Shown here: positions 1-34,392 of the stretch, in pieces | Position numbering within the stretch: position 1 is the stretch's first letter | How the letters are laid out: every line of letters begins with the position of its first letter | From: an uncultured Clostridium sp. | Lineage (GTDB): Bacteria; Bacillota; Clostridia; TANB77; CAG-508 | Assembly (NCBI GenBank): GCA_948441945.1 | Contig: CAOJQV010000012.1 | Span: forward strand, 1-34,392 | DNA: 34,392 bases | Direction of reading: 5' to 3' | Translations under genes and position numbers: made by a program | Notes under the pieces: generated by a model | Seen by the model: the letters and a program-made list of their open reading frames with translations, nothing else | Databases searched by the model: none | What the model was told of the DNA's origin: nothing

Positions 1-20
1 TTTTCAAAATGTGCAGTAAA

Positions 21-210
21 CACACTACAACACTTTTTTAACGCTATCGCTAAAAAGTGTTAGTGTGGCAGGGAAAAATTTATTTTTCCCCACACCCCTT
101 TGCCTAAAAAATATCTACATATTTTTTAGGTTTTAGTTAAAATTGCTATTCGCAACTTTAACTAAAAAATCAGCTACCAAAGTAGTACATCTACTCTAGT
201 AGCTGATTTT
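21..210. repeat. cluster of five consecutive hairpins
   Basis: Five inverted repeats follow each other almost without gaps: 21-67 (a bulged stem whose outer arms are CACACTA and TAGTGTG), 71-90, 103-130 (12-bp perfect arms around CTAC), 131-167 (11-bp arms plus an inner TTGC/GCAA) and 166-210 (12-bp arms enclosing a second small stem at 181-195). Only the last is readily explained, as the terminator of the minus-strand gene that ends at 231. The rest are unexplained by any gene seen here. Confidence 0.75.
166..210 (-). terminator. terminator of the winged-helix gene
   Basis: The arms 166-177 and 199-210 are perfectly complementary. Read on the minus strand, the stem ends in GTAGCTGATTTT and continues into a T-rich stretch, which is the form of a Rho-independent terminator just after the gene ending at 231. 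Confidence 0.7.
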
Positions 211-230
211 CTATATGCAAATGTCATAGC

Positions 231-734
231 TTATACTAGCATATCTGCATTTGCATATAGTTTAGTAAAGTCATAGTTTGTATAATCTCGTTCTTCAAAA
301 TTAGCTCTTGACTTTTTATAATCTTGTCTTGTGCTATTACATTTATTTATATTTTTATTATTATATTTATTATCCTTAAACTTTTCTTCAATAGGGGTAT
401 TGAAGTTTTGTTGGAGAGGGTATTTAACTTTTGTTAAATAGGTATTTTTATTTATTAGAATCAGTTTTCTCATTTCTACTTGCTTACTATTTTCTTTATA
501 GATTAACTCAATATCAATATACTTTTTATCTTTTAATGAATTTACTAATTTTGATACTTGGGTTATTGATATATTTAATAACTCACTTATGGTTTTGTTT
601 GTTAAATAGCAATAACTATTTTCTTTACTCAAATACAAAATTATTGAATATATGATTTTTTCTTTATCACTTAATTTTTCATCTGTTAATATTTCTATTG
701 GTATCCATATACCTTTTAAATTTAAGTTAGACAT
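231..734 (-). CDS. winged-helix protein, HTH_36 / replication-initiator type
   Basis: 167 aa. Residues about 8-80 read as a winged helix-turn-helix of the kind found in replication-initiation proteins of plasmids, phages and conjugative elements. The sequence opens with GIWIPIEIL, continues through LSDKEKIIYSIILYLS, and has a recognition helix around TNKTISELLNISITQVSKLVNSL followed by a basic wing. The C-terminal third is lysine/asparagine rich and low in complexity. The ATG at 734 has a purine-rich site (AGGTGAGGGA) right before it. A hairpin terminator at 166-210 follows the stop. The neighbouring KilA-N gene on the same strand also has a phage/plasmid flavour, so this end of the window is probably a mobile-element remnant. 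I infer DNA binding from the fold only; the target is unknown. Confidence 0.65.
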   Translation of the reverse strand: MSNLNLKGIWIPIEILTDEKLSDKEKIIYSIILYLSKENSYCYLTNKTISELLNISITQVSKLVNSLKDKKYIDIELIYKENSKQVEMRKLILINKNTYLTKVKYPLQQNFNTPIEEKFKDNKYNNKNINKCNSTRQDYKKSRANFEERDYTNYDFTKLYANADMLV

Positions 735-837
735 TCCCTCACCTTCTTTCGTTTATTCGCTTTATTTTTAACTTTTAGCCATTTTAAATTGTTTTTAGTA
801 TAACTTTATATTTTTTTAATGTAGACAAAAAATTTCC

Positions 838-890
838 ATAAAAAAATTGCTTTGAACTTATTTTCTAAATTCAAAACAATTTTATAATTT
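838..890 (-). terminator. terminator of the KilA-N gene
   Basis: On the minus strand a stem with arms AAAATTG.TTTGAA and TTCAAA.CAATTTT (one mismatch each side) is followed by a run of T. It lies downstream of the KilA-N stop codon at 924. Confidence 0.65.
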
Positions 891-907
891 TCTCGACACT
901 GTCGAGA
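891..907. promoter_or_regulatory. 17-bp perfect palindrome
   Basis: TCTCGACA and TGTCGAGA flank a single central base, immediately after the KilA-N stop codon and before its terminator. It could be part of the transcript end or a protein-binding dyad. Nothing in the sequence decides between these. Confidence 0.4.
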
Positions 908-923
908 TTTTTCTTTATCCTTC

Positions 924-1814
924 TTAATTTTTATCTTTAATCTTCATTATATTGTTTTCATTTATTTCCTTTTGCAAATTTTCCAATTCCTTTATTCCTT
1001 TATTATTTTCTAACACTCTCATTTGCCTTCTTGCTGATTCATTTAATTTGATTAGCCTTTCATTTTGTGGCATTCCTGCATTTATTAATTCTGCATTTGT
1101 ATTTTCTAAATTACTTAAAATAACCAAATGAAGTAAATCAGTATAATCTCTCATATTTCCTTTTTCTGCTAATTCTGGATTTTGTAGTCTCCATTGTTTA
1201 GCTGTCATTCCAAATAATGCAACATTTAATACATCGGCTTCTTCAGCATAAGCATATCTCTTTTGTTCTTCTGTTAAAACTGGAACTATGTTTATTTTTA
1301 TGGCATCAGTATGTATTAGATAATTTACCTTTGATAATACTCTATTAGCTTGCCATTCAATTTTGTATTGATATGATTCATTCTTTTTTAGCCTTTCAAA
1401 TTCTTGAATTAAGTATAACTTAAATTCTGGAGATAACCAACTTGCAAATTCAAAAGCAATGTCACTATGTGCAAATGTTCCTCCATTGTTTCCAGACTTT
1501 GATATAATACCAATAGCATTTGTTTCCTTTATCCATTTTTGTGGAGACATATAAAAGCTATGTTTACCAGCTTCATTCTCAAAGGTATCGAATTCGTGAC
1601 CTTTGAAATTTTCATTGTTGAGTTTTTCCCATAATCCTAAATATGATATAACATCTTTATTTCTCATCCATGATTGTACTGGTATTTTGGGTTCTTCTGG
1701 ATTTGCATATCTTGCTAAATCTGTTAATGATATATATTCCTTATTATTTATTCTAATTACATTAACTTTATTGTTTTCAACATATATTTCTGTTTTTATT
1801 ATATCCTTGCTCAT
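924..1814 (-). CDS. KilA-N domain protein
   Basis: 296 aa. The N-terminal half (about residues 10-150) has the features of the KilA-N domain: a short strand with NNKEYISLTDLARYAN, SWMRNKDVISYLGLWE, then FAHSDIAFEFASWLSPEFKLYLIQEFERLK. KilA-N is a DNA-binding fold found in phage and viral proteins. The C-terminal half (AKQWRLQNPELAEKGNMRDY onwards) matches the usual bacterial stand-alone KilA-N proteins and ends in a charged helix. The ATG at 1814 has AAGAAGG upstream. The codons for FKGHEFDTFE form a near-palindrome (1579-1607) that recurs in the upstream region at 1939-1967, which suggests self-binding. A hairpin (1838-1854) sits in the leader. Exact role unknown; a transcriptional regulator or anti-repressor is the best guess. 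Confidence 0.75.
   Translation of the reverse strand: MSKDIIKTEIYVENNKVNVIRINNKEYISLTDLARYANPEEPKIPVQSWMRNKDVISYLGLWEKLNNENFKGHEFDTFENEAGKHSFYMSPQKWIKETNAIGIISKSGNNGGTFAHSDIAFEFASWLSPEFKLYLIQEFERLKKNESYQYKIEWQANRVLSKVNYLIHTDAIKINIVPVLTEEQKRYAYAEEADVLNVALFGMTAKQWRLQNPELAEKGNMRDYTDLLHLVILSNLENTNAELINAGMPQNERLIKLNESARRQMRVLENNKGIKELENLQKEINENNIMKIKDKN
1579..1607. repeat. near-palindromic repeat, copy A (inside KilA-N gene)
   Basis: 29 bp, identical to 1939-1967 except at one position (C1595 against T1955). Arms CAAAGGT and ACCTTTG enclose CGAATTCG, so most of the element has dyad symmetry. Confidence 0.8.
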
Positions 1815-1837
1815 ATATTGTACCTTCTTTCTAATTG

Positions 1838-1854
1838 TGCAGATACTGTCTGCA
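1838..1854. promoter_or_regulatory. dyad in the KilA-N leader
   Basis: TGCAGA and TCTGCA flank TACTG, between the likely -10 (TATAAT near 1875 on the minus strand) and the ribosome binding site. It could be a leader hairpin or an operator. Confidence 0.45.
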
Positions 1855-1938
1855 TAATTTATTTTCTATTAATTAGCATTATATCATCTATTTTCAAATT
1901 TTTCATTAAAAATCAGTAAAAAGACAATTTTTTACATT

Positions 1939-1967
1939 TCAAAGGTATCGAATTTGTGACCTTTGAA
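1939..1967. repeat. near-palindromic repeat, copy B (upstream of KilA-N gene)
   Basis: 28 of 29 bases identical to 1579-1607. It lies about 125 bp upstream of the KilA-N start, outside any convincing coding frame. A plausible operator. Confidence 0.8.
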
Positions 1968-2079
1968 TTTTATACCTATCAATTTTTTATTTTTACTATT
2001 TTTATAAAATCAAAAAAGATGAAATTGTATCTTTATTTTTTACAATTCATCTTTCAAATATGTGAAAATTTTATTATTT

Positions 2080-2193
2080 CTAAATTGTTGCTAGGAGGAA
2101 ACCTTTGCTATTACTACATTTTAATTTTTCGTCATAAGAAAACAAAATCGTTATTACCAATGCTATTAACGTTATTCCTTTATTTTTTTTCAT
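2080..2193 (-). pseudogene. truncated prepilin-like N-terminus
   Basis: 37 codons. An ATG at 2193 is preceded by AAAGAGGT at good spacing and begins MKKNKGITLIALVITIL. That is the start of the prepilin-like secreted proteins common in these Clostridia, where KGITLIALVITI runs on into a long hydrophobic helix. Here the helix breaks off after about 17 residues into a short unrelated tail and a stop at 2080. I read it as the 5' stub of a decayed or recombined gene. The intact paralogue in this window is at 9951-11639. The overlapping plus-strand frame at 1956-2267 is only the shadow of this AT-rich stretch. Confidence 0.55.
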
Positions 2194-2356
2194 TTGTTTT
2201 ACCTCTTTCTAGTGTTTACAATTTCACTTTGCTTAATTATATATATTTATTTTTTGTTATGCAATAAAATAATTTATTTTTAGTATGCGTTTGTGTACAT
2301 AATGTTTATAATATATAAATTCGTATGTTTAATTTTTTACCAACTTTAGATATTGA

Positions 2357-2385
2357 TTGAATTATAAAAAATTTTATGTTAGAAT
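2357..2385 (+). promoter_or_regulatory. sigma-A-like promoter of the HD-GYP gene
   Basis: TTGAAT at 2357-2362 and TAGAAT at 2380-2385 with a 17-bp spacer, about 35 bp before the start codon. Confidence 0.55.
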
Positions 2386-2418
2386 AACTTTGATAGTCTA
2401 ATGAAAAGGAGTTTTTTT

Positions 2419-3357
2419 ATGTCAAAAGAAGTTTTTGATTTTTATGATAGGACAAGTTTAAAGTCTTATAATTTAGACAAAAGTATGCAATATCAATTAA
2501 ATATATTAGGAAGTTTAGATGTTTTTACTAGAAAACATTGTGAAAATGTTGCTAGTATTGTTTGTAGAATTTGTCAGTATCTTCATTGTTCTGCTAGTTT
2601 TACAGAATATTGTACGATTTGTGCTTATCTACACGATATTGGCAAACAGTTCATCCCTTCTAGTATTTTACAAAAGCAATCTGCTTTAACAGATGAGGAA
2701 TATGAAGTTATGAAACAACATACTGCTCTTGGTCATAAACTTTGTATGGATGACTTAAAATTAAGACCTTATGCAGCTGGCGCAATTTATCATCATGAGG
2801 CTTTAAATGGTACTGGATATCCAAATGCTTTATCAAAAAAGGATATTCCTTATGAAGGTCAAATTATTAGAGTTGCAGATGAATATGATGCGATTGTTAG
2901 CAAAAGGCAATATAAGTCTCACGTTGGTATTATTGATACTCTAAAAATTTTAATTGATGAGTGTAAGCCTATAGAAAATCCTGAGAGTTATAGAGTTCCT
3001 GTAAAGGAGAAAAAACTAGGAAAAAATAATCCTATCGTTGTAAAGGCTCTTATTAAAGTTGTTATTGATGATACTGAATATGAAATTTCGTGTATAATGG
3101 ATTACCTAGACGATTTAAAGTCTGAAATTAAAAGACTTGAACAAATTGAAAAATATGATAAAAAAAGGCTGGATTCTAAAAGTCCTAATAAGCAAGAATA
3201 TTATTTAAATGGGATGAAGTGCTTATTAACGGGTAATGAAACTGTTGAAAATTATATTGAAATTTTGAATTCCTATCGTAATATTGTAGAGTCTAGAAAT
3301 GCTCATATTAAAAAATTATTTGAAGAAATTAAAATTATCAAAAAGTTAAAAGTATAA
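2419..3357 (+). CDS. HD-GYP domain protein
   Basis: 312 aa from the ATG at 2419, which has AGGAG seven bases upstream; the in-frame ATG at 2401 overlaps that site and is rejected. Residues about 30-175 form an HD-GYP domain: H40, the HD pair at 72-73 in LHDIGKQFIP, H101 in KQHTALGH, HHE at 125-127 and GTGYP at 131-135. HD-GYP proteins usually hydrolyse cyclic di-GMP, and all the metal-ligand motifs are present, so an active phosphodiesterase is likely. The C-terminal 130 residues are charged, helical and probably coiled coil, with no recognised sensor or transmembrane segment. The protein is therefore cytoplasmic. It is transcribed alone, towards the minus-strand mazF gene. The true substrate is an inference from the family. 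Confidence 0.8.
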   Translation: MSKEVFDFYDRTSLKSYNLDKSMQYQLNILGSLDVFTRKHCENVASIVCRICQYLHCSASFTEYCTICAYLHDIGKQFIPSSILQKQSALTDEEYEVMKQHTALGHKLCMDDLKLRPYAAGAIYHHEALNGTGYPNALSKKDIPYEGQIIRVADEYDAIVSKRQYKSHVGIIDTLKILIDECKPIENPESYRVPVKEKKLGKNNPIVVKALIKVVIDDTEYEISCIMDYLDDLKSEIKRLEQIEKYDKKRLDSKSPNKQEYYLNGMKCLLTGNETVENYIEILNSYRNIVESRNAHIKKLFEEIKIIKKLKV

Positions 3358-3358
3358 T

Positions 3359-3718
3359 TTAGAAAATAAAAAAAGCTAGTCCAAAGCTTACTCCAAGTGC
3401 GTTGTTTATTTTATTTATAATGTTTTCATCTTGAATATGCCCTATTTTTTCTTTTAATCTACTTTTGTCTATTGTTCTTATTTGTTCAGTTAAAACAATT
3501 GAGTCATTTTTTAGTCCACATTGTTGTGAATCTATTTCTATATGTGTTGGTAGTTTTGTTTTATTGGTTTGTGATGTAATAGCTGCTGCTATTACTGTAG
3601 GACTATATTTATTCCCCATATCATTTTGTATAATTAGTACTGGTCTTATTCCTCCTTGTTCAGAACCTACTACTGGACTTAAATCTGCATAAAACATATC
3701 TCCTCTTTTTATTATCAT
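3359..3718 (-). CDS. ndoA: MazF/PemK family mRNA endoribonuclease (NdoA type)
   Basis: 119 aa from the ATG at 3718, which has AGGAG eight bases upstream; a GTG three codons earlier is less likely. The protein begins [20 protein letters not shown] and closely follows the EndoA/NdoA pattern. The two residues known to be needed for RNA cleavage in the Bacillus enzyme, R25 and T48, are present. NdoA cuts mRNA at a short specific site and is normally held inactive by the antitoxin NdoAI, encoded just upstream. No antitoxin-like ORF is seen here: the upstream neighbour is a membrane protein gene. The stop codon is only 1 bp from the convergent HD-GYP gene, so the two share a terminator region or overlap. 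Confidence 0.9.
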
Positions 3719-3786
3719 ATTCTTCACTCCTAATGTTGGTATATGTCAAGCATGTATTTTTTTATATTTTCTAGTAAAGATAAATT

Positions 3787-4482
3787 TTATATTTCTTTTA
3801 CGGTATCAAATAATTTGAATGCAAATTCTTTTTTGTTTGCTGTTTTATTTATCTTTATCTCATTATATATTATGTAGATTATAGTATTTTGGTTAGTATC
3901 TTTTATCTCCATTTTTGTTGGTTCTGCCTTCTCTTTAGATATATACAGTGTTTCATATTTTTGATAATTATTTGATGTTTCTACTGTTGTTTCCATTACT
4001 ATTTGATTGTTTTCTTCTTTCCATTTTGAATTTGGATTTTTTTTGTAATTTTCTATGAAATTTATTAAATCTAAATTATTTTGTGTTATATCTTTATAGT
4101 CTTCAATTACTTTTGTTATGCTTAATTTTGTATTTTCTATTTTGAGGTTATTTCCTTCTTTTATAATCTTTATACTGCTTATATTACTTGGTTCTATTAC
4201 TTCTTGTATACTTTTTTCTGAACTTATGTATTCTTGACTTATTTTGTATTTGTTGCTGTTTTTATTACTTTTTACTTCTACATCAACTTCTGTTTTATAA
4301 GAGTTAATATTTAAAATATAATCTACAATTTCTTGACTACTACTATTCTTTCCAATTTTTGAATTTTTAGCCATGTTATTATTAAATTTTATAAAAATTA
4401 TTAGTCCTACAACTAATAGTGCGATTACAACAGCAGATATTATAACTTTTCTTTTGTTTATTTCTTTTTTATTTTTTTCCAT
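3787..4482 (-). CDS. membrane-anchored LolA/GerS-like protein
   Basis: 231 aa from the ATG at 4482, which has AGGAGG upstream; the longer frame to 4560 has no such site. A basic stretch (KNKKEINKRK) precedes one membrane helix at about residues 12-32. The outside part runs from SSQEIVDYILNINSYKTEVD through repeated beta-strand-like segments to KLFDTVKEI. Length, the opening 'NYILNINSYK' pattern and strand periodicity resemble the LolA-like outer proteins of Clostridia, including the germination lipoprotein GerS. Unlike GerS it has no lipobox cysteine and would be anchored by the helix. I am sure of the topology and only moderately of the family. Confidence 0.5.
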   Translation of the reverse strand: MEKNKKEINKRKVIISAVVIALLVVGLIIFIKFNNNMAKNSKIGKNSSSQEIVDYILNINSYKTEVDVEVKSNKNSNKYKISQEYISSEKSIQEVIEPSNISSIKIIKEGNNLKIENTKLSITKVIEDYKDITQNNLDLINFIENYKKNPNSKWKEENNQIVMETTVETSNNYQKYETLYISKEKAEPTKMEIKDTNQNTIIYIIYNEIKINKTANKKEFAFKLFDTVKEI

Positions 4483-4552
4483 AGAAAAAAACCTCCTAAA
4501 AATTATTCTTACTATAATTTTTATTCGGCTTTTTTTGTCTTTATGTTTTATA

Positions 4553-6285
4553 TTATTCATCTGCGTTATTTATTTCATAAATTCTAAAAGTATTAGTTCC
4601 TGTAAAAACTATATATTCTGCATCTTCTGGAATGTTATAATTTCCATTAATATTTAATCCTCCTCCAGAGCTTCTAGATAGTAATGTACTACTTGTTGAA
4701 TCAGTTTTATAGAATATAACTCGAGTTATATATGAACCATTATTTCCTTGCATATATAGCTTTAAATATATCTTTTTTCCTCTAACAGACTCATCTAAAT
4801 ATACTTTTAATGTTCTTTTATTTAAATCTACATAAGTATCTGTATCTCCATCATACGCTTGAGCTTCTAATGCATCTGATGGTAATGTCGAAGTAAATGA
4901 TGAAATAATTGAGTTTTTTCCATATTTATCTATACTTTTTGCATATAGTATTTCTCCAGTTTGTAACTTTATTTCTTTATCTTCGTAGTTTTTCCATTCT
5001 CCATCATCTATTTTATATAATCTTTGAACACTTGTAGAGTAATATGAAATTGATGTCATACAATACCCTGGCTCAACTCCATGGTCAGTTAACTTTGGAT
5101 ATACTTTTTCTTCAGTTATTATTGGAGAGTTTGCGTTATTTATTTCATATACCATTATATTATTTGTTCCTGTAAAAGCTATATATTCTGCATTTTCTGG
5201 AATGTTATAATCTCCATTAATATTTAAACCTCCACCACTATTTCGAGATAGTAGTGTAGTACTTGTTGAATCAGTATTATAATATATAACTCTACTTGTA
5301 TATGCATTATTATTTCCTTGCATATATAAATTTAAATATATCTTTTTACCTCTAACAGTCTCTTCTAAATATACTTTTGATGTTTTTCCCTTACAATTTA
5401 CATAAGTATCTTCGTCTCCATCATACGCTTGTGATTGCAATGCATCACTTGCTGATGGTTGAACATCTTTCATTGTTACTTGTTCTAGTCCACTATTATT
5501 TTTTACACTTTTAGTACATATGTGAAAATCTGTATCTCCTACAATTTTTCCTGTATACTCTGTCCAATTATAACCACTATCTAAACTATAATAATTTGTT
5601 ATATCGTCTCTATTGTCGTATTGTATTTCTACTTCATTATATAATTTCATTCCATATTCTGTTAATCTTGAGTAATTGTCAGAATATAATATAGAAATTA
5701 TAGGCTCATTTGGCATATCTAAGTCTAATTCAGTAGTGTTTGTTTAGTAATTGTAATTTTATTTTGAGCTATATCTTCATTTTTAGCATATATAGTTATT
5801 GTTTTATTATCAGTTTCTTGTAAATTTTTTTCTAATATAGTATATGAATCTATTTGAAATTCTTCATTATAATTGTTCCATGTTTGTGAATTTCCTATTT
5901 TGTAATAATTATCTCCAAGACCATATTTGTAGTCAATTACTACATTAGCTTTTATTGCAACCGTTCTTCCTTCATCAATTATAGGACTAATTTGAATATT
6001 AATTAAATCTCCTAATGTGTCATTTTCTTTATTTATGGAATCTATAACTAATGTTTTTTCAATTTTTTCTCCTATACTATTATAGACTGTAAATATATAT
6101 TCTCCGTCATTTTCTATTTCATAGTCTATTGCTATTTCCTTTTTTCCATAAGCATTTACTAACATTTCTTGTCCATTTTTATCCATATACCTTATTGTAT
6201 CTATACCATTTTCATTATCTTGTATACTTACTAAAACTGTTAGTCCGTTTTCATTTGAATCATTTATACCTCCGTACTTTATCAC
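4553..6285 (-). pseudogene. frameshifted repeat-rich surface protein (C-terminal part)
   Basis: Two frames of one gene: 6285-5725 ends in KITITKQTLLN, and the continuation (TTELDLDMPNEPIISI) lies in another frame running to 4553. The break is at an AAAC tetranucleotide repeat (5738-5745 on the plus strand); one extra A or one extra AAAC unit would restore the frame. The second part carries two copies of a module of about 110 residues, each with SDAL.AQAYDGD.DTYV, VRGKKIYL.LYMQGNN and SGGGLNINGxYNIPE.AEYI.FTGT. These look like beta-sandwich, perhaps ligand-binding, modules joined by Ig-like linkers. No signal peptide or anchor is visible, and the first codons directly follow dusB, so the 5' end is probably missing. 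The lower-coordinate neighbour (LolA-like) is separated from it by its own promoter region. Confidence 0.65.
4556..5450 (-). repeat. duplicated module inside the surface-protein gene
   Basis: The stretch at about 4556-4875 and the stretch at about 5135-5445 encode two near-identical modules and are similar at DNA level as well, for example in the AATGTTATAA.TCCATTAATATT region of each. A recent tandem duplication is likely. Confidence 0.7.
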
Positions 6286-6296
6286 TTTTATTGATT

Positions 6297-7266
6297 CTAT
6301 CCCAAATAGTTTTCTACCATTTGAATCAATTTATTTTTATCCTCTATTTTATTAATTTTATTTCTAAACTCAGTTGCATTTTTCATACCTTTAGTATACC
6401 AAGCAATATGTTTTCTCATTTCTCTTATTGCTGTTATTTCTTCTCTTTCTTTTAGTTCCAATTCTATATGTCTTTTTATTACTCTTAACTTTTCTTGACT
6501 TGTGACTTCTGGGAGTTTTTCTCCTATTTCTAAATAATGTCTTATTTTTTCAAATATCCATGGGTTTCCAAAAGTTCCTCTTCCTATCATAATTCCATCT
6601 ACACCAGTATATTCAAACATTTTTAAAGCTGATTCTTCATCAACAATATCTCCATTTCCGAATTACTGGAATTTTTACAGATTCTTTTATCTTTTTTATT
6701 ATATCCAAATCTACTTTTCCTGAGTACATTTCTGTTCTAGTTCTACCATGAATTGTAATTGCTGATATTCCCAAATTTTCTGCCATTTGTGCAAATTCTA
6801 CTGCTACAATATTATTTGAATCCCAACCTTTTCTTAGTTTTAGCGTAACTGGTTTAGTTGAGCTCTTTACAACAGATTTTATTATTTTTTCAGCTTTTTT
6901 TATATCTAATAGCAGTTTACTTCCATCTCCATTTTTTACAACTTTTGGCGCTGGGCATCCCATATTTATATCAACTATATTTGCTATATTACTTACATAC
7001 TTTGCTGCATATCCCATAGTTTCTTCTTCACTGCCAAAAATTTGCATACTGATTGGTCTTTCTTCTCCTTCTGTGTTCATTAATAGTTTTGTTTTTGAGT
7101 CATCATAAAAAATAGCTTTACTACTTACCATTTCAGTACATACAAGTCCTGGTTTAAATTCTTTACAAATACTACGAAAGGGCATGTCTGTTATACCTGC
7201 CATTGGAGCTAATATTATATTATTTTCTAATTTGGTATTTCCTATTTTTAATTTTCTTAAATACAT
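6297..7266 (-). pseudogene. dusB: tRNA-dihydrouridine synthase, frameshifted
   Basis: The intact reading would be 322 aa, normal for DusB, a flavin enzyme that reduces uridine to dihydrouridine in tRNA. The first part (7266-6640) has ILAPMAGITDMPFRSI, the catalytic cysteine in NMGCPAPKV, and TLKLRKGW and ITIHGRTR. The second (6620-6297) has DGIMIGRGTFGNPWIF and the C-terminal helical domain. Between them one base is inserted: G6660 (C on the coding strand) turns VIGNGD into VIRKWRYC-stop. Removing it restores VIGNGDIVDEESALKM. All other family residues are intact, so the change is recent or a sequencing error. The gene follows rodA with a palindromic repeat pair between. Confidence 0.88.
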
Positions 7267-7275
7267 TTTTTCTCC

Positions 7276-7364
7276 AGTGTCCCAAAAGGGACGTTTACCT
7301 TTGGGACATTTTTATTTTATATTAATTAAAGTGTCCCAAAGGTAAACGTCCCTTTTGGGACACT
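7276..7364. repeat. 33-bp perfect inverted repeat, GTCCC family
   Basis: Arms 7276-7308 and 7332-7364 are perfectly complementary across a 23-bp AT spacer. Each arm also folds on itself (TGTCCCAAA with TTTGGGACA), so the pair can form one long stem or two smaller ones. It fills the gap between the rodA stop codon, whose first base it includes, and the dusB start. Related units are at 20795-20861 and 24913-24942. Confidence 0.85.
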
Positions 7365-8470
7365 TATTTTACAAATATAGTTTTTTGTCTTTTACTACTA
7401 ATATTTAATAAAATTCCTATTAGTATATAGCTTGTTATTAATGAACTTCCTCCATAGCTTACAAAGAATAGGGGTACTCCTGTAATAGGCAATAGTCCCA
7501 TTACCATACCTATGTTTTCTGCCATGTGGAAAAAGAATATTCCTGCTATTCCTGATGCAATTAGAGCTCCTGTACTATCTTTTGCTGTTTTGGCTATATA
7601 CAGTGCCTTCGTGACCAGAAATACATATAGAATTATAATTGTTCCTGCTATTATAAATCCCATTTCTTCCCCAATTACTGAGTATATAAAGTCTGTTGTT
7701 TTGGGATATAAATATCCTAATTGTGTTTGATTCCCTTTTAATAGTCCCATTCCCGTTAGCTTTCCTGCTCCTATAGCTAATTTTGATTGTATTATATTAT
7801 ATCCACTTCCACGTGGGTCTGTTTCTGGATGTAGGTAAATATCAATTCTTTTTTTAGCATGTTCTGGTAGTATGAAGTTATATAAGATTGGCACTGTTAT
7901 AAGTATAACTAATAGTGTGCCTAATATATATCTTTTGTCAATTCCTGATGTAAATAGCATCATTGCTAAAGCTACACAGAATGCCATTGCTGTTCCATAG
8001 TCTGGTTGTCTTATTATTAATAATAGTGGTAAAGCTAATGCACCAAATATAATAAGTAATCTAGTTGGTTTGTTTATATCTTCTATAAATTTCTCTTGAA
8101 TTCTTGATATAATATATGCTAAAAACAGAATTACTACAACTTTTGCAAATTCTGATGGTTGAAGTGAAAAACTTCCAATTTCAAACCAACTTCTGGCTCC
8201 ATTAATTGGCTTTGTGAATAGTACTGCTATCAATAATAAGATGAATATACCATAAAAAATTGGTGATAGTTTTACCAGTATTTCATAATTTATTAGCATA
8301 ACTATTACCATTATAATTATACTGGTAATAAACCAGATAATTTGTTTTTTAAATTCATCATATTCTGTTTGTTGTGTTGCCGAAAATAGTGCAATTAATC
8401 CTATTGCAGTTAGTATAATTGCAACTATTAGCAATCCCCACTCCATATTTTTTAATTCTCGTTTTCGCAT
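7364..8470 (-). CDS. rodA: SEDS-family peptidoglycan glycosyltransferase RodA
   Basis: 368 aa from the ATG at 8470, whose A is the last base of the minE stop (TAATG), a coupling arrangement; the GTG at 8479 is the alternative. About ten membrane helices. SEDS motifs are present: NGARSWFEIGSFSLQPSEFAK, the RIDIYLHPETDPRGSGYN segment, KLAIGAGKLTGMG, DFIYSVIGEEMGF and the C-terminal GVPLFFVSYGGSSL. RodA polymerises glycan strands with a class B PBP during cell elongation, which fits its place behind minD-minE. FtsW is the near alternative, but PETDPRGSGYN and the short N-terminus favour RodA. Confidence 0.9.
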   Translation of the reverse strand: MRKRELKNMEWGLLIVAIILTAIGLIALFSATQQTEYDEFKKQIIWFITSIIIMVIVMLINYEILVKLSPIFYGIFILLLIAVLFTKPINGARSWFEIGSFSLQPSEFAKVVVILFLAYIISRIQEKFIEDINKPTRLLIIFGALALPLLLIIRQPDYGTAMAFCVALAMMLFTSGIDKRYILGTLLVILITVPILYNFILPEHAKKRIDIYLHPETDPRGSGYNIIQSKLAIGAGKLTGMGLLKGNQTQLGYLYPKTTDFIYSVIGEEMGFIIAGTIIILYVFLVTKALYIAKTAKDSTGALIASGIAGIFFFHMAENIGMVMGLLPITGVPLFFVSYGGSSLITSYILIGILLNISSKRQKTIFVK

Positions 8471-9039
8471 TAAATCCACTCATTTTCTTTTTTATTTTCT
8501 GAATTGGCTTCTTCTATAATTGAAGTAACATCTTGTATTATTTCATCTACTTTTTCTGTATTGTTTTCTTGATTTTCTACTGTGCTTTCTATTATATTTT
8601 CTGTATTAGTATTTTGTTCTTCACGTTTTTCTTGAATATTGTTTTCTATACTTTCTGTTGCTTCTTCGGCTACTTTTTCTATTTCTTCTTTGTTTTCTAT
8701 ATTATTATCTTTTTTTTCTATTTTTTTTGTGTCATTTTTTATATTAAGAATAGGAATATTTGCATATAATGCTGGTGCACCATTTGTTCCGTCGTCATTT
8801 TCTTTATTTGTTAGTCTTACATCTATTTCTTTTTCATCTATTTCTATATATTTTTTAATAACATCTATTATTTCTTGCTTCATAAGTTCTAAGAAATCTG
8901 CTGATACATTTGCTCTGTCTTGCATTAATACTAAATGTAGTCTTTCTTTTGCAGTATCTTTTGAATTTCCTACTTGTGCTTGTCCTTTTTCTTCTTTCTT
9001 GCCTATCTTTTTAAAAAAGCTAATTATATTTTCAAACAT
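8470..9039 (-). CDS. minE: cell-division topological specificity factor MinE, with long acidic tail
   Basis: 189 aa. Residues 1-105 are a standard MinE: the amphipathic membrane-binding start MFENIISFFKKIG, the anti-MinCD segment AKERLHLVLMQDRA and the dimer domain with MKQEIIDVIKKYIEIDE and VRLTN. MinE stimulates the MinD ATPase and drives its pole-to-pole movement. Usual MinE proteins are about 85-95 aa; here about 85 further residues follow, rich in E, N, I and K (for example IENNIQEKREEQNTNTENI) and apparently disordered or coiled coil. The start has GGAGGATAGGAATA before it. It is the second gene of minD-minE-rodA and overlaps rodA by one base. Confidence 0.9.
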   Translation of the reverse strand: MFENIISFFKKIGKKEEKGQAQVGNSKDTAKERLHLVLMQDRANVSADFLELMKQEIIDVIKKYIEIDEKEIDVRLTNKENDDGTNGAPALYANIPILNIKNDTKKIEKKDNNIENKEEIEKVAEEATESIENNIQEKREEQNTNTENIIESTVENQENNTEKVDEIIQDVTSIIEEANSENKKENEWI

Positions 9040-9072
9040 TATTCCTATCCTCCACTTGCTTACATCATTATT

Positions 9073-9864
9073 TTATTTTTTAAATATTTTTTTTAGTTTA
9101 GCAAAAAAACCTTCTTCTCTTCCTGGTACTGTAACTTCTATTTTTTCTCCTAAAACCCTTTTTGCTATTTCTATATAAGCTTTACCTGATGGTGCTTTTT
9201 TATTTTGAATAACTGGCTCACCCTTATTTGTTTGAGTAATTATATATTCATCATCTGGTACAACACCAACTAAGTCTATTGATAATAAGTCTACTATATC
9301 ATCAACATCCATCATTTCACCTTTTCTTACCATGTTTGGTCTTATTCTATTAATTACCAATTCTGGATTTTTTATTTCTGATGATTCTAATAATCCTATA
9401 ATTCTGTCTGCATCTCTAATAGCTGATATTTCAGCTGTTGTTACTACAATTGCACGGTCTGCTCCTGCAATAGCATTCTTAAATCCTTGTTCAATTCCTG
9501 CTGGACAGTCAATAATAATATAGTCAAATTCTTCTTTTAACTTTTGTGTTAATGTTTTCATTTGTTCTTCATTTACTGCGCTTTTATCTCTTGTTTGTGC
9601 AGCTGGTAGTAGGTATAATTCTTTAAATCTTTTATCTTTTATTAATGCTTGTCTTAGTTTGCATTTTTCTTCAACAACATCTACTATGTCATAAACAATT
9701 CTATTTTCTAGTCCCATTACAACATCTAGGTTTCTTAATCCTATATCAGTGTCTATTAAACATACTTTTTTTCCTTCTACTGCTAAGCTTGATCCTAGAT
9801 TTGCTGTTGTTGTTGTTTTTCCTACTCCACCTTTTCCTGATGTGATTACTATTACTTCTCCCAT
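9073..9864 (-). CDS. minD: septum-site determining ATPase MinD
   Basis: 263 aa, full length. It has the deviant Walker A motif KGGVGKTT at residues 11-18, switch I DTDIGLRNLD, switch II DCPAGIE and a C-terminal amphipathic membrane helix (GFFAKLKKIFKK). MinD binds the membrane with ATP and, with MinC, blocks division away from mid-cell. The start codon has GGAGGAAAGAT upstream. minE follows after 33 bp. minC, which often precedes minD, is not in this position; the upstream gene is a prepilin-like protein, so minC must lie elsewhere or be absent. Confidence 0.95.
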   Translation of the reverse strand: MGEVIVITSGKGGVGKTTTTANLGSSLAVEGKKVCLIDTDIGLRNLDVVMGLENRIVYDIVDVVEEKCKLRQALIKDKRFKELYLLPAAQTRDKSAVNEEQMKTLTQKLKEEFDYIIIDCPAGIEQGFKNAIAGADRAIVVTTAEISAIRDADRIIGLLESSEIKNPELVINRIRPNMVRKGEMMDVDDIVDLLSIDLVGVVPDDEYIITQTNKGEPVIQNKKAPSGKAYIEIAKRVLGEKIEVTVPGREEGFFAKLKKIFKK

Positions 9865-9950
9865 ATCTTTCCTCCTTAGGATTTTAAAAACACTCTTTTT
9901 TATAGTTTATATAATACAACTAAATGCTAAAAAAGTCAATTGATTTATTT

Positions 9951-11639
9951 CTATTTTATATATAATGCAATTCTAAATCCTATTGTTCCTGATTTTGTAT
10001 CTACTTGATTTTCTTGTCTATAATATATTGGTTCATTACTTCCACTTTTTCCTCCTCTAGCAACTTTATAGGTTGTCCCAAAAGTTTCCATTGTCCATTC
10101 CTCTACATTTCCTGCTAGGTCATATATATTTTTTATTTTATATTCTTCGTAGTTTCCAGTCTTTATTAAGTTTCCTTCTGTATTGTAATTTCCGAAACCT
10201 GTACTATCTGTTAACACATTTTTTGTATTAGAGTCTTTGCCTATCCATTTCATAATTGCATCCCATTGTACTCCATAGCATAGTGTACTGTTTTCGTATA
10301 ATTCTCTTGATTTCTCTACTGCTCCTCCTTTTTCGTCTTCTATACCATTTCCCCATTGGATGTAATTATATATGTATTTATTCTTTTTTATTACTGCTTT
10401 TGTACTGATGTCTGATTGTACTGTTCTTGCTGTGTTTTCTTCTATTCCTGTTTCATATCTTCCAATATAAAATCCTTTATATTCTTTAATACTTCTGTAC
10501 ATTTCTTCTGCTTCATTTGCATTTGTTGCTCCATATATTGTTTCTTCAAAATATCTATTTTCTGTTGGTTTTGTAGTGATAAAAATTTTTTCATCTGTTG
10601 GATTTGTTTCAAAGTCTTCTCTTACAAATTCATCAGAGTCGTCTACTGGTATCCATACAAATTCATTTCCAGTGCTTTCTCCGTTTTCTTTAATTTGGTC
10701 TGTAATAACTAATCCATTTATAATTTCATTTGTTCCTTCAGCCAAACTTACTCTAAATCCTTTTGGTATGTAAGCTGTATCTCCGTTTTTGTCAGTATAT
10801 ATTTCATTTTTTGTATATTGTTCTGACCAGTTGTTTTCTTCCACTTTTTGATAAACAACATCTATTTCTTCTGTTTTATTTTTGTTTTTAAAGTATCCTT
10901 TATAGCATTCTACACTTTTTATAAACTCTTCTTGATTTTGTTCTTCTGATAATTTTATTTTGTCTGGCATTTTTTCTAAAATGGATACATATTTTTCCCA
11001 TATATATTGGTTTTCACTGTCTCCTATTTTTTCTTCTATATTTTTGGATATTACAATATTTTCGTTGCCTTTTTCATCTTTCTCTTTTCCTATGTAATAG
11101 TATCCATCTGGTATCAATATTCCATCAATATATCTTAAATCAACTATTGTTTCATCAGGTTTTGTATATGTTGTATAATAAGTATTTGTTTCTCCTTTTT
11201 CTTCTATTGATACTCCTTGAACATAAAAGATGTTATGGCTGTTTTTATTTATAATATAGACATCTGTATATTTATTTGCATTTTCTGTGTCATTTTTAAT
11301 TTTTTCGTAGTCTTTTCCATAATTTAATGTAATTCCTTGCATTTCTTGCAAATCTATTACATAAAATTCGCCTGTGTCATTATTTTTGCTTATTACATTT
11401 GATAAATTACTGATATTTGTGTATTTTATTTTCGCTGGTATTTTTCCTTTTTCTTCATAGTACTCTGATATTTTACTGTCTAATAATTCTATATCATTAT
11501 ATAAATTTGTTAATGAGTTGATATAAATACTATCTTTTGCATTATATATTAGCACATTAGTAAGAATTAGTAATATTATAACTGTGATTACTAATGAAAC
11601 CATAGTTATTCCTTTTTGTTTTTTTATTATATCTTTCAT
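9951..11639 (-). CDS. prepilin-like protein with formylglycine-enzyme (SUMF1-type) C-terminal domain
   Basis: 562 aa. The N-terminus, KKQKGITMVSLVITVIILLIL, is a prepilin-type leader and membrane helix: a short basic segment, glycine, then a hydrophobic helix. Position +5 after the glycine is serine, not the glutamate of classical type IV pilins. After a helical stalk and a central part of unknown fold (about 60-290), residues about 290-562 have features of the formylglycine-generating/EgtB/PvdO fold: GNEFVWIPVD, YGVQWDAIMKWIG, YDLAGNVEEWTMETFG, VARGG and a terminal GTIGFRIAL. In surface proteins this fold usually serves binding or display rather than catalysis. It lies between spoIVFB and minD, with its own AAGGAG site. 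Role inferred as an exported, perhaps pseudopilus-assembled, protein. Confidence 0.7.
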   Translation of the reverse strand: MKDIIKKQKGITMVSLVITVIILLILTNVLIYNAKDSIYINSLTNLYNDIELLDSKISEYYEEKGKIPAKIKYTNISNLSNVISKNNDTGEFYVIDLQEMQGITLNYGKDYEKIKNDTENANKYTDVYIINKNSHNIFYVQGVSIEEKGETNTYYTTYTKPDETIVDLRYIDGILIPDGYYYIGKEKDEKGNENIVISKNIEEKIGDSENQYIWEKYVSILEKMPDKIKLSEEQNQEEFIKSVECYKGYFKNKNKTEEIDVVYQKVEENNWSEQYTKNEIYTDKNGDTAYIPKGFRVSLAEGTNEIINGLVITDQIKENGESTGNEFVWIPVDDSDEFVREDFETNPTDEKIFITTKPTENRYFEETIYGATNANEAEEMYRSIKEYKGFYIGRYETGIEENTARTVQSDISTKAVIKKNKYIYNYIQWGNGIEDEKGGAVEKSRELYENSTLCYGVQWDAIMKWIGKDSNTKNVLTDSTGFGNYNTEGNLIKTGNYEEYKIKNIYDLAGNVEEWTMETFGTTYKVARGGKSGSNEPIYYRQENQVDTKSGTIGFRIALYIK

Positions 11640-11680
11640 CTTTTGACTTCTCCTTATTTTTCTTTAGTATTAGTTTACTA

Positions 11681-12337
11681 TTAAATTGTGTTATTTTCAA
11701 GTATCCTTTTATAAATCTCTTCTCTCTTTTTGTATTTTTTGTTTTCATTTATTACTAAGTACCATAAATATATGCTTATTAGAAATATAGATATATTTTC
11801 CATATATAATATAAGTATACTAGCAAGTGAAGTAAAAATAACGACGCTTATTAATGATATTATGTTTGTATATTTTTCTGATTTTCTTTTACCGAATTTT
11901 ATATGTAATATTCCTCTTATAATCCTTCCTCCATCTAATGGATAAATTGGCAATAGATTAAAAATAAATAATAGTAGATTACTATAAATCATTATTAAAG
12001 ATTTTGTTATATCTAATTCCAAATTGTTTATAATAAAAATTAATAATAAATTTATTATTGGTCCTGCTGTGGCAACTATTATCTTTTTTATTTCAAATAA
12101 ATTACCTTTTTTTACTTTTTTGTTATATTCATCGGCTTTTATTTTAAATGATACAGATAGTCCAAATGGCATTATCTCTAGCTTTTCTGGTTTCATTCCT
12201 AATATCATTCCACATATTAAATGTCCTAGTTCGTGAATAAATGCAAAAAACATTATATATCCATAAATTTCAATTTGTTTTGTAAAATAGAATAATATAA
12301 GAAAAATAAAAATTTTAAGGTCTATTCTAAATCTCAT
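11681..12337 (-). CDS. spoIVFB: membrane metalloprotease, SpoIVFB-like (M50)
   Basis: 218 aa with four to six membrane helices. It carries the site-2-protease zinc motif HELGH at residues 35-39 and the third-ligand motif PLDGGR at 133-138. SpoIVFB cuts pro-sigma-K in the mother cell during sporulation. The CBS domain sometimes found in this family is absent, as in SpoIVFB itself. It is 11 bp downstream of the M23-type gene, matching the spoIVFA-spoIVFB pair that in Bacillus follows minCD; here the pair is on the other side of minD. Assignment to sporulation rests on this context. Confidence 0.8.
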   Translation of the reverse strand: MRFRIDLKIFIFLILFYFTKQIEIYGYIMFFAFIHELGHLICGMILGMKPEKLEIMPFGLSVSFKIKADEYNKKVKKGNLFEIKKIIVATAGPIINLLLIFIINNLELDITKSLIMIYSNLLLFIFNLLPIYPLDGGRIIRGILHIKFGKRKSEKYTNIISLISVVIFTSLASILILYMENISIFLISIYLWYLVINENKKYKKREEIYKRILENNTI

Positions 12338-12348
12338 TTTCTTTCCTT

Positions 12349-13236
12349 TTATAATTTTAATATTTTTTGTGGGTCTATTGTTCTTTCAGAAATTCTAATT
12401 TCAAAATGTAAATGTGGTCCTGTTGAATTTCCTGTAGAGCCTACCTCTGCAATTTCTTGTCCCTGTACTACTTTATCTCCTTGTTTTACATATAAATTGT
12501 TGCAATGTGCATAAACAAGTATTACTTCTCCTATTTGTATTTTTAGATGTTTTCCATAATCTCCTTGGTCTGAGGATAGTATTACTTCTCCATCTGTTGC
12601 TGATAATATTTTAGTTCCTAATTTGCTTGCAATATCCACTCCTGTATGATTTTTAGGTACTGTACTTATTGTTGTTTCTCTTGCTCCAAATCCTGAAGTA
12701 ATTGTTCCTTCTACTGGTTTTATAAAGCTTGTTATTGCTTTTATATTGTTGATATCTTGTTCTTCTTGAGATAATTGTTCTACTTGCCCAGATTCTTCTG
12801 TTGTTACTTCTTCTGCTACTTCATTTACTATTTCTTCTGTACCTTCAACTGCTCCACCAATTGCATCTTCTTCTATTTGATTTTTTTCTTCCTGGTTTTC
12901 ATCTTTATTTCTTAAGTTTGTGATGCTATTTTGTATGTTATTTTTCATATTTTCATATAATTGCACAAAGTTTATATCTTTTGAAAGTATCTCATTAGCT
13001 TTGTTTAGAAAGTCTTCCGAGAATATGTAGTTATTGTTTTGTATCATATAAAATACAATATATATTATTAAACTTAAAACAATTTGAATTATCATCTTTT
13101 TTAATAATTTTATATCTTTTTTGCTTTCTTGGTTGATTGGCACTGTTGCAGTTTTTCTTTGTGTTCCTTCTTGTCTCCTTGCATATATTTCTTCTGCTCT
13201 TCTTATCTTATCTTCCACTGATATAGTTCTTTCCAT
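12349..13236 (-). CDS. membrane-anchored M23 peptidase domain protein, SpoIVFA-like
   Basis: 295 aa. A basic cytoplasmic head precedes one membrane helix (about 47-66), an acidic and probably disordered linker (about 110-165) and a C-terminal LytM/M23 domain (about 170-295). The zinc-site residues are all present: H197 and D201 in HTGVD, H244 in YAH, and H275/H277 in PHLHFE. SpoIVFA, which regulates SpoIVFB from the forespore/mother-cell interface, has this layout and gene position but a degenerate LytM domain. A working endopeptidase (SpoIIQ-like or other) is therefore equally possible here. Likely first gene of the run continuing to spoIVFB. Confidence 0.75.
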   Translation of the reverse strand: MERTISVEDKIRRAEEIYARRQEGTQRKTATVPINQESKKDIKLLKKMIIQIVLSLIIYIVFYMIQNNNYIFSEDFLNKANEILSKDINFVQLYENMKNNIQNSITNLRNKDENQEEKNQIEEDAIGGAVEGTEEIVNEVAEEVTTEESGQVEQLSQEEQDINNIKAITSFIKPVEGTITSGFGARETTISTVPKNHTGVDIASKLGTKILSATDGEVILSSDQGDYGKHLKIQIGEVILVYAHCNNLYVKQGDKVVQGQEIAEVGSTGNSTGPHLHFEIRISERTIDPQKILKL

Positions 13237-13320
13237 TTTTACACCTCTTCTGTATTTTCTTTAATAAACTATATGTGTATAATTTTTATTTTATGATATA
13301 AAAGGAGACTAAGAACAAAA

Positions 13321-13480
13321 GGGGCATGATTGAAATTCTTTGACCTTTTAGATTATTTGCATGCCCCGTATTTGTTCGCCCGCGAAAATTCTGAAAGAAT
13401 TTTCTGTGGAATGTGTTTTTGTTGTAAAGGAAAAATTGATTTTTCCTTTACAACAAAAAAATCTCCCTTGGGAGATTTTA
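13321..13480. repeat. cluster of hairpins
   Basis: Four inverted repeats in 160 bp: GGGGCATG..CATGCCCC (13321-13367), AAAATTCT..AGAATTTT (13385-13403), an exceptional stem with 20-bp perfect arms around TTGA (13416-13459), and 10-bp arms around TT (13458-13479). The last is the terminator of the small gene ending at 13478. No gene explains the first three. Confidence 0.75.
13458..13479 (-). terminator. terminator of the 113-aa gene
   Basis: Arms AAAATCTCCC and GGGAGATTTT are followed on the minus strand by a T run; it overlaps the stop codon at 13478. Confidence 0.75.
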
Positions 13481-13819
13481 AAAGATAATTAAAATTGTTT
13501 CTAATATACTAAATATAGTGATAAATATTGCGTACTTCTTTAGGTTTTTATATTTTTTCTTTATTCCTTTTTGGAAGAAGTCTTTTTCTTTAGTGTTTTC
13601 TATCTTATTAATATAATTATTTACAATCAGTTCTGCTTCTTTTATAATATAATCTTTTTCATTTGTAGTCTTTTCATTACTACTTAAGCTCTTTACTTTT
13701 TCCACTTTTTGCAATTTTTTTGCTTTTTTATTAGATTTTAAAACAACTATTGCTTCATCAATAATATTTGATGGTAAATTTTTTAATACTACCATATTTT
13801 TTAAATTACTAGATTCCAT
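13478..13819 (-). CDS. small tail-anchored protein of unknown function
   Basis: 113 aa, not recognised. The first 90 residues are soluble, lysine rich and mostly helical (VVLKNLPSNIIDEAIVVLKS, then a charged stretch). The end, KKYAIFITIFSILETILIIF, is a single membrane helix stopping at the C-terminus, so it would be tail-anchored with its body in the cytoplasm. The start has a perfect AGGAGG site and a terminator follows, so it is a real, independently transcribed gene. Confidence 0.65.
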   Translation of the reverse strand: MESSNLKNMVVLKNLPSNIIDEAIVVLKSNKKAKKLQKVEKVKSLSSNEKTTNEKDYIIKEAELIVNNYINKIENTKEKDFFQKGIKKKYKNLKKYAIFITIFSILETILIIF

Positions 13820-13884
13820 ATGAACCTCCTAGAAAATTATGTGTTTATATTATTTTTTCCATAATTTTCTTGTTTATACATGTC

Positions 13885-14616
13885 TTATGACTTGTGTTGT
13901 GACATTGATTTCATAATATCTTTTGTTAGATTTCTTTTATCTATTTTATTTATTATAAATACTACAATAAATGTAATTAAAACTGTAATTCCATAAGCTA
14001 CTGCCCCTACTTGCCATTTTCCTTCTATTAATTGGTCTCCCATTATTGTAGATGAAATTATGGATGGGAATCGTAGTATTGTTGCTATTGCTATAAATCT
14101 TGATGATTTAATTGGTAATATAGCACCTATATATACTAATAGGTCTTTTGGAGTGCCTGGTAATAAGAATAGTAGTATCATTACCATTTCTATTGTTTTC
14201 TCGTTTTTATATAATTTATTATTTTCTATCCTATCTACTTTTTCTTTTGAGAAGAATTCATATATAAGATTTTTCCCACATTTTTTTACTAAAAAGTAAA
14301 TCATACAAGTAATAATAAATATTGAAATCATTAAGAATATTGTCCCCCATAATGGTCCAAAGCATATTCCTGCTAGAATTTCGATTGGTTCTCCTGGCAA
14401 AATTGCTAATACTACTTGTGCGAGTTCTAGTCCAAATAGCATTGCGATTCCTGCTGTTTTTGATGCTTCTATTTTTTCTTTGAATTGTATTTGTCCTTCT
14501 GGTGTTCCTATTTGTTTTATGACTGGTAACATATATATTGTTGCTATTGCTAATATAATTATTACTGCTATAAATATTATTAATTTTACTATTTTTATTG
14601 TTTTTTTGTTTTTCAT
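13885..14616 (-). CDS. TVP38/TMEM64 family membrane protein
   Basis: 243 aa from the ATG at 14616; the AGGAG site is a little far (13 bases), so a TTG at 14640 stays possible. It is an integral membrane protein with the VTT (DedA-like, SNARE-associated) core: ILPGEPIEILAGICFGPLWG, then a hydrophilic loop, then FLLPGTPKDLLVYIGAILPI. Related bacterial DedA/TVP38 proteins are thought to move lipids or small ions across the membrane and support envelope stability. The paired glycine/proline re-entrant motifs are intact. The downstream gene is separate. Confidence 0.8.
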   Translation of the reverse strand: MKNKKTIKIVKLIIFIAVIIILAIATIYMLPVIKQIGTPEGQIQFKEKIEASKTAGIAMLFGLELAQVVLAILPGEPIEILAGICFGPLWGTIFLMISIFIITCMIYFLVKKCGKNLIYEFFSKEKVDRIENNKLYKNEKTIEMVMILLFLLPGTPKDLLVYIGAILPIKSSRFIAIATILRFPSIISSTIMGDQLIEGKWQVGAVAYGITVLITFIVVFIINKIDKRNLTKDIMKSMSQHKS

Positions 14617-14677
14617 TTTACTTTCTATACTCCTATTCAAGATGTTTTGCTGTGTTTTATATTAAATATTTTGGTTT

Positions 14678-15100
14678 TTATTGTTTCTTATAATCACTTA
14701 TAGCTTTTTTAGTAGGAATAGTTAAATTTTCAGGTAAATTATTTAAATCAAACCATCCTATCTCAGTGTGTTTTGTAGGTTCCATAATTTTTGCAATACC
14801 ACTTTTGACTTTACATATATAGTTTGGTGTTACCCAATGAACTTTTTCTTCATTTTCAATATTCACTATATGATCGCAAATTCCATTAAGTTTTACTATT
14901 TCTATATCTAAATCTGTTTCTTCTTTTATTTCTCTTTTTACTGCTTCTTCAAATGTTTCAAACATTTCCACTTTTCCACCTGGTATTGACCAATATCCTT
15001 TTTCTGGCTCCTTATTTCTTTTATGTAATAGTAGCTGTTCCTTGTCATTTAATATAAATGCTCCACAACCCACTCCTATATAGTCTTTTCCAATAATCAT
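14678..15100 (-). CDS. Nudix hydrolase
   Basis: 140 aa. The Nudix box spans residues 41-64: GGKVEMFETFEEAVKREIKE followed by ETDL, which fits GX5EX7REUXEEXGU with aspartate at the last G. The box binds magnesium and cleaves a diphosphate linked to another group. Length and the HKRNKEPEKGYWSIPGG segment suggest a nucleotide-triphosphate clean-up enzyme of MutT/ADP-ribose type. The substrate cannot be read from sequence. The start has AAGGAGG upstream. Confidence 0.85.
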   Translation of the reverse strand: MIIGKDYIGVGCGAFILNDKEQLLLHKRNKEPEKGYWSIPGGKVEMFETFEEAVKREIKEETDLDIEIVKLNGICDHIVNIENEEKVHWVTPNYICKVKSGIAKIMEPTKHTEIGWFDLNNLPENLTIPTKKAISDYKKQ

Positions 15101-15156
15101 TATTATTCCTCCTTATTTTGTAATAATTATAATTTAAAATATTTTTTATTAACCTT

Positions 15157-15459
15157 TTATATTAAATCAGTATAATATATAATTTCTTTATTTAAAGATT
15201 TAGCGAATTCAATTTCACTTTTTGTGCTACTTCCTATATAGTTGTCTACATTAACAACTAAAATGGCATCAGATAATTTTATTTTTTCTTTATGCATTTT
15301 ATCAAGCATTAATGCTTCATCTTCTGTATAAGCATCTTTATCAGGTTTTGTTGGATAAATTGGAGTTATAATACAGTTCCCTGCTAATTCCATTTTTTCT
15401 GATATTTTCATCATTTCATCTTTAAATCTTAAACTTCCACAAATTGTAATTATTTTCAT
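15157..15459 (-). CDS. nucleoside 2-deoxyribosyltransferase-like protein
   Basis: 100 aa from the ATG at 15459 (AAGGAG seven bases upstream); the longer frame to 15519 has no site. The Rossmann-like start ITICGSLRFKDEM, the acidic middle segment EDEALMLDKMHKEKI, and DAILVVNVDNYIGSSTKSEI match small nucleoside deoxyribosyltransferase-like (DUF4406-type) proteins, which use a glutamate nucleophile. It is shorter than true NDT enzymes (about 150 aa). It and the Nudix gene next door suggest nucleotide salvage or clean-up. Confidence 0.65.
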   Translation of the reverse strand: MKIITICGSLRFKDEMMKISEKMELAGNCIITPIYPTKPDKDAYTEDEALMLDKMHKEKIKLSDAILVVNVDNYIGSSTKSEIEFAKSLNKEIIYYTDLI

Positions 15460-15549
15460 CTTATTTCTCCTTAAAAATTGTATAATACGTGTTTTGTTAA
15501 TAATATCTAAATACTTCATTTTATCTTTGGGTATTTCTTGAAATTGAAT

Positions 15550-15578
15550 TTGACAAAATTTAAAAGTCTGTGTATAAT
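15550..15578 (+). promoter_or_regulatory. consensus promoter of antisense RNA 1
   Basis: TTGACA at 15550-15555 and TATAAT at 15573-15578, 17-bp spacer: a perfect sigma-A consensus with no protein-coding gene downstream. Confidence 0.85.
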
Positions 15579-15584
15579 ATAAAT

Positions 15585-15672
15585 AGAAAATGAGAAATCA
15601 CGAAAGTGATTGCCTTAAATAAATTGTAATAACCATTCACTCCGTCAAAAGCAGAATGGTTATTTTTTATTG
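15585..15672 (+). ncRNA. candidate antitoxin RNA 1
   Basis: About 85 nt from the consensus promoter to a hairpin (15631-15661, AACCATTC with GAATGGTT) followed by TTTTTT. It has a 5' hairpin AATCAC-GAAA-GTGATT. It runs towards and overlaps the 3' end of the convergent 38-aa toxin-like gene and shares its terminator. A segment (AAAG.TGATT..CC) is partly complementary to the first codons of that gene. Architecture as in par/RNAII. Not seen as transcript; inferred from promoter and terminator. Confidence 0.6.
15631..15670. terminator. shared bidirectional terminator of TA-like locus 1
   Basis: Stem AACCATTC/GAATGGTT with loop containing CTCCGTCAAAA. It has a T run on the plus side and a weaker one on the minus side. 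A second hairpin, AATCAC/GTGATT at 15597-15612, followed by a T-rich stretch on the minus strand, could end the minus transcript later. Confidence 0.7.
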
Positions 15673-15783
15673 TTTATGTAGTAGCCAACAAATGATGCCT
15701 AACAAAACAATGTTTATGATAGCTAGTCCTACTATTCCATACAATAATAGGTAAGTAATTATTATTAAAGCTGATTCTACCAT
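15667..15783 (-). CDS. 38-aa hydrophobic peptide, type I toxin-like
   Basis: 38 aa. One membrane helix fills most of the peptide: after MVESAL it runs through IIITYLLLYGIVGLAIINIV and LLGIICWLL, and ends HKQ. The start has a strong GGAGGTGG site nine bases upstream. Size, single helix, basic end, strong ribosome site, terminator loop and a convergent promoter for an antisense RNA together are the features of type I toxins such as TxpA and Fst. The leader carries GCCACCT (15860-15854), which can pair with AGGTGG of the ribosome site (15795-15790) and hide it, another trait of such toxins. A possible promoter lies near 15893-15925. No sequence family is claimed. Confidence 0.65.
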   Translation of the reverse strand: MVESALIIITYLLLYGIVGLAIINIVLLGIICWLLHKQ

Positions 15784-15789
15784 ATAGCA

Positions 15790-15860
15790 CCACCTCCATA
15801 TATCAGTCTTACAACTAAAAGTCGTAGAGAATTATGTATAAACAAGTTGTCAAAGGTGGC
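15790..15860 (-). promoter_or_regulatory. leader element hiding the toxin 1 ribosome binding site
   Basis: CCACCT at 15859-15854 is complementary to AGGTGG at 15795-15790, with G-U pairs extending both ends. In the mRNA this would close a stem over the Shine-Dalgarno sequence. Confidence 0.5.
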
Positions 15861-16020
15861 AACACACTCCGCTTATTCTCATTTTCATAAATAACTATAT
15901 AACATTTATCAGGAAAATACAAGCGAACAAAACAAAATTTTGCATATTTCTACATTTAAGTAAAGTAATAAATTTAATTTACTAAGTATGCTATCAAAAA
16001 ATCTAAATAAAGAGCAATAG

Positions 16021-16070
16021 AACACTAAATAATAATATAGATATACAATAACTTATTACTTAGTGTTTTT
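16021..16070 (+). terminator. terminator-like hairpin
   Basis: Arms 16021-16035 and 16053-16067 pair over 14 of 15 positions (AACACTAA.TAATAA), followed by TTTTTAATTT on the plus strand. No plus-strand gene ends here; what it terminates is unclear. Confidence 0.5.
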
Positions 16071-16083
16071 AATTTATACTATA

Positions 16084-16127
16084 AAAATTTGCTTACAACA
16101 AAGTACACCAATTGTACAGCAAATTTT
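16084..16127. repeat. 10-bp-arm inverted repeat with inner hairpin
   Basis: AAAATTTGCT (16084-16093) and AGCAAATTTT (16118-16127) enclose GTACA..TGTAC. No T run on either side. Purpose unknown. Confidence 0.5.
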
Positions 16128-16171
16128 ATACTAAATTGTGATAATCTGCAATAAGTAACTTAATATAAAAC

Positions 16172-16375
16172 GAAAAATACTCCCTTACAAAGAGAGTATT
16201 TCTGCATTTTATACTTTTATGTGATACTATATGATAATCGCTTAAAAGTACAGACTATTGGAGGCTGTAGTCAGCAAGACATACCTCAAATGTAGCTTAA
16301 CAGCTAGATTTCAAAATTTATTACCCGTTTTTTATAACAATTTTATAACATTTGATTTAATTTTATATAACACAG
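16172..16375 (-). ncRNA. candidate small RNA of unknown role
   Basis: On the minus strand a promoter TTGATT (16409-16404), 16-bp spacer, TATAAT (16387-16382) is followed about 190 bp later by a terminator (AATACTC with GAGTATT, 16200-16176, then TTTTT). No credible ORF lies between. The RNA would contain TAGCT-GTTA-AGCTA (near 16307-16294), and a GAGG..CCTC stem enclosing GTC-TTGCT-GAC (16288-16262) that competes with GACTA..TAGTC (about 16271-16247). Transcription is inferred only. Confidence 0.45.
16327..16353. repeat. 27-bp direct repeat, copy 1
   Basis: Identical to 17729-17755, on the same strand; begins GTTTTTTATAACAATTTTAT. Both copies have CTAGATTT a short way to the left. They flank TA-like locus 2 and the nucleosidase gene. 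Confidence 0.75.
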
Positions 16376-16455
16376 TCTAATATTATATAATACATAATTC
16401 ATAAATCAATTATACCCTTATTTAATAAAAAATCAATAATTTTCCAGAATCTCAT

Positions 16456-16484
16456 TTGACAAATTAATAAAAAGATGTTATTAT
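16456..16484 (+). promoter_or_regulatory. promoter of antisense RNA 2
   Basis: TTGACA at 16456-16461 and TATTAT at 16479-16484 with a 17-bp spacer; no protein gene follows. Confidence 0.8.
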
Positions 16485-16490
16485 ATAGTT

Positions 16491-16576
16491 ACATTGAGAA
16501 ATGTGTCGTTGGTCGTAACGAAACATATATGTAGCTGGTATGTGTAACCGTAAACAATACACATATCTTTTTTTTT
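16491..16576 (+). ncRNA. candidate antitoxin RNA 2
   Basis: About 85 nt, from the promoter at 16456 to a strong terminator (TATGTGTA 16539-16546, TACACATA 16558-16565, then TC and nine T). Bases 16511-16535 repeat 16725-16749, the start region of the convergent 33-aa gene, at 20 of 25 positions. The RNA could therefore pair with that mRNA over about 22 of 25 positions counting two G-U pairs, covering the edge of the ribosome site, the start codon and codons 2-6. The seed GGTCGT lies in the loop of a CGTT/AACG hairpin. The terminator loop carries CCGTAAA (16548-16554), complementary to the loop of the mRNA's own terminator. Confidence 0.7.
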
Positions 16577-16579
16577 GCT

Positions 16580-16617
16580 CAAAAATAAAAGCAAGGTAGC
16601 TCCGTAAAAACTACCTC
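16580..16617 (-). terminator. terminator of the 33-aa gene
   Basis: On the minus strand AGGTAG and CTACCT enclose TTTTTACGGAG, followed by TGCTTTTATTTTT. The loop (16602-16608 plus strand CCGTAAA) matches the loop of the RNA 2 terminator. Confidence 0.75.
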
Positions 16618-16638
16618 ACTATCGACTATGTATGTTAC

Positions 16639-16740
16639 CTAGTCTTTGTCATTCTTTTCATCTTCTCTTAATTGGAAGTTCTTTTCTTTCTCAGCAAGTA
16701 ACATTTCAATTAATCGTAAGATAAGGTCGTAACTAGACAT
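16639..16740 (-). CDS. 33-aa peptide, par/Fst-like locus
   Basis: 33 aa: an amphipathic half (MSSYDLILRLIEMLLAEKEK) and a very charged tail (LREDEKNDKD). The ribosome site AAAGGGGG is strong and eight bases from the ATG. The size equals Fst and the tail is acidic/charged like Fst, but the helix holds R and E and is not a clean membrane span, so toxin action is less sure than the regulatory layout. A promoter TTGTAA-N17-TATAGT lies about 65-100 bp upstream. GTAACCTTTT at the 5' end of the leader (16801-16792) can pair with AGGGGGTTAC of the ribosome site. The convergent RNA 2 has antisense repeats to the start region. Confidence 0.6.
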   Translation of the reverse strand: MSSYDLILRLIEMLLAEKEKNFQLREDEKNDKD

Positions 16741-16749
16741 ACAAGTAAC
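16725..16749. repeat. direct repeat shared with antisense RNA 2
   Basis: 20 of 25 bases identical to 16511-16535 on the same strand, the first nine (GGTCGTAAC) without a mismatch. As the two transcripts run in opposite directions, the repeat gives them complementarity, as DRa/DRb do in par of pAD1. Confidence 0.75.
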
Positions 16750-16801
16750 CCCCTTTCCACCCTTTAGCAAAGGATTACCTTTCTGTCAATGAAAAGGTTA
16801 C
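16745..16801 (-). promoter_or_regulatory. leader element hiding the 33-aa gene ribosome site
   Basis: The leader 5' end (16801-16792, GTAACCTTTT) is complementary, with G-U pairs, to AGGGGGTTAC at 16754-16745, which is the ribosome binding site. Confidence 0.5.
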
Positions 16802-16882
16802 TATCTACTATACAACAAATTCTATTATTTTACAATGAACAAATGAAAATTCTACAAGAATTCTAAAAAATCATACACCACA

Positions 16883-17598
16883 TTATATGTTTATCAAATT
16901 ATTTAATATACTAATCAATATTTCTTGTAGTTCTATAGCTTTTGTTTTATCTAATTTTTCTAATAATATTTTATTGTTTGAAATAATTCTAATGCCTATA
17001 CAAGGAATATTAAACTTATTACATACTGAATATGTTCTATACTTTCCATATCTTCACTATAGTTTTTGAATATATTATTTATCCAATCTATTCTATCTAT
17101 TTCTCTATTGAATACATCTCCACTTCCTAATATTCCCCTATATATTTTATTTGAACAATTTAGTTTTAGGATTTCTTCAATAATATTAACTAATTTTAAA
17201 TCTGAATTTTGTATATCTTTTGCACGTTTATTTGGCTCCCATTCAAATGGATTCGAACCTTTTCCTCTATCTTTGCTTGGCATTTTATATGCATTAATAT
17301 TACAACACTTTTCTCCTACAATAATGTCTCCTATATGTAAATCAGTTCTATGTGCTCCTGCAATACCTTGATTTATAACTATATTGGGATGAAAATTTAT
17401 AATTCCAATAGTAGTCGCCATAGTTGAATTTATTGTTCCTACTAATGTTTTTGATATTACTACTTCTATATTATTAATACTTCCTTCATAAAATTGATAT
17501 CCTGCTATTGTTCTATCTTTTCTATTTTTTAGTTTACTTAATAGACATTCTATTTCAATATCCATTGCCCCTTGTATTAAAACCACTTTATCTTTCAA
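16883..17598 (-). pseudogene. 5'-methylthioadenosine/S-adenosylhomocysteine nucleosidase-like, frameshifted
   Basis: Read through, about 238 aa, the usual size of this nucleoside phosphorylase-fold family, which splits adenine from MTA and SAH. The first frame (17598-16996) has the start VVLIQGAMDIEIECLLSKLK, VINQGIAGAHR and EDMES, the last holding the ribose-binding glutamate. After ESIE one base is missing near 17036: GAACATATT where GAAACATATT would read TYSVCNKFNIPCIGIRIISN and on to LINI-stop at 16883. The C-terminal helix is therefore out of frame. The gene lies between TA-like locus 2 and a 27-bp repeat. Confidence 0.8.
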
Positions 17599-17728
17599 TT
17601 TTATTATCCTCGCTTTATAAAAAATTTTTTATGAAAACATTATATCATATTATCTATAGAAATAAACCTATTTATTAGTATCTTTCCAATAAGCTAGATT
17701 TTATAACATTTTTTAACATATGCAATTT

Positions 17729-17755
17729 GTTTTTTATAACAATTTTATAACATTT
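17729..17755. repeat. 27-bp direct repeat, copy 2
   Basis: Identical to 16327-16353. It lies about 120 bp beyond the 3' end of tRNA-Cys and 130 bp before the nucleosidase start. The rest of 17599-17830 shows no gene. Confidence 0.75.
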
Positions 17756-17830
17756 AGTTTTAATTTTTAGTTTTCTAATCTCTGGAACCCTTGAAAATAC
17801 TACATTTTTATTTTTAGTATAAAAACATAT

Positions 17831-17873
17831 AAAAAACGAGAAAACATTGATATTTCAACGTTTTCTCGTTTTT
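17831..17873. terminator. bidirectional terminator after tRNA-Cys
   Basis: AAAACGAGAAAAC and GTTTTCTCGTTTT form a 13-bp stem with T runs on both sides, just past the tRNA 3' end. Confidence 0.8.
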
Positions 17874-17877
17874 CCAT

Positions 17878-17951
17878 TGGAGGCGCCTATCGGAGTCGGA
17901 CCGATCATCAGAGTTTTGCAGACTCGTGCCTTACCGCTTGGCTAAGGCGCC
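17878..17951 (-). tRNA. tRNA-Cys (GCA)
   Basis: 74 nt with encoded CCA. Acceptor GGCGCCT/AGGCGCC, T arm ATCGG-TCCGACT-CCGAT, anticodon loop CTGCAAA giving GCA. The outermost anticodon-stem pair is a mismatch. Terminator at 17831; promoter at 18084-18112. Confidence 0.95.
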
Positions 17952-18083
17952 ATATATTTGGAAATAAATTTACACTAAATCTATTTCCATATCATAAACT
18001 TTTTTATAACTTTTTCTAATTTATAATATTCAAACTTTATAAAAATATTACATATTTCTATCACTTTTTATTTGACGACTTGT

Positions 18084-18112
18084 ATTATATACTAAATATT
18101 CATAAAATTCAA
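18084..18112 (-). promoter_or_regulatory. promoter of tRNA-Cys
   Basis: On the minus strand TTGAAT (18112-18107), 17-bp spacer, TATAAT (18089-18084). It leaves a leader of about 125 nt before the tRNA. Confidence 0.6.
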
Positions 18113-18139
18113 GTAATTTTCTAATATTTTTATGTGTTT

Positions 18140-19093
18140 TTATTCAGCTATGCCACTTGGAATATTATTATCCGCACCTTCTGTTGTTGTATTATCAACT
18201 ATAGTATTTTCTGTTGTTATAGTATTGTCCTTAGGCTTTTCTGGTTCAGCTGGCTTTGGATTTTCAATTGGCTTTTCAGTTGTTTGTCCACCTTGTGCAG
18301 GTGTACTTTGTGATGGTGTATTATTAACGTAGTTTCTCCATGGATTTCCTGGTGTTGGGTCTGTTGGGTCCCATCCCCTACAAGTTGTATTACTTGAAAT
18401 CTTTTGTGCAGTAGGCTTTCCAAGTGGTCCTGGATTAGGGTCTGAGTAAAACTCTACAACAGTTCCTCTAGTTATATTATTATAAACCCATATTGCGTCT
18501 TGCACTGTTAGTCTAATACATCCTGCTGATGCCTTTGAACCTAGCTTATCATAATATCCATAGATTAATGATGATGGGTCACCATTTCTAGAATATGGAA
18601 CAGAGTGAAATAGAATATCTCCTACTATAGCTGTTGTATATTGACCATATACACCTCCAAATAAAGTATGCCATCTATGTTTTGTACCATTTAATCTATA
18701 TTTCCCTGATGTTGGAGTGGCTTTACCTGTAGAACATAATAGTGCTTTTACAGGTACTGTATAATTACCATTTGCATCTTTTGTATAAATGTTTACAACA
18801 TTAGCCATTAGATTGATTTTTACATAATATGTATCTGAACTAATTCCAGGCTTTTTATTTTCTTTTTGTTTTTCCTTTTCCTCTTCTTCTGGCTCTTCTA
18901 CTATTTCTTCCTCTATTACATTAGCTTCTTCTATTATGTTTTCTGCTTGTTCTTCGTCATCTTCAATTACTGTTTCTATTGTTTTATTATTTATTTTTAT
19001 CATTGCAAAACATATAGTTCCAGCTACTAATATCAATACTGTAGTTATTATTGTTACAATTATTCCTTTTTTACTTAAATTGAACTTTTCCAC
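18140..19093 (-). CDS. L,D-transpeptidase (YkuD domain), membrane anchored
   Basis: 317 aa. One N-terminal membrane helix (about 10-31), then a very acidic linker (43-75), then the YkuD domain (about 88-220) with H163 in LFHSVPYSR and the catalytic SxGCxR motif S189-C192-R194 in SKASAGCIRL. A proline/threonine-rich tail follows (260-317), probably in the wall. Such enzymes make 3-3 peptide cross-links or attach proteins to peptidoglycan. The start is a GTG at 19093; an AAGGAG lies 15 bases upstream with an ATG-AGA-TAA mini-frame between, so translation may be weak. The gene is divergent from the MurF-like gene. Confidence 0.88.
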   Translation of the reverse strand: MEKFNLSKKGIIVTIITTVLILVAGTICFAMIKINNKTIETVIEDDEEQAENIIEEANVIEEEIVEEPEEEEKEKQKENKKPGISSDTYYVKINLMANVVNIYTKDANGNYTVPVKALLCSTGKATPTSGKYRLNGTKHRWHTLFGGVYGQYTTAIVGDILFHSVPYSRNGDPSSLIYGYYDKLGSKASAGCIRLTVQDAIWVYNNITRGTVVEFYSDPNPGPLGKPTAQKISSNTTCRGWDPTDPTPGNPWRNYVNNTPSQSTPAQGGQTTEKPIENPKPAEPEKPKDNTITTENTIVDNTTTEGADNNIPSGIAE

Positions 19094-19229
19094 TTTCTTA
19101 TCTCATTTCTCCTTGTAATTCTATATTATTTAGTATAACATTTATTATCTCTATTTTCAACTTTAAACTTGAAAATTATTTGTATTTTTGTTATATTTTT
19201 AAAAAATATGTTTTAAAGGTGAGATAAAT

Positions 19230-20645
19230 ATGTTGAGTTTAGAACAATTAAAAGAATATTGTAATGGTAATATAGTACATGGAAATCCTAACACAATATT
19301 AAATAATTTTTGTTTAAATAAAAATATGTATGTTCAGGGAAATTATTTCTTTTTCCCTATTAAATTTAGAAAAGTAGATAGAGAAATATATATTTTGAAC
19401 CATGTTAAAAATGGCTGTATAGGTTTTATGATAAACAAAACCTCTCCTCAAAAAGACTATATAGAAAGTGAAGCAATAAAAATAAATCCAAATATTTGTA
19501 TTTTAGAGGTGGACTCTGTTGATGTTGCTTTATTTGATATTGGTAAAAAACAACGAGAGAAAAATATAAATAAACCAACTATTGCGGTTACGGGTAGTGT
19601 TGGTAAAACAACACTTTGTAGCCTGATTTCTAAAATTTTGTCTACAGAAATAAAGGTATTACATGATTTTAATAATCAAAATAATAATACAAGAAGTCAT
19701 ATCTCTTTGGCTTATCTATTACTTGATGATTATGATATGGCAGTAACAGAACTTGGTATAAGTCGTTTTCGTAAAATGCCTGATTTATCAGAGTTAGTTC
19801 AACCATCAATTGCTATAATAAATAATATTGGAACAGCTCATATTGATAATCTAAAAACTAAAGAAAATATTTTAGCAGAAAAGCTTCATATTACAGATTA
19901 TTTGAGGGATAAAAAGATTTTGTTTGTAAATTCTGATGATGAATATCTAAAAACTGTGGAAGAGTCTAATAATTATAATTTAAAGTATTATAGTATAAAT
20001 GAAGCTTACAATATTGCCGAAGCAGATGGAAAAGTTAGTTTTACTACTAAAATATATGGTAGAGAGACTGATTTCGATTTAAATTTATATGGGACATTTC
20101 ATATTAGAAATATAATTTTGGCAATAAAAATTGCTGAAATATATAATATAAAGTATGAAAATATTGTAACTGCTATTAATGAATTTCAAACAGTTTATGG
20201 TAGGTTTAATGTTTTAAGAAATGATGAGAGAAATATTACTGTAATTGATGATGTTTATAATTCATGTTTTGAGTCTGTTACTAATGGTCTTGATATTGCA
20301 AATAAAATGAAAAGTGTTAGAAAAATTGCTGTTTTAGGTACAATAGGCAGTGGCTCTAATGGTAAAGAGGATACTGATAAAGTACATGAGGAATTGGGAA
20401 GTTACTTTAGTAATTTGAATTTTGATTATTTATTTTTAATAGGTGATTTTACAAAGCATATTTTAAAGACTGCTTTGAATTCATTTGTAGAGAAAAATAC
20501 TAAAAGATTTAAGACTAAAGAGACTTTAATAGAGGATTTGAAAAAGCTTATAACTGATGGTGATTTGGTGTATATTAAAGATGCTGGTTTACAAGACTTT
20601 GAAGTTATTATTGATGAATTAAGAAAAACTTATAAGCTTTTATAA
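19230..20645 (+). CDS. Mur ligase family protein, MurF-like
   Basis: 471 aa. Mur-ligase layout: an N-terminal substrate domain, an ATP-binding middle domain with TGSVGKTT at 121-128 and the lysine-binding ITDYLRDKKILFVNSDD region, and a C-terminal domain with YGRFNVLR and IDDVYNSCFESV (the D.YN motif of MurF). MurF adds D-Ala-D-Ala to UDP-MurNAc-tripeptide. Motifs are a little off the MurF consensus (GSVGKTTLC rather than GSxGKTTTK), so a second, diverged ligase acting on a related precursor is possible. It has an AAAGGTG ribosome site and stands alone on the plus strand; its stop lies inside a terminator stem. Confidence 0.78.
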   Translation: MLSLEQLKEYCNGNIVHGNPNTILNNFCLNKNMYVQGNYFFFPIKFRKVDREIYILNHVKNGCIGFMINKTSPQKDYIESEAIKINPNICILEVDSVDVALFDIGKKQREKNINKPTIAVTGSVGKTTLCSLISKILSTEIKVLHDFNNQNNNTRSHISLAYLLLDDYDMAVTELGISRFRKMPDLSELVQPSIAIINNIGTAHIDNLKTKENILAEKLHITDYLRDKKILFVNSDDEYLKTVEESNNYNLKYYSINEAYNIAEADGKVSFTTKIYGRETDFDLNLYGTFHIRNIILAIKIAEIYNIKYENIVTAINEFQTVYGRFNVLRNDERNITVIDDVYNSCFESVTNGLDIANKMKSVRKIAVLGTIGSGSNGKEDTDKVHEELGSYFSNLNFDYLFLIGDFTKHILKTALNSFVEKNTKRFKTKETLIEDLKKLITDGDLVYIKDAGLQDFEVIIDELRKTYKLL

Positions 20646-20660
20646 CTTATAAGTTTTTCA
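20627..20660. terminator. bidirectional terminator between the MurF-like gene and tRNA-Gly
   Basis: AAAACTTATAAG and CTTATAAGTTTT pair around CTTTTATAA, with T runs both ways; it includes the last codons of the ligase gene. Confidence 0.75.
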
Positions 20661-20662
20661 AT

Positions 20663-20736
20663 TGGAGCAGGTAACGGGAATCGGACCCGTAACTTAACCT
20701 TGGCAAGGTTATGTTTTACCACTAAACTATACCTGC
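20663..20736 (-). tRNA. tRNA-Gly (GCC)
   Basis: 74 nt with encoded CCA. Acceptor GCAGGTA/TACCTGC, D arm GTTT/AAAC, anticodon arm TAACC-TTGCCAA-GGTTA (anticodon GCC), T arm ACGGG-TCCGATT-CCCGT; all stems perfect. Its promoter is at 20759-20787. Confidence 0.97.
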
Positions 20737-20758
20737 AAAACTAATTATGAACAGGTCT

Positions 20759-20787
20759 ATGATACCAAAATCTCTTGCAATTGTCAA
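20759..20787 (-). promoter_or_regulatory. promoter of tRNA-Gly
   Basis: On the minus strand TTGACA (20787-20782), 17-bp spacer, TATCAT (20764-20759), about 20 bp before the tRNA 5' end. Confidence 0.75.
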
Positions 20788-20794
20788 TACTTTT

Positions 20795-20861
20795 TGTCCC
20801 AAAGGATACAGATGTCCCAAAAGTAAACGTCCCTTTTGGGACAAATGGCCCTTTTGGGACA
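20795..20861. repeat. GTCCC-family palindrome cluster
   Basis: Several overlapping units: TGTCCCAAA, ATGTCCCAAAAG, CGTCCCTTTTGGGACA, GGCCCTTTTGGGACA. Their order and the core TAAACGTCCCTTTTGGGACA match the 7332-7364 arm. It abuts the stop codon of the minus-strand gene at 20862 and probably ends its transcript. Confidence 0.75.
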
Positions 20862-22331
20862 TTAATTACCAATTGGTGCAAAATCATCAGTCACAACGGT
20901 CTTATCACTTTTAAAATCTAAGATTTCCCTGTTTAGCAATTCCTCATATTCATACTTTTTATATTGATTTATTTGTGGTTTTCCTTTTATTCCAATAAGA
21001 ATTAAATTTTGTGTTTGTTCTTCTTCATCTGTATTTACTGCAAAAAGTTTTACATCATCAAATATAGCTTTGTAAGTTGAATATTCATATTGTATAAATT
21101 TTGAATTTTCTCCTTTTATAGATGAAATAACGTTTGTAATTACCACTCCATTCTCTTGTAACATATCTCTTGCTTTTGACATTGCTTCATATGTTGTAAG
21201 TTCAAATGGTGCATTAAATCCTTTAAATGCATCTATTAGGATAGTATCATATTTTTCATTACTTTTGTTAAGATATGTTCTTCCATCTTGATGATATATT
21301 TTTAAATTTGTATTATTTACATCTAATCCAAATTCTTCTTGTGCTATTTGAGTCATTTTTGGGTCTATTTCCACTACATCTATTTTGTTATTTGCATACT
21401 TATTTAAATAGTGTTTTGGATATGTGTATGCAGCTCCTCCTATCATAAGAGTTTTATTTGCATCTTTATTGTAATATTCAAATAAATCATAATATTTTAG
21501 ATATTGTGCTCCCATCTCTCCTGTTTGTTCATTTATATATGACTCTGTTCCTGTGTCTACTTGTAGTGTTTTATAAGTTTGGTTTCCTTTAGTTTCTAAA
21601 GTTTTTATCCATATTCTACTATATTCTGAATCAATATCTTTTATGATATCTGGATGTTCTTTTTTAAATGTATATCTTCCTAATGTAAATAAACCTAAAA
21701 TAACTATTAATATAATTATCATATATATTATATATTTTTTGCTTTTGTTTGGGTAAATAATGATACTTAATATAAATAGTATTATACTGCTACTTAAAAT
21801 AATGTTACTAACTCCAATGTTTGGTATTAATACAAATCCTGCAAAAAAAGTTCCAAAAATACTTCCTATTGTTGATAAAGATGATATTTTTCCAGATACT
21901 TTCCCTACTTCTTGTAACTCATTATTTTTTAACTTTACAGCAATTGGAGATGCTGTTGCTAACATGAAGCTTGGTATCCCAAATAGAATAACTGCAGAAA
22001 TAATTGCAACAATAATTCTAGCATCTATAATATTTATAAGTTGATTTACAAATATTGTTTCTAAAATTGGTATTAAACTAATTGCTATCGCTGTGATGCA
22101 AATAAATTCAGATAAGTCTTTTATATCTTGTTTTATGTCAGCTATTTTCCCACCTATTAAATATCCTAAGCTCATAAATGTAAGCATAATACCAATAATA
22201 GATGTCCAAATTAAATTAGAACTTCCTACATAAGGTGATAAAACTCTTGCTGCTACTAATTCTAATACCATACCCATTGCACCACAAATAAAAACTACTA
22301 TCTCTAATTTATATTTATTTATTTTTTCCAT
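20862..22331 (-). CDS. membrane protein fused to a spermidine synthase-like domain
   Basis: 489 aa. Residues 1-225 contain about seven to eight membrane helices with the MFS-like start GMVLELVAARVLSPYVGSSN and GYLIGGKIAD. Residues about 235-489 form a Rossmann methyltransferase-type fold of the spermidine synthase family: MIGGAAYTYPKHYL, VVEIDPKMTQIA, HQDGRTYL, DTILIDAFKG and the terminal TDDFAPI. Such fused proteins are common in Clostridia. Whether they make polyamines is unproven, and the membrane half suggests a coupled transport or lipid role. The start overlaps the topA stop (TAATG), so the two genes are co-translated. Confidence 0.85.
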   Translation of the reverse strand: MEKINKYKLEIVVFICGAMGMVLELVAARVLSPYVGSSNLIWTSIIGIMLTFMSLGYLIGGKIADIKQDIKDLSEFICITAIAISLIPILETIFVNQLINIIDARIIVAIISAVILFGIPSFMLATASPIAVKLKNNELQEVGKVSGKISSLSTIGSIFGTFFAGFVLIPNIGVSNIILSSSIILFILSIIIYPNKSKKYIIYMIIILIVILGLFTLGRYTFKKEHPDIIKDIDSEYSRIWIKTLETKGNQTYKTLQVDTGTESYINEQTGEMGAQYLKYYDLFEYYNKDANKTLMIGGAAYTYPKHYLNKYANNKIDVVEIDPKMTQIAQEEFGLDVNNTNLKIYHQDGRTYLNKSNEKYDTILIDAFKGFNAPFELTTYEAMSKARDMLQENGVVITNVISSIKGENSKFIQYEYSTYKAIFDDVKLFAVNTDEEEQTQNLILIGIKGKPQINQYKKYEYEELLNREILDFKSDKTVVTDDFAPIGN

Positions 22332-24388
22332 TATTTCTTCCTTTTTTTCCTTTTAACTGGGCTCTTTTCTGTTTTATCTTTTACTTCTTCCGCTTCTTTA
22401 GGGTCCCACTTTTCTCCTGGTTTTGGTTTATTCCAAGAAATATAGTCACATGATTCTGGGTTATTTTCGCAAATGTAGTAATTTCTTTTTCTTTTTGTTT
22501 TTCTTACTTGCACAGTTGCTCCACATTTTGGACATGGGACATCAATTGTTTCTACAATTGCTTTTGTATTTTTGCATTCTGGATATCCTGGACATGCTAA
22601 GAATTTACCATATCTTCCGAATTTGTATACCATCATTCTTCCACATTTTTCGCATGGAATATCTGATACTTCATCTACTAATTCTACATGCTCTAGTTCT
22701 TTTTCTACTCTGTCTAATTCTATTTTGAAAGGTCCATAAAATTCACGTATCATCTTTTTCCATTCTTCTTTTCCTTCTGCTATTTCATCAAATTCGTTTT
22801 CTATATTGGCTGTAAATTCAACATTTATGATGTCTGTAAAGTTTTCTGTTAATAGTTTATTTACTATTTTTCCTAGTTCTGTTGGCATTAATTGTTTTTG
22901 TTCTTTTTCTATATATCTTCTTTCTAAAATTGTTGTAATAGTTGGAGAATAAGTACTTGGTCTTCCAATTCCTTTTTCTTCTAAGGCTTTAACTAAACTT
23001 GCTTCTGTATATCTTGCTGGTGGTTCTGTAAAGCTTTGTTTTGGCTCTAGTTTCAACAATTTTACATTTTGATTTTCTTGTAGTTCTGGAAGCATTCCTT
23101 CTTTTTCTTCTTCTTTTTCGTCAGAACCTTCTACATATAAAATCATAAATCCATTGAATTTTAGATTTTGTCCATTTGCTTTAAAGTCATATCCATTTGC
23201 TTTAATATTAACTGCCATTGTATCATAAATCGCTGGTTTCATTTGACTTGCCATAAATCTGTTGTAAATCAATTTGTATAATTTGTATTGGTCTTTATTT
23301 AAGTCTTGTTTTATATTGTCTGGCTCTATATCCGAATAAGTTGGTCTAATACCTTCGTGTGCATCTTGTGCATCTTTATTTGTTTTATAATATCTATTTT
23401 CGTAGAATTCTTCTCCATATTTAGATACAATATGTGTTTTAGCAGTGGCTCTTGCTTCTTCTGATATTCTTGTTGAGTCTGTTCTCATATAAGTTATTAA
23501 ACCTATTGTTCCTCTATCTCCTATTTTGACTCCTTCATATAATGTTTGAGCAACAGACATTGTTTTCTTTAATGTAAATCCTAATTTTCTGGATGCCTCT
23601 TGTTGCATTGTACTTGTTGTAAAAGGAGGTGCTGGATTTCTTTTCTTCTCTCCTTTTTTTACTTCTGATATAATATATTTTGCTTTTTCTATGTCTTTTA
23701 AAATTTTATCTACTTCTTCTTTTGAATGTATTTCTATTTTCTTTCCATCTTTACCATGAAATCTAGCTTCAAATTCTTTTTTAGATTTTTCATCTTTTAA
23801 ATTTGCATAAATGTTCCAATATTCTTGTGGGATGAATTTTTCAATTTCTTCTTCTCTATCTACAATTAGCTTTACTGCTACTGATTGAACTCTTCCTGCT
23901 GATAATCCTCTTTTTACTTTTTTCCAAAGTAGTGGACTTATTTTATATCCTACAATTCTATCTAATACTCTTCTTGCTTGTTGTGCATCAACTGTATTTA
24001 AGTCTATTTTTCTTGGTTCTTTTATAGCCTTTTGTACAGCTGTTTTTGTTATTTCGTTAAATGTTACTCTTTTTATTTTATCTTTGTCATCTTCTAATAT
24101 TTTAGCAAGATGCCATGCAATTGCTTCTCCTTCACGGTCGGGGTCAGTTGCTAAATAAACTGTTTTTGCTTTTTTAGCATCTGTTTTTAGAGATTTTATT
24201 AAGTCTCCTTTTCCTCTAATATTTATATATTCTGGTTCAAAATCATTTTCTATATTAACACCTAACTTTGATTTTGGTAGGTCTCTTATATGTCCCATAG
24301 ATGCAACTACTTTTGTGCTTCCTCCTAGGAACTTTTTAATTGTATTTGCTTTTGCAGGTGACTCTACTATAATTAATTTATCAGCCAT
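22331..24388 (-). CDS. topA: DNA topoisomerase I
   Basis: 685 aa, full length type IA enzyme. Toprim domain with ESPAKA (9-14) and TDPDREGE (81-88), the active-site Y300 in GLITYMRTDS, and at the C-terminus two four-cysteine zinc modules (CEKCG..CPGYPEC and CPKCG..CENNPESC) before a lysine-rich end. It relaxes negative supercoils by single-strand passage. The GGAGGAG site before the ATG is strong. It heads a two-gene operon with the spermidine-synthase-like gene. Confidence 0.98.
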   Translation of the reverse strand: MADKLIIVESPAKANTIKKFLGGSTKVVASMGHIRDLPKSKLGVNIENDFEPEYINIRGKGDLIKSLKTDAKKAKTVYLATDPDREGEAIAWHLAKILEDDKDKIKRVTFNEITKTAVQKAIKEPRKIDLNTVDAQQARRVLDRIVGYKISPLLWKKVKRGLSAGRVQSVAVKLIVDREEEIEKFIPQEYWNIYANLKDEKSKKEFEARFHGKDGKKIEIHSKEEVDKILKDIEKAKYIISEVKKGEKKRNPAPPFTTSTMQQEASRKLGFTLKKTMSVAQTLYEGVKIGDRGTIGLITYMRTDSTRISEEARATAKTHIVSKYGEEFYENRYYKTNKDAQDAHEGIRPTYSDIEPDNIKQDLNKDQYKLYKLIYNRFMASQMKPAIYDTMAVNIKANGYDFKANGQNLKFNGFMILYVEGSDEKEEEKEGMLPELQENQNVKLLKLEPKQSFTEPPARYTEASLVKALEEKGIGRPSTYSPTITTILERRYIEKEQKQLMPTELGKIVNKLLTENFTDIINVEFTANIENEFDEIAEGKEEWKKMIREFYGPFKIELDRVEKELEHVELVDEVSDIPCEKCGRMMVYKFGRYGKFLACPGYPECKNTKAIVETIDVPCPKCGATVQVRKTKRKRNYYICENNPESCDYISWNKPKPGEKWDPKEAEEVKDKTEKSPVKRKKRKK

Positions 24389-24473
24389 AACTCCTCCTTA
24401 GAATTATCTTTTATTATTTTATCATACTCTAAGTATTTTAGACTACTTTTTTATATTTTGCAAGCTTTTTTTA

Positions 24474-24903
24474 TTTAAGTATTGGTTTTTGATACATTCT
24501 TACTACTTCCTTGCGATGAACTATTATACTTTTTTTGGATATGTATTGATTGATTGAAGTGAAAAATAGAAATGTTTAGATAAGAAAATAAGTAATGTTC
24601 ATGGGAAAAAGTTATATTATATTCTTTTTTCATTACACAACTCGCTTAATACATAACTTAGAGATTCTAAATCAAATTAATCAGCGCCCTCAGTCGTGAG
24701 ATTCCCTAATTAATTTACTCCATGGCACATTCGTTGTTGCATTCAAAATGAATATAATATAACTTTTTAGCCTGAGTGAAAGCTCCTTATTTTCTTATCT
24801 TAACAATTCTTTTTGAACGTAATGAACGAAATACATATCCAAAAAAAGTATAATAGTTCATTGCAAGAAAGTAGCAAGAATGTGTCAAAAACCAATGCTT
24901 AAA
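24474..24903. mobile_element. 430-bp fold-back (MITE-like) element
   Basis: Arms of about 150 bp (24474-24624 and 24750-24903) are complementary over most of their length, in blocks. The outer end TTTAAG.ATTGGTTTTTGA, the block from GAACTATTATAC to GGATATGTATT (near 24518-24547 against 24829-24860), the AGATAAGAAAATAAG block and the innermost 14-bp GTTATATTATATTC are shared with few or no changes. The middle (24625-24749) has its own small stems (AAATTAAT..ATTAATTT and CTCA-GTCG-TGAG). No ORF of note. The form is that of a non-autonomous fold-back transposable element or a very long RNA hairpin. Target duplications could not be fixed. Confidence 0.7.
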
Positions 24904-24912
24904 TTTTAAAAT

Positions 24913-24942
24913 ATCCCAGCAAGTACCTTTACCTCTGGGACA
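24913..24942 (-). terminator. GTCCC-family palindrome acting as terminator
   Basis: On the minus strand TGTCCCAGAGGTAAAGGTAC continues into TTGCTGGGATA and then TTTTAAAATTT. It is a diverged unit of the repeat at 7276-7364, 5 bp after the stop codon of the gene ending at 24948. Confidence 0.65.
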
Positions 24943-24947
24943 TTTTA

Positions 24948-25256
24948 TTATATACCATTTTTTATTAAGTCTGACATGATTTCTTCTGAATGAATAGTGC
25001 TTACTTGACCGTTTTTAAATATATCTAGGATTTTGTTTATTTTGTTTTCATCATCTGTTATTGAATTTAAATCTTTTGTTTCAACTTTTATTTTCTCTGG
25101 TATATATTCTGTTTTTACTATAGTTATTCCATATTTATTTTCTTCATTTGTTTCTTCGTTTATTTGTTTATAATATTCTAATTTTATTGGATGATTTATT
25201 CCTTCTTCTTTTAGTTTTTCTTTTTCAATGAAAATCCCTCCAAAAAATCGTTTCAC
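24948..25256 (-). CDS. small conserved clostridial protein (DUF6514-like)
   Basis: 102 aa from a GTG at 25256 that has GGGGGAGG seven bases upstream; the longer frame to 25292 would include that site. The sequence has LEYYKQINEETNEENKYGIT, then IVKTEYIPEKIKVETKDL and an acidic helical end, in keeping with the small DUF6514-type proteins of Clostridia, though I offer that name with caution. No membrane segment. A good promoter (TTGCAT-N17-TAAAAT, 25321-25293) precedes it and a terminator follows, so it is a single-gene unit. Function unknown. Confidence 0.6.
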   Translation of the reverse strand: MKRFFGGIFIEKEKLKEEGINHPIKLEYYKQINEETNEENKYGITIVKTEYIPEKIKVETKDLNSITDDENKINKILDIFKNGQVSTIHSEEIMSDLIKNGI

Positions 25257-25292
25257 CTTGTCGCCTCCCCCTGCTTTATTTCGGACTTTCAT

Positions 25293-25321
25293 ATTTTACT
25301 ACGAAAAATATGGGGATGCAA
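25293..25321 (-). promoter_or_regulatory. promoter of the 102-aa gene
   Basis: On the minus strand TTGCAT (25321-25316), 17-bp spacer, TAAAAT (25298-25293). Confidence 0.65.
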
Positions 25322-25411
25322 GTACTTTTCATCGCAAGTTTTGACATTTAATTTAAATTTGTTTTATGTTTTTTTGAATTAATACTTTTTTCGATTGCTT
25401 TCGACTTATTA

Positions 25412-26080
25412 CTAATCAATTTTTTCTACTATTTCATTTTGGTTCTTATAAATACTGTTTGCTGGTACTACTTTTCTTACTGATGATAGTGGATATATAT
25501 TAGATTTTTTTCCAATAACAGTTCCTGGATTTAATACTGTTCCACATCCTACTTCTACTTCGTCACCAATCACAGCTCCAAATTTTTTTAGTTCTGTTTC
25601 AATTTTTTCTGTTTCTGTTTTTACAACTACTAACTTTTTATCTGACTTTACATTTGATGTAATTGAACCTGCTCCCAAATGTGACTTATATCCTAATATT
25701 GAATCTCCTACATAATTATAATGTGGTACTTGAACTTTATTGAATAATATAACATTTTTTAGTTCTGTTGAGTTTCCAACTACTGCTCCTTCTCCTACTA
25801 TTGCTTTTCCTCTAATAAATGCACAATGTCTTATTTCTGCATCTTTGCAAATGATTGTTGGTCCTTTTATATAGGCTGTTGGTGCTACTGTTGCTGTTTT
25901 CGAAATCCAAACATCTTCACCTATTTTATTATACTCTTCTTCACTTAATGTTTTTCCTAATTCTAAAATGAAATCTGATATTTCGAGTAGTACTTCCCAT
26001 GGATATGTTTTTCCTTCAAATATTTTTGTTGCTATTGTTTCTTGTAAGTTATACAACTTTTCTATTTTACATTCTTCCAT
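25412..26080 (-). CDS. left-handed beta-helix protein, GlmU C-terminal-like
   Basis: 222 aa. A helical N-terminus (1-55) precedes hexapeptide repeats: VWISKTATVAPTAYIKGPTI, then IRHCAFIRGKAIVGEGAVVG, then a long loop, then GAVIGDEVEVGCGTVLNPGT. This is the trimeric left-handed beta-helix of sugar-nucleotide acyltransferases; the HYNYVGDSILGYKSHLGAGS part is close to the acetyl-CoA/UDP-GlcNAc region of GlmU. The uridylyltransferase half is lacking, so it is an acetyltransferase-like relative rather than GlmU. The start is 14 bp after the dipeptidase stop; the two are likely co-transcribed. Confidence 0.8.
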   Translation of the reverse strand: MEECKIEKLYNLQETIATKIFEGKTYPWEVLLEISDFILELGKTLSEEEYNKIGEDVWISKTATVAPTAYIKGPTIICKDAEIRHCAFIRGKAIVGEGAVVGNSTELKNVILFNKVQVPHYNYVGDSILGYKSHLGAGSITSNVKSDKKLVVVKTETEKIETELKKFGAVIGDEVEVGCGTVLNPGTVIGKKSNIYPLSSVRKVVPANSIYKNQNEIVEKID

Positions 26081-26094
26081 TTTTATTTTCCTTC

Positions 26095-27510
26095 CTATTT
26101 CAATTTATCTAGTTCATAAATTGCATTTGCATATATTATAGCACTTGTTATTAAATTGCCTATATTTATATTTTCATCTGCTTGATGGCATAAATCTTTT
26201 TCTCCTGGCATATTAGCGCCAAAAGATATAAAGTTTTTAAATGCCCTTGCATAAGTTGCTCCTCCTATTGCAATTGGTTCTACATCTTTATTTGTCATAT
26301 TATTAAATATATTTGTTAGTGTTTTAACTAGTTCACTACTTTTAGGTACTAATAAATGTTCTTTTTCTCCATTAAATTCTACTTTTAGATTATTGAATTC
26401 TGCACATTTTTCTTTAAATTTATCTTTTATGAATTCTAACTTTGTATAAATTGGTACTCTTAAATTCATCCCTATTTTTAATGTGTTATTTTCTAAATCA
26501 AATCTTGCTAAATTTAATGTGAGTTCTCCTGATTCATCTTTTTTATTTATATCTAAAATATTTCCATTATAATCGTCTTTTAGGTATTTGTTAAAAAATT
26601 CTAATATTTCATTAGAGACATTATATTTTGTATAGACTTTACTTAATAATTGCATAATCTGCGTAATAGCATTTTTTCCTAAATCTGGATGTGCTGCATG
26701 GCTAGAAACCCCATAAGATATTATTTTTATAAGTGTTTCATCTTGTTTTTCTATTTTAATATTGTAATTATTTTCTTCTATTATTTTTTTCATTTCTATA
26801 TCTAAGTTTTCTATATTTGAATTGTATCTTAACGTACATTTACAGTATTTAGGAACTACATTTATTGCATTATTATTGCAGTCTAGGTTTTCTATAATTA
26901 TATCTTTGTTTTGTTCATAAGTCATTTTTATAAATGTATTTATTATTCCCTTTTCTGCGTAAATACATGGAAAGTCTGCATCAGGACTGAATCCAATGCT
27001 TGGAATTTCTTCTTTTTGCTTGTAATGTTCTATGCATTTCCAATCCTTTTCTTCATTAAGTCCTATTATTAATCTAATTCTTTTATTTGTTTTTATTGTG
27101 TCTTTTACTGCTTTCATTGCATATAGTGCTGCAATTGTTGGTCCTTTGTCATCAATTGCTCCTCTTCCATATATTTTATTGTCTATTATTTTAGGTTCAT
27201 AAGGTTTTGTTATTTTCCAATCTTTTTCGTCTGCTGGTACTACATCTAAATGGCTTACTATTCCTATTAGTTCTTCTCCTTCTCCAAATTCAATGTATCC
27301 ACAATATCCATCTATGTTTTTTGTTCTGAATCCTAGTTCTTCTCCTAAGTTTAAAATATAGTTTAATGCTTTATTACATTCTTGGCCAAATGGCATGTTT
27401 GGTTGTGCTTTGCTTTCTTCTGATATACTAGGAATTTTTATTAGATTGCTTATGTTTTCTATTATTTCTTGCTTGTTCTTTTCTATCTCTTTTTCTAATT
27501 TTTCCTTCAT
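26095..27510 (-). CDS. pepV: M20 family dipeptidase, PepV-like
   Basis: 471 aa, the normal PepV length. Zinc-site motifs: SHLDVVPA with GRGAIDDKGP, GLNEEKDWKCIEHY and SPDADFP, a lid region with SHAAHPDLGKNA, and the terminal HQADE with the preceding GGATYARAF. PepV removes the N-terminal residue of dipeptides and some longer peptides, including unusual amino acids, in the cytoplasm. The site AAGGAGGGAGAT precedes the ATG. It is followed by the beta-helix gene. Confidence 0.9.
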   Translation of the reverse strand: MKEKLEKEIEKNKQEIIENISNLIKIPSISEESKAQPNMPFGQECNKALNYILNLGEELGFRTKNIDGYCGYIEFGEGEELIGIVSHLDVVPADEKDWKITKPYEPKIIDNKIYGRGAIDDKGPTIAALYAMKAVKDTIKTNKRIRLIIGLNEEKDWKCIEHYKQKEEIPSIGFSPDADFPCIYAEKGIINTFIKMTYEQNKDIIIENLDCNNNAINVVPKYCKCTLRYNSNIENLDIEMKKIIEENNYNIKIEKQDETLIKIISYGVSSHAAHPDLGKNAITQIMQLLSKVYTKYNVSNEILEFFNKYLKDDYNGNILDINKKDESGELTLNLARFDLENNTLKIGMNLRVPIYTKLEFIKDKFKEKCAEFNNLKVEFNGEKEHLLVPKSSELVKTLTNIFNNMTNKDVEPIAIGGATYARAFKNFISFGANMPGEKDLCHQADENINIGNLITSAIIYANAIYELDKLK

Positions 27511-27569
27511 ATCTCCCTCCTTCTTTTTTATATTATATCAATTTTGTGTGTTTTATATTACTTAGTTTA

Positions 27570-28727
27570 TTATTTATTTCCTTTTGCTCTATTATGTGTA
27601 ATACATAGCATTTGGCAATTTTCAATATCAGTACTTCCTCCATTACTCCATGCTGTTACATGGTCTGCATCCATTTCATTTAATTTCCATATCTTCTTTG
27701 AGTTTCCAACTGCACATAATGGGCAATTAGATGTTTCTTCTTTATTTGCTTTATCTGTTTGGATTTTATATTTTGCTTTTTTTGTTGGTTCGTCAAAAAC
27801 TCTTATATCCAAGTTTTTCTTGAATTCATCAGTTTCACCACTAAGGACATATTCATATATTCCTTTTTTACTTTTTACAAAATAATCTCCTTGTAGTTCT
27901 CTAACTCTTTCTGATATTTGTGATGAATTATAAGAATTATTATGATATTTTTCATATAGTTCTCCCCAGTTCAGTCCTCTCATAGAAGAATCTGTATCTT
28001 CAAATGTATTTGATACCCAATCTATTACAGAATTGAAATATGATTCTATTTCATTTATATTGTCATCATGTCTGTGTCTGCTCATATATTCATCAATATG
28101 CCCTTTACTTACCCAATCTAATGCTCTTTCTAAAAAGTCTTGTCTTAAAACGTTTCCTGATATATATGCTGACCATTTTTGAATATTAGAGTTTTGAGAG
28201 TTTGAAAATGCTTCTTTAGCTTTTGTAACGAATTTTCCTGAATAAATAGCATTTAATAATTCTTGCTCTTTCAGTGTCACTCCTTCCATATTAATTGTTT
28301 TAAACCATTGTTTTATTTCTGATTCCTCACCCTCACATATGTATATAGTTAATTTTGTATCCATTATTTTTTCTTGTTGATCTTGAGGTAGTGCTGAAAA
28401 ATATTGTTGCATACCATTTTGGTCGACTATAGGAAATTTGTTTGTTATATATCTTCCAAACGAAGTTATTCTTTGTTGCCCATCTAAAACTTCTAACATT
28501 TCACCATTTTTGTTAAAGTATATCAATCCTAGTGGATATCCTTTTAATAGACTTTTAACTACAGCAACATCCTTTTTTCCATCTGCATATATATAATGTC
28601 TTTGATATTCTGGTTGAATTACCAATTTGCCATCTAATCCATAAAGTCCTTTTCCTTCATATTCATTATATATGAACCCTTCAACAACATCTTTTACTTT
28701 CCACCCTATTTCTAATTCTGTTTTCAT
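27570..28727 (-). CDS. DUF262 protein with C-terminal HNH nuclease
   Basis: 385 aa. The DUF262 (GmrS/ParB-like) part has QPEYQRHY at 38-45 and the NTP-binding DGQQRITS at 82-89. The end (about 330-385) is an HNH nuclease: [42 protein letters not shown], with two Cys pairs for zinc. DUF262 with nuclease domains is the core of GmrSD and of SspE-like restriction proteins, which cut modified or unmodified phage DNA after NTP hydrolysis. The start is one base behind the stop of the upstream methyltransferase, with GGAGGG as site. The third gene of the operon; probably the restriction arm. Confidence 0.8.
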
Positions 28728-28728
28728 A

Positions 28729-29793
28729 CTATTTTACCCTCCTTATTATTATTCTAAAATATGGACATTTTCCATCTACTGATAAATCTTTGTCATCATT
28801 TCCTTTTCTAAATTTTATAATTTTGAATTGCTCTGGGCAATATTTTCCTAAAAATGTTATTGGTACTCCCATATCTCCATCATAGTCGTTTGGAATTGCG
28901 TCTACAAAGGGGATGTCTATTGCATCATAATTGTCATACTTTTTATATCCATTTTCTCTTACTATTGAATGCTTACTAAATTTTAAGTTGTCATTTAATG
29001 ACATTAATGATAATGGTTGATGTCTTTTTCCATGGTCTAAATTTGTAAACCATCCTGTTCCTGGTACTGTTATGTATTTATCACCATTTTCGGCAATATC
29101 TGATTCACAAGCATTTATATTATAGTAATAGGGTACTCTATATGTTAGGTTTTTTCCATTTACTCTTTCATTAAATCTACATCCTAACCATATTTCATTA
29201 TTCATTATTAATGGGAAAACGTCTTTATATGTAATAGCATTTTGATTTCCTAATATTAAGAATTGTTTTTTTGCTTCCATTATCCATGCCATAAATTCTC
29301 TAAATAAACTAAATGGTGGATTTGTAATTATAATGTCTGATTCATCTCTTAATTTTATAACTTCTTCTGACCTAAAGTCTCCATCTCCTTCAAGATAATC
29401 CCATTCTATATCTTCGAAATCTATTCTACCTGAATTATCTTTGTCTGATTCTAATATAAAAACTTTTCCATGTGTCATTGTTTTATTTTTATCAAATTTT
29501 TCTGATTTTTTTTCATATTCACTTGGCTCAATTTCAACTCCTAATCCCTTTGATTCATGAGCATATGTAGTACATATTAATTTTTTTAAGCCTAGTTTTT
29601 CAAAATTTTGCGAGAAATATTTTGTAAAACTTCCTTCTTCTCCATCATCACATGGACACAATATAACTTTATCTTTAAAAGTATTTACATTAAAATCAAG
29701 GTATGAATTCACTTCTCTTTCTACATCTTCATATTGAGTATAAAATTCATCATTTTTGCTCTTATGTGCTGTGTCTAATGTTCTTCTTCCCAT
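28729..29793 (-). CDS. EcoRI-family adenine-specific DNA methyltransferase, copy 2
   Basis: 354 aa. It starts [20 protein letters not shown], has a cofactor region [20 protein letters not shown] and the catalytic motif [14 protein letters not shown], then [18 protein letters not shown] and [17 protein letters not shown]. It methylates adenine N6 (NPPF type). Clearly paralogous to the gene just upstream, with the same motif order and about the same length, but the middle (specificity) region differs. Five bases separate the two genes; its ribosome site lies inside the end of copy 1. Confidence 0.85.
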
Positions 29794-29798
29794 TTTTA

Positions 29799-30935
29799 TT
29801 ACTCCTTCCAGTATTTTTTATTTGCAATTAATATTCTATGATATATTTGAGTTCCATTAATAATTCCATATCCCCTAGTTCCTGATCTAGATTTTATCTC
29901 TCCATTATATCCAACTTTTTCTTTCCATTCTTCTGACATATTGCTATGTGACCATCCCATTGCTGGTCCAATTATTACAAATTGTTCTGGACAATACTTA
30001 TCCATAAATGTTAATGGTACTCCCATTATTCCTTCATAGTCACTTGGAATTGCGTCCGAAAATGGTACATCTATTGCATTGTAGTTATCATATTTTTTAT
30101 ATCCTACACTTTTAATATCCTTATGTTTGCTAAATTTAATATTATCAGCTACGGTCATTAGTGAAAGTGGTTGATGTCTTTTTCCATGGTCGATATTAGT
30201 TAACCATAAACAACTATTTGTTGCTACTATTCTTTTTCCATCTTCGTTTATTTTTGTTTCTGTTCCATATAATTCATATCCATCAGGAACAATAAATCCT
30301 GATATCCATCTTCCTATTCCTGTACCTAACCATGCTTTATTTTCTTTTAATAGTGGAAAAATTTCTTTGTATGCGATGCAATTTATATTTCCTATTGCTA
30401 GAAATTGTTTTTTGCCTTCCATTATCCATACTATAAATTCTCTAAATAGACTAAATGGTGGGTTGGTTACTATAACGTCTGCTTCGTCTCTTAGCTTTTT
30501 GACTTCTTCTGTTCTAAAATCTCCGTCTCCTTCAAGATAGTTCCATTCAAGGTCTTCATAATCAATTTTTCCTGAGTGATTAATATCAGTTTCTAATGTG
30601 AATATTTTTCCATGTGTTTTTGTTTTTGTTTCATCGTATTTTTCACTGTTTATTTCTAAATTGGATGTTTGTTCGTATTGTACAGATTTGCTATCGCTTG
30701 CATAGCTTATACTGATTAGTTTTTTTAGTCCTAGTTTTTCAAAGTTTAATGCAAAGTATTTTGTAAAGTTGCTCCAGTCTGAGTCGTCACATGGACATAA
30801 AATTGTTTTGTTTTTGAAGACGTCTTTGTTAAAGTCTAAATATGCATTTATTTCTTTTTCTATATCTCCATATAGTGTGTAAAATTCGTCGTTTTTGTTT
30901 TCTCTTGCTTTTCTTAAATCTGATGATTTTGCCAT
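29799..30935 (-). CDS. EcoRI-family adenine-specific DNA methyltransferase, copy 1
   Basis: 378 aa from the ATG at 30935 (AAGGAG upstream); the longer frame to 30992 includes promoter DNA. It has [78 protein letters not shown] and VPLTFMDKYCPEQFVIIG. The region after NPPF (residues about 200-260, GRWISGFIVPDGYELYG) differs most from copy 2, as expected if the two see different sequences or strands. First gene of the operon; promoter at 30974-31002. Confidence 0.85.
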   Translation of the reverse strand: MAKSSDLRKARENKNDEFYTLYGDIEKEINAYLDFNKDVFKNKTILCPCDDSDWSNFTKYFALNFEKLGLKKLISISYASDSKSVQYEQTSNLEINSEKYDETKTKTHGKIFTLETDINHSGKIDYEDLEWNYLEGDGDFRTEEVKKLRDEADVIVTNPPFSLFREFIVWIMEGKKQFLAIGNINCIAYKEIFPLLKENKAWLGTGIGRWISGFIVPDGYELYGTETKINEDGKRIVATNSCLWLTNIDHGKRHQPLSLMTVADNIKFSKHKDIKSVGYKKYDNYNAIDVPFSDAIPSDYEGIMGVPLTFMDKYCPEQFVIIGPAMGWSHSNMSEEWKEKVGYNGEIKSRSGTRGYGIINGTQIYHRILIANKKYWKE

Positions 30936-30973
30936 TTCTTTTCTCCTTGTTTTTTGTATTTTGATGTAAGGGT

Positions 30974-31002
30974 ATTTTATCATTTTCGACACTTTTAATC
31001 AA
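30974..31002 (-). promoter_or_regulatory. promoter of the methyltransferase/DUF262 operon
   Basis: On the minus strand TTGATT (31002-30997), 17-bp spacer, TAAAAT (30979-30974). ATCACAAAATTC, the motif repeated at the ATPase promoter, lies directly upstream (31014-31003). Confidence 0.65.
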
Positions 31003-31082
31003 GAATTTTGTGATTTATTTAAATGTTTTTCTGTTAAGTCTTGCCTATCAACATCAAGTCTTGTTCTAAATTGTGTCAAAAA

Positions 31083-31145
31083 GGTATGGTTTGAACTTGT
31101 CGCCTTCGGGTTATGAGTCATTTTTGCAAACGATTGGTAGACAAG
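31083..31145 (-). pseudogene. degenerate tRNA-Met-like relic
   Basis: On the minus strand CTCATAACCCGAAGG followed by GTTCAAACC matches the anticodon-loop to T-loop part of elongator tRNA-Met (CAT anticodon). The 5' part (CTACCAATCG) recalls a D arm, but the stems do not pair. It lies upstream of the methyltransferase operon. It could be a decayed tRNA or an attachment-site remnant. Confidence 0.4.
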
Positions 31146-31167
31146 GCTTTTCGGTGTATTTGTTGAT

Positions 31168-31196
31168 ATATTGGGTGTGCCCAATTTTTGTACTTT
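31168..31196 (+). terminator. terminator-like hairpin
   Basis: ATTGGG-TGTG-CCCAAT followed by TTTTTG on the plus strand. No gene ends just before it; it may insulate the divergent small gene at 31281. Confidence 0.5.
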
Positions 31197-31280
31197 ATAA
31201 ATTTATGTGATTTTGGTTTGTTTTTGGGAATAGTGTGCCCAAATTGAGCCCAACAAAATAAATTTATGGAGGTTTTGATT

Positions 31281-31544
31281 ATGAGTAAAAAATGTTTTTG
31301 TTGTTTTGAAAGTGTAAATAATAATTTAGATAATGAACATGACTTAATTTCAGATTGGCTAGATTTTAGGTCTGAAGAATTGGAAACTAATTTGAGTGAG
31401 GAAGATAAAAGGCATTTGCTTAAGTTTGATGTTTTTGCTGATAGAATTTTAGATGCTACTTTAGATTCTAAAAAGGATTATGTTTCTGATGTTTTAGATG
31501 ATTTGCGTGATGATTTTTTACAATATTGTATTTATTGGAATTAA
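31281..31544 (+). CDS. small acidic protein of unknown function
   Basis: 87 aa from the ATG at 31281, which has GGAGG eight bases upstream (the ATG at 31266 overlaps that site). It is not recognised. A short cysteine cluster CFCC near the start is followed by very acidic helices (DWLDFRSEELETNLSEEDKR, DSKKDYVSDVLDDLRDD). The TAA is followed at once by a strong stem-loop and by 39 further in-frame sense codons with protein-like composition (LYANLLVEKYYRMGFGDAVK) up to a TAG at 31664. Either the stop is a nonsense mutation or it is read through. It is the only plus-strand gene in the defence region, divergent from the methyltransferase operon. Confidence 0.6.
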   Translation: MSKKCFCCFESVNNNLDNEHDLISDWLDFRSEELETNLSEEDKRHLLKFDVFADRILDATLDSKKDYVSDVLDDLRDDFLQYCIYWN

Positions 31545-31582
31545 GCTGTTGTCGAAATCTTGATTTCGTACCAACAGCTATA
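31545..31582 (+). other. stem-loop directly behind a stop codon
   Basis: AGCTGTTG pairs with CAACAGCT and, inside, CGAAATC with GATTTCG; no T run follows, so it is not a typical terminator. Confidence 0.6.
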
Positions 31583-31681
31583 TGCCAACTTGTTGGTTGA
31601 GAAGTATTATAGGATGGGGTTTGGTGATGCTGTTAAGTTGCTGAATAATGCTTTAAATTCTTAGGTTTATGCCTAAAATTG

Positions 31682-31729
31682 AAGGTGGGCAAAAAGAATT
31701 TTTTGAAAAACTTCTCTTTGCCCACCTTT
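31682..31729. terminator. bidirectional terminator
   Basis: AAGGTGGGCAAA and TTTGCCCACCTT form a 12-bp stem between the plus-strand small gene and the minus-strand ATPase; T-rich on both sides. Confidence 0.85.
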
Positions 31730-31736
31730 TATATTT

Positions 31737-33071
31737 TTATTTTTCTTTTAGATATCTTTTCAAAAGAAATGTTAAGAAATAGGGGAAAGTATAAAATTTG
31801 CCGTTAAATCCTATATTTCTATTACATAATTTTATTCCATATCTTATATCTTCATATTTATCATTATCAATTAAATTATTTAATGAAGCTGTTGCATTAT
31901 CATTTGCCTTTACTTCAACAGGAATTAATGAATCTTTATCTCTTATAAAGAAATCCATTTCAATTGTTCCTTTTTCATTCTTATAAAAATACAATTTATA
32001 TCCTGCTTTTACAAGCATATCTCCAACAATATTTTCAAAAATTGCACCTTTGTAAGTATTAAAATTTTCATTCTTCCTTAAATCATCTTGAGCTTCTTCA
32101 TCAAGTGAACCAATTAATACTCCTGTATCACTAAAATATAATCTATAATTATCTGGATTATAATTACCACCAAGTGGAAGCTCTGGTTGTTCCATGCAAT
32201 ATGAAATATTAATTATACCTGCATTATCTAGCCATTCTATTGTTCCGATATATTCTCTACTTCTAGCACCATTCTCAACTTTAGAAATTTGAAATTTTTT
32301 ATTTTCATTTCCCAGAAATGTAGGAATCTTTCTATACACACTTAATATTTTTCCTTGATCTAATCCTTGAGCATATTTTGTAATATCTTCTTCATAGTCT
32401 AATAAAATTTGTTTTTGCATTTCTAATATTCCACTATAATTTTTTTGAGAAATAAATCTATTTACTATTGCTGGCATTCCACCAACTACCATAAATTCTT
32501 TAAAATTAGACATCATAACATCATATTGCACTGTACTTAATGGCTTAGTTTCAATCATACATTTATATAAATCTTCAATCTGTTCTTCTTTATATCCCTT
32601 TGCCCATAAAAATTCTTCAAAATCCATTGAATACATATTATAATCAATCTTATTTCCAACACTGTTTGACTCTATTTCTTTATAGTTTATCCCCATCAAC
32701 GATCCAGAACAAATTACATCAAATCTTCCATCTTGGTTAAATGATTTCAGTGCTGTTGCACAATTAGGACATGCTTGAAGTTCATCAAAGAAAATTAAGG
32801 TTTCTTCTGGCACAAATTTAAAATTTGGATTTTTAAAAGAAATGTTCTTTAATATACTATTAACATCAAAACCATCTTTGAAAATATCTAAGTATTGTTT
32901 TTCAATTGCAAAATTAATTTCCACTAGATTTTTATAATTGCTTTTTGCAAAATTTTCTATACTATCAGTTTTTCCTATTTGTCTTGCACCTTTTACAATC
33001 AATGGCATTTTGTTTTTATCATTTTTCCAATCTATTAAATATTGGTCTATTTTTCTCCTTAAACGGCTCAT
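31737..33071 (-). CDS. AAA ATPase with DUF4143 domain
   Basis: 444 aa from the ATG at 33071, with AGAGGTG upstream; the longer frame to 33143 would cover the promoter. Walker A GARQIGKT at 28-35, Walker B LIFFDELQACP, sensor ICSGSL, then a winged-helix-like middle and the DUF4143 C-terminus (RLYFSDTGVLIGSL, FENIVGDMLVKAGYKLYFY, MDFFIRDKDSLIPVEVKAND). The last part has the D..EVK pattern of a PD-(D/E)xK nuclease-like fold. Such single-protein ATPases are frequent in gut bacteria; their role is unproven, defence or toxin-like by many neighbourhoods. Its promoter carries two copies of a 13-bp repeat. Confidence 0.85.
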   Translation of the reverse strand: MSRLRRKIDQYLIDWKNDKNKMPLIVKGARQIGKTDSIENFAKSNYKNLVEINFAIEKQYLDIFKDGFDVNSILKNISFKNPNFKFVPEETLIFFDELQACPNCATALKSFNQDGRFDVICSGSLMGINYKEIESNSVGNKIDYNMYSMDFEEFLWAKGYKEEQIEDLYKCMIETKPLSTVQYDVMMSNFKEFMVVGGMPAIVNRFISQKNYSGILEMQKQILLDYEEDITKYAQGLDQGKILSVYRKIPTFLGNENKKFQISKVENGARSREYIGTIEWLDNAGIINISYCMEQPELPLGGNYNPDNYRLYFSDTGVLIGSLDEEAQDDLRKNENFNTYKGAIFENIVGDMLVKAGYKLYFYKNEKGTIEMDFFIRDKDSLIPVEVKANDNATASLNNLIDNDKYEDIRYGIKLCNRNIGFNGKFYTFPYFLTFLLKRYLKEK

Positions 33072-33094
33072 ACTTTTCACCTCTGTATATATTG

Positions 33095-33140
33095 TATCAC
33101 AAAATTCTTGTATTTTCAATATAGGTTTATCACAAAATTC
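33095..33140 (-). promoter_or_regulatory. ATPase promoter with two direct operator-like repeats
   Basis: On the minus strand TTGAAA-N17-TACAAT, with TACAAT near 33097-33092. GAATTTTGTGATA occurs at 33140-33128 and 33107-33095, 33 bp apart; the nearer copy overlaps the spacer and -10. A repressor could bind both. Confidence 0.65.
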
Positions 33141-33192
33141 CACATGTTTTATATTCTAAAAATCACATTTTTCGACATAAAGTAATGTTTTA

Positions 33193-33957
33193 TTAAAAAA
33201 TATTTTCAAATTCCGGTTGAACTATATCTTCATATAATAAAACAAATTGTGAATCAACTTGTCTATAATCATGATAATGACCAAAATACCATTTCTTAAA
33301 TTCACATTTTTCCATAATTTTTTGAAAATAGTCTGTTAAATAATCTTTCTCAAATTTTCCTGCACCTAGTATGGTTTGAATACTTGTAGGACAACAATGA
33401 GAGATAATATAATCCACTTTATAATTCACTTTTTCTAAATTATTTATACCATTTTCCATTTCTTCTTTAGTTGGTAATTCTAGATCCCACCACGAAAAAT
33501 CTCTTATTCTAAAGTATGCTCCTCTTTTACGATATTCATATATTCTCTCTTCTTCATCTAAGTTTAATATTCCATCTTGTATATCATGAGATTTTGCACC
33601 ACCAAATGCAAATATCTTTTTATTATCTATATCAAATATTTCTCCACGCATTAAATGTAAAACTGAATTCCTAATTCTATGTACTTTTCCTCCATGCCAT
33701 TCTTCTACTAGATAATTATTATATAATCTTGTATAGTTTTCATGATTTCCATCTACAAATAAAGTAGTGAAATTTCTTTCATTTAACCAGTCTAAAACTT
33801 CTTTTTCGCGACGGCTCTCTTCTTCAAAAGTCCATACTCCTCCAAAATCGCCACATATTATTACATAATCACTCTTTGTCATCTCGGATTGTATTGGAAA
33901 TTGATCCTCAGTAAATCTTGTAAAATCTGAATGTGTATCGCCTGTAATATAAATCAT
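33193..33957 (-). CDS. calcineurin-like metallophosphoesterase
   Basis: 254 aa. All five motif blocks of the family are present in order: GDTHSDF near the start, GDFGG, GNHEN, SHCC and GHYHDY near the end, which together bind two metal ions. It is cytoplasmic, without signal or membrane helix. The substrate cannot be read; single-domain members act on nucleotides, phosphoproteins or RNA. The stop of the IscU gene is 2 bp upstream of its start region, so the two are an operon. Confidence 0.88.
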   Translation of the reverse strand: MIYITGDTHSDFTRFTEDQFPIQSEMTKSDYVIICGDFGGVWTFEEESRREKEVLDWLNERNFTTLFVDGNHENYTRLYNNYLVEEWHGGKVHRIRNSVLHLMRGEIFDIDNKKIFAFGGAKSHDIQDGILNLDEEERIYEYRKRGAYFRIRDFSWWDLELPTKEEMENGINNLEKVNYKVDYIISHCCPTSIQTILGAGKFEKDYLTDYFQKIMEKCEFKKWYFGHYHDYRQVDSQFVLLYEDIVQPEFENIF

Positions 33958-33959
33958 AA

Positions 33960-34334
33960 TTAGCTCCTTATTTTTTTATTTTTATAATTATGAATCGCCC
34001 TATATAATGTTTTTTGAACCAGTTCTGCACAATGTTCTTTTTCTTTTGGTAATCCATCTAATTCTTTAATAATAAATGGTCCATCTATATGTATTACTTG
34101 TTCTATATTCATATCTTTTATAGCTTCTGTTACAACACAACATGAGGCTATAATAGGTGGACATCCGTTTACTTCAAATTTTGCGTCTATAATAATATCT
34201 TTATTTATTTTTAAATATATTTTTATAATGTCACTACAAACTTCGTTTTCAATTATACCTGTTGAAGTTGCATTTTCCATATATCCCATATTAATAGGAT
34301 TTTCAAAATATTTTTTTACTTTTTCACTATACAT
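33960..34334 (-). CDS. iron-sulfur cluster scaffold, IscU/NifU N-terminal type
   Basis: 124 aa. The three scaffold cysteines are at C33 (EVCSD, with D35), C58 (NGCPP) and C102 (KEHCAEL), the standard IscU spacing, and the ENPINMGYM start is typical. IscU accepts sulfur from a cysteine desulfurase and builds the cluster. The usual NP.CGD around the first cysteine is replaced by ENEVCSD, and C65-C66 add a cysteine pair, so this is a diverged, clostridial-type member. The window ends 58 bp beyond, so any iscS neighbour is out of view. Confidence 0.85.
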   Translation of the reverse strand: MYSEKVKKYFENPINMGYMENATSTGIIENEVCSDIIKIYLKINKDIIIDAKFEVNGCPPIIASCCVVTEAIKDMNIEQVIHIDGPFIIKELDGLPKEKEHCAELVQKTLYRAIHNYKNKKIRS

Positions 34335-34392
34335 TTCATTTGGATCTATGTCAAGTTTTTAGACACATTTTTCTACGAGTTTATATTTTTTT

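Follow-up and report, generated by a model that had tools for sequence, protein, structure and literature searches.

A probable par-like type I toxin-antitoxin cassette with two antisense repeats and a non-Fst peptide in an uncultured Clostridium

The window, by which we mean the whole 34,392-nucleotide stretch of DNA that was analysed, comes from the genome of a gut bacterium, 1.4 Mb in size and 79.5% complete, and it contains two small convergent genes whose arrangement raises the question of whether one encodes an antisense RNA that silences the other and, if so, what kind of system the two form. The initial annotation had described a par/Fst-like toxin-antitoxin locus in which a small RNA (sRNA) repeats the start-codon region of a short ORF, and it overlooked a second repeat, located in the terminator loops, as well as the fact that relatives conserve the two repeats. 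On the evidence presented here, the locus is quite probably a type I toxin-antitoxin cassette, self-contained within ~350 bp, with par-like logic, a two-part RNA address and a peptide that is not of the Fst type.

Layout and predicted folding of the cassette

The cassette consists of a plus-strand sRNA and a minus-strand mRNA that converge within ~350 bp, with the following features (coordinates rechecked).

16807-16835, minus: mRNA promoter, TTGTAA-17-TATAGT (pattern scan, 9 of 12, weak alone)
Near 16800, minus: probable start of the mRNA
16778-16799, minus: stem region of the 5' UTR; the 5' end (CCUUUUC..) pairs with the Shine-Dalgarno region in the predicted fold
16749-16758, minus: strong Shine-Dalgarno sequence, GGAAAGGGGG
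16725-16749, minus: mRNA copy of the start repeat R1, which begins at the edge of the Shine-Dalgarno sequence and reaches into codon 6
16639-16740, minus: ORF of the putative toxin, 33 aa, MSSYDLILRLIEMLLAEKEKNFQLREDEKNDKD
16590-16620, minus: T1, the mRNA's own terminator
16602-16608, minus: mRNA copy of the loop repeat R2 (TTTACGG), within T1
16456-16484, plus: promoter of the putative antitoxin sRNA, TTGACA-17-TATTAT with a TG before the -10 (pattern scan, 11 of 12)
16491-16576, plus: putative antitoxin sRNA, ~86 nt, its start placed from the promoter
16501-16526, plus: hairpin 1 of the sRNA (prediction)
16511-16535, plus: start repeat R1 in the sRNA
16537-16576, plus: T2, the sRNA terminator with its U tail (stem-loop 16537-16567)
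16548-16554, plus: sRNA copy of the loop repeat R2 (CCGTAAA), within T2

The coordinates originally given for the sRNA promoter, for the terminator ending at 16576 and for the 33-aa minus-strand ORF all check out. The sRNA promoter is the best of 15 promoter-like sites across 15.8-17.7 kb, but since 15.9 such sites are expected by chance, the promoter scan alone proves nothing. In relatives, a TTGACA-like promoter expression finds a match in 71 of 80 loci. Both RNAs are putative transcripts, predicted from promoter and terminator patterns.

Folded alone, the sRNA is not unusually stable (z of -1.14, with 28 of 200 shuffles equally stable). In its hairpin 1 a 4-nt apical loop is predicted to carry some of the sequence complementary to codons 3-6, a segment with a mean unpaired probability of 0.46. 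Among 68 sRNAs, the predicted apical loop takes in 3 nt or more of this complementary sequence in 61, which is a raw count; the 68 were taken from 80 sRNAs, the remainder being duplicates or poor matches. The mRNA of the window is predicted to pair its 5' end with the Shine-Dalgarno region, and RNAalifold on the relatives gave a weak consensus structure for the 5' UTR. Between the stop codon and the terminator, ACATAGTCG is conserved in 31 of 85 loci, or 54 with variants, and lies at 16623-16631 in the window; no consistent pairing partner was found for this element.

Further upstream, TGTTCGCTTGTTTTT-like sites precede the mRNA promoter at 38 of the 86 loci, in most cases at a distance of 95-100 nt from the start. 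A LexA box was suspected because one copy of the site in the window's own genome precedes a gene (L252) which we take to resemble an SbcD/YhaO-type nuclease. SOS/LexA control was rejected, as no TGTTCGCTTGT site with up to 2 mismatches lies within 250 nt upstream of 14 lexA and 13 recA genes; many recA upstream regions carry, by eye, CAAACAAAAGTTC-like sites instead. The TGTTCGCTTGT-like sites precede many toxin promoters of both families as well as L252, and one lies at 15915-15929 of the window; the window's first-family cassette is without such a site.

A second type I-like locus is found ~700 bp from the cassette, at 15550-15929. It consists of a hydrophobic 38-aa ORF (MVESALIIITYLLLYGIVGLAIINIVLLGIICWLLHKQ, 15783-15667, minus strand), which has a long 5' UTR and no match in Pfam, and a perfect TTGACA-17-TATAAT promoter (15550-15578, plus strand) that would drive a convergent RNA overlapping the mRNA. 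GAAAATGAGAA stands at the beginning of both RNAs, so the ends of the mRNA can fold back, and because the two RNAs overlap their duplex energy is trivial. Homologues of the second locus occur in 28 of 97 genus genomes, with an ORF-less remnant in L263.

Two repeats and their co-variation across loci

The R1 segments of the two RNAs in the window are identical at 20 of 25 positions, as originally noted; when both RNAs were dinucleotide-shuffled 2000 times, the best match was 19 and none reached 20. The RNA-RNA pairing that had been expected is also predicted: the duplex over the initiation region has an energy of -34.3 kcal/mol, against a shuffled mean of -16.3 kcal/mol, and none of 1000 shuffles was as good. 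Matched changes in relatives had been set beforehand as the test of this pairing, and such changes were found at R1, at R2 and between paralogs.

For R1, the sRNAs and mRNAs of 31 representative cassettes (from 85 loci, 75% identity filter) were ranked against each other. The own downstream partner was the best match in 24 of them and ranked 2, 2, 2, 2, 3, 6 and 31 in the other seven, the summed own score being 480.5 compared with at most 334 in 10000 permutations, a test that is inflated by relatedness. The start region was the best-matching stretch of the own mRNA in 26 of the 31. Ranking by the duplex energy of the whole RNAs, for 30 of 80 loci, is noisier than the R1 match and placed the own partner first in only 21 of 30. 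Within single genomes the predicted pairing is specific: among the paralogs sampled, from nine genomes, 26 of 27 mRNAs are predicted to pair best with the cognate sRNA (mean of -32.6 kcal/mol for cognate and -16.6 kcal/mol for non-cognate pairs). The sole exception is L088, whose loop also equals that of its paralog L100.

The terminator loops of the window repeat over 7 nt on T1 and T2 stems that are unrelated to each other. After exclusion of 3 of 88 distinct loci with less than 200 nt of downstream sequence, the two loops of a locus agreed at R2 over 6 nt or more in 45 of the 53 distinct own pairs, compared with 130 of 2756 swapped pairs, and with one entry per T1 loop in 39 of 45 (permutation sums of 289 against at most 166, again inflated by relatedness). 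The match is shorter than 6 nt in eight of the 84 loci for which both terminators were called (L004, L073, L019, L081, L098, L084, L113 and L110). Close relatives carry changed loops on largely constant stems, with CTACCG, CTACCAC, CTACCAT and CTGTCGC occurring in the MNN(A/S)(D/E)LVW group. Because the terminators are separate and the loops alone repeat, complementarity at both sites would be kept by co-evolution and not by shared DNA. By eye, L019 and both L081 cassettes apparently possess a single symmetrical terminator with the start repeat after it, and shared- and separate-terminator designs may thus coexist inside one peptide family. In L084 a palindrome-bearing insert lies between both terminators, with the sRNA still in place.

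Short repeats are common in A+T-rich sequence and the promoter scan is at chance level, and one could therefore regard the repeat as a coincidence, or as a DNA-level repeat without RNA function. The shuffling result and the co-variation of two separate repeats over dozens of loci leave this explanation with a negligible chance of being right.

The locus thus combines the complementarity of an antisense RNA to a small-protein mRNA, which is characteristic of type I systems, with the convergent promoters and start-site direct repeats of Fst/par loci. The par-like logic read from the locus at the outset stands as regards the convergent RNAs and the co-varying antisense repeat over the start codon, but the RNAs would make two contacts and not one. 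We propose that the minus strand gives the mRNA of a 33-aa helical putative toxin and the plus strand a convergent antitoxin sRNA of ~86 nt with two hairpins. The sRNA terminator loop would first kiss the loop of the mRNA's own terminator through R2, and hairpin 1 and the linker would then pair through R1 with the start-codon region, from the Shine-Dalgarno edge into codon 6, and so block ribosome binding; the kissing as first step and the translational block are both suggested by analogy with par. Since the two short matches would form a private address, paralogous cassettes in one genome are not expected to cross-silence. With dozens of distinct alleles at hand, the rules of loop-loop and start-codon recognition are directly testable, and so is the divergence of antisense specificity after duplication.

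The peptide family, its distribution and its solitary antitoxins

The majority consensus of the peptide family is MxxxDLILRLVExLLxEKEK, with lengths of 27-46 aa. As judged from substitutions, the peptide is under purifying selection: its own frame has a pN/pS of 0.44, and the two alternative frames have 0.62 and 1.00 (from 158 pairs that are not independent). Structure prediction gives the window peptide a single helix over residues 3-32 (mean pLDDT of 88.9), which is amphipathic (moment of 0.48) and has a net charge of -3. Most known type I toxins are unlike such a peptide, and the ZorO toxin is unrelated to it. The initial description of a peptide that is not a clean membrane helix therefore suits the window copy, but other branches are hydrophobic, for example MTSYELIWRLIVLLLLSNNDNDHSNKD from L030, and the sister peptides are short. 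A further branch, M(S/T)IGD(A/V)(I/L)L.LVD.LL, was reached via the sRNA and not via the peptide.

That the peptide resembles no known toxin is borne out: five family members gave no match beyond chance in Pfam, NCBIfam or PHROG (Pfam E of 0.11, PHROG E of 0.097), and a sixth and seventh gave none in Pfam. Rfam covariance models found only tRNAs in the window at the gathering score, and a further Rfam search returned two chance snoRNA matches (E of 3-4.5) and no type I antitoxin family. A full-text literature search for six peptide motifs, and a search of titles and abstract openings for a description of the family, likewise gave no match within literature that included few subscription papers.

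With the single peptide sequence as query, 33 of 94 genomes have a match at E<=1, the weakest of them doubtful, whereas a peptide profile detects 98 of 146 genomes of the genus at E<=0.05. Across the order, homologues occur at E<=0.001 in 169 of 385 genomes and 26 of 48 genera, all in the window's family, and in a class-wide sample the 4 of 391 genomes with a match are all of the window's genus. The sRNA-terminator pattern is present in at least 118 stretches of public genomes; among the 80 listed, nearly all have titles that name uncultured Clostridia, Clostridium or the like, and a few are palindromes from other bacteria that match by chance. The tally of this pattern gave 86 places in 80 loci, with the peptide at 50 and some palindromic chance matches in other bacteria among them. 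One genome (G257) has seven profile matches, and the window's own genome has a second, hydrophobic cassette (L074, G000:C7). Another DNA match in that genome, L002, was discarded as being, by eye, only a promoter-like A+T-rich stretch and not a cassette.

In some pairs the identity is limited to the cassette. L012 and L039 share only a single stretch of 385-463 bp with L010, L011, L013 and each other, which runs approximately from promoter to promoter and is 92.4-96.1% identical. L010 and L011 are syntenic over 2 kb, L037 and L038 share further, more diverged stretches with L039 in their flanks, and the flanks of L007 and L008 also have more diverged stretches in common, the cassettes of these two being 96.4% identical along 500 bp.

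Loci with an sRNA but no intact toxin are frequent in these genomes. An sRNA covariance model gave 67 matches in 33 of 58 genomes, which is an undercount since the model was built from GTATGTG-like sRNAs, with the T2 hairpin as its only structure, and stricter filters were applied. Thirty-six of the matches adjoin a family peptide, as judged from coordinates alone, among them L021, from which the 5' UTR and the ribosome site are gone. Of the remaining 31, an intact divergent toxin whose start repeat fits accompanies 8, the end of a contig cuts off 2, and no intact toxin is present beside the other 21. Some of these 21 retain the mRNA promoter, T1 or the C-terminal tail of the toxin, 17 retain a TTGACA-like -35 and many retain the loops, whereas L346 and L361 appear decayed. 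L336 (G005:C6:32100-33300) is a second sRNA that follows a complete cassette, so that two sRNAs stand in tandem behind one toxin and one of them has no partner. Conversely, only 4 of 85 toxin loci are without a nearby sRNA: L073; L004, disrupted past T1, apparently by an insertion; L110, which has also lost its ribosome site; and L113, a case that speaks against the model, since by eye its promoter, ribosome site and ORF are all retained. As 21/67 and 4/85 come from different samples, their ratio is indicative only; for zor/orz the same antitoxin-only asymmetry has been reported (PMC11264685).

These data bear on whether the peptide is harmful at all. The pairing could be real and the sRNA could set the dose of a non-toxic regulatory or signalling peptide, a view that draws on the amphipathic, charged character of the window copy and its clade, the lack of a match to any toxin family and the intact-looking L113 despite its loss of the sRNA. 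A harmful gene fits better with the patchy, multicopy presence of the family, the private address of each paralog, the cassette-limited identity of some pairs and the excess of toxin-less sRNAs over sRNA-less toxins, and the sister peptides are short and hydrophobic; we consider the non-toxic alternative unlikely. The excess of toxin-less sRNAs gives indirect support to a harmful peptide neutralised by RNA, and we infer that the peptide is toxic.

If the mechanism is as proposed, its selected function could still lie in defence by abortive infection, in anti-addiction or in stabilising mobile DNA, and not in self-maintenance of the cassette. The cassettes are chromosomal and multicopy, many toxin-less sRNAs keep their loops and a promoter-like -35, and, among ORF clusters within 3 kb of 55 loci (one member of each identified with Pfam), a serine-recombinase ORF is found at 5 loci and an integrase-like ORF at 4. 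Against this, the neighbour cluster with the most members (at 8 of 55 loci) encodes the iron transporter FeoB, no defence gene, and single-sequence or exact-pattern queries found no copy in phage and plasmid collections or viral contigs. Specifically, the phage and plasmid collections gave no DNA match and no protein match with the window peptide as single-sequence queries, viral contigs held no exact T2 or peptide pattern, and the peptide was absent from the 80 of 119 viral stretches with the ribosome-site pattern that were scanned (best E of 0.22); a phage or plasmid origin was rejected on these results. Such a function for the cassette is a minority possibility, to which we give somewhat more weight than to a harmless peptide. 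A PF01048 phosphorylase-superfamily gene adjoins the window cassette (16996-17598; the profile match ends at 176 of 233, so it is perhaps shortened) and another lies near the L116 cassette (L116:3636-4388), the cluster accounting for 3 of 55 loci.

More broadly, the type I cassettes may form a family-wide set of autonomous, relocating units with two independently evolving RNA addresses, which would amount to orthogonal antisense pairs and a pool of solitary antitoxins that possibly immunises genomes against incoming cassettes; we offer this as a tentative picture whose chances we place a little short of even. The toxin-less sRNAs make a case for RNA anti-addiction.

Comparison with known systems

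Several known systems share parts of this design. The type I modules of Clostridioides difficile (CD2517.1-RCd8 and others) likewise pair a convergent small ORF with an antisense RNA and occur many times per genome, but their toxin and antitoxin genes overlap and their toxins, of 34-59 aa, have a transmembrane segment; the two-repeat address is not described for them in the parts of PMC6563280 that we draw on. TxpA/RatA of Bacillus subtilis is also a convergent type I pair, but, as outlined in PMC4147584, it has an extensive 3' overlap and its antitoxin stimulates degradation of the mRNA. zorO-orzO of E. coli resembles the cassette in its short trans-like complementarity, its discrimination between paralogs and its common antitoxin-only loci (excerpts of PMC3919570 and PMC11264685), and differs in having divergent genes and a single 18-nt pairing region (PMC3919570).

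The closest likeness is to par of pAD1 (RNA I/RNA II, Fst) and chromosomal par loci, as presented in the sections of PMC7472228 consulted. These also have a convergent mRNA and small antitoxin RNA, a 33-aa peptide, repeats that pair over the start codon and Shine-Dalgarno sequence, a terminator-loop contact, specificity attributed to the repeat sequence and a 5'-end structure that hides the ribosome site, which in the cassette is predicted only. In par the contact begins with kissing of the terminator loops, after which the repeats mask the initiation site (PMC7472228). A diverged true member of the Fst/par family would account for the shared logic, in which peptide length, convergent transcription, the repeat at the start site and the contact between terminator loops all agree (PMC7472228), and for the apparently single bidirectional terminator of the L019/L081 subgroup. 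Such membership is very improbable given that five peptides have no Pfam or NCBIfam match, bar the chance Pfam value, and none in PHROG beyond its comparable E value, that no relevant Rfam match was found, that the window peptide contains neither P nor G and hence no PXXXG motif, and that the terminators are separate in most members.

The par/Fst-like label therefore holds for the logic and not for the homology. Unlike par, the cassette encodes a peptide without detectable Fst homology or the PXXXG(C) motif, its T1 (16590-16620) and T2 (16537-16567) are separate with no shared bidirectional terminator, and the sequence complementary to codons 3-6 tends to lie in a loop of its hairpin 1. As the peptide has no family match and there are usually two separate terminators, we place the cassette outside the Fst family, as an extension of the par-type design to peptides whose family is absent from the libraries searched, among Clostridia of an uncultured family.
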